From Aurantiacibacter sediminis (lineage in GTDB: Bacteria > Pseudomonadota > Alphaproteobacteria > Sphingomonadales > Sphingomonadaceae), in NCBI RefSeq assembly GCF_016019885.1, contig NZ_JAEANY010000004.1, positions 207,054 through 271,053 on the forward strand: a stretch of DNA of 64,000 bases. The letters run 5' to 3'. Numbering within the stretch: the stretch's first letter is position 1; each line of letters begins with the position of its first letter. The position numbers and the translations under genes were made by a program. The notes under the pieces were generated by a model. The model was not told the origin of the DNA. It ran no database searches and saw only the letters and a list, made by a program, of their open reading frames with translations. Below are positions 1 through 64,000 of the stretch, piece by piece.

Positions 1-207
1 CTGTGCGGTATCGGCTTCACCATGAGCCTGTTTATCGGCGAATTGGCCTTCCCGGGCTCTGGCGAAGCTGCACGTTTGCTACGCGATGAAGCCAAGATCG
101 GCGTCCTCACCGGCTCGCTTATTTCCGCCATCATGGGCTATACGGTATTGCGCCTGACCACATCCCATCCCGAGCAGAAGGACGATCCCAACAGCCCGGT
201 AGTATGA
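1..207 (+). CDS. nhaA: Na+/H+ antiporter NhaA, C-terminal end (partial)
   Basis: The reading frame is open from the first base, so the gene begins before the window. The visible 68 residues start [17 protein letters not shown], the characteristic motif of the last part of NhaA, and continue with a final membrane helix ([14 protein letters not shown]) and a short charged tail. NhaA is an inner-membrane sodium/proton antiporter that exports Na+ in exchange for protons for pH and salt homeostasis. A stem-loop with a T-run follows the stop codon. The family call rests on this C-terminal signature only. Confidence 0.85.
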
Positions 208-228
208 CCGGAGGCTAAAGGGCCAACG

Positions 229-266
229 AAAAAGGCAGGCGGAGCAAATGCTCGGCCTGCCTTTTT
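229..266 (+). terminator. Rho-independent terminator after nhaA
   Basis: An inverted repeat (GGCAGGC...GCCTGCC, with further pairing of GGAGC and GCTC around an AAAT loop) is followed by five T and preceded by five A. It can therefore stop transcripts from nhaA and from the DUF3297 gene that converges from the other side. Confidence 0.85.
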
Positions 267-298
267 GATTCGCATCGCTTGCGTAGCTGGTGTGCGTC

Positions 299-583
299 TT
301 AGTCTTTCTTATTGACCGGCGCGTCTTCGCCCAGATCTTCATACCATGCTTCAACCGGTCCATTCAGCTTGATCGTCAAAGGGCGGCCCTTGCGATCGAC
401 CGTCTTGCCCGCCTGCACGCGTACCCAGCTTTCGGGGATCGAGTATTCCTCAATGTCGGTGCGCACGCGCCCCTTGAAGCGGATGGCTACGCCGCGCTGC
501 AGCTTTTCGGCATCGAAGTGCTTGCTGCGCGGATCGATCGAGAGGTGATCGGGCGGAAGGTCGGTTTGCTGTTCGTCACTCAT
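299..583 (-). CDS. DUF3297 family small protein
   Basis: This 94-residue soluble protein begins MSDEQQTDLPPDHLSIDPRS and contains the block HFDAEKLQRGVAIRFKGR, typical of the DUF3297 family, which is widespread in proteobacteria and has no established function. An in-frame start 36 bases upstream would add an unconvincing hydrophobic leader, so the internal ATG at 583 is preferred. It converges with nhaA across a shared terminator. Older annotations sometimes call such proteins glutathione peroxidase, but no peroxidase motif is visible here. Confidence 0.75.
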   Translation of the reverse strand: MSDEQQTDLPPDHLSIDPRSKHFDAEKLQRGVAIRFKGRVRTDIEEYSIPESWVRVQAGKTVDRKGRPLTIKLNGPVEAWYEDLGEDAPVNKKD

Positions 584-721
584 GGCGCTCGCCCCTAACC
601 CGATTGGCGCAAAAAGCAATCCAATTGCCGATCAGGCGCAAACCCGTCTTGCCCTTTTCCGCAGGGCCTTCTAAGGGCGGCGCTTCGTGCGCAGGCCTTT
701 GCCTGCACGGTTCGCTTGGCC

Positions 722-806
722 GCGGGCGTGGCGGAACTGGTAGACGCGCTGGTTTTAGGTACCAGTATCGCAAGATGTGGGGGTTCGAGTCCCTTCGCCC
801 GCACCA
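722..806 (+). tRNA. tRNA-Leu (anticodon UAG)
   Basis: The sequence folds as a class II tRNA. The acceptor arms GCGGGCG/CGCCCGC pair, and the anticodon arm CTGGT-TTTAGGT-ACCAG exposes TAG. A long variable arm and the T-arm GGGTTCGAGTCCC follow, and the 3' CCA is encoded. It lies 64 bases upstream of tig. Confidence 0.95.
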
Positions 807-870
807 GTCTCGCCGTGCCGTAAATGGCACGGCGTGAACCGGATAAAGAGAGTTTGAGTAAAGGCTGACA

Positions 871-2457
871 ATGCAGATCGTCGAAACCACCAATGAAGGC
901 CTCAAGCGCGCCTACACCATCACCATCACTGCCAAGGATATCGATGACAAGATCGATGCCGAGGTAAAGAAGGTTGCTCCGCAGGTGCGCATGCCCGGCT
1001 TCCGTCCGGGTAAAGTGCCCGCCAACCTCGTGCGCAAGATGCACGGCGAAGCGCTGCATGCCGATGTGCTGAACACCACGGTGCGCGAATCGGTCGATGG
1101 CCTGATCAAGGACAAGAAGCTGCGCCCGGCTCTGCAGCCCAAGGTCGAGATGACCGAAGGCTATGAGCAGGGCAAGGATGCCGAAGTCAAAGTCGAAGTC
1201 GAAGTGCTGCCCGAAATCGAGGCGCCTTCGATCGAAGGTCTGAAGCTGGAAAAGCTGAATGTCCCGGTAAGCGACGAGCAGCTCGACGAAGCCCTGGGCA
1301 AGATTGCTGAAGGCCAGAAGAGCTACAAGGACGCTGCGAAGACCAAGAAGGCTGCTGAAGGCGACCAGCTGATCATCGATTTCGTCGGCCGCGTGGACGG
1401 CGAAGAATTCGAAGGTGGCAAGGCCGAAGGCGCGCCGCTGGTGATCGGTTCGGGCCAGTTTATTCCAGGTTTCGAAGAGCAGCTGACAGGCGCCAAGAAG
1501 GGTGATGAGAAAACCATCACCGTGACTTTCCCGGAAGATTATCCGGCAGAGCACCTCGCCGGCAAGGAAGCCGAATTCGACATCACTGTTCAGCAGGTAA
1601 AGACCGAAGCTGAAACGAAGGTCGACGATGATTTCGCCAAGCAGCTTGGCCTAGATGGCATCGATAAGCTTAAGGAACTGGTGAAAGGCCAGATCGAGCA
1701 GGAAAGCGCCGGTCTCACCCGCACCCAGATGAAGCGCCAGCTGCTCGATACGCTCGCAGCCGATCACGATTTCGATGTTCCGCCGACCATGGTGGAAGCC
1801 GAGTTCGACCAGATCTGGAATCAGCTGACCCAGGAAGCTGCCAAGGAAGACGATACCGAAGCGGCGATGAAGGAATTGGAAGCCGAAAAGGACGATTACA
1901 AGCGCATTGCAGAGCGCCGCGTGCGTCTCGGCCTGCTGCTTTCCGAAATCGGCCAGGCCAATGGCGTGGAAATCAGCCAGCAGGAAATGCAGATGCTGAT
2001 CCAGCAGGCTGCCCAGCAGTATCGCCCGGAAGATCGTGAGCGTTTCATGGAATATGTCCGCAACGAGCCGATGGCCCAGGCCCAGCTGCGCGCTCCGCTG
2101 TATGAAGACAAGGTCGTCGACTTCCTGTTCGACAAGGCTGAAGTCACCGAGCGCGAAGTGACGCGCGAGGAGCTGGAAGCTGCGATCGAAGCCGAAGAAG
2201 CAGCGCCTGCTCCGGCCAAGAAGAAGGCACCCGCCAAGAAGAAGGCATCGGCGAAAAAGGCTCCGGCCAAGAAGGAAACTGCAAAGAAAGCAGCTCCGAA
2301 GAAAGCCGCAGCCAAGAAGGCCGATGACAAAAAGCCCGCTGCGAAGAAGGCTCCGGCCAAGAAAGCGGCTGCGAAGAAGGACGACGCCAAGCCTGCTGCA
2401 AAGAAGGCTCCGGCGAAAAAGCCTGCTGCCAAAAAGGCACCGGCCAAGAAGAAGTAA
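871..2457 (+). CDS. tig: Trigger factor with a lysine/alanine-rich C-terminal extension
   Basis: Ribosome-associated chaperone and peptidyl-prolyl isomerase that meets nascent chains at the tunnel exit. The N-terminal domain carries the ribosome-docking signature GFRPGKVP near residues 43-50, followed by an FKBP-like domain (GDQLIIDFVGRVDGEEF) and a helical C-terminal chaperone domain. The protein has 528 residues, about 80-100 more than most trigger factors. From about residue 450 to the end it is almost only K, A and P in repeats such as KKAPAKK, resembling histone H1-like tails. Codons within the repeats vary, so the tail is not a simple DNA slippage tract. The tig-clpP-clpX order usual in bacteria is interrupted here by about 8 kb. 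A bidirectional terminator follows. Confidence 0.97.
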   Translation: MQIVETTNEGLKRAYTITITAKDIDDKIDAEVKKVAPQVRMPGFRPGKVPANLVRKMHGEALHADVLNTTVRESVDGLIKDKKLRPALQPKVEMTEGYEQGKDAEVKVEVEVLPEIEAPSIEGLKLEKLNVPVSDEQLDEALGKIAEGQKSYKDAAKTKKAAEGDQLIIDFVGRVDGEEFEGGKAEGAPLVIGSGQFIPGFEEQLTGAKKGDEKTITVTFPEDYPAEHLAGKEAEFDITVQQVKTEAETKVDDDFAKQLGLDGIDKLKELVKGQIEQESAGLTRTQMKRQLLDTLAADHDFDVPPTMVEAEFDQIWNQLTQEAAKEDDTEAAMKELEAEKDDYKRIAERRVRLGLLLSEIGQANGVEISQQEMQMLIQQAAQQYRPEDRERFMEYVRNEPMAQAQLRAPLYEDKVVDFLFDKAEVTEREVTREELEAAIEAEEAAPAPAKKKAPAKKKASAKKAPAKKETAKKAAPKKAAAKKADDKKPAAKKAPAKKAAAKKDDAKPAAKKAPAKKPAAKKAPAKKK

Positions 2458-2475
2458 TCGCTCTCAGCACGACGT

Positions 2476-2514
2476 AAAAAGCCCTCTCCGGCCTCACGCT
2501 GGAGAGGGCTTTTT
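2476..2514. terminator. Bidirectional terminator between tig and a TonB receptor gene
   Basis: The stem AAAAAGCCCTCTCC / GGAGAGGGCTTTTT has a loop of about 11 bases, with A and T tracts on both sides. It serves tig on the plus strand and the converging receptor gene on the minus strand. Confidence 0.88.
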
Positions 2515-2534
2515 CTTTGCCGTGCATTGGCTGC

Positions 2535-4631
2535 TTAGAAGCTGCCCGTCAGTGTAAGCGTAATGCGCTGTCCCAGATCTCGGCGGCGCTCTTCTGTGAA
2601 GAGGATCGGGGCTGTATTGCGCGGTCCGTCGAACACCGTCCGGCGCAGGAAATCTTCATTGTCGAGCAAGTCTGCCAGCCGCACATTGGCGGTCATCCCG
2701 AACAGGTCCTTATACTCGACGAAAATTGCGGCCTGTCGAAGTGGCCCGAATTCAAGGATTTCCTGCGTCACACGAAAGCTTGGTGCGGGGTCCACCTCTT
2801 CGAAAGAGCCGCCATAGGCCCAGTCTGTCCCCGGGATGTCGTGGCGAAAATCGACCCGCATTTCGAAGGGACGAAAACGGTCGAACCGCCGGGCGGTATT
2901 GGTGACGGGATCAATCAGTTCCGACTCTTCCCATTGCACATCGACGTCCAGCTGTCCGCCTTCCAGTCCGATCGGCGCTAGCTGTAATGTGCCGACAAAC
3001 CGAAAGCCCCGCCTGCTTGCGCTTTCCAGATTTCCGCGTGCTTCACCGCCGCCCGCAACAGGCACGATGATCAGCAGGTCCTCGATTTCCTGATCGAACA
3101 GGGTTAGCGTCGCGGAGCCCCATTCGCCGAAATTCTTGGCAATCTCCAGCTCGATTTCCCAACTCTGCTGCGGACGCAGTTCGGCATTCCCAGCGTTCTC
3201 CTGCTCTTCCGACAGATCGACGCTGGCGAGGAAATCCCCGAAATCAAGCTGGCCCACGCGGCGCGCGATCTCAAGATTGAGGTCGAGCCCATCGGTCGGC
3301 GTCCATGCCAGTGCCAGCGATCCCTTTGGCCGCTGGAAAGAACGGGTGCGCGAATTGTCGCCCGTTTGTGAAAGCTGGGAATATTCACCGCCCCCGATCA
3401 GCTGGACGGTGAGGTTGTCGGTGATCGGGAAACCGATGCTCAGCAAGGCTTCGTAGCGATCTTCCCGCACGCCGCCCACGCCCCCGTCGAAATCGACTTC
3501 GACGTATTCCGCGCTGACTGGGTCGAAGGCGAAGAGCTCGCCGACCTGGTCGAGCCGATTGAACGCGGCTTCGCCCGACAGCTGCCAATCGGCACCGAGC
3601 AAGCTCCAACTATATTCGGCCCGTCCGATCCGCTCGCCCTCTTCTGCCACGCGGACGAATTGCGAGCCGCTGAGCGGCAGCCCAGCCGTGTCGAGCAGCG
3701 AGCTCGACGTGCGATCACGGTAATCAAAGCTTTCAAGCGCGATGAGCTTCATCTCGCCGCCGAAAAGCGGGAAAGTGATGTCACCGCCCAGCTCGTAATA
3801 CCATTCGTCGCTGTCGGTGTTGAATGTCTCCAGGAAAGGCTCGAGCGTGGTGTTGGCGACCCGCTCTTCCGCCTCATCCGCATCGAAGATCTCGATGCCA
3901 CCGCTGAGGTTCAGATTGACCGCCACATCTGGCGCGACATCGAAAGACAGGAAGGCGTTGAGATTGGGTCGGTTGAACAGATTGGTCGATGTGTTGAGCC
4001 GCTCGTCTATCGTTCCATCGGCGAGTGTGATGAAGGACGGGCCAATCCGCCCACGCGCGAAATCGCGGTTTTCCAATGCGATTGTATAATCCACGCCGCC
4101 AAGTTGGCCGGTCAGCGACACTTCGCCTTCGAACCATTGCGCAGGAGCATTGCCGAAATTCCATTCAGGCCGCCAGCGAAACTGTCCGGCCGCCCCGCCC
4201 TGCCGTACGATGATATTGGCGACGCGCCCCGATAGACCGGGAATATCCAGCGTCGCGCCATCGACAATTTCGATGCGCACCACCTGATCGACAGAAATAC
4301 GCGCGAGCTGATCTGAGGTGCTGGTGGATTTGCTGGAAATCCGCTCGCCATTGATCAGCAGATTTTCCGAAGCCTGGCCAAAGCCGCGACCTCCACCGCC
4401 TCCACCGCGATCAACATTGAAGCCAGGCAACTGCTCGATGATATCGAGGGCATTGCGCGGAGCAAAACGGGCGAAGTCCTCGGGCGCGTAAGTCTCACGA
4501 ACTTCGCCAGCGGAGCCGCTCTGGATCTCTTCAGCAGCCTCACCACCGTCCTGCGCAAACGCAGGTGCCGACTGACAGACGAGTGCCGTGGCAAGCGCCA
4601 GCAATCCGCAGTGCGCAAAACGTGAAGTCAC
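2535..4631 (-). CDS. TonB-dependent outer-membrane receptor (paralogue 1)
   Basis: The protein has 698 residues with a signal peptide ending near APAFAQ. The plug-type segment (NALDIIEQLPGFNVDRG, LLINGERISSKS, VVRIEIVDGA) resembles TonB receptor plugs, and the rest is beta-strand-rich barrel sequence ending in aromatic Phe (LTLTGSF). Such receptors use TonB energy to import scarce ligands across the outer membrane; the ligand cannot be read from sequence. It is clearly a paralogue of the receptor at 6279-8384, sharing the plug blocks, RVGQLDFGDFLAS against RVGQLSFGDFLAS, and the C-terminal layout. Both flank a secreted amidase on the same strand with gaps of 64 and 41 bases, suggesting a receptor-amidase-receptor operon. 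A glycine-rich stretch (GGGGGG) sits in the plug. Confidence 0.88.
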   Translation of the reverse strand: MTSRFAHCGLLALATALVCQSAPAFAQDGGEAAEEIQSGSAGEVRETYAPEDFARFAPRNALDIIEQLPGFNVDRGGGGGGRGFGQASENLLINGERISSKSTSTSDQLARISVDQVVRIEIVDGATLDIPGLSGRVANIIVRQGGAAGQFRWRPEWNFGNAPAQWFEGEVSLTGQLGGVDYTIALENRDFARGRIGPSFITLADGTIDERLNTSTNLFNRPNLNAFLSFDVAPDVAVNLNLSGGIEIFDADEAEERVANTTLEPFLETFNTDSDEWYYELGGDITFPLFGGEMKLIALESFDYRDRTSSSLLDTAGLPLSGSQFVRVAEEGERIGRAEYSWSLLGADWQLSGEAAFNRLDQVGELFAFDPVSAEYVEVDFDGGVGGVREDRYEALLSIGFPITDNLTVQLIGGGEYSQLSQTGDNSRTRSFQRPKGSLALAWTPTDGLDLNLEIARRVGQLDFGDFLASVDLSEEQENAGNAELRPQQSWEIELEIAKNFGEWGSATLTLFDQEIEDLLIIVPVAGGGEARGNLESASRRGFRFVGTLQLAPIGLEGGQLDVDVQWEESELIDPVTNTARRFDRFRPFEMRVDFRHDIPGTDWAYGGSFEEVDPAPSFRVTQEILEFGPLRQAAIFVEYKDLFGMTANVRLADLLDNEDFLRRTVFDGPRNTAPILFTEERRRDLGQRITLTLTGSF

Positions 4632-4695
4632 GAAAATCCTGTTCCCAGATCGTTATCAGGCGCGCGAATGGTTGCGCGGGCGCGCCATGGCTTGG

Positions 4696-6237
4696 TCAGT
4701 CAGTGTTTGGCAAGGGGCTTGGTTCCCAGCGCTCCATATCCGGAACGGCCAATTCCGCTGTGCGCGAACGCTCATAGGCGGCCCCAGCCTGAAGGATCGC
4801 ATGGTCATCCCACGCCGCGCCCATGAAGGATATGCCGACGGGCAGGCCTTCGATATGACCCATCGGGACGGTCAGATGCGGATATCCGGCAATCGCGGCC
4901 AGCGAGCCCGCGCCGACGCTGCCGCGATAGTTGTCGCCATTTACAAGGTCTGTCACCCACGCCGGTCCGCGTGTGGGGGCAACGACAAAGGCGACATCGT
5001 TTTCCGCCAGCATCCGGTCGAGACCTTCCGGTCCGGCAAGGCGAAGCGCGGTGGCGCGCGCTTCTTCATATTCGGCGCGGTCGGTGGTGCCGAGCGCCAT
5101 GTGGAACAGGTCCTGATCGAACCAGCGCATTTCAGCATCGGCATTGGCTTCGTTGAAAGTGATCAGCTCTTCCAGGCTGCGCACCGGAATATCGGCGGGC
5201 GAGGATTGCAGATAGGCATCGATCCCTTCGCGGAACTCATAAAGCAGCACGGTAAAACTCGCCCCGCCCATTGCGTTGTTCGCATCATAATCGATATCGA
5301 CCAGCACAGCGCCCTGCGCCTCCAAATCGGCAAGCGCCTGCTCGTAAATCGCCTCCAGCGGTGCAAAGCCGCCCGAGCGATTTCGGATGACGCCGATGCG
5401 CACGCCATCGAGCGAAGCGGTCTCCAGCCCGGCAGTGAAATCGAACAGCAGGTCGCCCTCGCCGATTTCCCCATAGTCCGGCCCGGCGATGGCGCTGAGC
5501 AGCAATGCCGCGTCATAAACGCTGCGCGTCATCGGCCCGGCGGTGTCCTGCGTGTGGCTGATCGGCACGATATGCGCCTGGCTGACCAGGCCGACGGTGG
5601 GCTTAAGTCCCACCACGCCATTCATGCTGGCAGGACAGGTGATCGAGCCGTTGGTCTCCGTCCCGATGGCTCCCCAACTGAGACCTGCCGCAACCGCCGC
5701 GCCGCTGCCCGAGGACGAGCCGCAAGAATTGCGATCAATCGCATGCGGATTGCGCGTAATACCGCCCACCGCGCTCCAGCCGCTGCTTGAGCCGGTCGAA
5801 CGGAAATTCGCCCATTCGGACAGATTCGTCTTGCCGAGCACCACACCGCCATTCTGGCGCAGGCGCTCGATCAGCGGCGCATCGCGACCGGTATCATTCT
5901 CCGCGAGCGCTTGCGAGCCAGCCGTCGTGGGAAATTCGCGCGTCTCGATATTGTCTTTCACCAGCACAGTGCGACCGTCGAGGGCAGTGCCGCGCACCGC
6001 AATTGCGACTTGTCGCGCAGCTTCAGGCGGCAGGTGAGCGATGACCGCATTCAGCTCCGGGCCGGCATTATCAAGCTGCTCGATACGACGAGATTGGGCC
6101 GCGGCGGCATTTCCCATTTCGTCAGAAGCTTCGCGCACAACGACGAAGCCGCCTCCCCTATCTGCTTGCTGCGCATCGGCGATGGAGGGAAGCGAAAGCG
6201 AACTCGCAGCGATCAAAAGGGATATGGCAATTTTCAT
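4696..6237 (-). CDS. Amidase signature family enzyme with signal peptide
   Basis: A 513-residue enzyme with an export signal (MKIAISLLIAASSLSLPSIADA), so probably periplasmic. The amidase signature is visible. The catalytic lysine lies in VLVKDNIE, the Ser-cis-Ser region is SCGSSSGSGAAVAAG, and the nucleophile motif is GTETNGSITCPA, where Asn stands where Asp is common. The fold hydrolyses C-N bonds of amides, but the substrate is unknown. The start at 6237 is preferred over one seven codons upstream because AAGGAG lies just before it and the protein then begins with the signal peptide. It sits between two paralogous TonB receptors on the same strand, suggesting that it processes a ligand imported by one or both. 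Confidence 0.88.
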   Translation of the reverse strand: MKIAISLLIAASSLSLPSIADAQQADRGGGFVVVREASDEMGNAAAAQSRRIEQLDNAGPELNAVIAHLPPEAARQVAIAVRGTALDGRTVLVKDNIETREFPTTAGSQALAENDTGRDAPLIERLRQNGGVVLGKTNLSEWANFRSTGSSSGWSAVGGITRNPHAIDRNSCGSSSGSGAAVAAGLSWGAIGTETNGSITCPASMNGVVGLKPTVGLVSQAHIVPISHTQDTAGPMTRSVYDAALLLSAIAGPDYGEIGEGDLLFDFTAGLETASLDGVRIGVIRNRSGGFAPLEAIYEQALADLEAQGAVLVDIDYDANNAMGGASFTVLLYEFREGIDAYLQSSPADIPVRSLEELITFNEANADAEMRWFDQDLFHMALGTTDRAEYEEARATALRLAGPEGLDRMLAENDVAFVVAPTRGPAWVTDLVNGDNYRGSVGAGSLAAIAGYPHLTVPMGHIEGLPVGISFMGAAWDDHAILQAGAAYERSRTAELAVPDMERWEPSPLPNTD

Positions 6238-6278
6238 GACGCTCCTTCTGAGCGCCACTGTCAGTTATGACAATACCT

Positions 6279-8384
6279 CTAAAACTCCCCGCTGAGGCGG
6301 AAGTTGAAGATCGGCTGCACGCTCAAATCCTGCGTTTCGCGGAACAGCAGGGGGGAGCGATCACGATAGCCGTCGAAAACGAGGCGGTCCTGCACTGCGC
6401 GGCCATCGGTCAGGTTGAACACCGTCAGATTGGCTGTCATGCCGAACACATCTTTATGCTCGATAAAGGCGAAGGTGTAAGTCGGCCCTTCGTAATTCAG
6501 CGACACTTCGCCCAGCCGATAGTTCGGCAGCGCATTGTTGTATTCGAAGCCCATGCCCCACGCGAAGTTTGATCCGGGAATATCGTGACGCAGCGTCGCT
6601 TCGATCTCGTGATTGCGATTGCCGCTCCAGCGGCGCTCTTCGCCCGTCAGCGGATCGACCAGGCTGGTGCGGTCAAAATCCAAGGTCAGGTCAAGCTGCG
6701 CGCCGTTGAAACCGATCGGTTCGAGCTGGAAAGTGCTGTTCCAGCGAATGCCCCATACACTGGCGCTATCGATATTGCCGCGCGTTTCCAGACCGCCTTC
6801 GACCGGGATCAATTCGATGAAATCCTCGATCTCGCGGATATAAAATTCGATTTCGGTACTGCCCCATTCGCCCAGGCTCTTCGCAGCCTGCAATTCCAGC
6901 TCCCAGCTCTGCTGCGGGACAAGTTCGACATTCCCGGCATTCTGCTGGTCCTGATTGAGCGAGACGCTGGCAAGGAAATCGCCGAAGCTCAGTTGCCCGA
7001 CACGCCGCGCGAGTTCGAGCGAAATGTCGAAGCCTTCTTCGACCTGCCACGCCAGATTGACCGAGCCTTTCGGACGGAAAAAACTGCGGGTGAGACCCGT
7101 CTCGCCGGTCTGCGAAATAGTCGAATATTCGCCGCCTCCGCCGATTTGTAGGGAAAGATTATCGGCCAGCGATCGGCTTTGCGTCAGGATGCTTTCATAG
7201 CGATCTTCGGTGACGCCGCCGCTGCCATTGGGAAAAGCGATCTCGATAAGTTCGCCGCTGGGCTCAAGGCCGAAAAGCTGCCTTGTGCTGTCGAGCCGAT
7301 TGAAAGCGGCTTCCACATCCCATTGCCAATCGCCGCCGAGCATGGACCAGCTATATTCCGCGCGACCGATCCGCTCTCCGCTATCGCTGACAGACGCGAA
7401 ACGGCTGCCCGTGTCCGGACTGTCGTCGATGAAAACGAGCACGCTGTCAGACGTATTGCGGCTTTCCGAGAATTGCTCGAGCGCGATCAGTTTGAGCCGC
7501 CCGCCCATCAAGTCAAATTCGACATCGGCGCCGAGCTGGTAATTGTACCCGCGGCTGACATTGATGAAGTTGCGCGTGCGATCCACGCCAATTGTCAGGT
7601 CGCGAAACTGGTCGTCGCGAAAACTGCTATAGACGCGGCCATAGGCGGCATTCGCATTGACGACCGTGTCGCCCCCAGCGCGCCAGGTGATGTTTCCCGA
7701 AAGGCGCGGAAAATCCCCGACGAATTGCTGGCGCACGTCGCGTGTCTCGAGCACATTTCCGTCGGGATCGAAAATGAAGGACTCGCCTCCGCCAGCACCA
7801 CCGCGGCCGACCCCATTGCCGAGCGCCACCGTCCAGTCGAGTGTATCTCCCGATCCGCTAAGCGATACCTCGCCCCCGATAAAGCTCGGCTCGGCATAGC
7901 GGGGCCGCGCGCTGGCGCGATAGGTGAAGCGGCCGGAAATATCGCTTGGCCGGGTGATGACATTGGCCACCTGCCCGGACAAGCCGGCAATGCCGAGGCT
8001 CGCCCCTTCGACAATTTCGATGCGGACCACCCGGTCAGTCGCGATGCGTTGCAGCTGCGTGAAAACGCCATCGGACTTGTTCGTGATCCGCTCGCCATTA
8101 ATGAGCACATTTGCGCTTGCCTGCCCGAAGCCGCGCTGCCCGTCTTCTCCGCGCAGGGTAAAGCCGGGAACCTGGCTCAGCATATCGAGCGCATTGCGCG
8201 GTGCGAAGCGCTCGAAATCGGCGGGGGTGTAAACGCGCGCTCCGTCAGCGGCTTCGATGGGGTCGGGTGCTGGCTCCAGCACCACATCCCCGCTGCCCGC
8301 CTGCGCCATGGCAGGTTGCGCCACCGCCAGAATCGCGAGCACAGCTGCCCCTGACAAAAGCTGCTTCAACACCATTCCCCTCAT
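6279..8384 (-). CDS. TonB-dependent outer-membrane receptor (paralogue 2)
   Basis: About 700 residues with a signal peptide (LAILAVAQPAMAQA), then plug blocks NALDMLSQVPGFTLRG, VLINGERITNKS and VVRIEIVEGA, and a barrel ending in Phe (FRLSGEF). It is homologous along its whole length to the receptor at 2535-4631. It is the first gene of the probable receptor-amidase-receptor operon. Start choice is uncertain: candidates at 8384 and 8375 both leave a complete signal peptide, and a GAGGGG sequence lies too close to the second to decide. Ligand unknown. Confidence 0.87.
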   Translation of the reverse strand: MRGMVLKQLLSGAAVLAILAVAQPAMAQAGSGDVVLEPAPDPIEAADGARVYTPADFERFAPRNALDMLSQVPGFTLRGEDGQRGFGQASANVLINGERITNKSDGVFTQLQRIATDRVVRIEIVEGASLGIAGLSGQVANVITRPSDISGRFTYRASARPRYAEPSFIGGEVSLSGSGDTLDWTVALGNGVGRGGAGGGESFIFDPDGNVLETRDVRQQFVGDFPRLSGNITWRAGGDTVVNANAAYGRVYSSFRDDQFRDLTIGVDRTRNFINVSRGYNYQLGADVEFDLMGGRLKLIALEQFSESRNTSDSVLVFIDDSPDTGSRFASVSDSGERIGRAEYSWSMLGGDWQWDVEAAFNRLDSTRQLFGLEPSGELIEIAFPNGSGGVTEDRYESILTQSRSLADNLSLQIGGGGEYSTISQTGETGLTRSFFRPKGSVNLAWQVEEGFDISLELARRVGQLSFGDFLASVSLNQDQQNAGNVELVPQQSWELELQAAKSLGEWGSTEIEFYIREIEDFIELIPVEGGLETRGNIDSASVWGIRWNSTFQLEPIGFNGAQLDLTLDFDRTSLVDPLTGEERRWSGNRNHEIEATLRHDIPGSNFAWGMGFEYNNALPNYRLGEVSLNYEGPTYTFAFIEHKDVFGMTANLTVFNLTDGRAVQDRLVFDGYRDRSPLLFRETQDLSVQPIFNFRLSGEF

Positions 8385-8590
8385 CAACCACACTTGTAAT
8401 CGGAAGCCTCTTAGAAGCACAGCGCTGACGATCTGGCGTGTTCATCGACCAGCGACATTTTCCGCCCGACCGGCGCATTTCCTTACGATGAGGCGTTGTT
8501 CGCTAACGGTAATTTAACCCTGTTCGCCTTAATCGCAGACGCTGACTTTCGCGCAATGAGCGCAGAAACAGTAATTCTTGGAGAATTGGC

Positions 8591-10333
8591 GTGAGTGAAG
8601 TGCAGCAAGTGGCCGGCGGCAAGCCAAATGGCTTCAGTGCGTGGCTGCAACGCGGATCGCTGGTGCGACAGGTGGGCAATGTCTTCAACCTGTTCGCTGT
8701 GCTCGCAGTTCTCCTGTCAGCCTTCACCCTGATTTCTATCTATCGCCTCGATCAGCGCGCAGATACGCTATCGGCGATAACGCGCGTCGCATTCGTTTCC
8801 GGCGAGCTCTCGCGGGAAATCACGCAAGCAAAAGACGATATGGGAGCTTATCGTGCGCGCGGCTACGAGGGCGAACTCATCAGTGAGGCTATCGAACACG
8901 GTGAGACTGCGATCGATCTGCATAGCGAATTGCATGATGCCGCTGAGGCTGTCGATCCAGAGATTGCTGCACGGGTAGAGGCCCTGCGTAGCGGTGTTGC
9001 CAATATCCCGGTCATCATGACAGAGGTGGCCAACACGCCGCAAGAAACTGTGGCGCAGGAGACCTATCTTGGTCCGCGCTACGACGCGATGGATCAAGTA
9101 CTCGCCGAGCTGAACCAAATTAATGACGATGCCGCCATTCGTGCCGAAGAATTTTCCGCTGAAGGGCACACCGTTATTGAGACCTTGATGTACGCTTTGG
9201 GATTTGCTGCCATCTTCGCTATCGCATTGGTCATATTCGGAAAGCGCCTTGTCGCTCGCCAGATTGTCAATCCTATCGTGGACATGAGCGACACCAGTCA
9301 GCAGATTGCCTCCGGAGACACTGAAGTCACCATCCCGGGCCAAAACCGCACCGATGAAATCGGCTCGCTGGCAAAGGCGCTGGGCGTTCTGCGCGCAGTG
9401 CAACAGGAAGCCGAGCTGACAGCGGCGCGCGAGCTGGAAGAACAGCGCAGCGATGAAGAACAGCGCGAGCAGGACCGTGAAGAGCGCATCGCCTTCGTCC
9501 AATCGCTGGCCGACAAGTTCGAAAAGACCATTGCCGATGTGGCGAGCGAAGTCGCCGCTGCCTCTGCGCAATTGCACAATGCGGCAGACGAGCTGGCAAA
9601 GAATGTCGAGAATTCGTCCGACCGCGTGGTGACTGCGGACACCAATCTGCAGGAGGTATCGTCCGGCATGACAGGCGCTGCCGCTGCGACGGACGAATTC
9701 GTGCTCTCCATCACCGAAGTCAGCAAGCAGGCCGCCACCAGCTCGGACCGCGCCCAGCGTGCCGCAAGCGCCGCGACCGACGCCGACTCCACGATTGGCG
9801 ATATGACCGATTCCGCCGGCAAGATCAGCCAGATCGTGGAAGTGATCGCCGGTATTGCCCAACGCACCAACCTGTTGGCTCTCAACGCCTCGATCGAAGC
9901 CGCGCGTGGTTCCGATGCGGGCCGGGGCTTCGCCGTTGTCGCTGCCGAAGTGAAGGAACTGGCTGCGCAGACCTCGCGCGCCACCGCCGAAGCCGAGGCG
10001 CTGATCCAGCTTGTGCAGGACTCGACTGGCAAGAGCGCGTCGGCCCTCACCACCATCGCGAACGAAGTGATGCAGCTACAATCGGCCTCCACCATGATTG
10101 CCTCTGCCGTGGATCAGCAGGCTGTTGCCGGACAGGATCTGGCTCGGAGTATCGATATGGCGGCGCGCAATACCGAAATCGTCAGCAGTTCCTTCCGCGA
10201 AGTGAGCGAGCTGGCGGTATCGACCGGCGGCACAGCTTCGCAATTGCGCGACAGTTCTGGCCATCTTATCAAGCAGTCGGAACGCCTGCGCCAGCAGGTT
10301 GCGGAATTCCTGCAGCATGTCCGCGCGGCCTGA
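8591..10333 (+). CDS. Methyl-accepting chemotaxis protein
   Basis: A 580-residue transducer. A first membrane helix (residues about 33-52) precedes a helical periplasmic sensor of four-helix-bundle type, and a second helix ([16 protein letters not shown]) follows. Then come a HAMP segment ([15 protein letters not shown]) and the conserved signalling hairpin ([20 protein letters not shown]) that contacts CheA/CheW. The start is GTG, with GGAG six bases upstream. It is monocistronic, with no che genes in the window. Its ligand is unknown; the periplasmic domain has no recognisable small-molecule pocket. Confidence 0.93.
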
Positions 10334-10438
10334 TTTGTGGCTTTTTGAAGGCTTTATCGACAGACCAGGGTTAACCCCCTTGCACATTGGCAAACCGCAA
10401 CCGAAATAGGCGGTCAATCAAAGTGACAAGGAATAGTG

Positions 10439-11134
10439 ATGCTCGACCTGTTCAATGACAATAAAGACCAATTCACCACCGATCCGCTGACCGGCGCGCT
10501 TGTGCCCGTTGTCGTGGAATCGACCAGCCGGGGCGAGCGTAGCTTCGATATTTTCAGCCGCCTGCTGCGCGAACGCATTGTCTTTGTCACTGGCCAGGTC
10601 GAGGACAATATGGCCTCGCTGATCGTGGCGCAGCTGCTATTCCTCGAGTCCGAGAACTCCAACGATATCTCCATGTACATCAACTCGCCCGGCGGCGTGG
10701 TGACGGCCGGCATGGCGATCCACGACACCATGGCTTACATCAAGCCGAAGGTTCGCACCGTGTGCATCGGTCAGGCGGCGTCAATGGGATCCTTCCTGCT
10801 CGCGGCAGGTGAGCCCGGCATGCGCGTGGCGCTCCCCAATGCCCGCATCATGATCCACCAGCCGTCGGGCGGTGCACGCGGCATGGCGTCGGACATCGAA
10901 ATTCAGGCGAAGGAAATCCTGCGCATCAAAGCGCGGATGAACGACCTTTATGTCCAGTACACTGGCCAGAGCCTTGAAGACATCGAAAAGGCAATGGACC
11001 GCGACACGTTCCTTGAAGCTGACGAAGCAAAGAAATTCGGCCTCGTCGACGCTGTTTTCGCTCACCGTCCGAAGGATGATGAAGCGGGCGATGTGCAGGG
11101 CACAGGCGGCGCGCCGACCAAGGATAGCGAGTAA
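10439..11134 (+). CDS. clpP: ATP-dependent Clp protease proteolytic subunit
   Basis: A 231-residue serine protease that forms the tetradecameric chamber fed by ClpX or ClpA. The catalytic triad is visible: Ser115 in GQAASMGS, His140 in IMIHQPSGG and Asp189 in MDRDTF. The ATG at 10439 is preferred over the GTG directly before it, with AAGGAA upstream. The C-terminal tail of about 20 residues is acidic and glycine-rich, and not conserved. clpX follows after 186 bases. Confidence 0.97.
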
Positions 11135-11320
11135 TTCGCAGCCTCCCGGTAACCGGGGAAACCACATTGTAGCATTTTGGCAACCCTGCCTCTTCAGTCT
11201 GGAGCAAGGCGGGGATGTTAAGTGTTGCAATGATTGATATTGAATCTCGGTGCCCTAGGATGGGCAGTCGAGTCCCGCCACGCGTCGATTCCCGGCCGGG
11301 GCGGACAGGATTGAAGGATT

Positions 11321-12592
11321 ATGACCAAGTTGAGCGGATCCGATAGCAAGAGCACCCTTTACTGCAGCTTCTGCGGCAAGTCGCAGCATGAAGTGCGCAA
11401 GCTCATTGCCGGGCCCACCGTATTCATCTGCGATGAATGCGTGGAGCTGTGCAACGACATCATTCGTGAAGAAGCGAAAAGCGGCCTCGGCGGCAAGAAG
11501 GATGGCGAAATCGCCACTCCGCATGAAATCTGCGCCACGCTGAACGATTATGTGATCGGGCAGGACCGCGCGAAGCGCGTGCTCTCGGTCGCGGTTCACA
11601 ACCATTACAAACGCCTCGCCCATTCGGGCAAAGGCGGCGATGAAGTCGAACTTGCAAAGTCGAACATCCTGCTCGTCGGCCCGACCGGCAGCGGCAAGAC
11701 GCTGCTCGCCCAGACGCTGGCGCGGACGTTCGATGTGCCTTTCACCATGGCCGATGCCACCACGCTGACCGAAGCCGGTTATGTGGGTGAGGACGTCGAG
11801 AACATCATCCTGAAACTGCTCCAGTCCTCCGACTATAATGTCGAAAAGGCACAGCAAGGCATCGTCTATATCGACGAGATCGACAAGATCACGCGCAAGG
11901 CGGAAAACCCCTCCATCACCCGCGACGTGTCGGGCGAAGGCGTGCAGCAGGCGCTGCTTAAGTTGATGGAAGGCACCACCGCCAGCGTTCCGCCGCAGGG
12001 CGGTCGCAAGCATCCGCAGCAGGAATTCCTGCAGGTAGACACCACCAATATCCTGTTCGTGGTGGGCGGTGCATTCGCCGGCCTCGACAAGATCATTGGC
12101 GACCGGATGCAAAAACGCTCGATCGGTTTTGGCGCAAATGTTGCCGAGCCGGACAAGCGCAAGATCGGCGAGCTTCTAGAAAAGTGTGAGCCGGAAGACC
12201 TGCTGAAATTCGGCCTGATCCCCGAATTCGTCGGCCGCCTGCCGGTGATCGCGACGCTGCACGATCTGGATGAAGACGCGCTTGTCACCATTCTGCAAGA
12301 ACCGAAGAACGCGCTGGTGAAGCAATATGCCAAGCTCTTCGAACTCGAAGATGTAGAGCTGACTTTCACCGACGACGCACTGCGCGAAATCGCCAAGAAG
12401 GCGATTGCCCGCAAAACCGGTGCGCGCGGCCTGCGTTCGATCGTTGAAGCGATCCTGCTCGACACGATGTTCGACCTGCCCTCGATGGATGGCGTGACCG
12501 AAGTCGTGGTCGATGGCGATGTCGTACTCGGCAAGAAAGAGCCTGTGCGCGTTGTCGAAGGCAAGAACAGCAAGAAGGAAGAGGCCGCCTGA
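11321..12592 (+). CDS. clpX: ATP-dependent Clp protease ATP-binding subunit ClpX
   Basis: A 423-residue AAA+ unfoldase that delivers substrates to ClpP. The N-terminal zinc-binding domain has Cys15, Cys18, Cys37 and Cys40. Walker A is GPTGSGKT at about residues 120-127, Walker B is [10 protein letters not shown], and the pore loop GYVGED and sensor regions are in place. Length is standard for the family. Confidence 0.98.
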
Positions 12593-12609
12593 AGGGCGAC
12601 TGACTCCAG

Positions 12610-12864
12610 ATGGTTGCCAGCGGCAAAGTCCGGCTAAAGCGCTTCAGCATCGGGATGTCTGCGGGCTGCGGCTCGGCCCTGATTGCTGCACTCACCTTGG
12701 GTCCGCTCGTCGCGATGGCGATCGGCTTGATTGCCTTTCTGGCGAGCGTTTTTGTGGCCGATGACGGCGCCGGTACGTTTTTCACACTCGCGCTTCTTGC
12801 GGTAATGGCGGTGGTACTCGTGCTCGCAGTGTTCGTCGGCGTCGTTGTGATCAACGCGCCGTAA
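12610..12864 (+). CDS. Small two-helix membrane protein, function unknown
   Basis: An 84-residue protein with a basic N-terminus ([11 protein letters not shown]) and two hydrophobic spans, about residues 18-48 and 60-82 ([23 protein letters not shown]), separated by a short acidic turn (ADDGAG). It lies 17 bases downstream of clpX in the same direction, so it may be cotranscribed. No family is recognised. The open frame and membrane pattern are convincing, but expression is not proven. Confidence 0.55.
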
Positions 12865-12896
12865 TCTTTCCCGACCGCGTCCCTTTACCGGAAACA

Positions 12897-12930
12897 CAAA
12901 ACCCCGCCCGGCTTCTGAGCCAGACGGGGT
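12897..12930 (-). terminator. Terminator of the fasciclin gene
   Basis: On the minus strand the stem ACCCCG...CGGGGT, with an inner GGCT/AGCC pair, is followed by TTTTGTGTTT. It lies just past the stop of the fasciclin gene, and the plus strand lacks a T-run. Confidence 0.7.
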
Positions 12931-12980
12931 CAGCGCGGCGCCGCGCAGAGGGGGGAACGCGGCACTCAAATCTGGGGTGA

Positions 12981-13526
12981 TCAGCCCGGCAGCAGCACGC
13001 GATCGAGCACGTGGATCACGCCGTTCGACGTGCCGATATCGGCATTGGTGACCAGCACCTGGCGATCGGCATTGTCGGTCAGCACGATGTTGCCATTGTT
13101 GAGGCGCGCGACCAGCGTATCGCCCGAAAGCGTCTCGATGCGGGCATGGCCATCGCCATCGCGGATCAGGTGGATAAGGTCGTCAGATGTCACGCGGCCG
13201 GCGACCACATGGTAAGTCAGCACATTGGTGAGCGCGCCCCTGTTGGCCGGCTGCAGCAGCGTGTCGACAGTGCCCGCGGGCAGCGCGTTGAATGCAGTGT
13301 CGGTCGGCGCGAACACGGTGAACGGGCCATCGCCCGACAGTGTGCCGGCAAGGTCAGCAGCCTGAACGGCGGCTACCAGCGTTTCGAAATCGTCATTGGC
13401 AGCAGCGGCCTGAACGATATTCGGCTGGCTGTCATGATTGTGATTGTGTGCGGTAACCGGTGCAGCCAGCGCGAGGGTGGAAGCAGCGGCCAGTGCGGCG
13501 GCAAAACGTGCGGTATTCTTGAACAT
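12981..13526 (-). CDS. Secreted fasciclin (FAS1) domain protein
   Basis: A 181-residue exported protein. The signal peptide MFKNTARFAAALAAASTLALAAPVTA ends near residue 26, followed by a short histidine-rich stretch (HNHNHD) and one FAS1 domain with its two conserved blocks, FTVFAPTDTAFNALP and VLTYHVVAG, ending in GVIHVLDRVLLP. FAS1 domains mediate adhesion or protein contacts at the cell surface. The ATG at 13526 is preceded by AAGGAG. It lies immediately downstream of an ECF sigma factor and RskA-type anti-sigma factor, on the same strand. In Mycobacterium the SigK/RskA pair controls FAS1-domain proteins, so control by this pair is a reasonable inference. Confidence 0.92.
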   Translation of the reverse strand: MFKNTARFAAALAAASTLALAAPVTAHNHNHDSQPNIVQAAAANDDFETLVAAVQAADLAGTLSGDGPFTVFAPTDTAFNALPAGTVDTLLQPANRGALTNVLTYHVVAGRVTSDDLIHLIRDGDGHARIETLSGDTLVARLNNGNIVLTDNADRQVLVTNADIGTSNGVIHVLDRVLLPG

Positions 13527-13618
13527 AAGTATTCTCCTTGTGTGCAAGTCCCGTCCATTCTTGCTGCACAAGCTACGAAGGCCCGCTGAAGAAAGTCGCA
13601 AATTATTTTGAGAAACGG

Positions 13619-14359
13619 TCAGATGGCCTGGAATTGGCCCTGCGCGACCACCGGCCCTGCATCCGCATCGGCAGGCTTTCCGCCAAGCGGCTCACGCGTG
13701 AGGACAAGCTGCGATCCGTCGACGAATTCATCGGCGAGGCCATCCGGCACGGCGAAGCGCGCTTCTTCTCCCGGGACGATAACGCCGAGCGAGTGCAGGT
13801 CTCCCTGCCGATCGACCAGCCACAGCTCGTGATCGTGTACGCCGTCCGCGGTCAGCCCTGCCGACGAGACACTCAATTCATCGCGGCCCGGCACATAGGT
13901 GAGCGCGAGACGAAGCGGCGTGTCACCGATCGGAATATTCGCGGCAAGCAGCGGCTGATCTTCCGTGACAGGTGCAATGGGCGTGCTCTTTTCGGCACCA
14001 GGTCCGACCATGACGACTACCGCAAGAGCGGCAGCAGCAGCCGTCGCCAGCCCCGTCATCATCCGCCAGCGATCGCGCGCCTTGGCGAGCGAGACGATCT
14101 GCGCCGACTGGTCTTCGACATCGCCAGAGGTTGCCGAGAAAATGCGCGACCATACCTCTTCGTGCGGATTTGCCGGGGGGAAGCTATCGAGCAAAGGTGC
14201 GCAGCGATCTTCCCACCGCGCCACCTCTTCCGCGAACTCAGGATCGCGCGCCAGCATGGCCCGCGCACGCAGCAGCTCTTCGCCCTCGAGCAAGCCGAGG
14301 ACAAATTCGGTCGCAAGCAACTCACGCGGAGTCATGTCAGGGGCGGCTTCGGTCGTCAC
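13619..14359 (-). CDS. Anti-sigma factor, RskA family
   Basis: About 246 residues. The N-terminal part (LLATEFVLGLLEGEELLRAR, WEDRCAPLLDSFPP) matches the cytoplasmic sigma-binding segment of RskA-like anti-sigma factors. One membrane span (MMTGLATAAAAALAVVVMVG) and a periplasmic C-terminal domain (HDHELWLVDRQGDLHSLG) follow. The likely start is a GTG overlapping the sigma-factor stop codon by four bases (GTGA), giving translational coupling; an ATG eight codons later at 14335 lacks a ribosome site. It should hold the cognate sigma factor at the membrane until regulated proteolysis. Confidence 0.87.
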   Translation of the reverse strand: MTTEAAPDMTPRELLATEFVLGLLEGEELLRARAMLARDPEFAEEVARWEDRCAPLLDSFPPANPHEEVWSRIFSATSGDVEDQSAQIVSLAKARDRWRMMTGLATAAAAALAVVVMVGPGAEKSTPIAPVTEDQPLLAANIPIGDTPLRLALTYVPGRDELSVSSAGLTADGVHDHELWLVDRQGDLHSLGVIVPGEEARFAVPDGLADEFVDGSQLVLTREPLGGKPADADAGPVVAQGQFQAI

Positions 14360-14928
14360 GGTTTCTCTATACACTTTTTCAGTTTGGCGAGCCCGCGATG
14401 GACCCGCGATTTGATCGTACTCAATGGCACATCGTCTTTTTCGGCAAGCTGGACGTAGGTCGCCCCGCCCAGGAAGGCACGGCGAATGGCGCTCTGTTGC
14501 CTTTTCTCGAGCTTGCTCAGGCAATGGTGGATGCGCGCATCGCGTTCGTCGAGCACCAGCTTTTCGTCTGCCGCAATGTCCTTGTCGGGCACATCGAAGG
14601 CTGCTTCTTCAGATACCGCACCGCTGCGCACTTTGCCGCCAGCCCGCAGCCGATCGACCGCGCGATTGCGCGCCATCGTGGCGAGCCAGCTGATCGGGCT
14701 CGCGCGCGAGGTGTCGAAGCGATCGGCGCGCTTCCATAAATCGATATAGACATCCTGCAGGGCATCTTCGGCTTCTTTTTCATCGCCCAAGATACGCAGG
14801 CAAATTCCGAAAAGTTTCGCCGAAGTGGCTTCGTATATGCGTCGCAGCGCATCGTGCTCACCGCCTGCCAGTGCGGCGATATCTGCGCTGAGCGCATCGC
14901 GAGCTTGTTTGGCAGGGGACTTATCCAT
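14356..14928 (-). CDS. ECF RNA polymerase sigma factor (SigK-like)
   Basis: A 190-residue extracytoplasmic-function sigma factor. Region 2 is LRRIYEATSAKLFGICLRIL through WLATMARNRAVDRLR and region 4 is RRAFLGGATYVQLAE through STIKSRVHRGLAKLKK, a helix-turn-helix. The gene is translationally coupled to the RskA-like anti-sigma gene. The likely regulon includes the fasciclin gene downstream and perhaps the pair itself. No strong promoter could be assigned by eye. Confidence 0.92.
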   Translation of the reverse strand: MDKSPAKQARDALSADIAALAGGEHDALRRIYEATSAKLFGICLRILGDEKEAEDALQDVYIDLWKRADRFDTSRASPISWLATMARNRAVDRLRAGGKVRSGAVSEEAAFDVPDKDIAADEKLVLDERDARIHHCLSKLEKRQQSAIRRAFLGGATYVQLAEKDDVPLSTIKSRVHRGLAKLKKCIEKP

Positions 14929-14969
14929 CGGTTGGCTATTCGCAAGCCCGACGGCACTATGTCAATCGC

Positions 14970-15287
14970 CTAGCGGTCATCGTCCGGTGAAGGCATCAGT
15001 GCGGGTGGCGGAGCCAATTCGATACCCGGCGGCGGCTCTGGCGGAGCGATGAGTTCGCGCAGGCTTTCGCAAACATTGTTGCCGCGCAGGAACCCGCCGT
15101 CGCGATTGCGTCCGGCATTTCCAGCGACGAGACAGCCATCGCCCTGCGCTTCATGCAGGATCCGCTCATTGAGCGAGGGAGGAACATTGGGCTCAGCCAG
15201 CAGATCGCCATTCCCATCGACCCGATGGTCTGGCGAAGCGCAAGCGGCGAGCGATGAGGCCACTATTCCAACGATATAAATTTTCAC
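14970..15287 (-). CDS. Small putative lipoprotein
   Basis: A 105-residue protein with a lipoprotein-type signal (MKIYIVGIVASSLAAC, lipobox LAAC at residues 13-16). The mature part is hydrophilic and ends in a proline-rich tail (PPEPPPGIELAPPPALMP). Two further cysteines lie in GDGCLVAG and NNVCESL. It starts at a GTG whose GTGA overlaps the stop of the CDF transporter gene, so it is probably translated from the same message. No family is recognised; a structure built on the I78-type inhibitor pattern is possible but not shown. Confidence 0.65.
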   Translation of the reverse strand: MKIYIVGIVASSLAACASPDHRVDGNGDLLAEPNVPPSLNERILHEAQGDGCLVAGNAGRNRDGGFLRGNNVCESLRELIAPPEPPPGIELAPPPALMPSPDDDR

Positions 15288-16243
15288 GCGCAGTCCCCTT
15301 CTTTGCCCAGAGAGGCGCAGTCTCTATCAATCTCAACCTGAACGGTAGCATGACCGATGCGATGATGATGCGCGAGTTCTTCGGCAATGTCGCGGAGGAA
15401 GGCATCGCCCGGATGGCCGCCGGGCATGACGAGATGCGCAGTCATCGCGGTTTCGGTCGTGCTCATCGGCCAGATGTGTAAATCGTGCACTTCGGTCACA
15501 CCATCCAGCCCTTCCAGATAGGTGCGCACACCATCGCAATCGATACTGTCCGGCACGGCGAGCAGGCCCATGCGAATACTGTCTTTCAGCAGGCCCCAGG
15601 TGCCCCAGGCGATCACCGCGACAATCAAAAGGCTGACCAGCGGATCAATCACGACATAGCCCGTCAGCAGGATAGCCGCGCCAGCGATCACCACGCCGAC
15701 GCTCACCAGTGCGTCTGCCGCCATGTGCAGGAAAGCGCCGCGAATATTGAGATCGTGCTTACGCCCGCGCATGAACATCAGCGCGGTAGCAGTATTGATG
15801 ACTATGCCGATGCCTGCGACCCAAATCATCGTCCAGCCTTGCGGCTCAACCGGATCGATCAGGCGATGCACCGTTTCGAACAGGATCGCCCCGATCGCTA
15901 TCAGCAGCAATATTCCGTTGGCAAAAGCGGCCAGGATGGTTGAGCTTTTGAGCCCGTAGGTGAATTTCGTCGTTGCGGGTTTCTTGGCAGCCACGCTTGC
16001 ACCCCAGGCGATCATCAGGCCGAGAACATCCGAAAGATTGTGCCCCGCATCCGCTACCAAAGCCATCGAACCGGAGAGAAAGCCGTAGGTCGCCTCGACA
16101 ATGACAAAGAACGTGTTGAGCACGATGCCGATGGCGAAAGCCCGCCCGAAATCGGCAGGCGCATGGCTGTGCCCATGGCCCAAGCCATGAGAATGACCAT
16201 GCCCATGATCGTGACCATGCGTATGTGAGTGTGCTGCGCCCAT
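15284..16243 (-). CDS. Cation diffusion facilitator (zinc/cadmium efflux) transporter
   Basis: About 319 residues. The N-terminus is histidine-rich (HSHTHGHDHGHGHSHGLGHG), a metal-sensing or chelating feature of ZitB/CzcD-like proteins. Six membrane helices follow, with metal-site motifs SGSMALVADAGHNLSDV (HxxxD) and HMAADALVSVGV, and a cytoplasmic C-terminal domain (VTEVHDLHIWPMS). It exports Zn2+ and related ions in exchange for protons. The start at 16243, with AGGGCGG upstream, is preferred over one seven codons earlier that overlaps mtgA. Confidence 0.94.
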   Translation of the reverse strand: MGAAHSHTHGHDHGHGHSHGLGHGHSHAPADFGRAFAIGIVLNTFFVIVEATYGFLSGSMALVADAGHNLSDVLGLMIAWGASVAAKKPATTKFTYGLKSSTILAAFANGILLLIAIGAILFETVHRLIDPVEPQGWTMIWVAGIGIVINTATALMFMRGRKHDLNIRGAFLHMAADALVSVGVVIAGAAILLTGYVVIDPLVSLLIVAVIAWGTWGLLKDSIRMGLLAVPDSIDCDGVRTYLEGLDGVTEVHDLHIWPMSTTETAMTAHLVMPGGHPGDAFLRDIAEELAHHHRIGHATVQVEIDRDCASLGKEGDCA

Positions 16244-16248
16244 CCGCC

Positions 16249-16920
16249 CTATTCGTAGACGCAAGCATCGAGCGCGTCACGCCTTACAACGCCGATGCGC
16301 GCCTCAATCGTATTTCCATAGCGCGCAGTAAAGCCGCCCGGGTTCACCGCCTCGCGCGTTTTGGGTGATGGCAGGACAGCCGCGATCCGGCTTGCCTCAT
16401 CGGCAGAAAGCCGCGCGGCGGAATGGCCGAAATAGCGCTGCGATCCGGCTTCGACGCCGTAAGTGCCGAGCCCCGTTTCCGCGACATTGAGATACACTTC
16501 CATGATCCGCCGCTTGGTCCACAAATTCTCGATCAGGAAAGTGAAATAGGCCTCGAACCCTTTGCGAAACCAGCCGCCTCCCTGCCACAGGAAGACGTTC
16601 TTGGCGGTCTGCTGGCTGATGGTGGAAGCACCACGCTGACGCTCGCCGCGCGCGCGCTCTTCCAACGCCTGCTCGATTGCCTCGACATCGAAACCGTCGT
16701 GCTCGCAAAACTTGCTGTCCTCTGCCGCGATGACGGCGGCGACCATGTTCCGGTCGATGCGGCTGAGCGGCTCCCAATCGCGGGTGACCGAGCGTTCGTC
16801 CATCAGCATGGTCGCGGTGTAAGTGACCGGCACGAAGCGCAGCACCAGCGTCAGCACAACGCTGAACAGCACGAAGATAAGAACCGTCTTGGCGATGATG
16901 GCGAGGATGCGTAGGGCCAT
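16249..16920 (-). CDS. mtgA: Monofunctional peptidoglycan glycosyltransferase
   Basis: A 223-residue inner-membrane enzyme of family GT51. One N-terminal membrane anchor (residues about 5-28) precedes the catalytic motifs: AAEDSKFCEHDGFD with the catalytic Glu, RGASTISQQTAKN, and RRIMEVYLNVAE. It polymerises lipid II into glycan strands. Its stop codon lies five bases before the CDF transporter start, so mtgA, the CDF gene and the lipoprotein gene form one transcription unit. Confidence 0.95.
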   Translation of the reverse strand: MALRILAIIAKTVLIFVLFSVVLTLVLRFVPVTYTATMLMDERSVTRDWEPLSRIDRNMVAAVIAAEDSKFCEHDGFDVEAIEQALEERARGERQRGASTISQQTAKNVFLWQGGGWFRKGFEAYFTFLIENLWTKRRIMEVYLNVAETGLGTYGVEAGSQRYFGHSAARLSADEASRIAAVLPSPKTREAVNPGGFTARYGNTIEARIGVVRRDALDACVYE

Positions 16921-16949
16921 GGAGTCTCTTTAAGTGCGCGCGCTGAAAA

Positions 16950-16980
16950 GAAAAAGGCCGGACGTTTCCGCCCGGCCTTC
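16950..16980 (-). terminator. Terminator of rpoH
   Basis: On the minus strand the stem AAGGCCGG/CCGGCCTT is followed by TTTTTCTTTT, directly after the rpoH stop codon and before mtgA. Confidence 0.85.
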
Positions 16981-17002
16981 TATTGTTCGATAATCAGCGC
17001 GA

Positions 17003-17905
17003 TCACGCAGCCTGAGGCATCAGCCTTTCGCCAGCGATCCGCTGCATCGCCTTTTGCAGCTTTTCAAAAGCGCGCACTTCGATCTGACGGATACGCTCGC
17101 GCGACACGTCGTAAACCTGCGACAGCTCTTCGAGCGTTTGCGGGTTTTCTGTGAGGCGACGTTCGGTCAGGATGTGCTTTTCGCGATCGTTCAGCGCATC
17201 CATCGCTTCGATCAGCATTTCGCGGCGCACCTCTGCCTCTTCATTGTCGGCCACGACCGTGTCCTGAAGTGGGCGATCGTCGGTGAGCCAGTCCATCCAT
17301 TCGCCGGCACCTTCTTCCCCATTACGCATGGGCGTATTGAGCGATCCGTCACCGCCCATCATCATGCGACGATTCATATTGATCACTTCCTGCTCGGGCA
17401 CGCCGAGATCGGTTGCGATCTTCGCCACATCATCAGGATGCAGATCGGAGTCTTCGTAAGCCTCCAACTGCTTTTTCATCCGGCGCAGGTTGAAGAACAG
17501 CTTCTTCTGCGCGGCCGTCGTCCCCATTTTCACGAGGCTCCAAGAGCGCAGGATGAATTCCTGAATGCTCGCCTTGATCCACCACATGGCATAGGTCGCG
17601 AGGCGGAAACCGCGTTCCGGCTCAAACTTCTTCACGCCCTGCATCAGGCCGACATTGCCTTCCGAAATCAGGTCGGAAACGGGCAGGCCATAGCCGCGAT
17701 AGCCCATGGCGATCTTCGCCACGAGGCGCAGGTGGCTCGTCACCAGCTGCGCAGCCGCGTCGGGATCTTCATGTTCCTTGTAACGCACGGCGAGCATGTA
17801 TTCCTGCTCGGGCGTCAGTACCGGGAATTTCTTGATTTCTGCCAGATAGCGGTTGAGGCTTCCCTCACCACTGAGCGCTGGCACGCTCGGTCGATTATTA
17901 CTCAC
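17003..17905 (-). CDS. rpoH: RNA polymerase heat-shock sigma factor RpoH (sigma-32)
   Basis: A 300-residue sigma-70 family protein. Region 2 is LVTSHLRLVAKIAMGYRGYG and GFRLATYAMWWIKASIQEF. The RpoH box is QKKLFFNLRRMKK, the feature that separates RpoH from RpoD and RpoS. Region 4 is LEELSQVYDVSRERIRQIE. It directs transcription of heat-shock genes, likely including clpP, clpX and tig in this window. It is separately terminated. Alphaproteobacteria often carry two rpoH genes, and only this one is visible here. Confidence 0.96.
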   Translation of the reverse strand: MSNNRPSVPALSGEGSLNRYLAEIKKFPVLTPEQEYMLAVRYKEHEDPDAAAQLVTSHLRLVAKIAMGYRGYGLPVSDLISEGNVGLMQGVKKFEPERGFRLATYAMWWIKASIQEFILRSWSLVKMGTTAAQKKLFFNLRRMKKQLEAYEDSDLHPDDVAKIATDLGVPEQEVINMNRRMMMGGDGSLNTPMRNGEEGAGEWMDWLTDDRPLQDTVVADNEEAEVRREMLIEAMDALNDREKHILTERRLTENPQTLEELSQVYDVSRERIRQIEVRAFEKLQKAMQRIAGERLMPQAA

Positions 17906-18026
17906 TTCGTCCCAAACCTTTCTTGCGTCGACCGCTGCTTACGAGCCCCTGATGGGCACCCGACCTTGCGGCCACATTGAGTGCGTTTATCGTTATATCA
18001 CGCACGGAACCAATATAGGGTGCAAT

Positions 18027-18980
18027 TCATCGATTAGAACCACCTAGTTCGTCGATCAGTTCCCGCATGTCATACGGTATTTCGCTGGTAAAACGGCATT
18101 GGTTACCGTTGACGGGATGATCGAAGCCCAGAGTCGCTGCGTGCAGCGCCTGCCGCTGAAAATTCAAAGCTTTCAGGGTCTGGCGGAGCGGCGATGGCGT
18201 GCGCCCATATGTTGGGTCCCCTAATAGCGCATGACCGATTGACGCAAGGTGAACCCGGACCTGGTGCGTGCGCCCTGTTTCGAGGCGACATTCGATCAGC
18301 GCGGCATGGTCCAGTCGCTGCACAGTCTTGTAGTGCGTGACCGCGTGTTTTCCGCGTTTCGTATCGTCCGGCAGCACCGCCATTTTCTTGCGATTGTTGT
18401 CCGATCGGCCAAGCCGCCCGGAAACCGTCCCAGCGGAAGGATTAGGATGGCCGCCGCAGAGGGCTAAATAGGCCCGCTCCAGCGAATGATCGGCGAACTG
18501 TTTCGCCAACCCCTCATGCGCGGCATCGCTTTTGGCGACGACGAGGAGGCCGGAGGTATCCTTGTCGATCCGATGGACGATGCCCGGCCGCGCGACCCCG
18601 CCAATACCGGAAAGCTGGCCGCGGCAATGATGCAGCAAAGCGTTCACCAGCGTCCCGTCGGGATTACCCGCAGCGGGATGCACCACCATGCCCGCCGACT
18701 TGTCGACAACAATCAGATGCTCATCTTCGAACACTACGCTGAGCGGTATGTCCTGTGGAAAAGCTTGTGGATCGCTTGGGGGCGGAATGTGGATCAAAAA
18801 GCTCTGGTCAACTTGAGCTTTAGCCGAGGGGCTGGTGGCGGGTCTACCGTCCACCTCGACCTTGCCCTCGGCAATCAACGCCTTGATCCGCTCACGGGAG
18901 AGATCGGTGACTTCAGCGAGCGCCTTGTCCAGCCGCGTGGCTGTGTGGATAATTCCGGTAAGGGTTTGGGGTCGTTTCAA
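18027..18980 (-). CDS. rluD: RluA-family 23S rRNA pseudouridine synthase (RluD-like)
   Basis: A 317-residue enzyme. The N-terminal S4 RNA-binding domain (TRLDKALAEVTDLSRERIKALI) is followed by the synthase domain with the catalytic aspartate in HRIDKDTSGLLVVAKS and the motif ETGRTHQVRVHLASIGHALLGD. RluD-type enzymes modify helix 69 of 23S rRNA. Assignment to RluD rather than RluA or RluC rests on the S4 domain and overall length. It lies upstream of rpoH on the same strand, with a 120-base gap that should hold the rpoH promoter. Confidence 0.92.
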   Translation of the reverse strand: MKRPQTLTGIIHTATRLDKALAEVTDLSRERIKALIAEGKVEVDGRPATSPSAKAQVDQSFLIHIPPPSDPQAFPQDIPLSVVFEDEHLIVVDKSAGMVVHPAAGNPDGTLVNALLHHCRGQLSGIGGVARPGIVHRIDKDTSGLLVVAKSDAAHEGLAKQFADHSLERAYLALCGGHPNPSAGTVSGRLGRSDNNRKKMAVLPDDTKRGKHAVTHYKTVQRLDHAALIECRLETGRTHQVRVHLASIGHALLGDPTYGRTPSPLRQTLKALNFQRQALHAATLGFDHPVNGNQCRFTSEIPYDMRELIDELGGSNR

Positions 18981-18998
18981 GCGGCTTAGACTCCGATT

Positions 18999-19022
18999 GC
19001 CCTGAGCTTGTCGAAGGGCTGC
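18999..19022 (+). repeat. 24-bp inverted repeat, left copy (sphingomonad REP-like)
   Basis: The core is CCTGAGCTTGTCGAAGGG. It is an exact reverse complement of the sequence at 19321-19344 over all 24 bases. The core is itself partly palindromic. It sits 18 bases upstream of the rluD start and 25 bases before the ATG of the GIY-YIG frame. Confidence 0.85.
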
Positions 19023-19046
19023 ACTTCACTTAACTCGAGCAGAGCA

Positions 19047-19739
19047 ATGTTCTGGGCCTATATCCTCCACTGCCGAGCGGGCAAACTCTACACCGGACAT
19101 ACTGACGACCTCGAGCGCCGTGTATGGCAGCACGAGACCGGCCAAATCCCCGGTTTCACGCGGAATTTTCTGCCGGTCAAACTGGTTTGGTCTGAAGAAT
19201 TTGTAACGCGAGAAGAGGCGAAGGAGGCCGAGAAGCAGATCAAAGGCTGGTTACGCCGCAAGAAGTTGGCACTGATCCGTGGGGACTGGGATGCGATATC
19301 GCGTTACGCAAAGAGCAAAAGCAGCCCTTCGACAAGCTCAGGGCCACCGGTGGTAGTTTCTGACGAAGTTCACAATCACCTCATCCGCGAAGCCCGGACC
19401 GCCCACCCCAATGAATGCTGCGGCATCCTCACCGGACATGGCGCGCAAATCACCGGCCTTATCCCGGCCAAAAACGTCCATTCCGCCCCCGCAACGCATT
19501 TCGAGATCGACCCGCAGGTTCTTATCAACGCCCACCGCGCCGAGCGTGAGGGTGGCCCGCAGGTCATCGGCTACTACCACTCCCACCCGCATGGCCCCGC
19601 CTATCCCTCGCAAACTGACGCGCAAATGGCCGCTGGCGACGACAAAATCTGGGCGATAGTAGCTCCGGGTGAGACGACGTGGTGGCGCGATACGCCGGAT
19701 GGGTTTTTGCCGCTTCCCTACACTGTGACGAGCAGCTAA
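19047..19739 (+). CDS. GIY-YIG nuclease domain fused to a JAMM/MPN metallopeptidase domain
   Basis: A single frame of 230 codons encodes two unrelated domains. Residues 1-85 form a UvrC-type GIY-YIG domain of the short stand-alone family (FWAYILHCRAGKLYTGHTDDLERRVWQH in pieces, then EAEKQIKGWLRRKKLALI). Residues about 92-100 are encoded by a REP-like repeat (SPSTSSGPP). Residues about 102-230 are a JAMM zinc peptidase, with Glu in NECCGILTG and the motif HSHPHGPAYPSQTD giving His, His and Asp ligands. JAMM proteins of this size in bacteria remove isopeptide-linked or C-terminal residues, often in sulphur-carrier pathways. A GTG at 19350, with AGGG upstream, could start the JAMM domain separately. 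Whether the product is one fused protein or two is unresolved. Confidence 0.75.
   Translation: MFWAYILHCRAGKLYTGHTDDLERRVWQHETGQIPGFTRNFLPVKLVWSEEFVTREEAKEAEKQIKGWLRRKKLALIRGDWDAISRYAKSKSSPSTSSGPPVVVSDEVHNHLIREARTAHPNECCGILTGHGAQITGLIPAKNVHSAPATHFEIDPQVLINAHRAEREGGPQVIGYYHSHPHGPAYPSQTDAQMAAGDDKIWAIVAPGETTWWRDTPDGFLPLPYTVTSS
19321..19344 (-). repeat. 24-bp inverted repeat, right copy (sphingomonad REP-like)
   Basis: Exact reverse complement of 18999-19022. On the plus strand it reads CCCTTCGACAAGCTCAGGG and is translated as PSTSSG inside the fused frame. Confidence 0.85.
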
Positions 19740-19877
19740 GCGCATCGCCATGGACCTTCACCAAAGCCTTGAAATCACCCGCATCGATCAAGGCGGGTGC
19801 ATGCACCGGATTTTTGGTTTAGGACACTGTCACACCTGTCACACCCCCTCTCCTTTTGAGCATTGCCAACCCCAGCC

Positions 19878-20531
19878 ATGACATCCTCCACCGATCTTGC
19901 CGCCCTGCTTTGTTCGCGCCTTTGCCACGACATGCTGAGCCCTGTCGGCGCGCTCAATAACGGCTTGGAATTGCTCGCGGATGAGAGCGATCCGGCGATG
20001 CGCCAGCGTTGTCTCGAGCTATTGGAGCAGAGCGCGCGGACTTCTGCCAGCAAGCTCAAGTTCTTCCGCCTTGCATACGGTGCGGCCGGCGGTTTCGGCG
20101 AAGCAGTCCCCTCGGACGAGCCGCGCGACCTGCTGGAAGCGCTGACAGCCGAGAATGAGCGACTGACTTTCGATTGGGCGGTGTCTGAAGCGACGCTATC
20201 CAAACCGGCAGTAAAGGTGCTCCTCAACCTCGCGGCCATGGGCCTTGAGTCGTTGGTGCGCGGCGGCACGCTGGCTGTCGGTGCGGAACGGCAGGGCGGC
20301 GCTACCGAGATCGCCATCCGCGCTTCAGGCCCCAAAGTCGCCTTCGACGATACCATCGGTCAGGCTCTCTCGGGCAAGCTCGACGCTGCGCAGATCACGG
20401 GCCGCACAGCTCCCGCTCATATGATCAAGCTGCTCTGCGATGAGCAGGGTGGCGGTGTGCAATATGCCAATACCGGCGAAGCGCTGGTGTTGGGTGCGGT
20501 GCTACCCGATCCCGAAGGGATGATCGGCTGA
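19878..20531 (+). CDS. chpT: Histidine phosphotransferase ChpT
   Basis: A 217-residue protein with the ChpT signature CSRLCHDMLSPVGALNNGLELL. His17 is the expected phospho-acceptor in the dimerisation helix, and a degenerate ATPase-like C-terminal domain follows (GPKVAFDDTIGQALSG, AHMIKLLCDEQGG). In Caulobacter ChpT passes phosphate from CckA to CtrA and CpdR, which links cell-cycle control to ClpXP proteolysis. The ATG at 19878 is chosen over a TTG five codons upstream. It overlaps the next gene by TGATG. Confidence 0.9.
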   Translation: MTSSTDLAALLCSRLCHDMLSPVGALNNGLELLADESDPAMRQRCLELLEQSARTSASKLKFFRLAYGAAGGFGEAVPSDEPRDLLEALTAENERLTFDWAVSEATLSKPAVKVLLNLAAMGLESLVRGGTLAVGAERQGGATEIAIRASGPKVAFDDTIGQALSGKLDAAQITGRTAPAHMIKLLCDEQGGGVQYANTGEALVLGAVLPDPEGMIG

Positions 20532-21238
20532 TGCCTGACGAGCTGGTCCACCGCGAGCAGCTGTCGCCCAATTGCAATGACCGGGCGCTGCCCATTTCGA
20601 TGGTGGTGCTGCACTATACCGAGATGAAGCCGGTCGAGACCGCAATCGAGCGGATGTGCGATCCTGAGGCGCAGGTGAGCGCACACTACTGCATCACTGA
20701 AGAAGGCGAAGTCGTCCGCCTTGTGCCGGAGGAAAAGCGCGCCTGGCATGCGGGCGTCTCTTATTGGCGCGGGCATAAGGATGTGAACTCGGCCAGCATC
20801 GGTATCGAGCTCGATCATCCCGGCCACGCGCTGGGCTATCGTGGCTTTGCCGATGCGCAGATCGATGCGCTCGTACCGCTGCTGCACCGCATCGTGAAGG
20901 CGCACGACATCCCGCGCGCCAATGTGGTCGGCCATTCCGATGTCGCCCCTGCGCGCAAGATCGATCCGGGTGAGCTGTTCCCGTGGGATCGCCTGGCCGA
21001 ATACAAGCTCTGCCTGCCGCGCCCTGAAAAGCTGGAACAGGGCGATGTGTTCGACAATGATGCGAGCTTCTACCTCGCTCTTGAACGCTTCGGGTACGAC
21101 ATCACCGATGGCTACAAAGCAGTCGAAGCCTTCCAGCGCCGGTGGCGGCCTGAACGGATTGACGGGCAGATCTGCGGAGAAATCCGCGCGATCCTCTTCC
21201 AGCTTCTGCTTGATCGCGACCGCGGCCTAGCCCGGTAG
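20531..21238 (+). CDS. N-acetylmuramoyl-L-alanine amidase (AmiD-like)
   Basis: A 235-residue amidase_2-family zinc enzyme. The zinc ligands are seen in MVVLHYTEM (first His), VGHSDVAPARKIDPG (second His and the downstream acid) and SAHYCITEEG; the region SIGIELDHPGH is typical. The C-terminal part (SFYLALERFGYDI, AVEAFQRRWRP) resembles a peptidoglycan-binding helical domain. It cleaves the amide between muramic acid and the stem peptide. No signal peptide is visible, so it may act in the cytoplasm in muropeptide recycling like AmpD, or be exported otherwise. Start overlaps the chpT stop. Confidence 0.9.
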   Translation: MPDELVHREQLSPNCNDRALPISMVVLHYTEMKPVETAIERMCDPEAQVSAHYCITEEGEVVRLVPEEKRAWHAGVSYWRGHKDVNSASIGIELDHPGHALGYRGFADAQIDALVPLLHRIVKAHDIPRANVVGHSDVAPARKIDPGELFPWDRLAEYKLCLPRPEKLEQGDVFDNDASFYLALERFGYDITDGYKAVEAFQRRWRPERIDGQICGEIRAILFQLLLDRDRGLAR

Positions 21239-21252
21239 AAGGAGCGATCGGT

Positions 21253-22260
21253 TTGGACGCGCTGCTATCTTTGCTTTCGAGCTTCGCCAACCAGCTGCAA
21301 TCGCCGACCCTCGCTTTCCTGATCGGCGGCATGCTGCTTGCCGCATGCGGCAGCAAATTGGCGATCCCCGATGCGGTGTATCGCTTCATCATCTTCATGC
21401 TACTCATGAAAGTAGGCCTGAATGGCGGCATCGAAATCCGCAATGCCGACCTGGCTCAGCTCGCGCTTCCAGCCGTGTTCGCTGTTGTCATCGGATGCGT
21501 CGCGGTGCTGCTGGGGCTGGTCACACTGGGCAAGTTGCCGAATGTGAAGCGGGAAGACGCACTCGCTACATCGGGCCTCTTCGGCGCAGTGAGTGCATCC
21601 ACACTGGCGGCCGCGATGGTGGCGCTTGATGAAGCCGAGATCACATATGAAGCGTGGGCGCCAGCCCTATACCCATTCATGGACATCCCCGCGCTGATTC
21701 TCGCAATCGTGCTCGCAAAGCTGGCGGGTAAGGGAAAGTCTGGGAGCAAGCAAAACCAGCTCACCGCAAAGCAGATCATCGTCGACTCGCTGCGCAGCTC
21801 CGCCCTGTCGGCGCTCCTGCTCGGCATGCTGATTGGCTTCGTGGTGCAGCCCGTCGAGCTCTATGAAGGCTTTTACGAGCTGCTTTTCCGCGGGTTCCTC
21901 TCCATCCTGATGCTCATCATGGGGATGGAGGCATGGTCCCGCCTGTCCGAACTTCGCCAGGTGGCCCAATGGTTCGCCGCCTATGCAGCGCTCGCGCCGA
22001 TTGTGCATGGCCTCATCGCATTCGGCCTCGGGTACATCGCGCACATCACTGTGGGTTTCAGTCCGGGCGGTGTCATCATCCTGTCGATCATCGCAGCGTC
22101 CAACTCAGACATCTCCGGCCCGCCGACACTTCGCGCCGGCATACCATCGGCCAATCCCTCCGCTTATATCGCCGCCTCCACCAGCGTTGGCACACCCATC
22201 GCAATTGCCGTGTGCATCCCGCTCTTCATCGCTTTGGCCGAAGTTGTCTTTCCGGCCTAG
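21253..22260 (+). CDS. sbtA: Sodium-dependent bicarbonate transporter, SbtA family
   Basis: A 335-residue membrane protein with about ten helices. The family signature SNSDISGPPTLRAGIPSANPS and the paired block GLFGAVSASTLAAAMVALD are clear. SbtA proteins import HCO3- with Na+ in cyanobacteria. The start is a TTG at 21253, with GGAG nine bases upstream. The PII-like gene sbtB follows after 27 bases, as in cyanobacteria. In a heterotroph it may supply bicarbonate for carboxylases; that role is inference. Confidence 0.9.
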   Translation: MDALLSLLSSFANQLQSPTLAFLIGGMLLAACGSKLAIPDAVYRFIIFMLLMKVGLNGGIEIRNADLAQLALPAVFAVVIGCVAVLLGLVTLGKLPNVKREDALATSGLFGAVSASTLAAAMVALDEAEITYEAWAPALYPFMDIPALILAIVLAKLAGKGKSGSKQNQLTAKQIIVDSLRSSALSALLLGMLIGFVVQPVELYEGFYELLFRGFLSILMLIMGMEAWSRLSELRQVAQWFAAYAALAPIVHGLIAFGLGYIAHITVGFSPGGVIILSIIAASNSDISGPPTLRAGIPSANPSAYIAASTSVGTPIAIAVCIPLFIALAEVVFPA

Positions 22261-22287
22261 GCTCAGTTCAAGTCACTGGAACCTGTC

Positions 22288-22602
22288 ATGAGTGTTGCTG
22301 CAACCACCGTCACCATCATCGCAGAGCGAATGCTGCAGAGCCAGATCACGCGCATGCTCGATGAAACGGGCGCTACGGGCTACACCGTGGTGGAAGGCAG
22401 CGGCAAAGGCCATCACCTCACCCGCACGCATGAACGACCCAGCATCGTTCGAGACTTCGATATCGTGCGGATCGAATTCGTGATGCTTGACGGCGATCAT
22501 GCCCGCGAAATCGCCCAGCAAATCGCCGATGATTTCTTCGTCGACTACTCCGGGATCATCTACATCACCCGTGCGGAAGTTCTTCGCGCCGACCGTTTCT
22601 GA
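22288..22602 (+). CDS. PII-like regulator of the bicarbonate transporter, SbtB-like
   Basis: A 104-residue ferredoxin-fold PII-like protein (TVTIIAERMLQSQITRMLDETGATGYTV in pieces, GSGKGHH in the T-loop region, IVRIEFVMLDGDHAREIAQQI). It lies directly behind sbtA. Cyanobacterial SbtB binds adenine nucleotides and caps SbtA. The C-terminal cysteine pair found in some SbtB proteins is absent; it ends in LRADRF. The name follows context plus the PII fold. Confidence 0.8.
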   Translation: MSVAATTVTIIAERMLQSQITRMLDETGATGYTVVEGSGKGHHLTRTHERPSIVRDFDIVRIEFVMLDGDHAREIAQQIADDFFVDYSGIIYITRAEVLRADRF

Positions 22603-22647
22603 CCCTGCCTGCTTGGCAAAGCTGTAAGTGCGACCTATCTGGGCATG

Positions 22648-23051
22648 GCCGGGGAGCCGGGCAGCCGCGAGCCTTTGGTTCGAGGAAAGTCCGGGCTCCG
22701 CGAAACAAGGGTGGCGGGTAACGCCCGCCGTGGGAAACCACAGGGAAAGTGCCACAGAGAGTATACCGCCGATGGTTTCGGACCTAGTCCGGGGCACAGG
22801 CAAGGGTGAAAGGGTGCGGTAAAAGCGCACCGGGGGGCCGGTAACGGTCTCCGTCATGGCAAACCCCACCCGGAGCAAGACCGCATAGGGGTCTCGCGCC
22901 ACTTGCTGGCAGGAGCGTTTCGCTCCGAGAGACCCGGGTTGGTTGCTGGAGCGCGTGGAGCAATCCACCGCCTAGATGAATGGCTGCCCCTGCAGCGCTG
23001 GTCCTTCGGATACCGGTTGCAGGACAGAACCCGGCTTACAGGCTCCCCGGC
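22648..23051 (+). ncRNA. rnpB: RNase P RNA (class A, alphaproteobacterial type)
   Basis: The ends pair as helix P1 (GCCGGGGAGCC with GGCTCCCCGGC). Universal blocks are present: GAGGAAAGTCCGGGCTCC near the 5' end, CCACAGGGAAAGTGCCACAGAG, GGTGAAAGGGTGCGGTAA, GGAGCAAGACC, and a terminal GGCTTACAGGCTCC. The catalytic RNA trims 5' leaders of tRNAs. It lies 45 bases downstream of the sbtB-like gene. Confidence 0.96.
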
Positions 23052-23095
23052 ACTTTACATTTTCCTTTAGAGCTGAATGGCGCGCATGCGAGCTA

Positions 23096-23911
23096 TCAGG
23101 CAGGCACTTTTTCGCCATCGACCTTGATATTGCCCTTCTTCGTTTCACGCGCGGTCAGATAACGGCGACCATCATCTTCCAGCACCAGCGCGGTCAAACG
23201 GCCGCTGGCATAGGCGCCGGTATCGATGCCGATGCGATTGCCCGTCTGCACCGGCTCATCGGTAATCGTATGACCGTGGACGACCACCACACCGTGCGAG
23301 CCGGTATGGCTCAGGAACGGCTCCCTGATCCAGCGCAGCGCGCGTGTCTTCTGCTGATCGAGCGGCACGCCCGGCGAAATGCCAGCGTGAACGAACAGGT
23401 AATCGCCAAACTGCACCATATCTTCGCATTTGCGCAGGAATTTGCGGTGTTTGGCCGGAACCGCCTCTTCCATCAATTGCTGGATTTCGGAGACCGAAAG
23501 CTTGGAAAAAGCCTTGCGGTCAATGCCATAGCTCATCAGTGTTTCGCGTCCGCCATGGCGCAGGAAGTGGCGCAGCACGTCCTTGCTTTCGAATGCGTCG
23601 AGGAACATTTCCTCATGATTGCCGATCAGCGTGCGCACGCTGCGGCGCTTGCCCCAGGCCTTCGCCTGATCGATGACCCCCGCACTGTCCGGCCCACGAT
23701 CGACCAGATCGCCGAGCAGAATAATATGGCATTGAATGCCATCGGCATCGCATTCGGCAATTTCGGCATCGATCGCATCGGCCAAAGCGGCGAACAGATC
23801 CGCGCGGCCATGTATGTCCCCCACGGCATAGACCCTCTGCCCGGCGGGAATGCGGGGCAGGCTCTTCTTCGCCTTCTTGGAGCCAAACATGTTTGTAACG
23901 TACTGGATCAT
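23096..23911 (-). CDS. Calcineurin-like metallophosphoesterase / Ser-Thr phosphatase
   Basis: A 271-residue enzyme with the full phosphoprotein-phosphatase metal signature: GDIHGR, GDLVDRGP, GNHEE, HAG and HGH. It resembles PrpA-type bacterial serine/threonine phosphatases. The ATG at 23911 is used; a TTG two codons upstream is possible. Substrate unknown. It converges on rnpB. Confidence 0.88.
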   Translation of the reverse strand: MIQYVTNMFGSKKAKKSLPRIPAGQRVYAVGDIHGRADLFAALADAIDAEIAECDADGIQCHIILLGDLVDRGPDSAGVIDQAKAWGKRRSVRTLIGNHEEMFLDAFESKDVLRHFLRHGGRETLMSYGIDRKAFSKLSVSEIQQLMEEAVPAKHRKFLRKCEDMVQFGDYLFVHAGISPGVPLDQQKTRALRWIREPFLSHTGSHGVVVVHGHTITDEPVQTGNRIGIDTGAYASGRLTALVLEDDGRRYLTARETKKGNIKVDGEKVPA

Positions 23912-24222
23912 GGTCAAACTGCTAGCTGCACATAGGAATTACGCACAGGGACGCAATCAGGTGATCGATCAGTCCTTCTTGACAGCAGACCAATGAGCGC
24001 TGCCTTAATGACATTGCACAGGTTCTTAGATAGGCGAGAGTGATGCGTAATTGCCACAGATATTTTGCGGTGCAGCACTGAGTGCAATTTTCCTTGTGCA
24101 ATGCACCAATTGCCTGCATGTTGATTTCGCTTTTGCACAAACTGGCACAATAAAGATGCCGGACGGGCAAAGCGCAGGTGGGACGAAGCATTGTTCAAAA
24201 CAGCAATTTAAAGGAATTGCCC
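23912..24222. other. Intergenic region with TTGCAC motifs upstream of a porin gene
   Basis: No gene is seen in these 311 bases between divergent genes. It is relatively AT-rich and contains inverted 8-mers TTGTGCAA (24094-24101) and TTGCACAA (24133-24140), plus other TGCAC copies. The arrangement suggests regulator binding for the porin gene, but no sigma-54 promoter with correct spacing was found. Confidence 0.4.
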
Positions 24223-24993
24223 ATGCTTACGTCCATTCGCGGCTTTTCGGCCGCATCGGTTTTCGCCCTTTGCGCCGCCACGGCCACCCCTGTATTCGCA
24301 CAGGTCGTCAATCCTTCCGAGGAGGTGGAGGACGACGATGGTGCCGGCATAGACATCTCTGCCAATGTCGCAATCACCAGCGATTACAAATTCCGCGGTG
24401 TCTCCCTCTCCGACGGCGATATAGCCATTCAAGGCGGCGTCGATGTCGGCCTGCCCGCAGGCTTTTACATCGGCACCTGGGCCTCTTCGATTGACGAAGA
24501 CACGGTCGGCTACGGCCATACAGAGCTGGATATTTACGGCGGCTGGGCCGCTGAATTCGGCAATATCTCCACCGATGTCGGTATCATCATGTATATTTAC
24601 CCGAATGCCGGGGCAGGCGATTTCGACTATGTCGAGGTCTATGGCTCGGTTGGCGCGGCGCTTGGCCCGGTCGAAGCAACGCTCGGCGTTGCTTACGCTC
24701 CGGAACAGGATTCGCTTGGCGGCACGGATAATTTCTACATCTACACCGATCTGAGCGCCGGACTTCCCGGCACGCCGGTTTCCGTCTTTGCCCACGCCGG
24801 TTACACAGACGGATTCCTGACTTTTACGCAGGATAGCGAGGCATTCGACTACGCGATCGGGGTTGAAGCAGCGCTCGGCTCCGTAGTGTCCGTCAGCGCG
24901 GCTTTTGTCGGCGTTGAAGGGGACGTGCTGATCGATCCCGATGGGACGTTTACGGACGATTCTGTGGTGCTGACACTTTCAGCGAGTTTCTAA
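24223..24993 (+). CDS. TorF-family putative porin
   Basis: A 256-residue outer-membrane beta-barrel. The signal peptide ends near TPVFAQ, and the TorF signature ISANVAITSDYKFRGVSLSD follows, with repeating amphipathic strands and a terminal Phe (VLTLSASF). Charge is strongly acidic. The ATG at 24223 is preceded by AAAGGA. The solute is unknown, though such porins are often found under nitrogen or organic-anion control. Confidence 0.88.
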   Translation: MLTSIRGFSAASVFALCAATATPVFAQVVNPSEEVEDDDGAGIDISANVAITSDYKFRGVSLSDGDIAIQGGVDVGLPAGFYIGTWASSIDEDTVGYGHTELDIYGGWAAEFGNISTDVGIIMYIYPNAGAGDFDYVEVYGSVGAALGPVEATLGVAYAPEQDSLGGTDNFYIYTDLSAGLPGTPVSVFAHAGYTDGFLTFTQDSEAFDYAIGVEAALGSVVSVSAAFVGVEGDVLIDPDGTFTDDSVVLTLSASF

Positions 24994-25106
24994 TCGACTA
25001 TTGCATAACGCGAGGAACCGGGGGGCCCGTGCCGGCAATGGCGTGGGCCCTTTCGCTTGTCCGACCTTCCCTGCTACAGCCGCGGCCAAAGCCAACGGGA
25101 AGCCCA

Positions 25107-25544
25107 ATGACCAAATACCTCCACAGCATGATCCGCGTCGCCGATCCTGACGCCACTGTCGATTTCTTCAAGATCATCGGTCTTGATGAAGTCCGGCGGA
25201 TGGAGAATGAAAAGGGCCGCTTTACGCTGATCTTTCTTGCCGCTCCCGGACAGGAAGGCGTCGCGGAAGTCGAACTCACATACAATTGGCCGCCCGAAGA
25301 TGGCAGCGCGCCAGAGCAATATGGCGGAGGGCGCAACTTCGGCCATCTCGCCTACCGGGTCGAGAATATCTATGAGACCTGCCAGAGGCTGATGGCGGCA
25401 GGCGTCACCATCAACAGGCCGCCGCGCGATGGGCATATGGCCTTTGTCCGCACGCCCGATGGCATCAGTATTGAGCTGCTGCAGGATGGCTATCTCGACC
25501 CGCAGGAGCCGTGGGCGAGCATGAAGAACACCGGCAGCTGGTAA
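25107..25544 (+). CDS. gloA: VOC-family lactoylglutathione lyase (glyoxalase I)
   Basis: A 145-residue vicinal-oxygen-chelate protein. Metal ligands fit the glyoxalase I pattern: His in YLHSMIRV, Glu in EVELTYNW, His in NFGHLAYRV and Glu in SIELLQDG. It isomerises the hemithioacetal of methylglyoxal and glutathione. The ATG at 25107 is chosen because homologues begin close to the HSMIRV strand. Confidence 0.88.
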   Translation: MTKYLHSMIRVADPDATVDFFKIIGLDEVRRMENEKGRFTLIFLAAPGQEGVAEVELTYNWPPEDGSAPEQYGGGRNFGHLAYRVENIYETCQRLMAAGVTINRPPRDGHMAFVRTPDGISIELLQDGYLDPQEPWASMKNTGSW

Positions 25545-25602
25545 GTCAGGGATCACCTATCGCTTGCCTTTCGCCTGTAAGAACGCCACCTGACGGCCTA
25601 TC

Positions 25603-27099
25603 ATGCCTGCACGCAAGCTCCCCCAGGTCGTTATCATCGGCCGCCCCAATGTCGGTAAATCGACGCTGTTCAATCGTCTGATTGGCAAGCGGTTGGCGCT
25701 GGTCGACGATCAGCCGGGCGTTACGCGTGATCGCCGCATGGGTGAGGCAGGCCTGCTTGGCCTCGAATTCGAAGCGGTCGATACCGCCGGTTGGGAAGAT
25801 GAGGACGATGCCTCGCTCCCCGGGCGCATGCGCGTGCAGACGCAGGTTTCGCTGAAAGGTGCCGATGCGGCGCTGTTCGTAATCGACAGCCGCGCCGGAC
25901 TGACCCCGCTGGACGAAGAAATCGGCCGCTGGCTGCGCGAGCAGGAAGTGCCTGTAGTGCTGGTCGCGAACAAAGCGGAAGGCAATGCTGGCGAAAGCGG
26001 CATTCTGGAAAGCTATTCGCTGGGCTTGGGCGATCCGGTGCCCGTCAGCGCGGAGCACGGCGAGGGCGTGGCCGATCTCTACTCCGCGCTAGTGCCGCTC
26101 ATCGCCGACAAGGCCGAACAGCTTGAGCTCGAAGCCGAGCAAGCCAAAGCCATCGCCGCAGACGAGCTTGCTGCACGCGCTGAAGCTGCCGCCGCTGCGG
26201 GCGAAGAATTCGAGCTTGAAGAGCACGATCCGAAAGCGCCGCTAAGCCTTGCCATCGTCGGTCGTCCCAATGCCGGAAAGAGCACGCTGATCAATCGTCT
26301 GCTCGATGAAGACCGCCTTCTGACCGGGCCCGAGGCTGGCATCACGCGCGATTCCATCGCAGTCGACTGGGAGTGGGATGATCCCAAGACCGGCCAGACT
26401 CGCATCATCAAGCTGATCGACACCGCCGGAATGCGCAAACGCGCCAAGGTTGTCGAGAAGCTGGAGAAGCTCTCCGTTTCCGATGGCCTTCGCGCAGTGG
26501 ATTATGCCGAGGTTGTCGTGTTGCTGCTCGATGCGACGCGCGGGCTCGAAGTGCAGGATCTCAAGATCGCCAGCCGCGTGATCGAGGAAGGCCGCGCGTT
26601 GATGGTCGCGATCAATAAATGGGATGTGGCGGATGATCCGTCTGCCCTGTTCAATGGTATCCGCAGCGCGCTGGAAGAAGGCCTGTCGCAATTGCGCGGC
26701 GTGCCGCTGTTCGCTGTGTCGGCCAAGACCGGTAAGGGACTCGACACCATGCTGGGCGCCGCTTTCAAGCTTCGCGATGATTGGAGCCGCCGCGTGCCGA
26801 CATCTGCGCTCAACCGCTGGTTCGACGATGCGCTCGGCGCCAATCCGCCGCCTGCGCCCGGTGGCCGCCGGATCAAGCTGCGCTACATCACACAGGTCGG
26901 CACACGGCCGCCGCGCTTCGTCATTTTCGGCTCGCGGCTTTTCGATCTGCCCAACAGCTACGAGCGATATCTTCTCAACGGCATTCGCAAGCAGCTGGGC
27001 TTTGGCGCGGTGCCGGTGCGACTGTCGCTCAAAAGCCCAAAGAACCCCTATGATGACAATCAGGGCGGCGGGGGCAAGTTCAGCGGGCCCAAGTCGTGA
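25603..27099 (+). CDS. der: Ribosome-assembly GTPase Der (EngA)
   Basis: A 498-residue double GTPase. The first G domain has GRPNVGKST, DTAGWE and NKAE; the second has GRPNAGKST, DTAGMRKRAK and NKWD. A KH-like C-terminal domain follows (FDDALGANPPPAPGGRRIKLRYITQ). It works in 50S subunit assembly. The linker between G domains is long, acidic and alanine-rich (residues about 165-215), as in many alphaproteobacteria. Its stop overlaps the start of the DUF2721 gene. Confidence 0.97.
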   Translation: MPARKLPQVVIIGRPNVGKSTLFNRLIGKRLALVDDQPGVTRDRRMGEAGLLGLEFEAVDTAGWEDEDDASLPGRMRVQTQVSLKGADAALFVIDSRAGLTPLDEEIGRWLREQEVPVVLVANKAEGNAGESGILESYSLGLGDPVPVSAEHGEGVADLYSALVPLIADKAEQLELEAEQAKAIAADELAARAEAAAAAGEEFELEEHDPKAPLSLAIVGRPNAGKSTLINRLLDEDRLLTGPEAGITRDSIAVDWEWDDPKTGQTRIIKLIDTAGMRKRAKVVEKLEKLSVSDGLRAVDYAEVVVLLLDATRGLEVQDLKIASRVIEEGRALMVAINKWDVADDPSALFNGIRSALEEGLSQLRGVPLFAVSAKTGKGLDTMLGAAFKLRDDWSRRVPTSALNRWFDDALGANPPPAPGGRRIKLRYITQVGTRPPRFVIFGSRLFDLPNSYERYLLNGIRKQLGFGAVPVRLSLKSPKNPYDDNQGGGGKFSGPKS

Positions 27100-27602
27100 T
27101 CGAGTATCTCTCGATTACCGGGGATTTGATCGAACGGACATCGAGCACCGCGCGCGTGCAGGAAATGGTGCAACTGAGCCTTGCGCCCGTCTTCCTGCTC
27201 GCCGGTATCGGCGCAATGCTCAATGTCATGAATGCGCGGCTGATTTGGCTGGTGGACCGGATAGAATTCGTCGATCGGCGGCGCGAGAAAGGGTTGGCCG
27301 GGCGCGATGCGGAAGAATTGCCGGCCCTGCGAGAACGTCAGAAATTCGCCCAGCGCGCGGTAAATCTTTCGACGGCCGCCGCGCTGACGATCTGCGTAGT
27401 CATTGCATTGCTGTTTATCAGCGCCTTCATCCAACCGCGCATCGGCACGCTCGTCGCCATCCTCTGGATCGCTACGATGGCTCAGCTATCTGCGGCCCTT
27501 TTGCTGTTTTTCCGCGAGACACGGCTCGCGACATCGACAGCTAAAGAGCGGCGCAAATTGAGCCGTGAGATAAAGGCTCGTGAGGACGGCGACTCCGAGT
27601 AG
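27096..27602 (+). CDS. DUF2721 family membrane protein
   Basis: A 168-residue protein starting at a GTG that overlaps the der stop by four bases (GTGA). The family block LSLAPVFLLAGIGAMLNVMN is the first membrane span. Two further spans are ALTICVVIALLFISAFI and LVAILWIATMAQLSAALLLF. An arginine-rich cytoplasmic loop lies between the first and second, and a charged tail ends the protein. Function unknown. Confidence 0.8.
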   Translation: MIEYLSITGDLIERTSSTARVQEMVQLSLAPVFLLAGIGAMLNVMNARLIWLVDRIEFVDRRREKGLAGRDAEELPALRERQKFAQRAVNLSTAAALTICVVIALLFISAFIQPRIGTLVAILWIATMAQLSAALLLFFRETRLATSTAKERRKLSREIKAREDGDSE

Positions 27603-27620
27603 ATCTCGGAGCGGCGTCCT
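27583..27620. terminator. Stem-loop at the end of the DUF2721 gene
   Basis: AGGACG-CG-CTCCGAG pairs with CTCGGAG-CG-CGTCCT around the stop codon. No T-run follows, so a role as terminator or as transcript-end stabiliser between convergent genes is only suggested. Confidence 0.4.
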
Positions 27621-27634
27621 GACGATTATCTAGC

Positions 27635-28126
27635 TCAGCCCTTCTCGCCTTCGCCTGCGGCCTGGCTCTGCAGCTGGACGTAGTTTTCAAGGCCCATTCG
27701 CTCGATCATGTCGAACTGCGTTTCGAGGAAATCGAGATGGTCTTCTTCATTGTCGAGGATGTAGGCAAACAGGTCGCGGCTGACATAGTCGCGCACGCTT
27801 TCGCAATACTCGATCGCATCACGCAGCAGCGGGATGGCATCATGCTCCAGCGCGAGATCAGCCTTGAGGATTTCCTCAACCGTCTCGCCGACCTTCAGCT
27901 TATGGATCGCCTGGAAATTTGGCAGGCCATTCAGGAACAGGACGCGCTCTGCCAGCTTATCGGCGTGTTCCATTTCCTCGATCGATTCCTTGCGCTCATA
28001 AGCAGCAAGTTTGGTCACACCCCAATCCTCTAGGACGCGATAGTGCAACCAGTACTGGTTGATCGCGGTCAGCTCATTGGTGAGCGCCTTATTGAGATAT
28101 TCGATGACCTTTTCGTCGCCCTTCAT
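27635..28126 (-). CDS. bfr: Bacterioferritin
   Basis: A 163-residue iron-storage protein. All ferroxidase ligands are in the canonical positions: Glu18, Glu51, His54, Glu94, Glu127 and His130. Met52, the axial haem ligand between subunits, is also present. The ATG at 28126 follows GGAG at good spacing; four extra codons upstream are unlikely. bfd lies upstream on the same strand, separated by a terminator, so bfr probably has its own promoter. Confidence 0.96.
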   Translation of the reverse strand: MKGDEKVIEYLNKALTNELTAINQYWLHYRVLEDWGVTKLAAYERKESIEEMEHADKLAERVLFLNGLPNFQAIHKLKVGETVEEILKADLALEHDAIPLLRDAIEYCESVRDYVSRDLFAYILDNEEDHLDFLETQFDMIERMGLENYVQLQSQAAGEGEKG

Positions 28127-28210
28127 GGGTGTCTCCATATGCGTGTCTTTGGGCGGACTTAGACCCCTTGTCGCATACTCTTGGCAAGCGAAACCGAGTG
28201 TCTGAGACAC

Positions 28211-28233
28211 AAAAAAGCGCGGAAAACCGCGCT
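28211..28233 (-). terminator. Terminator of bfd
   Basis: On the minus strand AGCGCGG-TTTT-CCGCGCT is followed by five further T. It lies between the bfd stop codon and the bfr start. Confidence 0.8.
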
Positions 28234-28272
28234 ATTGAGAATGCGTAGCAGGATTAGCGGCGCTCCGGCCAG

Positions 28273-28464
28273 TCAGGCGGCGATGGCCGGATCGATCAGC
28301 GCTTCACGCTCTTCACGGATCACATCTTCAGCTTCTTCAAGGCAGTTGCCGCAATTGGGCTTTTTACCAAGCTTTGCATACACGCTTTCCGCATTGCCAT
28401 TATGCTGGCGCGCTGCCTGGCGCAGGTCGCATTCGCGGATGGCATTACAGATGCAGGTGTACAT
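28273..28464 (-). CDS. bfd: Bacterioferritin-associated ferredoxin
   Basis: A 63-residue protein with four cysteines for a [2Fe-2S] cluster: Cys4 and Cys6 in YTCICNAIRE, and Cys38 and Cys41 in PNCGNC. In other bacteria Bfd reduces and releases iron from bacterioferritin. A 7-1-7 palindrome fitting a Fur box lies 64-78 bases upstream, which agrees with induction under iron shortage. Confidence 0.93.
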   Translation of the reverse strand: MYTCICNAIRECDLRQAARQHNGNAESVYAKLGKKPNCGNCLEEAEDVIREEREALIDPAIAA

Positions 28465-28527
28465 GGGCAGCGAATCTCCGTGTTCGCCACCACAGTTAAT
28501 GCGAGTCGATTGCAATAGCAAGGCTAA

Positions 28528-28542
28528 TGAGAATTATTCTCA
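28528..28542 (-). promoter_or_regulatory. Fur/Irr-type palindrome upstream of bfd
   Basis: The 15-base sequence TGAGAATTATTCTCA is a perfect 7-1-7 inverted repeat and resembles the classic Fur box core. It overlaps the stop codon of the DUF418 gene and lies in the bfd promoter region. Confidence 0.65.
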
Positions 28543-29823
28543 ACGTTTCAGTGGAAACCTCTTGCCGTAGGTCAAGCAGCGCCACAGCCATTCAAGCGGA
28601 CCGTAGCGATATTTCTCCAGCCATGGCTTCGACCAGGCAATCATAACTGCCCAACCCAGCGCGACCACCAGATAGAGTTCAGGCCGCGAAAGCTCGCCCC
28701 ACAGCCCGCCCGCCCATGGGTGGAAAATCAGCATCATCAGCACCGATGTGCCGAGGTAATTGGTAAAGGCAGCGCGGCCTGCCGCCGAAAGCCGCTCCGC
28801 CAGCCAGCCCGAGGCATTGGCGCCATACAGCGCGAGCAAAGCCATCAAGCCGATTGCCACCGGAAGTCGCGGGTGGATCGAATAGGCCATGAATGCGGCA
28901 ATCGATTCCCAAAAGCCGATCCCATTACGCGCCACTGCAATCGCGATAAGCAGCGTCAGTACACTCCCTGAAATCACGCCGATCCAGCCCCAGATGGCAG
29001 TCTTGGTCGGATTGAGTTTCCCCTCAAACAGGCCGACCTTGTAGAGGCCCATGCCGATCAGCATCAGCGGCACTGTCTCGAAAATCAGCAGGAAGATACC
29101 ATTGCTGAAGGGATCGGTCAGGTGCTCGGCAAAATTATGGCGGACGAAGTCGAGATAGTTGCCGGTTGTGAGGATGACGGTCTCTGCCGCATCATCGCTG
29201 AGGATCCGCTCTTTCTCCGCATTCATTCCGGCCACGGCATCGGCCAGCATCGGATTACCTGCGGTGTCCATCTGCATCATCAGGTGCGGGACAGCATTAA
29301 GGAATGCAAAGACCAATCCGCCGATTACATAGGCAAGGACGCCCAGGATGATCAGCCCCTTGCCTTTCATCCGCAGGAAAATCAGCCCGGCCATACCGGC
29401 CATGGCGTAGAGTGTCAGAATGTCACCGCGCCAGATGAAGAAGTAATGGAACAGGCCGAATACCAGCAGGACCGCCATGCGCCTGACCAGCAGCATTTCA
29501 TCGCCGCCGCGCTCCCACGCCTTTTCCATGAACAGGATGATGCCGACACCGAACAACAAGGTGAAGAGGCCGCGCATCTTCCCATCGATCAGGACGAATT
29601 GCGCAATCCACATCCAGCGATCGGGATCGTTCGCGTCGGTCACGAAGCCATCGGGCCACATATAGGCCATCTGCGGCTGCCCGAAGAAGACGATATTGGC
29701 CGCAAGGATCCCAAGCACGGCAATGCCACGGATCAGATCGAGGCTTGAAAGTCGTTCCGCCTGCGTTGTTGGCGCAATCGCGGCTGGCTCGCCATCCGGC
29801 GTGGCCTCAGGCTGTAATCCCAT
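28540..29823 (-). CDS. DUF418 family multi-spanning membrane protein
   Basis: A 427-residue protein with about ten membrane spans. The N-terminal block SLDLIRGIAVLGILAANIV and the C-terminal DUF418 domain (GRAAFTNYLGTSVLMMLIFH, GPLEWLWRCLTYG) identify the family, distantly related to acyltransferase-3-like membrane proteins. Function is not established. The ATG at 29823 is preferred over the adjacent GTG. Confidence 0.85.
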   Translation of the reverse strand: MGLQPEATPDGEPAAIAPTTQAERLSSLDLIRGIAVLGILAANIVFFGQPQMAYMWPDGFVTDANDPDRWMWIAQFVLIDGKMRGLFTLLFGVGIILFMEKAWERGGDEMLLVRRMAVLLVFGLFHYFFIWRGDILTLYAMAGMAGLIFLRMKGKGLIILGVLAYVIGGLVFAFLNAVPHLMMQMDTAGNPMLADAVAGMNAEKERILSDDAAETVILTTGNYLDFVRHNFAEHLTDPFSNGIFLLIFETVPLMLIGMGLYKVGLFEGKLNPTKTAIWGWIGVISGSVLTLLIAIAVARNGIGFWESIAAFMAYSIHPRLPVAIGLMALLALYGANASGWLAERLSAAGRAAFTNYLGTSVLMMLIFHPWAGGLWGELSRPELYLVVALGWAVMIAWSKPWLEKYRYGPLEWLWRCLTYGKRFPLKR

Positions 29824-29898
29824 CACTGATCCCCATTCTCGTCCCCGTTCTTCTTAGCTGAGGATCACGATTAGGGAAGCAGGGAAATCCAGCTGACC

Positions 29899-31023
29899 TC
29901 AGTCGCGGCGCACGAGGCAGTCCACCCCTGCGCTGCGGAGCGAGTTGCACGCCCTTTGCGCTTCATCGCGTGTTGCATATCCCCCTGCCTGCAAACGCGT
30001 GACACGGCCTGTCGAGATCAGCAGACGCTCCCGACCGGCAATTTCCGGTCGCGAAGAAAGGCGATTCCACAATCGCTGCGCATTTCCGGCCACTCCGAAT
30101 GCCCCGAGCTGTACGCGCCAAGGGCCGCTTGTCAGATCGCGAGCAGGAGCCGCAATTTCTGGTGCAGGCGCTGCAGGACGAAGCGCGTCAGCCACCCTTG
30201 CCGGCGGAGGCGCAGAACGCGGCTCGCTATTGGCGAAGCTTGCACCTGCATCGGCGGGGCTTTCTGCGCCCGTGGCCTCTCTCGCTTGTCTTACAGCATC
30301 GCGCGCAGCGGCAATCGACGGTGACACATCCACTGTCGGGATCGGACGCGGTACGCGTGGGCTTGCAGACGATGGTGGAGGTGCCGGAGAGACCGGAGCC
30401 TGTGCTCCCAGATCAGCAGCTGCCAATTCCACAGCCCGCGCTCGCTCCGCATCAGCTTCCAGCTGACGTGCCAAGCCGGCGGCTGCTTGGCGCTGATCGA
30501 TGGGAATATGCTGGTCCATCTGCGTGATGGCGCTACTCGCTTGAGGCAGGCCAGCTGCATTCGCCAGCGTCAACAGCGCATAGGCGCGCGTCCAATCGCG
30601 ACTGACGATATCGCCGTTGAAGTGCGCAATACCGAGCAGATATTGCGCGCGCGGGTCCCCGCGGCTGGCGGCACCTTGGACATAGGGCAACGCTTCCTCG
30701 CGCCGCCCATCCTGAAACAGCATCAATCCATACGTATCTGCCGCCTGTACATGGCCCGCCTGCGCAGCTTGGGCGTAGAGAGCCTCTGCCCGCGCTTCAT
30801 CCTGCGGAACCCCGCGCCCCAGCCTGTAAGCCTGTGCGAGATTGAACAAAGCGTCCGCATCGCCCGCTTCAGCGGGAGCCTGCCACTGCGCCACGGCTGC
30901 CGCGTAATCTCCCCTGCTCCAGGCCTCGACACCTTCACGCACCTGCGCCCCGGCAGGTGCGGCAAGCGGAAGCATTGCGAGCGCGGCAGCTGCGATTCCA
31001 AATGCTTTAATCTTCAGCGACAT
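29899..31023 (-). CDS. Secreted Sel1-repeat and SPOR-domain protein
   Basis: A 374-residue protein. The signal peptide ends near APAGAQ, and Sel1-like repeats occupy residues about 30-165 (DADALFNLAQAYRLGRGVPQD, RAQYLLGIAHFNGD). A proline/alanine-rich linker and a C-terminal SPOR domain (WRVQLGAFGVAGNAQRLWNRL) follow. SPOR domains bind denuded septal glycan. The gene is divergent from the ParA operon, whose last product also ends in SPOR, suggesting shared work at the septum or envelope. Confidence 0.87.
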   Translation of the reverse strand: MSLKIKAFGIAAAALAMLPLAAPAGAQVREGVEAWSRGDYAAAVAQWQAPAEAGDADALFNLAQAYRLGRGVPQDEARAEALYAQAAQAGHVQAADTYGLMLFQDGRREEALPYVQGAASRGDPRAQYLLGIAHFNGDIVSRDWTRAYALLTLANAAGLPQASSAITQMDQHIPIDQRQAAAGLARQLEADAERARAVELAAADLGAQAPVSPAPPPSSASPRVPRPIPTVDVSPSIAAARDAVRQAREATGAESPADAGASFANSEPRSAPPPARVADALRPAAPAPEIAAPARDLTSGPWRVQLGAFGVAGNAQRLWNRLSSRPEIAGRERLLISTGRVTRLQAGGYATRDEAQRACNSLRSAGVDCLVRRD

Positions 31024-31297
31024 TTTGGCGATCTCCGGTGGGAAATACGGTTAATGGAGACTGCCATAGTAAACGCCCCTTTAGCAAAGCGTTTATGACC
31101 GCCTTTTTATTGCGTCCCACAAGGGAACGGACATCGCATAGGCCTGCGCTCTGGCCGCGACTGGCGCTTGCAATATTGACCTGCCGGCAACTTGGTTCTG
31201 TGCAAATTAACTCAAAATAAACGGTATCCTGCGATCTCCATCCCCGGAAAGCCCGCAAACCATCCCGGTGCGGGTAGAGACTTTAGGGGGAACAGCC

Positions 31298-32008
31298 TTG
31301 CGCGTTCTAGCTTTGGCATCGCAAAAGGGTGGTTCGGGTAAAACCACTCTCTCAGGCCACCTCGCCGTGCAGGCTCAGCGTGCAGGCGCTGGGCCCGTCG
31401 TGCTTATCGATATCGACCCGCAAGGTTCACTCGCCGATTGGTGGAATGAGCGTGAAGCGGAATTCCCGGCCTTCGCGCAGACGACTGTTGCGCGCCTTGC
31501 GAATGACCTCGCGATCCTTCGTCAGCAGGGCTTCAAGCTTGCCGTGATCGACACGCCGCCCGCCATCACCATGGCGATCCAGAGCGTGATTTCGGTTGCC
31601 GAGCTGATGGTTGTGCCGACTCGCCCCAGCCCGCACGATCTACGCGCCGTTGGTGCCACAGTCGATCTGTGTGAGCGTGCAGGCAAGCCGCTGATCTTCG
31701 TGGTCAACGCCGCTACCCCCAAGGCAAAGATCACTTCGGAAGCCGCTGTCGCCCTGTCGCAGCACGGCACCGTTGCCCCGATTACGATTCACCACCGCAC
31801 TGATTTCGCCGCCTCGATGATCGATGGCCGCACGGTGATGGAAGTGGACCCCGAAGGCCGCTCGGCACAGGAAGTCACCGCGCTGTGGCACTATGTCGCT
31901 GACCGCCTCGAAAAGAATTTCCGCCGCACTGTGTTTGCCGCTCCCGGCCAGCGCGCGCAGGCCAGCAATTCGCAGCAAGGTGGCTTTGGCCGCCGGGTGG
32001 CACAGTAA
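31298..32008 (+). CDS. ParA/MinD-family ATPase
   Basis: A 236-residue P-loop ATPase. The deviant Walker A is KGGSGKTT, Walker B-like blocks are VVLIDIDPQGSLADWW and LAVIDTPPA, and ADP-binding segments follow. The TTG at 31298, eight bases after AGGGGG, is chosen over a GTG ten codons upstream. It is the first gene of a three-gene operon with an RHH-like small protein and a TPR/SPOR lipoprotein. No parB or parS is visible, so this is not the main chromosome partition pair; positioning of an envelope or division component is a possible role. Confidence 0.87.
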   Translation: MRVLALASQKGGSGKTTLSGHLAVQAQRAGAGPVVLIDIDPQGSLADWWNEREAEFPAFAQTTVARLANDLAILRQQGFKLAVIDTPPAITMAIQSVISVAELMVVPTRPSPHDLRAVGATVDLCERAGKPLIFVVNAATPKAKITSEAAVALSQHGTVAPITIHHRTDFAASMIDGRTVMEVDPEGRSAQEVTALWHYVADRLEKNFRRTVFAAPGQRAQASNSQQGGFGRRVAQ

Positions 32009-32481
32009 TGACTAGCTCGGCAGCTACCGAAACAAAGGAATTTGCCTCTCTCGGGCCGATGCTTCTGGCCCGCAAGGGAACCGCAAAGCCTGCCATGCGC
32101 GCGCAGCTGACAACGTCGGATCGCACCGCGCAGCTGGGCGACGATTTCGACACGCTGGCTGACAGCCAGTCGGACCTCGGTTGGAACGACATGGGTGACG
32201 ACAATCAGGTGATTGACTTCCCCGTCGTCGACAATCGCCCCCGCATCATGCCGAAGGCACCGTCCCAGCCGCAGCGCCAGAGCGCTGTCTCGCAGGGCAA
32301 GCGCGCTGCTTTCACTCTACGTCTCGATGCGGAGCGTCACCTTAAGCTGAAGCTCGCCTCGACGATGCAGAACAAGAGCGCACAGACGCTGGTGACTGAA
32401 GCGCTCGATCGCTTCCTCAGCGAATTCATCGAACTCGATGCCATCGCCGCGCAGGTGCACGGCAAGACAAGCAAGGCCTGA
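32008..32481 (+). CDS. Small ParA-operon protein with a C-terminal RHH-like segment
   Basis: A 157-residue protein whose ATG overlaps the ParA stop codon (TAATG). The first 90 residues look disordered (FDTLADSQSDLGWNDMGDDN). The C-terminal part (AAFTLRLDAERHLKLKLAS, SAQTLVTEALDRFLSEF) has the strand-helix-helix pattern of ribbon-helix-helix domains. By position it could be the ParA partner that stimulates its ATPase. No named family is recognised. Confidence 0.7.
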   Translation: MTSSAATETKEFASLGPMLLARKGTAKPAMRAQLTTSDRTAQLGDDFDTLADSQSDLGWNDMGDDNQVIDFPVVDNRPRIMPKAPSQPQRQSAVSQGKRAAFTLRLDAERHLKLKLASTMQNKSAQTLVTEALDRFLSEFIELDAIAAQVHGKTSKA

Positions 32482-32496
32482 AGGGGAACTTGAATC

Positions 32497-33972
32497 ATGT
32501 ATTCACCGGATAAGCGCAATTCTACGCTGGGCTTGGGTCTGACGACAGCCATGGCTGCCGTCTTGCTGACCGGCTGCGCAGGCAATGCAGCCCCCAGCGC
32601 CAATGTTTCCGCAGCGCAAGCGCAAGCCGCCATCGCAAACGGGGAAGCCACCGCTGCCATCCAGTCGGCTGAAGCCGCCGTTGCTGCCGATCCGCGCAAT
32701 GCGGCCTACCGCATGACTCTGGGCAATGCATATCTCGAAGCCGGCCGGTTCGCCTCGGCCTCGACCAGTTTCGAAGATGCGATGGCTCTCGGCGAAAACA
32801 GCCCGCGTGCTGCGCTCAGCCTCGCTCTCGCCCTGACCGGCCAGGCGCGCTATCGCGAAGCTGCCGGCGTGCTGAATGAGTGGGAAACCGCCATCGCGGT
32901 ATCCGATCTCGGCCTTGCTTTCGCGCTGGCTGGAGAGCCGGAGCGCGGTGTGCATATCCTCACCAACGCCATTCGCGGCGGTGATAACACCGTCAAGAGC
33001 CGTCAGAACCTCGCCTATGCCTATGCCGTCGCCGGTCGCTGGCGTGAAGCGCGTATGATGGTCGCGCAGGATGTTCCGGCACATGAAGTTGGCGCGCGCA
33101 TGGAAGAATGGGCGCAGCTTTCGGGCCCGCATGCCTATTCGGCCCGTGTTGCCAGCCTGCTCGGCGTGCCTGCCAACGCCCGCGACAATGGCCAGCCGGT
33201 GCATCTGGCGCTCGTCAATTCGCCGAGCGCATCGCAGCTCGCTTTCGAAGCTGCCGCGCCTGCTGCTGCTCCTGCGATGGACAGCGAAACGGGTGAACTT
33301 GCCGCGCTTGACGATGCTCCGATGAGCGTTCCTGCCACGACAAGCGAATTGCCTTCGGTCGGCTCGCCTGCGCCGCAGGGCGGATCGTTCGCCAGCGCTT
33401 TCGGCGGCACATCCTCGCCGCTCGCGGTGCGTGAGCCTGATGCACGCTATGCCAGCGAAGCTGTCGTGCAGACCGTGCCGGGTTCCGCGCCGAGCGCTTT
33501 TGCTCCGCCGCCTGCCGCCGCACCGACTGCCGCACCGCGCATTCCTGCGATCGCGCAGCCGGCGCTTGTGCCATCGCGTCCAGCCGCTGAAGAGCGCGCC
33601 GCTGCCCCGGCACCCCGCGCTGCTGCACCTCGCGCTGCTGCTCCGGCAGTAGCCGCAGCTCCCGCTCCGATAGATGATCCGACGCACTTGGTTCAGCTCG
33701 GCAGCTTCTCCAGCGAAGCAGGCGCGCAGCGGGCATGGAATATCTATGTCAGCCGCTACCCTGAGCTGGCCGACCGTGAAATGGTCATCACGCAGGCGGT
33801 CGTGCGTGGCCGCAATTACTGGCGCGTTTCGGCTGGCGGCTTCGACCGCTCAACCAGCCGCGCCATGTGCAGCCGCGTTGATGCCGCCAATGGTGATGGA
33901 TGCATCAGCTGGGCCGCCAGCAGCCCGCTGCCCGGCGCCATCGACAATGGCATCCGCCTCGCGCGTCGCTAA
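32497..33972 (+). CDS. TPR and SPOR-domain lipoprotein
   Basis: A 491-residue protein. The lipoprotein signal has lipobox LTGC around residue 27. TPR-like repeats lie at about residues 45-220 (ADPRNAAYRMTLGNAYLEAG, SRQNLAYAYAVAGRWREA). A long alanine/proline-rich linker rich in APAPRAAAP repeats follows, then a C-terminal SPOR domain (HLVQLGSFSSEAGAQRAWNIY). It closes the ParA operon, and a strong terminator follows. The design, membrane anchor plus flexible tether plus SPOR, suits reaching septal peptidoglycan. Confidence 0.86.
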   Translation: MYSPDKRNSTLGLGLTTAMAAVLLTGCAGNAAPSANVSAAQAQAAIANGEATAAIQSAEAAVAADPRNAAYRMTLGNAYLEAGRFASASTSFEDAMALGENSPRAALSLALALTGQARYREAAGVLNEWETAIAVSDLGLAFALAGEPERGVHILTNAIRGGDNTVKSRQNLAYAYAVAGRWREARMMVAQDVPAHEVGARMEEWAQLSGPHAYSARVASLLGVPANARDNGQPVHLALVNSPSASQLAFEAAAPAAAPAMDSETGELAALDDAPMSVPATTSELPSVGSPAPQGGSFASAFGGTSSPLAVREPDARYASEAVVQTVPGSAPSAFAPPPAAAPTAAPRIPAIAQPALVPSRPAAEERAAAPAPRAAAPRAAAPAVAAAPAPIDDPTHLVQLGSFSSEAGAQRAWNIYVSRYPELADREMVITQAVVRGRNYWRVSAGGFDRSTSRAMCSRVDAANGDGCISWAASSPLPGAIDNGIRLARR

Positions 33973-33983
33973 CGATTGAACCC

Positions 33984-34002
33984 CTTCTCAGCTGCTGAGA
34001 AG
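33984..34002 (+). terminator. Perfect hairpin before the ParA-operon terminator
   Basis: CTTCTCAGC-T-GCTGAGAAG is a perfect 9-1-9 inverted repeat twelve bases past the stop codon. It has no T-run and precedes the true terminator, so it may protect the 3' end. Confidence 0.45.
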
Positions 34003-34009
34003 ACTTGAA

Positions 34010-34037
34010 GCCCCTCCCCCTACGGGAGGGGTTTTTT
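34010..34037 (+). terminator. Rho-independent terminator of the ParA operon
   Basis: CCCCTCCC pairs with GGGAGGGG and is followed by TTTTTTG. Confidence 0.88.
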
Positions 34038-34046
34038 GTTTGCTCA

Positions 34047-34808
34047 TCAGAGGCGGAAACCGCCATCCGTGACAAGCGTGGAGCCGGTGATTGTGCCGCC
34101 CATATCGGACAGCAGGAACAGGATCTGCCCGGCGATCTCTTCCGAAGAGGCGAAGCGGCCCATGGGGGTGACTTGCTGCGCCATTGTGGCGATTGCGCCG
34201 GCCCTGTCACCCTGATGCTTAGCGACCAGATCATCAAAAAACGGCACGCCATCCCATAGTGCGGTGTCCACTCCGCCCGGCGCGATGGCATTCACGCGGA
34301 TCTGCCGCTCTGCGCCTTCCTTTGCCGCTACTTTGGCGAGATGCATGACGGCCGCCTTTGACGAGGCATAGTGACCAATGCCTTTCTCCGCCTTTACAGC
34401 GGTGACCGATGAAGTGAGCACCATGGATGCGCCATTGCCGGCCATTCGCATAGCCGCACGAAGCGACAGGAACGCGCCGTCCAGATTGACGCTCATCACC
34501 TTGCGCCATTGGTCCATCGTCATTTTGGCGATGGGCGCAGCCTCGCCCGATATGCCTGCATTGAGGACTGCAAGATCGATCACGCCACCTTCCGCCTCGA
34601 TATCATCCCACAGGCTTTCATCCGCGACATCGCCTGCATGAATCGCGGTGTCGCACGACAAATCGAGCGCGCCGAGCGCATCGGCATTCAGATCGACCAG
34701 GATAAGCTTTGCAGCCCCGGCATCGGCTAGCGCCCTGGCCGTGGCTGCGCCAATGCCCGACGCGGCGCCTGTGACGAGCGCGGTCTTGCCTGCAAAATCA
34801 AAGTTCAA
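34047..34808 (-). CDS. Short-chain dehydrogenase/reductase
   Basis: A 253-residue classical SDR. The cofactor motif is TGAASGIG, followed by NAG, the catalytic Ser in LTSSVTAV, YASSK with Tyr and Lys, and the C-terminal block GSTLVTDGGFRL. An acidic residue after the second strand (VDLNAD) suggests NAD+ preference. The TTG at 34808, preceded by GGGAGG, is chosen; it overlaps the upstream dihydroorotase gene by 11 bases. Substrate unknown; linkage to the pyrimidine genes is by operon only. Confidence 0.88.
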   Translation of the reverse strand: MNFDFAGKTALVTGAASGIGAATARALADAGAAKLILVDLNADALGALDLSCDTAIHAGDVADESLWDDIEAEGGVIDLAVLNAGISGEAAPIAKMTMDQWRKVMSVNLDGAFLSLRAAMRMAGNGASMVLTSSVTAVKAEKGIGHYASSKAAVMHLAKVAAKEGAERQIRVNAIAPGGVDTALWDGVPFFDDLVAKHQGDRAGAIATMAQQVTPMGRFASSEEIAGQILFLLSDMGGTITGSTLVTDGGFRL

Positions 34809-36027
34809 TGCGATGTCCTCCCTTGAACAGAGCGACAACCCGCCCCTGCACTGGCTGCCGATCGAACGGCGTGTTACCAGCCTGTGCTTCCATTTCGCGC
34901 GAGTCCACGATCCACGGTGCTTCGGGATCTATGATCGCGATGTCGGCTTCTGCGCCTTCGGCTATCGTGCCCGCTTCCACGCCCAGCAATTTTGCAGGTG
35001 TGGCCGCGAGCAGATCGAAAGCCCGCGGCATATCGATGATACCGTCGCGGACCAGCGTCAGTGTCATGGCGAGTAGCGTTTCGGCGCCCGCCATTCCCGG
35101 CGCAGCATCGGCAAAAGGCAGGCGCTTGTCCTCCGGCCCGCGCGGATCATGGCCGCTGGAAATGACATCCATGGTGCCATCGCCAATCGCTTCGATCACA
35201 GCCTGCCGGTCATCCTCGCTGCGCAGCGGCGGAGACAGGCTGGCAAAAGTGCGGAAATCGGCGAGCGCCAGATCCGATAGCATGAAATGCGCTGGCGTGA
35301 CTCCCGCGGTGATGCGCACGCCGCGCGCCTTGGCCTGCCGCACCAGATCGAGCCCGGCGCACGTGGTCACCTGCCGTGCATGAATTCGGGCGCCGCTCGC
35401 TTCAGCGAGAGCGATATCGCGGGCGAGCGCAAGTGTCTCGGCTTCCTTGGGCGCGCTAGGCAGCCCAAGGCGTGTCGCCATTTCGCCCGCTGTCGCGCAG
35501 GCCTTGCCCACGAGTGCTGCATCCTCTGCATGGGTCACCACGACCAGATCGAGCATCGCCGCATATTGGAGCAGACGCAGCATCAGGCCGCTGTCCCCAA
35601 TCCACTGCCGCCCGGTTGCAACCGCCTTCGCGCCTGCATCCTGCATCAGCGCAATTTCGGCGAGCTGTTCGGCTTCCAGACCCACGCTCGCGGCGGCCAG
35701 CGGATGCACCCAGAAATCGGGCTTTCCACTCTGCGCGGCGAAGCGAACCCGCGCGGGGTGATCGAGCGGTGGCGACTGATCGGGCATCAGCGCAGCGCGG
35801 GTGATCCCGCCAAAGTGAAACGCCGGCTTATCGATCGCGAATACACCGAGATCGACGAGACCTGGCGCGACGATTTTGCCGCCCGCATCAACCACCTCGT
35901 CACCATCGAGCGGAACATCTGCAAGCCCGACAATCTGACCATCCACACAGCGCACGGCCTTTGCCGCGAGGCCGCCTGCGGTGACGACCTGACCATTGGT
36001 GATGGCGATGGGCTGCTGCTGGCTCAT
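34798..36027 (-). CDS. Inactive dihydroorotase-like subunit (PyrX type)
   Basis: A 409-residue amidohydrolase homologue of dihydroorotase. The metal motif DxHxH after the first strand is replaced: [10 protein letters not shown] has Gly and Phe where both His should be. The catalytic Asp region reads [12 protein letters not shown], with Gly in place of the Asp of TDHAPH. One His of the central pair is also lost (IHARQVTT). In Pseudomonas such a dead dihydroorotase assembles with and supports aspartate transcarbamoylase, and here the gene overlaps pyrB by ATGA. The start at 36027 has AAGGAG at good spacing. An active pyrC must exist elsewhere. Confidence 0.85.
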
Positions 36028-37055
36028 ACCCATTCTCCTTCGCCCCAACCGGCGATGCCGCGCGCTTTGCGGGTCAGCACATCAAGGCAGGCCATGCGGA
36101 TCGCGACGCCCATTTCCACCTGGCTTGTAATGAGCGATCGTCCCGCAAGATCGGCCACATCGCTGTCGATCTCAACGCCGCGGTTCATCGGGCCGGGATG
36201 CATCACGATGGCATCTTCTGCAGCCAGAGCGAGCCGATCGGTGGTCAGTCCGTAGAGGTGGCGATATTCGCGTGGGCTCGGAATGAATTGCCCGTCCATC
36301 CGCTCATTCTGGAGACGCAGCATCATGACGACGTCAGCGCCATTCAGCGCCTCGCCAAAGCGGTGATGCACTTCCACTTCCATCCGCTCGATCCCGTGCG
36401 GCATGAGCGATGGTGGCGCACAGACGCGAACCGTAGCACCCAGCGCCTGCAAACACAGGATGTTGGATCGCGCAACCCGGCTGTGCAGGATATCGCCGCA
36501 AATCGTCACGGTGAGGCCGGTAAAGTCCTCCACATCGCGCCCGTTCTCGCGCAGCTTTGTGCGCAGGGCCAGCGCGTCGAGAAGGGCCTGCGTCGGGTGC
36601 TCATGCTGGCCATCGCCAGCGTTGAGCACAGGGCAATCGACCTTGCCAGCGATCAATCCGGTCGCGCCCGAAGAGCCATGGCGGATCACAATCGCATCGG
36701 CGCGCATCGCATTCAGCGTCACCGCCGTATCGATGAGCGTCTCGCCCTTCTTCACGCTGGATTGCGCGGCATGCATGTTCACCACGTCCGCGCCGAGCCG
36801 CTTGCCCGCGATTTCGAAACTCAAAAGCGTTCGCGTGCTGTTTTCGAAGAAGGCGTTGATGATGGTGAGGCCTGCCAGCCTGTCCGAATGCTTGCTCGCC
36901 TGCCGATTGAACGCGACATATTGCTCGGCCTCTGCCAGCAAATAGAGGATTTCGTGGCGCTCCAGATCGCCGATGGCGATCAGATCACGATGCGGAAACG
37001 CGCGGCCACCCGCGGGAAAGCGGGCGCTGGCGGAGGTGTTTGGCGGCGATGTCAT
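36024..37055 (-). CDS. pyrB: Aspartate carbamoyltransferase catalytic subunit
   Basis: A 343-residue enzyme of pyrimidine synthesis. Carbamoyl-phosphate motifs are FFENSTRTL and HPTQALLD, the aspartate-binding part has [10 protein letters not shown], and HPGPMNRG is near the C-terminus. It joins carbamoyl phosphate and aspartate. Coupled by ATGA overlap to the dead dihydroorotase, which probably forms a complex with it. The ATG at 37055 is used; an upstream start would add a non-conserved leader. Confidence 0.95.
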
Positions 37056-37213
37056 TAAAGCATGGCCATTAGGCCGCAGCGCGCAGGCTGGCAATGGCTT
37101 TCCTTTGCGAAGCCCTCTGTCGAGCGGGATTGGCGCTGCGCCCGTTTAGCACTGGCGCAAACCAACGCGCGCCATTACGTGACAGGCAACACATCTCACC
37201 AAAAGGGTTTCGC

Positions 37214-39115
37214 ATGGTATTCGCGCGCAAGGTTTGGAAGCTGCTGGTTGCCATCAAGGATGGCCTCGCCTTGATCTTCCTGCTGCTGTTCTTCCTGGCG
37301 CTGTTCGCTGTGCTGAGCGCGCGGCCAAATCCCGGCGTCGTGCGCGATGGCGCGTTGCTGCTGGATATCGACGGCGTGGTTGTTGAAGAAGTCGCGCCGG
37401 TCGATCCTTTTGCCGCGCTACTCAGCAATACCGTGCCCACCCGTGAATATGCCGCGCGCGATCTCGTGCGCACGATCGATGCGGCTGCGAGCGATGAGCG
37501 CATTCAGGCGCTGGCGCTGGACCTGACCGGCTTCCTTGGCGGTGGGGGCGTCAATTTGCAGGAAGTTAGCGGGGCGCTGCAACGCTTCAAGGCAGCGGGC
37601 AAACCGATCTACACCCATGCCGTCGCCTATGGCGATTCCGCGATGCTGCTCGCAGCGCATTCGGATGAAATCTGGGTCGATCCCTTCGGCGGCGTCGCCA
37701 TTTCTGGACCGGGAGGCGAGAACCTTTATTACGCAGACGCGCTTGAGCGGTTCAACGTCACCGCCAATGTCTACCGCGTCGGCACATACAAAAGCGCAGT
37801 CGAGCCCTACACGCAAAACAGCATGTCCCCCGAAGCGCGCGAAAACCTCTCGCAGCTGCTCGCCACACTGTGGGAAGAATGGCGCGCCACTGTGCGCCAG
37901 GCGCGGCCCGATGCCGATATCGAATTGGTCACCAGCGATGTCGAAGGCTGGCTTGCCGCGTCGGGCAATGACATCGCCGAGGCCTCCGTTGCCGCAGGCC
38001 TTGCAGACCGCATCGGCACCCGCGTCGAATGGGGTGAGCGCATTGCGGAGGAGGTCGGCGAAGATCGCTGGAGCGAAGACCCCGGCTCCTTCGCCGCAAC
38101 AGAGTATGATCCCTTCTTGGCCGAAGTGAATTCGGGCATCGATCTTGGCAGCGATGCGAAAGTCGGCGTTGTGACTATTGCTGGAACAATCAGCGATGGA
38201 ACCGCCGGACCGGGCTCTGCCGGGGCGGAGCGGATCGCCAATCTGCTCGACAATGCGCTGGATGACGATCTCGATGCGTTGGTGGTCCGCGTAAATTCGC
38301 CGGGCGGCACGGTGACGGGCTCGGAAACCATCCGCCGCGCCATACTGCGGCACAAGGCCAATGGTATCCCGATCGCCGTATCGATGGGCAATTACGCCGC
38401 CAGTGGCGGCTATTGGGTCGCCACTCCGGCGGACCGGATCTTTGCCGAACCGCAAACGCTCACCGGCTCCATCGGTGTTTTCCTCGTCCTGCCGAGCTTT
38501 GAAGAATTGCTTGCCGAATATGGAGTGAATAGCGATGGTGTGCGCACCACCGGCCTATCGGGGCAGCCCGACATCTTCAGCGGAATCAGTGAAGAAGCGG
38601 ACACGGTGCTGCAGGCGGGCGTCGAGACGACCTATTCCCGCTTCCTGAACCTAGTCGCAGAATCGCGTGGTATTTCGCTCGAGCGTGCCGACGAACTTGG
38701 CCAGGGCCGCGTGTGGGACGGGGGATCCGCCCGACAGCTAGGCCTTGTCGACCAGTTCGGCGATCTGGAGGCTGCCATCGCATGGGCAGCCGAGCGTGCG
38801 GAACTGACAGCAGATGAATTCGACGTGGTCTATCTCGGCGACGATGCGCCGCAATACGGCTCCATTCTCTCGCAATTGCTGGCAAGCGACAATGGGCAGA
38901 CCGAGGGCGGCCGTGACATCGCATCGCTTTTCGCCCAGCGCGAAATGGCACGGTTTGCTCAAGTGACGAGCGATATCGACCAGCTGTTTGGCGCGCAGGG
39001 CATTCAGGCGCGATGCGCAGAATGCACGGTGCTCCAGCCCGTCAGCCGCCTCAGCGCGCGCCCTGCAGCCGATGCCGGATGGCTTGCGGCCATGCGAGCG
39101 CTCTGGCGCGACTAG
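37214..39115 (+). CDS. sppA: Signal peptide peptidase SppA, 67K type
   Basis: A 633-residue membrane-anchored serine protease of two tandem S49 domains. An N-terminal anchor (ALIFLLLFFLALFAVL) is followed by the first domain, with the lysine region YRVGTYKSAVEP (catalytic Lys), and the second domain, with RVNSPGGTVTGSE and the nucleophile Ser in MGNYAASGGYW. It degrades cleaved signal peptides in the inner membrane. The ATG at 37214 is preceded by AAAGGG; an upstream in-frame start has no ribosome site. Confidence 0.94.
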   Translation: MVFARKVWKLLVAIKDGLALIFLLLFFLALFAVLSARPNPGVVRDGALLLDIDGVVVEEVAPVDPFAALLSNTVPTREYAARDLVRTIDAAASDERIQALALDLTGFLGGGGVNLQEVSGALQRFKAAGKPIYTHAVAYGDSAMLLAAHSDEIWVDPFGGVAISGPGGENLYYADALERFNVTANVYRVGTYKSAVEPYTQNSMSPEARENLSQLLATLWEEWRATVRQARPDADIELVTSDVEGWLAASGNDIAEASVAAGLADRIGTRVEWGERIAEEVGEDRWSEDPGSFAATEYDPFLAEVNSGIDLGSDAKVGVVTIAGTISDGTAGPGSAGAERIANLLDNALDDDLDALVVRVNSPGGTVTGSETIRRAILRHKANGIPIAVSMGNYAASGGYWVATPADRIFAEPQTLTGSIGVFLVLPSFEELLAEYGVNSDGVRTTGLSGQPDIFSGISEEADTVLQAGVETTYSRFLNLVAESRGISLERADELGQGRVWDGGSARQLGLVDQFGDLEAAIAWAAERAELTADEFDVVYLGDDAPQYGSILSQLLASDNGQTEGGRDIASLFAQREMARFAQVTSDIDQLFGAQGIQARCAECTVLQPVSRLSARPAADAGWLAAMRALWRD

Positions 39116-39206
39116 GCACTCGGCAGGCATAGTCTTGTCAATCGCGGCGGGGCGTGGCAAAGGCCCGCCCCTGCCGTGAATCGCTGACACCAGCGAAAGG
39201 CCCGGC

Positions 39207-39281
39207 GGGCGCGTAGCTCAGTGGTAGAGCACACCCTTCACACGGGTGGGGTCGCAAGTTCAATCCTTGCCGCGCCCACCA
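39207..39281 (+). tRNA. tRNA-Val (anticodon CAC)
   Basis: Acceptor arms GGGCGCG/CGCGCCC, D-arm GCTCAGTGGTAGAGC, and anticodon arm CACCC-TTCACAC-GGGTG with anticodon CAC. The T-arm contains GTTCAATCC and the CCA is encoded. It marks the border between housekeeping DNA and the accessory catabolic region. Confidence 0.95.
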
Positions 39282-39797
39282 TCTTTTCAATGACTTAGAA
39301 GAGATTGATGCTCGTTGTATGAAACGAGTATGAAAAAGCCTACTCAAATCCTCAAGGCTTCATCCGTTCAAGAGAATGCCGTCAGAACCAAGTTACTTGC
39401 CTCGCGAGTGTGCCATTTCCCTTTCGCGAGTCGCGATATTCGGTGATCGCATACGGTGAGATGAAGCTATGGCGATGAGGACGGTTGATGGACTAGAGTA
39501 GTGATTAGCGCGCATCCATATTGCGAAGAGCAATCGCAATCTGCGCACTTGAAGGTTCCATTGGCGAATGGCTGCACAGCCTGTTGCGTCGGGCGAAGAT
39601 CACGATCATCCCTGAGAAGTCCCAAATTCTGTTCTAGGAGGAAGGGCCTGCGGCCAGACGACCACTCAGCCGCAGGCATGCAATCAGCGCGAGGGCTCTT
39701 GCTTCGATACCAGCGCTGCCGAATCAGCGCTGAAGCCTCGACTTTGTTCAGATCAGAAAGCATTTGGCAGACGTTTCCTTGTGCGGTGTTAATTGGC
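39282..39797. other. No recognisable gene downstream of tRNA-Val
   Basis: About 516 bases with reading frames on both strands but none with a recognisable product, ribosome site or codon pattern. The composition is less GC-rich than the core to the left. It may be decayed DNA at the end of an island; no integrase was found here. Confidence 0.4.
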
Positions 39798-40202
39798 AGC
39801 GAGGAGATAGGCGCAAACCTTGGCCTGAAACCGCGCGCCCGCATCATCGCTTTGGCTGCAATCGGGTCCGAACTTTGCCTTATGCTGGATGGCCCGGAAC
39901 ATGTGGTGACACGGCTATTTGCCAGGACCCGCCTCGCCGTAAAGGACATCGATATGTGGGAATTGAACAAATCCTTCGCCGCGGTAGTCCTGCGGCTTCT
40001 TCAGGCTCACGGCATCGACCCACAAGTAATGAACGTGAACGGCGGTGCGATCGCTATGGGGCACCCGCTGGGTGCCACCGGGGACATGCTGATCGGTACG
40101 GCGCTGGATGAGCTCGGACGTCGCGGCGGCAATAGGGTGCTGATTTCGCTGTGCGCTGCAAGTTGTCAGGCTACTGGTGTCATTATCGAGCGCTGCCATT
40201 AG
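39798..40202 (+). pseudogene. Thiolase C-terminal fragment (acetyl-/3-oxoadipyl-CoA thiolase type)
   Basis: Only the last third of a thiolase is present: the block LGLKPRARI, then VKDIDMWELNKSFAAV, VNVNGGAIAMGHPLGATG, and a degenerate C-terminal end (SLCAASCQATGVIIER) where an intact enzyme has a Cys-Gly-rich active loop. The N-terminal two thirds, with the nucleophilic Cys, are missing and no start fits. It is a remnant next to other decayed aromatic-catabolism genes. Confidence 0.8.
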
Positions 40203-40298
40203 CGTGCTCAGCTCACCAATCGCAAACGTCTAGTTATTAGACACGATCCGCATTGCTGCGGGTTTGGCGTTATCCAAGGATCTCTTCAGACCGATTGG

Positions 40299-41564
40299 CT
40301 ACCGCGCGGTTTGACCGTGCGCACTTTGAGTGCGTTCCAGGGCGGGATATGGACCGAGCAACCGGAAGAGGAAAGCAGCAAACACCAACAGGCCTGCACC
40401 GATCAGAAGCGCCGCGAAATAGTCACCCCGGCTGTCGTACAAGATGCCGAACATGGTGGCACCGAACGGCAGCGCAAAAGCAAAGGAGATCATCAGCGTC
40501 CCATAGATCGCGCTATAAGCGCGCATACCAAAGTAGCGCATCGCGAGAAATGCGATCAGGTCGAGTTCCGCGCCTTGGGCCATCCCCAGCATAAGGACAC
40601 CGAATCCGGCAAGCAGCACGTTCGTTGTAGAAAAAGCAATCGTCAGCGCCCCTATCGCGGCGAGGACGAGGACAAATGTCGCCACGCCGGGAGCCCATAG
40701 CCGATCGATCAGAAATCCGGTCAGGAACCGCCCGGTTATTACTCCCATCGAAAGGACCGAAACCATCAGCGCTGCGCTGGTGGCAGCCAAACCTCTTCCC
40801 TCGAACGGTGCGGAAACGTGAGCGGAGATACCGATTACCGGCAGGCCGGTGAAGAAGATGGCTGCGAAGAGGATCCAGAATTGCCGCTTGCGCACTACCT
40901 CGCGCAATTCGAAGCCGCCGACGATCTCGCCATTTTCGGTTGCCTGCTCCCTTGCATGGCCGCTTGCCAGGTAGGACAGCGGGGTTCCCAGAAACAGGGC
41001 GATTCCTGCCAATAACAGGAAACCCGCACGCCAGTCGTAGACATCGACCACAAGTGCCACGACCGGCGCAAAAACCATTGAAGTTATCGCTGCGCCGGAA
41101 AGCATTACCGCTAGCGCAAACCCGCGATTATGAATAAAGGTATCGCCGATGATGCGCGAATAGCCGAGCGCGGTCGTTGCGCCGCCGCCGGCCATCAGCA
41201 CGAGAACCGCAACGTAGAAGGTCCACAGGGCATCGGATGCTTGGCTGGCAAACACGAACCCAACTGCCAGCATCATTGCCGAGACAGGGGCTACTGCCCG
41301 CACGCCTTTGCGATCAATCATTCGGCCGATGAAAGGGTAGAGCAAGGTGGCAACGACCAGCATCGATAGCGAGCCCGAAATCTGCGCAAGGGTCCAACCG
41401 AAGGAATCCTCCAGCGGCGTTACGAAAATGCTGAACAACTGGCCGAAAAGTGACGCTCCACAGCCCAGGGCCAAGGCGCTGGAGGCAAGCGGGCGCCAGT
41501 TAGCGGCCAACTCGTGCCAGAGGCTCGCTTCACGTGGTTCGCTTTGATCCATGCTCGGCTTCAT
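40299..41564 (-). CDS. Major facilitator superfamily transporter
   Basis: A 421-residue protein with twelve predicted membrane spans. It shows the MFS loop motif after helix 2 (GRMIDRKGVRAV) and its counterpart in the second half (GFLIDRLWAPG). The sequence resembles the monocarboxylate/oxalate-formate type branch. Its ATG overlaps the stop codon of a 27-codon frame that has a strong ribosome site. Context suggests uptake of an aromatic or carboxylic acid; the substrate is unknown. Confidence 0.87.
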   Translation of the reverse strand: MKPSMDQSEPREASLWHELAANWRPLASSALALGCGASLFGQLFSIFVTPLEDSFGWTLAQISGSLSMLVVATLLYPFIGRMIDRKGVRAVAPVSAMMLAVGFVFASQASDALWTFYVAVLVLMAGGGATTALGYSRIIGDTFIHNRGFALAVMLSGAAITSMVFAPVVALVVDVYDWRAGFLLLAGIALFLGTPLSYLASGHAREQATENGEIVGGFELREVVRKRQFWILFAAIFFTGLPVIGISAHVSAPFEGRGLAATSAALMVSVLSMGVITGRFLTGFLIDRLWAPGVATFVLVLAAIGALTIAFSTTNVLLAGFGVLMLGMAQGAELDLIAFLAMRYFGMRAYSAIYGTLMISFAFALPFGATMFGILYDSRGDYFAALLIGAGLLVFAAFLFRLLGPYPALERTQSAHGQTAR

Positions 41565-41647
41565 CAGTAGGCCGCTCCCCCACCTCTAACGGACATGACT
41601 ATGGCCATGACCAGATTTCGACACACAAAGGCAAGCATTTCAATCAT
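41564..41647 (-). CDS. 27-codon reading frame coupled to the MFS transporter
   Basis: The frame encodes MIEMLAFVCRNLVMAIVMSV plus seven residues (RGGGAAY). AAGGAG lies five bases before its ATG, and its TGA overlaps the ATG of the transporter by one base (TGATG), the usual sign of translational coupling. The first 20 residues are hydrophobic enough for one membrane span. It could be a small transporter subunit or only a leader that sets translation of the transporter. No family is recognised. Confidence 0.5.
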   Translation of the reverse strand: MIEMLAFVCRNLVMAIVMSVRGGGAAY

Positions 41648-41859
41648 TCGTTCTCCTTAATCCGGGCGAAGCCATAGCGCCTCAACCATTGCCATTGCCT
41701 GCGTTCTCGATAAATCTCTACGATAATGCCACTGTCGGAACTGGGGGTGTGTGATCGGAAAACGGCGTAGAATAAGGCTGCGTTGTATGACGACGTGAAA
41801 GTACTGTCATGGTTTGGTAAACTGGCGTCCGACAGTCGAAATCGCGGGAAGAACGAAAA

Positions 41860-42639
41860 TTGCAACACCCCTGTTTGGCACGGCGGAGTGGCGGTGAAGC
41901 CGGTCCCTTACTGGTCCTATTGCATGGATTGGGCGCTACCGGTGCCGTCTGGCAACCGGTGCTGGAGCATATTGGACGATCCTGGCCCGGCAGGTGGCTT
42001 GCACCCGATTTACCCGGTCATGGGGGTTCTCCTACACTGCCATCTTATTCCAACCAGAAAATGGCATCGGCGCTAGCGTCGACAATTGCCGAGGAAGCAC
42101 ACGGCGAAGCGATTGTGCTGCTGGGGCATTCGCTGGGAGGTACGCTCTCTTTGCTGCTTGCCAGCGGTAATTTCGGGTTTACACCGGAATCTGTCCACGC
42201 GGTAGGCATCAAGGTTACATGGAGCGATAAAGATCTCGCAACTTTCGCGCGGCTCAGAGTGCGCGATTCCAGGGTCTTCGCGACACCGCAAGAAGCGCTG
42301 GCACAACATGCCAGGTATGCCGGACTTGCGCCAGATGCGGATAGCGACCTTTTGCAAGGTGGGATAATCCGGATCAAAGACGGGTGGCGAGCGGCAATGG
42401 ACTTGCAGTGCTTTGCGGTAGAGCCGCCCGACATGCCGACACTGATGCAAGAAGCGTGCATGCCGGTTCATCTGGCCTGTGGATCGGAGGACTCGCTCGT
42501 TTCTATCGACGAATTGCGCCAGTTCGATCCGGCTGCACATCAATTTTCCGGAGCAGGCCATAACGCGATGGTCGAAACGCCCGCTGACGTCTGGCGCTGG
42601 TTCGACGAGACGTATTCTGGATGGCGGGTGCACTTGTAG
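41860..42639 (+). CDS. Alpha/beta-hydrolase
   Basis: A 259-residue hydrolase. The oxyanion strand is VLLHGLGATGAVW, the nucleophile elbow is LLGHSLGGT with Ser, a likely acid lies in CGSEDSLV and the catalytic His is in GAGHNAMVE. The start is a TTG and is uncertain. Similar hydrolases sit in benzoyl-CoA and ring-cleavage clusters, where they act on lactones or ring-opening products; here that is inference. Confidence 0.78.
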   Translation: MQHPCLARRSGGEAGPLLVLLHGLGATGAVWQPVLEHIGRSWPGRWLAPDLPGHGGSPTLPSYSNQKMASALASTIAEEAHGEAIVLLGHSLGGTLSLLLASGNFGFTPESVHAVGIKVTWSDKDLATFARLRVRDSRVFATPQEALAQHARYAGLAPDADSDLLQGGIIRIKDGWRAAMDLQCFAVEPPDMPTLMQEACMPVHLACGSEDSLVSIDELRQFDPAAHQFSGAGHNAMVETPADVWRWFDETYSGWRVHL

Positions 42640-42744
42640 TAACCTCGCGTGACGCAAGTTTTTTGAAATGCACGTCACATTGCTGCTATTCGTTTCCACA
42701 TTTTGGCCGGATCCGCGTTCTTCGGCTGCAGTGAAGGGCCATCC

Positions 42745-43130
42745 GTGATAGAACTAAACCATACGGGCAAACTGGCGTTGGTGACCGGTACTGCCGAAGG
42801 ACTTGGCTCAGAAGTACCCCGGCGTCTTGAAGTCGAAGGGGGGGGAAGTGCTGGTGCATGGCCGCAATCGGGACCGCGCCGCCGCAGTTTCCGTGGCGAT
42901 CTGTGAAATGGCCGCTAGGCGTGAACTGTCCTTGGCGAACTGACGGACAATGAGGCAGCATACCGTATCTAGGAACAAGCCAAGATAATCGAGACTCTCA
43001 GCGACAATTCCGGAGGTAAAAGCAATCTAGGTGCAGGCTTTGCCGACCTAACTCCTTCTGAATGGTCAGAGGCGCCATTACCGCATCGGTGAAGGCACTT
43101 CCAGAGGGCAGCGCATAGTTATCGCTCACG
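42745..43130 (+). pseudogene. Decayed short-chain dehydrogenase
   Basis: The frame begins IELNHTGKLALVTGTAEGLG, a standard SDR N-terminus. At a run of eight G (42838-42845) the frame shifts; in the other frame the SDR sequence continues as EVLVHGRNRDRAAAV. Further on, AGFADLTPSEWSE recalls the NAG region, again interrupted by stops. At least one frameshift and several stops make it non-functional. Confidence 0.78.
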
Positions 43131-43136
43131 CGCTGC

Positions 43137-43628
43137 TTAGCCCGCTGACGATGCGAAATCGATCGCACCGTCCGGCAGCAAGTACAGGACAAGCGCGCGT
43201 CCACCAGCAACCGTGGGTTCATGCACGGTATTCGGCCCATAGACCTTCCAGCCAGCCGCACAGCCATCGAATTCTGCCGGACCTTCCAGCGGCATAACCA
43301 GATCGATTTCGCCGTTCGGATGAGCATGCCTCGGCCCGGCGACATTTTTCATGTCCACCACATCCACCGACATCCCGGCTGTCGCTGACGACGGCTTCAC
43401 AGGCCGCCCGAACCGTATTCCCCCGGCCTCCCGCGCACACAACCATCCATCTTGGCAACCTTGTTCACAAAGTTCCCTTGTCCGCGCGAACCACAATTCA
43501 TCTGCAGGAAAATCACGATTGAGCTGCTCTACTAGGTGCCCATCCAGCGGCTTGCCAACGATAGCGCGGGTAACGACGGCAAGCTGATCCACAAAATCAG
43601 TCGGAGCCTCCACTCGTTCGGTAATCAT
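43137..43628 (-). CDS. DUF4863-type protein (possible hydroxylaminobenzoate lyase-like)
   Basis: A 163-residue soluble protein with the blocks DVVDMKNVAGPRHAHPNGEIDLVMPL and GWKVYGPNTVHEPTV, which look like a cupin-type metal site with His and Glu. I place it in the DUF4863 family, some members of which are described as 4-hydroxylaminobenzoate lyases, and which often neighbours benzoyl-CoA catabolism genes. It follows the flavoprotein gene with seven bases between them, so it is in the same operon. Confidence 0.6.
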   Translation of the reverse strand: MITERVEAPTDFVDQLAVVTRAIVGKPLDGHLVEQLNRDFPADELWFARTRELCEQGCQDGWLCAREAGGIRFGRPVKPSSATAGMSVDVVDMKNVAGPRHAHPNGEIDLVMPLEGPAEFDGCAAGWKVYGPNTVHEPTVAGGRALVLYLLPDGAIDFASSAG

Positions 43629-43635
43629 TTCCTCC

Positions 43636-44886
43636 CTAGCCCGCGCTCGCGGCGGACTTGACCCAGTCCTTCAGCGGCCTTCCGGCATCGGCCAGTTCTG
43701 CCGGATCGATGCGCAAACCCATTTCCACCAGTTTGCGACCATGCGAGTAATCACGAACGTTGTTGACGCAATCGAGCGCCACCACCTTGCCGTCTCGCAG
43801 GTAGACGACGGAGAAACTGCGGTCGGCAGGGTTGCCGCGCATGACCGACCGCTCATAACCTAGCGACAGGCCGACGGTCTGCAATTTCACATCATACTGA
43901 TCCGACCAGAACCAAGGTGTCGCAGTGTAGGTCGTCTCGCTGCCGCAAATGTTTTTCGCTGCAGTAGTTGCCATGTCGTTTGCATTCTGCACCGATTCGA
44001 GCCGCAGGACTGCCCCATCAGCAAATCTATTGGCGTGGGCAGCGCAGTCCCCGATGGCAAAGATATCCGGCAAGGAGGTGCGACATTGGCCATCGACCAG
44101 CACACCGTTGCCGCAATCCGCTCCAGCTTCAGCGAGCGGCGCCACGTTAGGCTCGATGCCGACACCAACGATGGCAAGATCAGCCTCGATCGTTGAACCG
44201 TCAGCCAATTCCACGCCCGTCACCATGGTTTCGCCCGTAAAACGCTTAGCCTGACCGTCCAGCAACAGGTTGACGCCCTGCCGGCGATGCTCCTCCGCAA
44301 AGAACCCCGACAAGTCTTCTCCGGCCACACGGGCAAGAAGACGAGGCAAGGTCTCGATTAACGAAACGCCCTTGCCCAGCTTGGTCAGGATGGCAGCAGC
44401 TTCCAGCCCGATATAACCGCCTCCGATCACAACCACAGTCCGTGCAGCATCCATTTCCTGCATCAGTGAATCGACGTCGGCTCGCTCTCGAATGGTGTGG
44501 ATGCCTTCGAGGTTGCATCCCTCAATCCCCAACTTTCGTGGCTTTCCACCGGCGGCCCAGACCAGCTTGCCGTATGTGAACCGTTCCCCACCCGTACAGA
44601 TGACCGCATGCGATTTGGTATCGACAGTGGTCACTGTACACCCGTGATGGAATGTAATCTCGCGCTCGCGCCAGTATTCGGGCGGGCGCAACAGGAGCTT
44701 TTCGAAAGGTTTGATTCTTGCCAGGTAATCCTTGGACAAGGGCGGTCGCTCGTAAGGTATGTCCAGCTCGCTAGAGACTATCGCGATGGTGCCTTCAAAC
44801 CCTTCACCTCGGAGGGCGATTGCAGCTTGGGCGCCGGCGTGCCCTCCCCCCACGATCACCACGTCATAGTGCGACACTCGTGTCAT
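43636..44886 (-). CDS. FAD-dependent ferredoxin/rubredoxin-type reductase
   Basis: A 416-residue flavoprotein. The FAD motif is [27 protein letters not shown] is typical of ferredoxin reductases of oxygenase systems, the NAD motif is [14 protein letters not shown], and the second FAD motif is [11 protein letters not shown]. Enzymes of this type pass electrons from NADH to a ferredoxin for an oxygenase. The likely partner here, boxB, is a pseudogene. The flavoprotein at 60590 is a distant homologue. Confidence 0.88.
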
Positions 44887-44978
44887 CTATTCGTCTCCAC
44901 CTCGAAGCAATGTAAGATAGCGCGAAGCTGCCATCTATCCAGCAACTCCGCCCGTCAAGTTCGTTCGCTCAAACCGCA

Positions 44979-45710
44979 TCAGGCCCTACGGACGTACTCG
45001 AAATCTGCCAGCTGATTGTCGATGCCGCGATCGGACATGATTGTCCAGTTGGCGCATTTGCCGGGCTCGGTTTCCCCCACCATCGACGACCTCACGTAAT
45101 CACGGTCTTCAAGGCTGGGGAAGGCGGCCGGCACGGTCGCCCAAACACGGCTTGCCTTGCGTGTCGAAGTCGAAACCGAACCAGACATCAACCTGACGAT
45201 GGAAGCGTTCAAAAGGCAGGCTGAGCTCATAATCAAAACCGGCCTTCTTTATCAGCCTGGTCCATCGGGTCAGTCCGATAGGGCTGTCCTGCGGATAGGG
45301 CTTTCAGGTGAGGGGGTTCATCGCGTTACGCATCACCACCTCTTGTCTGCATCGCCGGGATGGCGATAGTGCATTTCTTCGGCTTCTTCGCCATCATCGC
45401 GGCCGAAATCGGCATAAAGCAGAAAGTTGATCGCCAACAGGTGCCTGCCCTCCTCCACGTTGTCCTGCAAAAGATTGGGCATGCAGCCGTCTTCGAGCGC
45501 CGCAATCTTGCATCGAGCGGCGTCTTGCCGCGGCGCTCTTCGGGCGCGATTTGCTTGACGAGCTTCTCCGCTGCGAGGTTCATTTCCGACGAAGGCGCGA
45601 TTGATATCCTTGACGTGGATGAACTGCTCGCCTCGTCGCAAATGGCAACGAAACCGTCCGAACAAATCATCGCCAGCGCCAGCGATCTAAGTGCATTCGG
45701 GGGCGGCAAA
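44979..45710 (-). pseudogene. boxB: Decayed boxB (benzoyl-CoA 2,3-epoxygenase) gene
   Basis: Pieces of BoxB appear in order but in different frames: IHVKDINRAFVGNEPRS, then LLQDNVEEGRHLLAINFLL and DFGRDDGEEAEEM. Next come MRNAMNPLT, a stop, IGLTRWTRLIKKAGFDYELS and LPFERFHRQVDV, and finally SLEDRDYVRSSMVGETEPGK and DFEYVRRA. Several frameshifts and at least one stop are present, and the N-terminal part is missing. BoxB is the diiron component that epoxidises benzoyl-CoA. Identification is from recalled family motifs. Confidence 0.72.
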
Positions 45711-45798
45711 GTAAGTTCCTGAACAGCAATTTTCCAGCGCTGACGCGTCTGGCGATTGTGCTATTGGGTTCCGACTGACTGGCGACCTGGGGAGTGCG

Positions 45799-46650
45799 AT
45801 GACAACCGAGCAGCACAAGGGTGCGCGATCCCAAACTGTGGTCGAGGCAGCCACCGTTTTGGTGTTCCGGCAGCGGGCGAGGACACGCGCGCCAGAACTG
45901 CTGATGGTGCAGCGCTCGGGCGAACTGGCCTTTGCCGCGAGGGCAATGGTTTTCCCTGGCGGGAAGCTGCATGCCTCGGATCGGGCCCTGGCAGCACAAC
46001 TTGCTCAAAGCGATCGGTCAGACGACCTCGCACATCGCCTCGCCGGGATCCGCGAGGTCCTGGAGGAAACGGGTCTCGTTATAGGTGTCGAGCAGCAGCT
46101 AACCGCGCAGCAGGCACAAGAGGCCCGTACCATGCTGGCGACTTCGGAAGACCTGGCACCCGTGCTGGCCCGGTTCGGGTGGAGCCTTGCGCCCTTGCAG
46201 CTGGTGCCTTTTGCGCGCTGGTTGCCGCGCGGAAGGGTTGGGCGGGCCTTCGACACGCGGTTCTATCTGGCCGATCTGGGGAGCGGACAGGTCGAGCTCG
46301 AACCCGACCTCGGAGAAATGACGCGGTTGACGTGGCTCACCGCTAGGGATGCGCTTGCGCGCTACGCCAGCGGCGAGATGCACATGATCTTTCCCACCCT
46401 TCGCAATCTGGAAAGGCTTGCCCAGTTCGACAGTTTTGCGGCTGCAGCCGAACATGCGCGCAACACCGCCATCTCCACGATTTCCCCGTGGATAGAGGAG
46501 GTGAAGGGCAGGAAGCTGCTGCGGATACCCGAGGGCGCCGGCTATCCCGTCACCAGCGCGCCGCTGGAACAGAGCGGCTTCCAGTCGAAGGATTCCTCAC
46601 CGTCGGCAGGGAAGGACACGCCGGGTTCAACGCGTCCTGCCCCGGCCTGA
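45799..46650 (+). CDS. Nudix hydrolase, NUDT19-like
   Basis: A 283-residue protein. The Nudix box is present but split: FPGGKLHASD is followed by about 24 extra residues before AGIREVLEETGLVIG. This insertion is seen in the NUDT19 type, whose members hydrolyse CoA or acyl-CoA diphosphates. GGGGAG precedes the ATG. It is convergent with paaZ. A CoA-cleaving activity would fit the acyl-CoA pathway around it, but that is inference. Confidence 0.83.
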   Translation: MTTEQHKGARSQTVVEAATVLVFRQRARTRAPELLMVQRSGELAFAARAMVFPGGKLHASDRALAAQLAQSDRSDDLAHRLAGIREVLEETGLVIGVEQQLTAQQAQEARTMLATSEDLAPVLARFGWSLAPLQLVPFARWLPRGRVGRAFDTRFYLADLGSGQVELEPDLGEMTRLTWLTARDALARYASGEMHMIFPTLRNLERLAQFDSFAAAAEHARNTAISTISPWIEEVKGRKLLRIPEGAGYPVTSAPLEQSGFQSKDSSPSAGKDTPGSTRPAPA

Positions 46651-46662
46651 ACGGCTGACGGC

Positions 46663-48705
46663 TTAGATGGCGTCGGTTACAGCGTTCATGGTCAGCAGAT
46701 CGTAGGTCGCCGCCACTTCGCCCTCGTCATCGGTGACGGTGACTGCCCAAACAACTTCGCCATATTCGCCCGGATTGCGGATCTTCTTCGACTTGACCGT
46801 CAGCGCCACCGAGATCGGCGTGCCCGGAGTGACCGGCTTCAGGAAACGAAGGTTGTCGAGGCCGTAGTTCGCCAGCACCGGCCCCGGCGCGGCATCGACG
46901 AACAGGCCGGCCGCGAATGACAGGATCAGGTAGCCATGCGCGACACGGCCGGGGAAGAACGGGTTGGCGGCCGCCGCCTCCTCGTCCATGTGGGCATAGA
47001 ATTCGTCGCCCGTGAAACTGGCGAAATGCTCGATGTCCTCCAAAGTAATCGTGCGCGACGCGGTAGTGAGTGTGTAACCTATCTCCAGCTCTTCAAAATT
47101 AAGCCGGAAGGGGTGCATCTCCCCGGTTGGTTGCGGCGCGCCGGGTAGCCACTTGCCGATCGCGCCGGACAAGGTCCGCGGCGACCCCTGCAGAGCGCTG
47201 CGCTGCATGTAGTGCTTGACCCCGCGTACGCCGCCCATTTCCTCGCCGCCCCCGGCCCTGCCCGGGCCGCCATGGATTAGCATCGGCAAGGGGGAGCCGT
47301 GGCCGGTGGATTCGCCAGCACTGTCGCGGTCGATGAACACGATGCGGCCATGATAGGGGCCAGCGCCCTCGACGAACTGCCGCGCGATGTCAGGATCGTG
47401 GGTAAATACCGACATTACCAGTGAGCCCTGCCCGCGATTCGCCAGCGCGATGGCATCCGCGCAATCGCGGTAGGGCATCAGCGTAGAGACCGGGCCGAAA
47501 GCCTCCACGTCGTGAACGACCTTTGCCTCCCAGGGGTTGTCGGCACGAAACAGCAGGGGGGAGATAAAGGCACCGATGCCCTGCTCCACGCCGAGCGCTT
47601 CTACTTTGTTGGGGTCACCGAATACGAGCTTCGCCTCGCTGGCGATCTGCCGCGCCTTGTCACGAACGTCTTCGAGTTGCTTGAGTGATGCCAGGGCACC
47701 CATCCGCACGCCTTCCTGTGCCGGGTCACCCACGACGATCTTCTGCAATCGTGCCTTTATCGCCTCCTCGACGTCGTCCATAAGTGCTGCCGGAACGAAT
47801 GTACGGCGAATGGCCGTGCATTTTTGCCCGGCCTTGGTGGTCATCTCGCGCACCACTTCTTTCACGAATAGATCGAATTCGGGACTGTCCTTGGTCGCGT
47901 CAGGCCCGAGGACCGATGCATTGAGCGAATCCTGCTCCGCGACAAATCTCACCGATTCACGCGAAATGACCGGATGGTTCTTCAACTTGGCCGCGGTGGC
48001 GGCTGACCCGGTAAAGGAAACGACGTCCTGACAAGTGAGATGGTCGAGCAGGTCTCCCACCGAACCGACAATCAGTTGCAATGCTCCCTCCGGCAAAAGG
48101 CCGGACTCCAACATGATGCGAAAGCATGCCTCTGTCAGCTGTGCGCCTTGTGTAGCTGGTTTGACGATGGCGGGGACGCCGGCAACCAGCGTGGGGCCAA
48201 GTTTTTCCAGCATTCCCCACACCGGAAAATTGAACGCGTTGATATGGACCGCTGCGCCATGGAGCGAGGTATAGACGTGCTGCCCAATGAAGGTGCCGCT
48301 CTTACCTATGGGCTCATAATCGCCGTCTGGCAGGATGTGCGCATCGGGAAGCTCACGGCGTGCCTTTGACGAAGTGACAAAGAGCGTGCCTGCGCCGCCT
48401 TCGATATCGATCCAGCTATCTTGGCGTGTGGCCCCCGTGCTGGCGGAGATCTCGTAGAGTTCCTCCTTGCGCTCCATGATGGCCAGCGCGAGGCCCTTGA
48501 TCATACGGGCACGCTCATGAAAAGTCATTTGTCGCAGATTGGTGCCGCCGATTTTCCGCGCATGTTCGAGCATCCCTGCGAAATCGAGGCCTTCGGTCCC
48601 TGTTTGGGCAACGATGGAGCTGTCTACCGCCGACAGTATGTCTTGCAGATTCGCGCTGGCCTCGAACCAGCTATCGCGGGTGTAGTTCTTCAAAATCTTG
48701 GTCAT
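46663..48705 (-). CDS. paaZ: PaaZ: oxepin-CoA hydrolase / aldehyde dehydrogenase
   Basis: A 680-residue bifunctional enzyme of phenylacetate degradation. The N-terminal aldehyde dehydrogenase domain has the catalytic Cys in TKAGQKCTAIRRTF and the Glu in FVAEQDSLNASVLG. The C-terminal MaoC-type hot-dog hydratase domain has FTGDEFYAHMDEEAA and FPGRVAHGYL. It opens oxepin-CoA and oxidises the resulting aldehyde to 3-oxo-5,6-didehydrosuberyl-CoA. AAGGA precedes the start. It is cotranscribed with paaG from the divergent promoter. Confidence 0.95.
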   Translation of the reverse strand: MTKILKNYTRDSWFEASANLQDILSAVDSSIVAQTGTEGLDFAGMLEHARKIGGTNLRQMTFHERARMIKGLALAIMERKEELYEISASTGATRQDSWIDIEGGAGTLFVTSSKARRELPDAHILPDGDYEPIGKSGTFIGQHVYTSLHGAAVHINAFNFPVWGMLEKLGPTLVAGVPAIVKPATQGAQLTEACFRIMLESGLLPEGALQLIVGSVGDLLDHLTCQDVVSFTGSAATAAKLKNHPVISRESVRFVAEQDSLNASVLGPDATKDSPEFDLFVKEVVREMTTKAGQKCTAIRRTFVPAALMDDVEEAIKARLQKIVVGDPAQEGVRMGALASLKQLEDVRDKARQIASEAKLVFGDPNKVEALGVEQGIGAFISPLLFRADNPWEAKVVHDVEAFGPVSTLMPYRDCADAIALANRGQGSLVMSVFTHDPDIARQFVEGAGPYHGRIVFIDRDSAGESTGHGSPLPMLIHGGPGRAGGGEEMGGVRGVKHYMQRSALQGSPRTLSGAIGKWLPGAPQPTGEMHPFRLNFEELEIGYTLTTASRTITLEDIEHFASFTGDEFYAHMDEEAAAANPFFPGRVAHGYLILSFAAGLFVDAAPGPVLANYGLDNLRFLKPVTPGTPISVALTVKSKKIRNPGEYGEVVWAVTVTDDEGEVAATYDLLTMNAVTDAI

Positions 48706-48746
48706 CTCTAATCCTTATTCGGGAGCCGCCTTGCACTATCGTGCGG

Positions 48747-49538
48747 CTACTTTCCTTTGAACTGGGGTGCGCGCTTCTCCATGAAGGCGGCCACGCCTTC
48801 CTGATAATCCTCGCTTTGGCCAAGCTCGCGCATGAGGTCGCGCTCGTAATCGAGCTCCGTCTGAAGATCGTTCAGCAATGACCCGCGGATGGCTCGTTTG
48901 GTCGCGGCCAAACCGCGTGTCGGGCCGCCCGCCAAGCGTTCGGCCAACGCTTTGGCCTCCGTTAGCAATGCGTCATCCTCGACACATTTCCATATCATGC
49001 CCCATTCTTCTGCCTTGGCTGCCGACAAAGAATCGGCGGTCAAGGCCAGTCCCAACGCCCGAGCCTGCCCCACCAGCCGAGGCAGAACCCACGTGCCGCC
49101 CGAATCAGGTATAAGGCCGATATTGGCGAAGGACTGAATGAACTTGGCGCTTTGCGCCGCAAGCACGATATCGCAGGCAAGTGCCACATTCGCCCCTGCG
49201 CCCGCCGCAACGCCATTAACCGCGCAGACCACAGGCTTGTCGCGGGTTGCCAGGCGGCTGATCAGCGGCGACCAAAACTTTTCGACCGTCTGCCCTAGAT
49301 CCACCCGATCATCTCCAGGGGAGACAGCACGATCGGCAAGGTCCTGTCCGGCACAAAACCCTCGGCCTGCCCCGGTTAGCAGGACCGCGCGGATGTCTGC
49401 ATCACTATCGGCGTCGTCCAGCGCGGCCGCCAGCTCTATGTGCATTGCCTCTGTGAAACTGTTGAGCCGGTCGGGACGATTCAAAGTAATACGAGCGACG
49501 CCGTTTTCCTTCTCAACGATGATGGTCTCGAAACTCAT
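48747..49538 (-). CDS. paaG: PaaG: 1,2-epoxyphenylacetyl-CoA isomerase (crotonase family)
   Basis: A 263-residue crotonase-fold enzyme. The block LTGAGRGFCAGQDLADR is the PaaG-type oxyanion segment, with Asp in the position used by isomerases, and NGVAAGAGANVALACDIV is the second oxyanion strand. It converts the ring epoxide to oxepin-CoA. The ATG at 49538 is preceded by AAGGAGG. It is divergent from paaH across a palindrome. Confidence 0.92.
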   Translation of the reverse strand: MSFETIIVEKENGVARITLNRPDRLNSFTEAMHIELAAALDDADSDADIRAVLLTGAGRGFCAGQDLADRAVSPGDDRVDLGQTVEKFWSPLISRLATRDKPVVCAVNGVAAGAGANVALACDIVLAAQSAKFIQSFANIGLIPDSGGTWVLPRLVGQARALGLALTADSLSAAKAEEWGMIWKCVEDDALLTEAKALAERLAGGPTRGLAATKRAIRGSLLNDLQTELDYERDLMRELGQSEDYQEGVAAFMEKRAPQFKGK

Positions 49539-49556
49539 GGCCAAGCCTCCTTAATT

Positions 49557-49580
49557 AATAGACTGCACGGTCAGTCGATT
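49557..49580. promoter_or_regulatory. Palindromic TetR-type operator between paaG and paaH
   Basis: A 24-base imperfect palindrome (18 of 24 positions symmetric) with half-sites GACTG and CAGTC around CACGGT. It lies in the 78-base divergent intergenic space and shares its layout with the palindrome before paaA, which suits repression of both arms by the cluster's TetR protein. Confidence 0.6.
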
Positions 49581-49616
49581 ATTGGCAAGCGGTTTCGATG
49601 GCGCTATGCGGAGGCC

Positions 49617-51092
49617 ATGACAAGAGCTCAAATCTCAACTTTCGACCCGGTGGCCGTCTTTGGTGCAGGGGCAATGGGCAGCGGCATTGCCCAGGTTGCC
49701 GCTCAGGCCGGTCACAGGGTCATGGTCTTCGATACTTCGGAGGAAACGCTTGTTCGTAGCCGAGACCATCTTGGATCGACTTTCGACAAGCTCGTCAGCC
49801 GGGGGAAGAGAACGAGAGCTGACGCACAATCGGTTCTGGCCAGGATTACCTGGTCAACCGATCTGCAACAGGCGGCCGAGGCCCGCTTGGTGATCGAGGC
49901 CATCGTCGAGAACGCCGAGGCAAAGCGCGGTCTCTTCGCAAGACTGTCCGAGATCGTCGCCAGCGACGCCATCCTTGCCAGCAACACGTCCTCACTTTCC
50001 ATCGACGACCTATCGCCCGGCGTGAGTGAAGCAACGCGTTTTTTGGGATTGCATTTCTTCAACCCCGTACCGCTCATGAAATTGGTAGAAGTCGTACCTG
50101 GATCACACACTGCACCGCAGGTTGTCGACAGTTGCTGCGAGCTGATGAAGCAATGGGGAAAGGTCGCCGCAGTTGTGCGAGATGTGCCCGGCTTTATCGT
50201 CAACCGAGTGGCCCGGCCCTACTATGCTGAAGCGTTCAGAGCGTGGGATGAGGGTATAACGCCGCACAAGATCGACTCTTTGCTCGAATCTGCTGGCAAT
50301 TTCCGCATGGGTCCGCTCACGCTGGCTGATTTCATCGGTCAGGACATAAATTTCAATGCCGCTCGCAATGTCGCAGATGCGGGAGCGGATAAGAAGCGTT
50401 TCCGCTTGCAGGTAAAGCAGGAAGAACTGGTGCTCGGCGGTAATTTGGGCCGCAAGACGGGTCAAGGCGTCTTCACCTATCCCGCAGAGCGGCCCGAACC
50501 CGATTTTGCCGAAGCGGCGAATGAGATTTCGACGCCTATCCAAGTGGCCAAGCGATTGCGAATTCTGGAACCTCTGCGCAAAGCCCTTGAGAGGGCGGAG
50601 ATATCGCTTGTAGCAACGGACGACCTCGCCGACGACAGCATCAGGGTAAACGGCTTTGTTGTGGCAGCCAGCGACGGGAGGAAACTCGCTTCACGCGACG
50701 GCGTCGATGCCATTTTCGATCACACGCGTGATTGGGATGCTGCACGTTTAATCGGTGTCACAGCAAGAAATCCAGAGGTCGCCGGCGTTCTAGCAGCGCT
50801 GCTAGCCCCGCTGGAGAAGCGAGTGATTATGCTTCCCGACAGACCTGGACAGGTAGTGCTGCGCACTCTGGCCCAGCTAGCCAACAGTGCAGCAGATGCG
50901 GTCGAGGACGACGTCGCTAGCGCCGCTGATATAGACAAGGCGATGCGATACGGCGCTAACCACCCTGAAGGTCCGTTGGAATGGGCCGAGCGCGTCGGGA
51001 GAGAATGGCTTCGAGACGTGCTGCAGAACATCACGTCGGCCGAGGCTGACGCTCTCTACACCCCTTCACCGCGCTGGTCGCGTGCCAACTGA
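49617..51092 (+). CDS. paaH: PaaH: 3-hydroxyacyl-CoA dehydrogenase
   Basis: A 491-residue NAD-dependent dehydrogenase. The dinucleotide motif is VAVFGAGAMGSGIAQVAAQAGH, the catalytic His region is LGLHFFNPVPLMKLVEVV, and DVPGFIVNRVARPYYAEA leads into the C-terminal dimerisation domain, which is duplicated as in PaaH (second part with YGANHPEGPLEWAERVG). It oxidises 3-hydroxyadipyl-CoA. The ATG at 49617 has GGAGG very close by. Confidence 0.93.
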   Translation: MTRAQISTFDPVAVFGAGAMGSGIAQVAAQAGHRVMVFDTSEETLVRSRDHLGSTFDKLVSRGKRTRADAQSVLARITWSTDLQQAAEARLVIEAIVENAEAKRGLFARLSEIVASDAILASNTSSLSIDDLSPGVSEATRFLGLHFFNPVPLMKLVEVVPGSHTAPQVVDSCCELMKQWGKVAAVVRDVPGFIVNRVARPYYAEAFRAWDEGITPHKIDSLLESAGNFRMGPLTLADFIGQDINFNAARNVADAGADKKRFRLQVKQEELVLGGNLGRKTGQGVFTYPAERPEPDFAEAANEISTPIQVAKRLRILEPLRKALERAEISLVATDDLADDSIRVNGFVVAASDGRKLASRDGVDAIFDHTRDWDAARLIGVTARNPEVAGVLAALLAPLEKRVIMLPDRPGQVVLRTLAQLANSAADAVEDDVASAADIDKAMRYGANHPEGPLEWAERVGREWLRDVLQNITSAEADALYTPSPRWSRAN

Positions 51093-51126
51093 TCAAATGA
51101 TCAATCGATAAACTGAGGAAAATCTG

Positions 51127-52326
51127 ATGCCGGAAGCCTTTATATGCGATGCAGTTCGCACTCCCATAGGTCGCTATGGCGGAGCCTTGTCAGGCGTTCG
51201 TGCGGACGATCTGGCGGCAATTCCGATTGCAGAGCTGGTCGCGCGCTATCCTGCCATAGTCGATCATGTGGACGACATCATCCTAGGTGATGCGAATCAG
51301 GCAGGCGAGGACAATCGCAATGTGGCGCGCATGGCTGGACTGCTGGCAGGCCTCGGCGAACAGGTCCCGGGCACGACGCTCAACCGGCTTTGCGGTTCGG
51401 GCATGGATGCCGTTGCCTACGCCGCGCGATCAATAAAGGCTGGAGATGGGGACCTGTATATCGCTGGCGGCGTGGAATCGATGAGCCGCGCCCCATTTGT
51501 CATGCCCAAAGCGGACCAAGCCTTCTCGCGCGGAAACGCGGTGTACGACACCACGATCGGGTGGCGTTTCGTCAATCCGCAGATGAAGGACCGGTTCGGC
51601 GTGGATTCGATGCCCGAAACGGCCGAGAACGTGGCACAGGAATTCGGGATTTCGCGTGCTGATCAGGACAAATTCGCGCTTGAGAGCCAGCGCCGTGCGG
51701 CCCTTGCGCAAAAAAGTGGCCGCTTTGCAGCCGAGATTGTCCCCGTCGAGATTCCACAACGCAAAGGCGATCCCCTTCTGGTGACGCAGGATGAGCATCC
51801 GCGCGAGACCACTTTCGATCAGCTGGCAAAATTGCGTCCTATCGCGCGTCCGGACGGAACTGTGACGGCAGGCAATGCGAGCGGAGTGAATGACGGTGCA
51901 GCAGCGATCATCATCGCCGGAGCTGCCGCAGTCGAGCGGTACGGGCTGACACCCCGCGCCAAGGTGCTCGGAGCCGCGACCGCCGGTGTACCGCCACGCA
52001 TCATGGGTATCGGCCCTGCTCCGGCGAGCGAGAAACTGCTCAAACGTCTCGGTTTGAGTATTGCCGACATCGATGTGATCGAACTCAACGAGGCTTTCGC
52101 GTCACAAGGGCTGGCTGTCTTGCGCCGCCTAGGGCTTCCAGACGATTCCGAACACGTGAACCCGAACGGAGGCGCTATCGCGCTCGGTCATCCACTTGGC
52201 ATGTCTGGCGCAAGGCTTGTCATGACAGCCACCGAAGAACTTGCCCGCAGGAAGGCGCGTCTTGCTTTGTGCACGATGTGCATCGGCGTTGGCCAAGGCA
52301 TCGCGATGGCGATCGAGGCCATTTGA
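51127..52326 (+). CDS. paaJ: PaaJ/PcaF: 3-oxoadipyl-CoA / 3-oxo-5,6-didehydrosuberyl-CoA thiolase
   Basis: A 399-residue thiolase. The nucleophile Cys is in [12 protein letters not shown], the central block is [32 protein letters not shown] carries the His, and the second active Cys is in [12 protein letters not shown]. It performs both thiolytic steps of the phenylacetate pathway. Length and motifs are complete, unlike the thiolase remnant at 39798. Confidence 0.93.
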
Positions 52327-52344
52327 AAGTTATGGAAAAGATAG

Positions 52345-52364
52345 TTGACCGTCCGGTCGGTTAA
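52345..52364 (+). promoter_or_regulatory. Operator and candidate promoter upstream of paaA
   Basis: The sequence TTGACCGTCCGGTCGGTTAA is symmetric at 16 of 20 positions, a good TetR/PaaR-type operator. Its first six bases also read as a -35 element, with TAGTAC 17 bases downstream as a possible -10. Repressor binding would therefore block the promoter of paaABCDEF. Confidence 0.65.
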
Positions 52365-52404
52365 TGTTAGTACCTTGATAGTATTTGAGGCCAGGAGTTG
52401 AGCT

Positions 52405-53403
52405 ATGTACACTACCGAACTGGACAAAAAGGCTGCCGATTCCCGGGTTGTGGAAGTCGGCATCGATGATCCGCAGCAGCTTGCCCGCTTCGAAGCGCGC
52501 GTGGCCGCAGATGATTTTATCGAGCCCAATGACTGGATGCCCGAAACTTACCGGAAGACACTGGTAAGGCAAATGTCACAGCATGCTCACAGCGAAATCG
52601 TGGGCATGCTGCCCGAGGGCAACTGGCTGACTCGCGCGCCGAGCCTTTCGCGCAAAGCTATCCTGCTGGCGAAAATCCAGGACGAGGCAGGGCACGGGCT
52701 ATACCTGTATTGTGCTGCTGAAACGCTGGGCGTAAGCCGTGAACAGATGATTGATGCCCTTCACGATGGCTCGGCGAAGTACTCTACCATCTTCAATTAT
52801 CCGACTTTGAACTGGGCCGACATCGGCGCGATCGGTTGGCTTGTCGACGGCGCTGCGATCATGAATCAGGTCCCGTTGCAACGCACGAGCTATGGTCCAT
52901 ACGCGCGCGCGATGGTCCGTATCTGCAAGGAAGAGAGCTTTCACCAGCGGCAGGGCTTCGAGTTGATGATGCATATGGTGAACGGCACCCCGGATCAGCG
53001 CGAGATGGCTCAGGATGCATTGAACCGCTTCTGGTGGCCCAGCCTGATGATGTTCGGCCCACCCGATGACAAGTCGCCCAATACCGAACGCTCGATGCGT
53101 TGGCGGATCAAGCGCGATACGAACGATGACCTGCGGCAGAAGTTCGTCGATGCGACAGTGCCTCAAGCAGAATTGCTGGGCTTGACCGTTCCCGATCCGA
53201 ATCTGCGCTGGAACGAGGAGCGAGGCCATTACGATTTCAGCCCAATCGATTGGGAAGAGTTCTACGCGGTGGTCCGCGGGGAAGGGCCGGTAGCGCAGGA
53301 ACGCATGCAGGCGCGACGGAAGGCGTGGGACGATGGCGCTTGGGTTCGTGAAGCGGCCGCCAGCTATGAGACGAAACACGCTTCGGCGCGCATTGCTGCC
53401 TGA
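52405..53403 (+). CDS. paaA: PaaA: phenylacetyl-CoA 1,2-epoxidase catalytic subunit
   Basis: A 332-residue diiron oxygenase subunit. Metal-binding carboxylate/His motifs appear in [24 protein letters not shown] and [13 protein letters not shown]. The protein binds phenylacetyl-CoA and inserts one oxygen atom into the ring. AGGAG precedes the ATG. It is the first of the abutting genes paaA to paaE. Confidence 0.96.
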
Positions 53404-53422
53404 GCTGACGGAGTAATAATCG

Positions 53423-53707
53423 ATGAGCAGTGACTGGCCCTTGTGGGAGGTATTCGTCCGGGCGCGTGGGGGTCTTGATCACCGTCATGTCGGTTCGGTC
53501 CACGCCCCCGATGCCGGGATAGCAATCCGCCACGCGCGCGACACCTATACTCGCCGAGAGGAAGGGGTAAGTCTGTGGGTTGTCCGGTCGAACGAGATAA
53601 CCGCCTCCGACCCGTCCGAGGCGGAGGAGATGTTTGAACCGGCGGCGAGCAAGATCTACCGCCACCCGACTTTTTACGACCTTCCGGACGAAGTGAAGCA
53701 CATGTGA
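53423..53707 (+). CDS. paaB: PaaB: epoxidase complex subunit
   Basis: A 94-residue protein starting WPLWEVFVRARGGLDHRHVGS after the first few residues, the typical PaaB sequence. It bridges PaaA-PaaC dimers and is needed for electron transfer from PaaE. Its stop overlaps the start of paaC (TGATG). Confidence 0.95.
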   Translation: MSSDWPLWEVFVRARGGLDHRHVGSVHAPDAGIAIRHARDTYTRREEGVSLWVVRSNEITASDPSEAEEMFEPAASKIYRHPTFYDLPDEVKHM

Positions 53708-54459
53708 TGGACAAGGCTCTTTTCGAATATCTCTTGCGGCTGGGTGACGACAGCCTGGTCTTGGCACAGCGGTTGTGCGAGTGGTCATCGCGCGCGCCAA
53801 CGCTTGAAGTTGATCTTAGCCTGTCAAATCTCGGGCTCGATCTCGTCGGCCAAGCTCAGCTATTGCTTGGTTATGCCGGTGAAGTGGAAGGGCAAGGCCG
53901 CGACGAAGACAGGCTTGCCTATCACCGAGATGCCGAAGAGTACCGCAATTGCTTGCTCGTCGAACAACCGAACGGCGATTTTGCGCAAACGATGGCGCGC
54001 CACTTCCTATTTTCCATTTATCGGGAACTGTTGCTGGACGAACTAGTGGGTTCGTCCGACACTCGTCTGGCCGAGATTGCGGCCAAGGCGGTCAAGGAAA
54101 CGCGTTATCATGCAGAACTTGCCTCCGACTGGGTGATCAGGCTGGGAGACGGCACCGAAGAGAGCCACCGACGGATGCAGGACGGTCTCGACTGGTTCTG
54201 GCGCTTCGTCGACGAGATGTTCGCGGTCGACGAAGTCGAGCGGGTGCTGATCGAGCGGGGAATTGCGGTAGATCCCGCAGTTACCAGGGAAGCGTTCGAC
54301 GCGCGAGTGACGCAGGTTGTCAAGTCTGCCACACTGGAAGTCAAACCGAGCACTTGGCCGCAGACCGGAGGGCGCCAAGGCAATCACACCGAGCATCTGT
54401 CAACGATGCTCGCCGAAATGCAGGTATTGCCTCGCCGCTATCCCGAAGCCACTTGGTAA
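53707..54459 (+). CDS. paaC: PaaC: epoxidase structural subunit
   Basis: A 250-residue ferritin-fold subunit related to PaaA but without a full metal site. Typical blocks are YLLRLGDDSLVLAQRLCEWS, LDLVGQAQLLLGYAG, and KETRYHAELASDWVIRLGDG. It forms the structural half of the PaaA-PaaC heterodimer. The ATG at 53707 overlaps paaB; the GTG one codon earlier is less likely. Confidence 0.95.
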   Translation: MDKALFEYLLRLGDDSLVLAQRLCEWSSRAPTLEVDLSLSNLGLDLVGQAQLLLGYAGEVEGQGRDEDRLAYHRDAEEYRNCLLVEQPNGDFAQTMARHFLFSIYRELLLDELVGSSDTRLAEIAAKAVKETRYHAELASDWVIRLGDGTEESHRRMQDGLDWFWRFVDEMFAVDEVERVLIERGIAVDPAVTREAFDARVTQVVKSATLEVKPSTWPQTGGRQGNHTEHLSTMLAEMQVLPRRYPEATW

Positions 54460-54465
54460 GAACCG

Positions 54466-54972
54466 ATGGCTGCGACAACATCCATTTCTGAAGAGCTGCG
54501 CAACCGGATTCAGGAGGTTCTGGCAAATGTGCCGGACCCTGAAATACCTGTTGTCTCAGTTGTCGATCTCGGGATTTTCCGCGGCATTGTCGAGGACGAT
54601 ACTGGAAACGCCGTCGTGCAGATCACACCGACTTATACCGGTTGCCCAGCGACACTCGTGATCGAACAGTCGATCCGGGAGGCACTCGCCAATGCCGGAT
54701 TGTCTGGCGTTAAGCTGGACACGGTACTCAGTCCGGCATGGACAACAGATATGATCTCAGAGGAAGGTCGCGATAAATTGCGCGATTATGGCATCGCGCC
54801 GCCGCCAAAAGGGTCTGCGGCTACGTCGGTGCGCCATTCCACTGCCGTCCAATGCCCCCGATGCGGATCGAAGGATACGCAGGAAGTCAGTCGTTTCGGT
54901 TCAACCCCGTGCAAGGCGCTCTGGCGTTGTTGCAACTGCGCCGAACCGTTCGACAGGTTTAAATGTCACTAA
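54466..54972 (+). CDS. paaD: PaaD: maturation factor of the epoxidase
   Basis: A 168-residue MIP18/DUF59-family protein. The N-terminal domain has VPDPEIPVVSVVDLGI and a Cys in PTYTGCPAT. The C-terminal zinc ribbon has CPRCGSKDTQE and CCNC. It is thought to help assemble the metal centres of the epoxidase and/or PaaE. Confidence 0.94.
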   Translation: MAATTSISEELRNRIQEVLANVPDPEIPVVSVVDLGIFRGIVEDDTGNAVVQITPTYTGCPATLVIEQSIREALANAGLSGVKLDTVLSPAWTTDMISEEGRDKLRDYGIAPPPKGSAATSVRHSTAVQCPRCGSKDTQEVSRFGSTPCKALWRCCNCAEPFDRFKCH

Positions 54973-55023
54973 GCGTGATCCGTTCTGACCAGTCATCCTC
55001 TCAGGAATTAGCCAGGAACAAAA

Positions 55024-56100
55024 ATGCCAGCAGGATTTCACCCTCTCGAAATCGCCGAAGTCCGCCGGGAAATCCGTGATGCGGTCTCGTTGCGCTTTCA
55101 GGTCCCGGACGAACTGGCTGAAGCCTTCCGGTATACGCCAGGACAACACATAACCTTGCGCGCCACGATAGACGGAGAAGACGTCCGGCGTAACTATTCC
55201 ATCTGCACTGCACCGCAAGACAAGGAACTGCGGGTTGCGATCAAGCGTGTTGCCGGCGGACAGTTTTCCACTTGGGCCAACACCGAACTGACTCCTGGCC
55301 AGATGCTGGATGTTATGGTGCCGCACGGCAGCTTTACGTGGCAATTCGATCCATCCGCATCACGGCAGTACGCAGCCTTTGCCGGCGGTTCCGGCATTAC
55401 GCCGATATTGTCCTTGGTGAAGACGGCGCTCGCAACTGAGCCCGATAGCCGATTTGTCCTGCTATATGGCAACCGCAGTTCGGACAGTGTGATGTTCCTT
55501 GAGGAAATCGCAGAATTGAAGAATTATTTCATGGGGCGGTTCCAGTGCTTCCATTTCCTGGAGGATGAGGAAAGCAGCGTGGAACTTTTCAATGGACGAT
55601 TAGATGCCGAGAAGATTGGCGAGATACTGAGTTCGATCGTCGAACCCGAGTCCATCGATGTGGCCTTCATTTGCGGTCCTGGCCCCATGATGGACGCGGC
55701 AGAATCCGGATTGCTCGGAGCCGGTGTACCGGAAGATAAGATTCTTATCGAACGATTCACGGTCGGCAAGATGAGCGCAGAGCAGCTCCAGGTTGCGCGT
55801 GAACTGGAGCAGTCGGCCGCAGGCAAGCCGGTTGTGCTAACCATCGACGGACGCAAACGCAAAATCACGTTCGATCCAAGCAAAGAGACCATTCTTGAGA
55901 ACGCACGGGCAGCGGGTGTTCCAGCTCCCTATGCGTGCAAGGCCGGAGTTTGCGCGACCTGCCGTGCCAAGGTGCGCAAAGGCGAAGTGAAGATGCTGCA
56001 GAATTACGGATTGAGCCCGGAAGAGGTCGAACAAGGCTATGTTCTCACCTGCCAAGCCGTTCCGGTCAGCGACGAGGTCGAGCTCGATTTCGATGCATGA
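55024..56100 (+). CDS. paaE: PaaE: phenylacetyl-CoA epoxidase reductase
   Basis: A 358-residue flavoprotein. The FAD-binding block is RRNYSICTAP, the NAD(P)H site is FAGGSGITPILSLVK and CGPGPMMDA, and a C-terminal plant-type ferredoxin holds Cys305, Cys310, Cys313 and Cys343. It delivers electrons from NADPH to PaaA. Its stop lies inside the start of paaF (8-base overlap). Confidence 0.96.
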   Translation: MPAGFHPLEIAEVRREIRDAVSLRFQVPDELAEAFRYTPGQHITLRATIDGEDVRRNYSICTAPQDKELRVAIKRVAGGQFSTWANTELTPGQMLDVMVPHGSFTWQFDPSASRQYAAFAGGSGITPILSLVKTALATEPDSRFVLLYGNRSSDSVMFLEEIAELKNYFMGRFQCFHFLEDEESSVELFNGRLDAEKIGEILSSIVEPESIDVAFICGPGPMMDAAESGLLGAGVPEDKILIERFTVGKMSAEQLQVARELEQSAAGKPVVLTIDGRKRKITFDPSKETILENARAAGVPAPYACKAGVCATCRAKVRKGEVKMLQNYGLSPEEVEQGYVLTCQAVPVSDEVELDFDA

Positions 56101-56878
56101 ACAGACCGAACGACTATTACTCGAGCGGCATGCCGAGGGTGCGGTTTTATTGCTTCGCCTGAATATACCAGAGAAACTAAATGCTCTGGCAACTCCGTTC
56201 CTGCGTGAAATCGCCGACGTTCTGGTGGACGCCGAAGGCGACGAGGCCATCCGGGTTGTGGTCATCACCGGCAGCGAGAAAGTTTTTGCGGCGGGCGCGG
56301 ATATCAACGAACTTTATAACAGCGATGGCACCGAACCGATCGACAGTCCACGGTTCAATGCTTGGCGCGACATACGGCGGTTTGCCAAACCACTTATAGC
56401 CGCCATCGAAGGTTGGTGCCTGGGGGCCGGCACAGAATTGCTGATGTGCGCCGACATCGCGATTGCCGGAGACAAGGCGCGCATTGGTCTTCCAGAAACA
56501 AACCTCGGTATCATCCCCGGTGCCGGAGGAACCGCGATCCTCCCTCGCCTGGTTGGACGGGCGCTGGCTTTGCAAATGGTTTTGACAGGGGAGCCGATAA
56601 GCCCGGTCGATGCGAAATCAGCGGGCCTCTTGGCACAAGTGGTTACCGCTGGGCAAGCACTGCCGACTGCACTGGATCTGGCATCCAGACTAAGCCAGCG
56701 AGCACCTCTCGCTTTGGTGGCAGCCAAGGCGAGCATTCGTGACGCGCAAGAACTACCTCTTGAACAGCACATGCGTGCCGAAAGGCAACGTTTCATCGAC
56801 TTGCTTGCAACGGCTGACAAAAAGGAAGGCATCGATGCCTTTCGCGAGAAACGCGAAGCTGTCTGGCGAAACAGGTAG
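56093..56878 (+). CDS. paaF: PaaF: 2,3-dehydroadipyl-CoA hydratase (crotonase family)
   Basis: A 261-residue crotonase. The oxyanion segments are ITGSEKVFAAGADINEL and EGWCLGAGTELLMCADI, and the catalytic Glu is in PETNLGIIPGAGGT. It hydrates 2,3-didehydroadipyl-CoA. The ATG at 56093, inside the end of paaE, fits the start of the family. It is the last gene of the main paa operon. Confidence 0.9.
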   Translation: MHEQTERLLLERHAEGAVLLLRLNIPEKLNALATPFLREIADVLVDAEGDEAIRVVVITGSEKVFAAGADINELYNSDGTEPIDSPRFNAWRDIRRFAKPLIAAIEGWCLGAGTELLMCADIAIAGDKARIGLPETNLGIIPGAGGTAILPRLVGRALALQMVLTGEPISPVDAKSAGLLAQVVTAGQALPTALDLASRLSQRAPLALVAAKASIRDAQELPLEQHMRAERQRFIDLLATADKKEGIDAFREKREAVWRNR

Positions 56879-56885
56879 CGCCAGA

Positions 56886-57482
56886 CTAGCTTGCGCCCGA
56901 ACCTTCTCCCAGTGCCATCTCGACCATCATATCCAAGAGTGCCTCGGTCGCGACAGGGCCATCAGGCTTGTACCAGTTCATGGTCCAGTTCAGCATTCCG
57001 AATAGAAGCATAGTGCGCGCCCGCGCCAGAGCGGGTGTAGCACAACAGTCTGGCCTCGCTTCGAGTAGTAAACGCTGAACGCAGTCAACGATCTCGCGCT
57101 GGTGCGAGACGATCGTTGCCCGGCGCTCGGCCGGTAGATTATGAAGCTCGTTGAGCAGCACCTTTTGCGCATCAGCCGCACCGTGGTAATGCCCCATGAA
57201 CGTGGTCAACAAGGCCTTCAACTTGTTCGATGCCGTACCCTCTATGCGCTCGCAAGCAGACGCCTCCTCGAACAGCATTTCAACATGCGAAGACATCACT
57301 TCGTAGAGCAAATCCTCCTTGGAAGGGTAGTAGTGATACAAGAGCGATTTTGACATGTCGCAGCCCGACGCGATGTCCGCCACCGATGTGCCGTTGAAGC
57401 CGCGGCGAGCAAACAGCCGAGCAGCCTGTGCAATTATGGCGGCTCGCCGCTCGTCATAATCTGCTGCCCGGGGTCTTGCCAT
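56886..57482 (-). CDS. TetR-family regulator, probable PaaR
   Basis: A 198-residue regulator. The helix-turn-helix is GFNGTSVADIASGCDMSKSLLYHYY, followed by a ligand domain with the C-terminal TetR block ALARARTMLLFGMLNW. It converges with paaF with seven bases between stops. TetR proteins with this neighbourhood (PaaR) respond to phenylacetyl-CoA. The two palindromes in the cluster are the likely targets. Confidence 0.82.
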   Translation of the reverse strand: MARPRAADYDERRAAIIAQAARLFARRGFNGTSVADIASGCDMSKSLLYHYYPSKEDLLYEVMSSHVEMLFEEASACERIEGTASNKLKALLTTFMGHYHGAADAQKVLLNELHNLPAERRATIVSHQREIVDCVQRLLLEARPDCCATPALARARTMLLFGMLNWTMNWYKPDGPVATEALLDMMVEMALGEGSGAS

Positions 57483-57990
57483 CGCAACCGCCTAACCGCA
57501 CTCTTCGCGCAGGGCAACCGGCGCGACCGGCGGAGCCGTCGCTAAATCGTCCACGTCACTTAAAAGGAAATGCTTGCTCGCCAAAGAAACCTGCGTGTCT
57601 CAATTTATCTGACGACGGACACTGAACGCATAAACAGCGGAACATGCCGCTGCCATGCCATTCCGCCCGGTCTCGGTGGCGGATCAGCGCCAATTCGCCC
57701 GATCGGTCGAGCGCGAAGGTGCTGCCGATTTGGCGCGTCCATCGGCCGGATAGCTTCATCGTCAACATGGCGCGACTAAATTAAGCCTGGTCGTCCAACG
57801 CAGGCGCGGACATTGGCGCATGCAACATCGCAGGCTCGCCGCATAAACATCAAACCTAGACGAGGCTCACAGTCCGCAGCGCTACGCCGCGAGTTGTACC
57901 GAATATTCTGACGAAGGACAGGGGTGCATAACGAGCCAGCAGACCAAGGTACCGAAAAAGTGAAAGATCCGGACATTCATGACTAAGTAA
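57483..57990. other. Non-coding or decayed DNA between paaR-like gene and an SGNH pseudogene
   Basis: About 508 bases without a convincing gene. A minus-strand frame near 57556-57768 has no recognisable family. No operator comparable to those at 49557 and 52345 was found here. Confidence 0.35.
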
Positions 57991-58668
57991 GTGGTGCTAA
58001 CGTTCGGCGCCCTATTGCTCATCCTCGTGATCGTTTCTCAGGTTGCAATACTCCTGTTACAGGAGATCGATTTTTTCAAAGACGATGTTGAGAAACTTGA
58101 GGAGCAAGCCGCATCCAGAGTATTGGAGAGACCAATCATTTTTTATGGCAGCTCGACTGTGGCTTTCTGGCCAGATCTTGACGAAACGCTCGCGCCCATA
58201 CCCATCTATAACCATGGCTTTGGTGGCGCGAATTCGGCGCAGGCCGATTTTCATGATGAGCGCCTGCTCTCACCCTACGACCCTTCTATGGTTGTGCTGT
58301 ACATCGGGACCAACGACATTCACGGCTTCTCTTTCAACTCCGCAGATGGGTAGGAATTGGGTCATCGAACGGTATCATTCATTGAGTCTATCGCGGCACG
58401 GTATCCAGGTATGCCGATCATCTACATCGGTATTCTGCCCACACCTTTGCGATGGCATGTACGGGATGAAGCAGTTGATTCGAACACGATAGTGAGCCGC
58501 TTCGCGGAAGAGCAAGGCACCGTCACCTATGTCGACCTGAGCGAATGGGTGCTCAATAACGGAAGCCCAGACCGAAGCCTCTTCAGGTCGGACCTGCAAC
58601 ATCTAAACGCCGCGGGTTACGAAGCGATCACACCGCCACTGAAATCTTTCATTCTAAATATTTTTTAA
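57991..58668 (+). pseudogene. SGNH/GDSL hydrolase interrupted by an in-frame amber codon
   Basis: The two halves share one frame. The first has a membrane anchor (LILVIVSQVAILLL) and block I YGSSTVAFWPDL, then NHGFGGANSAQ and block III YIGTNDIHG. A single TAG at 58351-58353 follows, and the second half continues with IYIGILPTP and the catalytic block DLQHLNAAGY. Family blocks on both sides are intact, so the lesion looks recent: one base change would restore the frame. Start is GTG. Confidence 0.75.
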
Positions 58669-58744
58669 TGATCAAACCGATAGGAGTTCTGACGACTACT
58701 GCAAATAGACTGCAGTTTTTCAGGATTTTCCATCACTCAATAAG

Positions 58745-59031
58745 TGGCACTGGTCCGTTTTGGACGATAGCTGCTGATCCGAAAAATCCGTAGCAACTTA
58801 TCAGGACCGACATACCAGCGCCACTGGGTGTAGCCCTTCATCTAACTGATGCGATTCCACCAGAGCCACACAGTTTCATACCCGATGTCAATCCTGCGCT
58901 CGAATAGAAGATCTTCAACGTTCCGCAGCGACGGCGGATACCGCACGTACAGCATCATGACCATAGGGACGACTTCGGGTGCCAAGTGAGATCAGGCGAA
59001 CGGATCCTTCGGCTTGCTCAACCAGTCCAGC
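58745..59031 (-). pseudogene. IS6-family transposase remnant
   Basis: On the minus strand the translated pieces KPKDPFA, then a stop, then MMLYVRYPPSLRNVEDLLFE and RIDIGYETVWLWWNR match the start of IS6/IS26-type transposases. A stop and a deletion follow, then YTQWRWYV, out of register with the expected spacing. The DDE catalytic core is missing. Terminal repeats were not found. Confidence 0.72.
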
Positions 59032-59226
59032 TAGCAATGAGACCGTCAGGCTGCGAACCTTGTGACGGTGCCGGGCATGGTCATACCTTTGACTGTGCGG
59101 AGAATGATGCGAGATTCAGGGCGGTGTAAGCTTTTGCCATCTGGCAAGCTTAAAACATTTGTTGGCTGTTAAAGGTAAGCTGGCGCACATGATCGCGGTA
59201 AGGAAGGGTCTGTAGAATTTGGGAGC

Positions 59227-59560
59227 ATTGTCATCAAACGATCCAGCGACTGGGACAAGGTCGTACGCACTGTATGCTCGTCCAATTGCACGGGCAATTG
59301 CGGCGTGAGCGCGTTCGTCAAGAATGCTGCATTCTCAAACTGGAGCCTACGCAATCCCCCGATCACAATTACGCGTGCATCTGCATGAATGGCATTGCGA
59401 TCGTAACACGAAGAGGGCGTGCCAATGACCGGCTGCCGCATCCTCTGCGCCGTCTGGGCAAGCGAAGCGAAGGCAACTGGGACAAATCTCTTGGGACGAG
59501 GCCTGCCCCGTATTCAGGGTACGTTAGAAGCTATCGACGAAGCGGGACTGTTTGATAATG
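59227..59560 (+). pseudogene. Molybdopterin oxidoreductase catalytic subunit, N-terminal remnant
   Basis: The frame at 59227 encodes DWDKVVRTVCSSNCTGNCGVSAFVKN, a 4Fe-4S motif of DMSO-reductase-family enzymes. The sequence then shifts frame and continues ILKLEPTQSPDHNYACICMNGIA, DRLPHPLRRLGKRSEGNWDK. Beyond that only fragments remain up to 59951. The intact Fe-S subunit gene follows, as expected for such operons, so this was the alpha-subunit gene. Confidence 0.7.
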
Positions 59561-59951
59561 CGCCTACGAAGAAGCGCTGGAGCACGCCTTTTCTACTGCG
59601 CGATGGCAAGAATGACCTTCTGCGGGAGCGACTCATAGTGAACGGCAGCTCGGTCCATCCGATGATGTGCGACAGCGCTATCGGACAGCTGGCGAAAGCG
59701 AGCGAGGCGAAGGAGGCATTGCTGGCTGGCGAAGGCCCAGTCACGCGTAAAAAAGGTAATGAAGAAACTTACAGACCCTTAATGGAGAGGATGCGCCCCG
59801 GCATCTTCAGCATCCCGCAAGTTTCGCGGACCAAATATTTGGCAAGGCGTTATACCGAAGTGCAGCAATTGACCGTTTGCTATGCGCAGGATTCAATCAA
59901 CGAGAGAGTCATGCGATTTCAATCATCTGGTAGAGATGGAGAAAGCCGTTA
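59561..59951 (+). other. Unassigned open frame after the molybdopterin remnant
   Basis: An open frame runs through this stretch to the next start codon (RGLPRIQGTLEAIDEAGLFD and on). No family is recognised; it may be rearranged remains of the large subunit. Confidence 0.3.
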
Positions 59952-60587
59952 ATGCCCGAAATATCCCTGCCAGATGACGCGCGCGCCAAAGCCGCCGCGC
60001 AAACTTCCGACAAGACGGGCAAACAGCTCGCTTTTGTGATCGACCTTAAGCGTTGTATCGGCTGCGACACTTGCGTCATCGCATGCAAGGTCGAGCATGT
60101 GATGGAAAACGGAAAATCGCGTTTGCAAGTTTATGATACCGATTCCGATCCGGTATTCGAACAACCGCGCGGCGTGTTCCCAAACTTGCAGCAATATTGG
60201 GTTCCTTCAATGTGCCATCATTGCGAGGACGCGCCTTGTGTCACTGTCTGCCCCACCACCGCGCTGTGGCATAATGACGAAAATGGGATGGTTGAGCTGA
60301 CGAAAGATAAATGTGTCGGATGCCGCCGTTGCGAGGAAGTGTGCCCTTACAACGCGCTGTCCTTCTCCGACGATGTCGGCACGGCCAATAAATGCGATAT
60401 GTGCAAGCACCGGCTAGAGGAGGGGCTGGTCCCATCGTGCCAGTTGGTCTGCCCGACCCGTGCGATTTATCACGGCGATATTCACGATCCCGATAGCAAG
60501 GTCGCGCAGATCCTCGCCACGCGCGAGACGAGAGTGCTGAACGAGCATACCGGCGCGAAACCGCAGATCTACTATACGGAACCTTGA
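59952..60587 (+). CDS. 4Fe-4S ferredoxin-type electron transfer subunit (DmsB/NrfC-like)
   Basis: A 211-residue subunit with sixteen cysteines for four [4Fe-4S] clusters: CIGCDTCVIAC, CHHCEDAPCVTVCP, CVGCRRCEEVCP and CDMCKHRLEEGLVPSCQLVCP. It passes electrons to or from a molybdopterin catalytic subunit. Its presumed partner upstream is a pseudogene. No Tat signal is present, as usual for beta subunits. It is followed after two bases by a flavoprotein gene. Confidence 0.9.
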   Translation: MPEISLPDDARAKAAAQTSDKTGKQLAFVIDLKRCIGCDTCVIACKVEHVMENGKSRLQVYDTDSDPVFEQPRGVFPNLQQYWVPSMCHHCEDAPCVTVCPTTALWHNDENGMVELTKDKCVGCRRCEEVCPYNALSFSDDVGTANKCDMCKHRLEEGLVPSCQLVCPTRAIYHGDIHDPDSKVAQILATRETRVLNEHTGAKPQIYYTEP

Positions 60588-60589
60588 GC

Positions 60590-61954
60590 ATGGCTGGCGA
60601 TCCAAAAGACAGCGCAAACCAGCGCGCCGTGATTATTGGCGGCGGTCAGGCAGCTTCACAGATGGTGGAGGAGGTGCGTCGGCACGGCTGGCAGGGCGAA
60701 GTCGTCTTGGTAAGTGAAGAGGCGGAATTGCCTTACTGCCGACCTCCCTTGTCGAAGAGCTTTCTGGTCAAGGATTATAACGAAGATTGGCTGCAATACC
60801 GCCCCGCAAGCTTTTACGAGAAACACAATGTCGCCCTGAAACTGGGTGTCAGCGTGGACGCTATAAATCGCGATGCACAATTGCTGGCGCTGTCCGATGG
60901 CAGCACATTAACCTACGACAGGTTGGCTATCGCGACCGGCGCAAGGGTTCGCAAACTCGACATTGCGGGCGCGGAGAATAGAGGCGTGTATTACATACGC
61001 ACGCTGGACGACGTCCGCCAAATTCGCGAACACTTGGCCGAAGCGCGCAATGTCGTCGTGATCGGCGCCGGTTTCATAGGGCTGGAAAGCGCCGCTGCCT
61101 TGGTGGCCACTGGGCGTCAGGTGACGGTGTTATCGAGTGGTGAGCAAATCCTGCCGCGCGCTGTGCCTCTCCCAGTCGCCAGCTTTCTTGAACGTTATCA
61201 TCAGCACAATGGCGTGAAGATCGAGCGAAATGTGACGACCTCTGAAATTCGCCGTGACGATCAGGCTGGACTCTGTGTTTGCACTGCTGATGGTCGGCAT
61301 TTCGCCGCAGACTTGGTATTGGTTGGGATCGGTATCTTGCCGAATGAGGAGCTCGCCAGTCGAGCAGGCCTTGCCGTCGCAAACGGTATTGTGGTGGATG
61401 AGTACGGCGTCACAAGCGATCCCGCCATTGTTGCGGCAGGCGATTGCACCAATCATCCCAATCCGCTGATGGACGGGCATCGCTTGCGACTGGAAACTGT
61501 CCATAACGCCATCGAACAGTCCAAAACCGCAGCAGCCTCAATTGCCGGCAAACAGGTAATTTACGCGCAAACGCCGTGGGTTTGGTCCGATCAATATGAT
61601 CTGCGCTTGCAAAGCGTGGGCGTGCCTGGTGAAAATTCCGAATTTATCGTTCGCGGCGATCCAGAAACTGGGCCAGAGGATGGGCAATTCGCCGTCTTCC
61701 ATTTCGTTGGCGATCGCTTCACCGCCTACATGTGCATTAACCGTCCCGGCGAATTCGGCGCGGCGCGGCGCATGCTGGATAGCGGTGTGTCGCTTACACG
61801 CGAGCAAGCGGCAGACCCGTCCTATGTGCTCGACAACGTCGTGCCCCGCAAAGTGGTCATCGATTTTGACGAAGCGTGGCTTGAACGCAGCGAACGCAAG
61901 AAACAATTAGCCGCAACATCCTGGCCCTACAGTAAGGCTGAAACGGCAGGATAA
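60590..61954 (+). CDS. FAD-dependent NAD(P)H:ferredoxin-type reductase
   Basis: A 454-residue flavoprotein. The FAD motif is AVIIGGGQAASQM, then PYCRPPLSKSFL, the NAD motif is VVVIGAGFIGLESA, and the second FAD motif is AIVAAGDCTNH; WVWSDQYDLRLQ is typical of oxygenase-coupled reductases. The ATG at 60590 is two bases past the upstream stop. It may feed electrons into the Fe-S subunit or another redox partner. Confidence 0.87.
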   Translation: MAGDPKDSANQRAVIIGGGQAASQMVEEVRRHGWQGEVVLVSEEAELPYCRPPLSKSFLVKDYNEDWLQYRPASFYEKHNVALKLGVSVDAINRDAQLLALSDGSTLTYDRLAIATGARVRKLDIAGAENRGVYYIRTLDDVRQIREHLAEARNVVVIGAGFIGLESAAALVATGRQVTVLSSGEQILPRAVPLPVASFLERYHQHNGVKIERNVTTSEIRRDDQAGLCVCTADGRHFAADLVLVGIGILPNEELASRAGLAVANGIVVDEYGVTSDPAIVAAGDCTNHPNPLMDGHRLRLETVHNAIEQSKTAAASIAGKQVIYAQTPWVWSDQYDLRLQSVGVPGENSEFIVRGDPETGPEDGQFAVFHFVGDRFTAYMCINRPGEFGAARRMLDSGVSLTREQAADPSYVLDNVVPRKVVIDFDEAWLERSERKKQLAATSWPYSKAETAG

Positions 61955-62049
61955 GGCATCATAGCCCCTGTCTAGGTAATCGCAGAAATGTTCGAAAAGC
62001 GATGGAGGATGTCTGCGCCCTGACCAAATCCGACAAGTTCGATTTCAAG

Positions 62050-62240
62050 GATGTTGGGTAAAGTTACTTTGGGGCGAAAACGCCAACACCGACGACAGCC
62101 CCCCGATTACACCATCATTTTGACGCGTGAAACATTCGAATCAATGCCATTAGGTACGCTCGATCCGCAGCAGGAAATGATGCAAGGCGGTCTCACTATC
62201 GATGCAGCTTCAGCCTGCTGTGAAGCGTTTTCTCGAGGAG
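62050..62240 (+). pseudogene. Possible SCP2/alkyl-sulfatase C-terminal remnant
   Basis: The frame gives PPDYTIILTRETFESMPLGT and LDPQQEMMQGGLTIDA, resembling sterol-carrier-type domains at the end of alkyl sulfatases. It is short, lacks a plausible start and diverges at the end. Weak call. Confidence 0.35.
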
Positions 62241-62269
62241 TGGGACGATCAACCAGATCCGCCAGTATA

Positions 62270-62316
62270 TAAAAAAAAAGGCCAGCGCGAACCTTCCGTT
62301 CGCGCTGGCCTTTTTT
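62270..62316. terminator. Bidirectional terminator before a TonB receptor gene
   Basis: GGCCAGCGCGAAC pairs with GTTCGCGCTGGCC around a CTTCC loop, with nine A on the left and six T on the right. Confidence 0.9.
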
Positions 62317-62356
62317 ATCTGCCGCTTCGATGGCGCAGATAGTTGTCGGCTATCAC

Positions 62357-64000
62357 TTAAAAACTGTAGCCGAAGGACACACCGATTTCGCGCGGCCGTT
62401 GACCAAGCTGGGTTACAGCGACACCCAGCGCGTCTAGCGCATCGAGACCGCCGACGAGTACAGTCTCATCGGTTAGGTTGGTGCCATATACACTAAAAGA
62501 CAGCCCGCTATCAGCTTGCGAGAGCATAATGCGAGCGCTGACCAAGGCGTAACCATCCTGATCTATATTTGGACTGTTACCGATATCGTTGAAATAGTCG
62601 GATCGGTAAGCCACATCACCCCGCACCAAGAGCTCCCAATCAGCCCCGATTGGCGTCACGTGCTGAGCGCCTGCGCTCACCGTCCAGTCGGAAATTGCCG
62701 GCAGGCTCGCATCCAGTGCAATCGGCACACCAGGGTCCAATCTCTCATACTGGGCATCCAGATAACCGACGGCAGCATTCAAGCTGAACCGCGGCGTGGG
62801 TTGCGCAAAAATTTCGACCTCAAAGCCTTTGATCGAAACCTCACCGGCGTTAACCACTTGCACATCGATCGAACCTGGAATTTCGCGAGTCAGCTGCAGA
62901 TCGGTATAATCGTTGTAAAATACCGCCGAGTTCACCCGCAGCCGGTTGTCGGCGAGATCCAGCTTCAAACCAGCCTCGTAAGTCCAGACGTTCTCGGGCC
63001 CGAAGGAATTGAAGCTGGCGGCGCTACGGGCTCGCGCGTTGAATCCCCCGCTTTTGAAGCCCCGACTGGCCGATACGTATCCAAGGACGTTGTCGTTGAA
63101 CTGATAGTCTAGCGCAATCGTTGGAGAGAAAGAACTGAACGTATCTCCGAAAGGCGTGTTCGGCGGCAGGATATCGCGTCCGCTAGCCGGGAAGCTGAGG
63201 CTGTTCACCACTCCGCCCTTTTCTTCCCACGTCTGCCTCACACCCGCTGTAACGCTCAGAGCATCGGTCAGTGCAAACGTCGTATGGGCGAACAAAGCAT
63301 AGCTATCCGTGTTATACGTCGTCACATTGGTAGTGCTGTTGTCGAACGCCAAGTTTAATGGGTTTCCTGCCCCACCCGCGCATGGGAAAAGGGGCGGTTG
63401 GGGCGCGGGCGGCGGCGCAGGTGGGCACATCACCGGACCCAACGGAATGATCGGGCCCGGCAAAGCTTCAAATGCCTGATACAGGCCATCCAATGCAGCG
63501 CCAACATTTGCTTCGAAAGCGGTTTCGTTGAGATAATACGCGCCAACCAACCATGTAAGACGGTCATCGAACGCTTCGCCGCTGAAGGTTATCTCCTGAC
63601 TGAATTGCTCTTGCTCGGTGCTGACATTAGTTGAGAAGAAGCTGGACGGAGTGCCATCCGCGTCAGAGAAGATGAAGCTGTCGAGCTCGCGGTAGGCCGT
63701 GATGGATTTAAGCTCCACCGCGCCCAGTTCGACAGTGATAGTAGCGCGAACGCCGAAGCTGTCGATATTTGCTTCGTTTGTCCCATTAGTGGCGAAACTG
63801 TCGAACCGTTCGGCTTGCGGGAATGTCGCATCCAACGGAAATCCGGTGGGGCCGGCCACAAATGCGTTGTACAGTTGAAGCAAGGGCGCGTTGGGATTGA
63901 ACTGGCTGCCAACCGGAGTTGGCGTATCGCGCAGCCGCGAATAGTCACCGCCAACATCGATGCTGAACGTATCACTCACTTCGAACAGCAACGCACCGCG
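62357..64000 (-). CDS. TonB-dependent receptor, C-terminal part (partial)
   Basis: The frame is open to the window edge, so the N-terminus, with plug and TonB box, lies outside. The visible 547 residues are barrel sequence. SVSAGVRQTWEE-like strands, YVSASRGFKSGGFNARARS (the TonB-receptor block also seen in polyaromatic-type receptors of sphingomonads) and LRVNSAVFYNDYTDLQLTR lead to the C-terminal GVSFGYSF. It differs from the two receptors at 2535 and 6279. An extracellular insert with several Cys and Pro (VMCPPAPPPAPQPPLFPCAG) is notable. Confidence 0.88.
   Translation of the reverse strand, partial: RGALLFEVSDTFSIDVGGDYSRLRDTPTPVGSQFNPNAPLLQLYNAFVAGPTGFPLDATFPQAERFDSFATNGTNEANIDSFGVRATITVELGAVELKSITAYRELDSFIFSDADGTPSSFFSTNVSTEQEQFSQEITFSGEAFDDRLTWLVGAYYLNETAFEANVGAALDGLYQAFEALPGPIIPLGPVMCPPAPPPAPQPPLFPCAGGAGNPLNLAFDNSTTNVTTYNTDSYALFAHTTFALTDALSVTAGVRQTWEEKGGVVNSLSFPASGRDILPPNTPFGDTFSSFSPTIALDYQFNDNVLGYVSASRGFKSGGFNARARSAASFNSFGPENVWTYEAGLKLDLADNRLRVNSAVFYNDYTDLQLTREIPGSIDVQVVNAGEVSIKGFEVEIFAQPTPRFSLNAAVGYLDAQYERLDPGVPIALDASLPAISDWTVSAGAQHVTPIGADWELLVRGDVAYRSDYFNDIGNSPNIDQDGYALVSARIMLSQADSGLSFSVYGTNLTDETVLVGGLDALDALGVAVTQLGQRPREIGVSFGYSF

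Follow-up and report, generated by a model that had tools for sequence, protein, structure and literature searches.

Small GIY-YIG nuclease genes between tagged hairpin repeats suggest an unrecognised kind of small mobile DNA

Results

A GIY-YIG gene enclosed by inverted repeats lies between rluD and a JAMM gene

The stretch of DNA analysed here, called the window throughout, comprises 64,000 nucleotides of the Aurantiacibacter sediminis genome (contig NZ_JAEANY010000004.1, positions 207,054 to 271,053). The spacer between an rluD-like gene and a JAMM peptidase gene in this window is taken up by a unit that consists of a small GIY-YIG nuclease domain and two inverted repeats (Table 1). An earlier note, made from the sequence alone, had described a perfect 24-bp inverted repeat around the GIY-YIG domain, and this was confirmed: positions 18999-19022 and 19321-19344 are exact reverse complements (24/24 nt). 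When the arms are lengthened to 18993-19022 and 19321-19350, 28 of the 30 nt match. We set the edges of the unit further out than the 24-nt arms, at conserved trinucleotides (CCG on the left, CGG on the right), a placement supported by the comparison of another unit, L215/L231, described below. A search of the window for the 19-mer CCCTTCGACAAGCTCAGGG, allowing up to three mismatches, returned the two arms and no other site; shuffled windows gave 0.02 sites on average and two copies in 0 of 100 shuffles, so that a chance repeat can be rejected. The repeat is predicted to fold into a 5-bp stem with an 11-nt loop and the tag CCG plus 3 nt.

Table 1. Features of the rluD-JAMM locus, in positions of the window.
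Feature	Position	Strand	Remarks
Whole REP/GIY-YIG unit	18993..19350	+	outer tag CCG to outer tag CGG; about 358 bp
Left REP copy	18993..19022	-	tag CCG 18993-18995; stem 18999-19003/19015-19019; core 19002-19016
Right REP copy	19321..19350	+	stem and core within 19324-19344; core 19327-19341; tag CGG 19348-19350; doubles as translated linker
GIY-YIG nuclease domain (UPF0213/YhbQ-like)	19047..19320	+	profile match and residue alignment
GIY-YIG-JAMM fusion gene	19047..19739	+	230 aa from ATG 19047, stop counted in
JAMM/Prok-JAB peptidase domain	19353..19736	+	HSHPHGPAYPSQTD motif present; possible internal GTG start 19350
rluD-like pseudouridine synthase	18027..18980	-	divergent neighbour of the unit
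Histidine phosphotransferase gene	19863..20531	+	synteny with rluD and JAMM kept in 29/30 loci of relatives

The open frame 19008-19739 matches the GIY-YIG profile PF01541 (58.1 bits) and also the Prok-JAB profile PF14464 (87.2 bits), which bears out the earlier claim that the right repeat is translated and runs straight into the JAMM domain. Translation likely starts at ATG 19047; the TTG listed at 19008 falls inside the left repeat. With a PF01541 match above the cut-off, about 90 residues and the active-site-type residues retained, the first domain qualifies as a small GIY-YIG (UPF0213/YhbQ-like) protein. Y15, G17, R25, H29, E62 and K66 (numbered from 19047) were invariant in 16 aligned relatives drawn from both clades of the family, and Y5 was nearly so. 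The UPF0213 proteins PDB 1ZG2 and 1YWL share the domain, size and conserved residues, but these entries are titled hypothetical proteins; their gene surroundings lay outside the comparison.

Between the two domains the right repeat is translated as SSPSTSSGP, with the repeat core beginning at codon 94. An AlphaFold model of the fusion contained two confident domains (mean pLDDT 83.1, pTM 0.54), and residues 89-97, which overlap the repeat-encoded linker, were the only stretch below 50 pLDDT. The JAMM half has the fold of the JAMM/Prok-JAB family and its metal-binding motif, and its best Foldseek match was JAMM1 of P. furiosus (5LD9, E 3.4e-10). We infer that the fusion gene probably yields a single protein joined by a REP-encoded linker; a separate start of the window JAMM from GTG 19350 could also be used.

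The repeat forms tagged hairpins and gene-less pairs in the genome

The 2.67-Mb genome contains 18 copies of the repeat core, CTTCGACAAGCTCAG, and none of the reversed control sequence. Eight of the core copies are arranged head to head as four exact pairs whose starts are separated by 56-61 bp, and at L001, L011 and L015 a partner copy with two or three mismatches is found at a similar spacing. The unit's own two copies have the same mutual orientation as the short pairs and are 325 bp apart, while 16 of the 18 copies are without a GIY-YIG gene.

At three stem positions, pairing is kept with compensatory letters in 18, 15 and 18 of the 18 copies, compared with 14.4, 8.8 and 10.0 expected if the positions were independent. 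The hairpin claim rests on this covariation because single copies did not fold clearly better than their shuffles (z -1.5 to +0.1). The trinucleotide CGG stands at +7 to +9 from the core in every one of the 18 copies, and beyond it we saw no conservation except a preference for A.

The 13 nt at the inner side match the inner ends of the unit at 8-10 positions in 13 of the 16 other copies, while the outer flanks of the other copies match it at only 2-6 of 13 nt; these outer flanks were the sole control, and no formal one was made. Because the inner ends match the unit and the outer flanks do not, the short pairs look like gene-less derivatives of it. Rfam held no family for the repeat at E <= 1. 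Peptides derived from the repeat, such as PSTSSG, were found in several reading frames.

Repeat pairs flank small GIY-YIG genes in several phyla

A repeat pair was taken as present when the flanking inverted-repeat score was at least 13, a threshold chosen after the exact repeat lengths were known (at least 14 nt at 23 of 32 loci). Within the Sphingomonadaceae, the window GIY-YIG was matched in 42 of 59 genomes, with 114 matches. We examined 92 of the matches listed, L020 and L021 having been added from the search of the own genome, and observed the pair at 78 of the 92 loci compared with 4 of 184 shifted controls. A wide scan of genome contigs gave a pair at 68 of 80 GIY-YIG loci (controls 3/298), L190 and L220 being the same places as the family loci L025 and L026. 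Among the 23 wide-scan loci not labelled alphaproteobacterial, three of which are labelled only Proteobacteria, 19 had the pair. Wide-scan loci with a pair included Methylococcales, Nitrosomonadales and two Thermodesulfobacteriota MAGs; a Nitrospirota MAG was just at 13, and the locus of a Deltaproteobacteria MAG scored below it.

In a broad sample of Pseudomonadota, the pair was present at 16 of 45 small GIY-YIG loci and at none of 90 controls. Of 49 loci in this sample, 45 could be used, since three ran off their contigs and one duplicated a place already covered; they represent high-scoring matches, not all matches of the sample. The plasmid collection yielded a pair at 10 of 14 loci, with L175, L179 and L263 representing one site in related strains, and UvrC genes yielded none (0/20). 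When left and right flanks of different loci were combined as a control, a repeat of at least 14 nt appeared in 46 of 400 draws, a control that is weakened by shared repeats. The reading put forward in the earlier note would have fallen had this repeat shown no association with GIY-YIG genes elsewhere, and on this point it stands. The pairing is general but not universal: scores below 13 were found at 14/92 loci in the family, 12/80 in the wide scan and 29/45 in the broad sample.

Nuclease clades are coupled to repeat superfamilies

The A. sediminis genome contains four GIY-YIG matches, namely the window gene, UvrC and the small genes L020 and L021, and all three non-UvrC genes are enclosed by repeats, which fall into two superfamilies. 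L020 (G000:C7:386775-389996, 1443-1811) and L021 (G000:C7:372786-376007, 1406-1772) are enclosed by CGTC-type inverted repeats that match perfectly over 27 and 30 nt, respectively. In the accessible part of Di Nocera et al. 2013 (PMC3733652), CGTC REPs are described as having an 8-9 bp stem starting with AT, a 4-5 nt loop and mostly a CCA tail, and as lacking a dedicated transposase gene, so that their mover is left open; the term "GIY" is absent from the main text of that report. Judged by eye, the L020 and L021 repeats meet this description with a CGTC head, an 8-bp stem starting with AT and a 4-nt loop, the tail being CCA in L021 and CTC or CTG in L020. The likeness to the REPs in the portion of Di Nocera et al. 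that was available does not extend to the window repeat, which fails these criteria (CGTC head, 8-9 bp stem starting with AT, 4-5 nt loop, CCA tail).

The repeat superfamily, either CCG-tagged or CGTC-type, switches only once along a tree built from 144 GIY-YIG proteins, while 500 shuffles of the labels gave 43.6 changes on average and never fewer than 34. Types within the CGTC group change 7 times (shuffle mean 26.5) and those within the CCG group 3 times (shuffle mean 13.1). The tree used 144 of 178 loci (six were dropped for stops or shortness, 25 had no repeat pair and three had no assigned type), and the types were assigned from the repeats by pattern, six of them by eye. The repeat is not peculiar to the window gene: GIY-YIG clades go with differing repeat superfamilies, CGTC REPs among them. 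In this way both the CGTC REPs and the CCG-tagged type are linked to clades within a single family of small nucleases, and the question of what moves the CGTC REPs, which the accessible text of Di Nocera et al. 2013 (PMC3733652) leaves open, becomes testable with a protein of about 90 residues and short hairpins.

The arms themselves are conserved as tagged hairpins. CCG occupies one register in 102 of 112 CCG-type arms and the two neighbouring registers in none (0), and stem pairs covary across the same arms (CC/GG 50, TC/GA 27, TG/CA 10, GC/GC 9, GG/CC 6). The two arms of a unit agree in all 9 nt of tag plus stem in 23 of 44 cases, where 2000 permutations gave 6.5 on average and at most 15; the 15 nt outside the arms gave 4.89 matches, inside the permuted range (mean 4.33, maximum 5.18). 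In the CGTC group, a YGTC tag stands at the outer end of both arms at 32 of 54 loci.

Occupied and empty sites and the boundaries of units

At 58 rluD-JAMM loci, the spacer carries a GIY-YIG gene in 16 (12 facing JAMM and 4 facing rluD) and lacks one in 42, so that orthologous loci without the insert, whose alignment the earlier note had proposed, do exist; in 23 of the 42 the spacer is at most 30 nt long. A GIY-YIG gene too diverged for tblastn at 1e-4 would escape this survey, and the L123 spacer holds Ns. The landing at the rluD-JAMM site is old: 14 of the 30 loci studied in the genus carry a GIY-YIG gene there. The tree gives 8 changes for this site, of which well-supported branches force only one, and single and repeated entry both remain possible.

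Other rluD-JAMM spacers hold a repeat pair without a gene (L168), a single CCG-type repeat (L116) or a CGTC-type repeat (L119). The unit is reversed in the spacers of L125 (G009) and of L158, L165 and L152, which belong to the genus, and an inversion between the arms cannot be distinguished from a separate insertion.

The clearest boundaries come from the units L215 (Candidatus Nitrotoga) and L231 (a Nitrosomonadales MAG), which are 85.8% identical over 366 bp. Their alignment ends at most 2 nt from the outer repeat ends on both sides, and the flanks differ. This is the only listed pair in which both ends of the similarity lie at the tags; in other pairs the flanks are shared or the similarity breaks off within the unit. 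Azospirillum lipoferum 4B carries a CGTC-type unit between sufB and sufC (L177 1377-1889), with the GIY-YIG gene flanked by two REP dimers. The suf operons of A. ramasamyi, A. oryzae and Azospirillum sp. B510, which are 95-96% identical to the filled one, have no such unit; in B510 this spot holds another palindrome. The Azospirillum insertion junction could not be placed in the diverged spacer, and neither a target-site duplication nor a target motif was recognised at the rluD-JAMM or Azospirillum suf sites. In Sinorhizobium, the gene is present in all four records that cover most of the query.

Among the fetched family loci, nucleotide identity across the gene stayed below 78% for any two that came from the same genome, and recent whole-unit jumps are therefore not seen there. 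RAYT genes resemble housekeeping genes in copy number, according to the accessible part of PMC8266576. The earlier note had pictured a REP-plus-nuclease mobile unit that landed at the 5' end of a JAMM gene. The occupied and empty sites support such a landing, but the evidence for mobility is comparative only: no cutting, excision or new insertion was observed, and the movement itself remains unseen.

The protein might instead be a host repair nuclease that acts on REP hairpins or cruciforms, with the REPs gathering for reasons of expression or regulation and nothing being mobilised. SLX1, a structure-specific endonuclease by its PDB name, is among the weak profile matches of the nuclease family (E 9e-4), the few and diverged unit copies per genome are as expected of a kept host gene, and 29 of 45 small GIY-YIG genes in the broad sample have no repeat pair. 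We nevertheless consider this account unlikely, since the L215/L231 match stops at the repeat ends while the flanks differ, the rluD-JAMM site varies in the presence and in the orientation of the unit, the two arms are matched within units, and different clades have different repeats inside one genome.

The repeats follow the GIY-YIG gene and not a Y1 transposase

RAYT was rejected as the mover of the repeats in the A. sediminis genome, which contains no match to the Y1 transposase (PF01797; RAYT) at E <= 0.001. A Y1 gene was matched in 12 of the 59 family genomes, and the copy number of the core showed no link to Y1 genes (p = 0.98, 59 genomes). The core had a median of 12 copies in the 21 genomes with a clade-A GIY-YIG gene and of 0.5 copies in the 38 without one (one-sided Mann-Whitney p = 9e-5). 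A genome was credited with clade A when its match reached E <= 1e-16; G007, with no more than a fragment, was scored as lacking it. This test is not corrected for shared ancestry; the 59 genomes span 58 genera. Many copies of the core without a detected clade-A gene were found in G010 (57; 89% completeness), G054 (39), G039 (16) and G002 (13), as relic families would show. Viral contigs queried with the clade-A GIY-YIG contained no relative, and virus-borne units were rejected for this query.

These repeat-rich genomes could also be cited for the view that an unknown transposase or a general process spreads the REPs, which then accumulate beside dispensable genes and have the GIY-YIG gene as a mere passenger; the repeat of the other superfamily, the single repeat and the gene-less pair in rluD-JAMM spacers (L119, L116, L168) would fit it as well. 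We regard this as very improbable: accumulation of that kind does not account for the lack of pairs at shifted positions in the same loci and at UvrC genes, and neither matched arms nor the coupling of superfamily and clade would be expected from it.

GIY-YIG enzymes drive the homing of introns and of free-standing genes. Like GIY-YIG homing endonucleases such as I-BmoI, the window unit would be a selfish element served by a GIY-YIG domain; it differs from them in its hairpin repeat ends and gene-less derivatives; no intron or intein context was seen. A homing-type endonuclease that cuts unit-free alleles and is copied in by repair, with the REPs as mere recombination borders, would return to one site, which fits the occupation of a single site in many species (14/30 in the genus, 16/58 overall). 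Such homing leaves unexplained the gene-less copies (16 of 18 here, and core counts of up to 87 in a family genome), the repeat-flanked genes beside differing neighbours and the covariation of the hairpin, and we hold it to be distinctly unlikely.

The closest parallel is with the RAYT/TnpA-REP REPtrons, in which a small nuclease gene likewise lies between inverted tagged hairpins, gene-less head-to-head pairs occur elsewhere in the genome, and a fixed tag stands beside the stem. The criterion of a nuclease gene flanked by inverted REPs together with REP pairs elsewhere is met by the window unit. The enzyme, however, is HUH/Y1 there and GIY-YIG (PF01541) here, and the tag is GTAG there and CCG or CGTC-like here; the GTAG tag at the foot of the hairpin is not met (CCG in 102/112 arms, 3' CGG in 18/18 own copies).

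We propose, with a probability of roughly 0.68, that these arrangements are GIY-YIG "REPtrons", small mobile units that would be functional analogues of the RAYT/REP REPtrons built on an unrelated nuclease. Sequence comparison establishes the anatomy of the unit, the association of repeat pairs with the gene, the conservation of hairpin and tag, the coupling of repeat and nuclease, the boundaries of one pair, the empty sites and a long-kept fusion frame; recognition, cutting and movement in cis or trans are inferred from these. The nuclease would most likely recognise its own hairpin plus tag in DNA that is single-stranded or extruded, and would cut beside the tag. Host replication and repair would complete the spread of the unit in cis, and short repeat pairs (REPINs) with shared ends would be spread in trans. 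Since GIY-YIG enzymes act by hydrolysing DNA and, to our knowledge, no strand-joining activity is known for them, the insertion step would have to be borrowed from the host. A second clade of the family would act likewise on CGTC REPs.

The arrangement suggests an unrecognised kind of small mobile DNA. If the proposal is true, the mobilisation of REPs evolved anew on the basis of an unrelated class of enzyme, and the repeats as well as the repeat-derived peptides (PSTSSG) are accounted for; it may also explain widespread repeats that have no known mover. No report of a GIY-YIG/REP pairing was found among the literature matches listed, which do not cover subscription papers and preprints.

Fusion of the GIY-YIG domain to host proteins

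At the loci where the GIY-YIG gene faces JAMM, the two share an uninterrupted frame in 11 of 12, although the JAMM of ten relatives with the shared frame is just 54-81% identical to the window JAMM. In L156, there is no in-frame ATG, GTG or TTG between residue 79 and the ECCG motif of JAMM, and judging from this sequence its JAMM can therefore hardly be made alone. Three of the four units facing rluD are unfused, and one is fused to RluD (L125 in G009, the same place as L024). The GIY-YIG domain is fused to a SpoU/TrmJ-like methylase in six family genomes (L027, L028, L029, L032 and L033 by Pfam, L060 by eye) and to alanine racemase in L040, and the JAMM fusion is thus one of several GIY-YIG fusions (SpoU methylase, RluD, alanine racemase).

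For the window, we suppose that an ancestor acquired the unit in its rluD-JAMM spacer, in some lineages in reversed orientation, and that the 5' end of the JAMM gene was then taken over by the open frame of the unit. The earlier note had named a conserved fusion without the repeat as an outcome that would refute its reading. For the SpoU-type fusion this outcome was met, four of the six loci (L029, L032, L033 and L060) having a flanking-repeat score below 13. We read these fusions as later domestication, in which the 5' ends of host genes were repeatedly captured and the repeats then decayed.

In its widest form, the proposal makes small GIY-YIG proteins the dedicated movers of two large repeat superfamilies, the CGTC-tagged REPs and the CTTCGACAAGCTCAG-type repeats with the CCG tag, in bacteria of several phyla. 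They would form another class of REPtron, of independent origin, that moves tagged hairpins without any known type of transposase and was repeatedly anchored by in-frame fusion to the 5' ends of host genes. We lean towards this wider form only slightly. The proposal, if it holds, also offers an example of how a mobile unit can become a domain of host proteins.

A role of the fusion in a defence system was not upheld, since PADLOC matches fell only on the JAMM half, were weak and came without given cut-offs. The NCBIfam matches to the fusion and one to L020 were all far below their cut-offs. Elsewhere in the window, positions 21253-22260 and 22288-22602 hold a gene pair that, by eye, we take to resemble an SbtA-type bicarbonate transporter and a PII-like protein.
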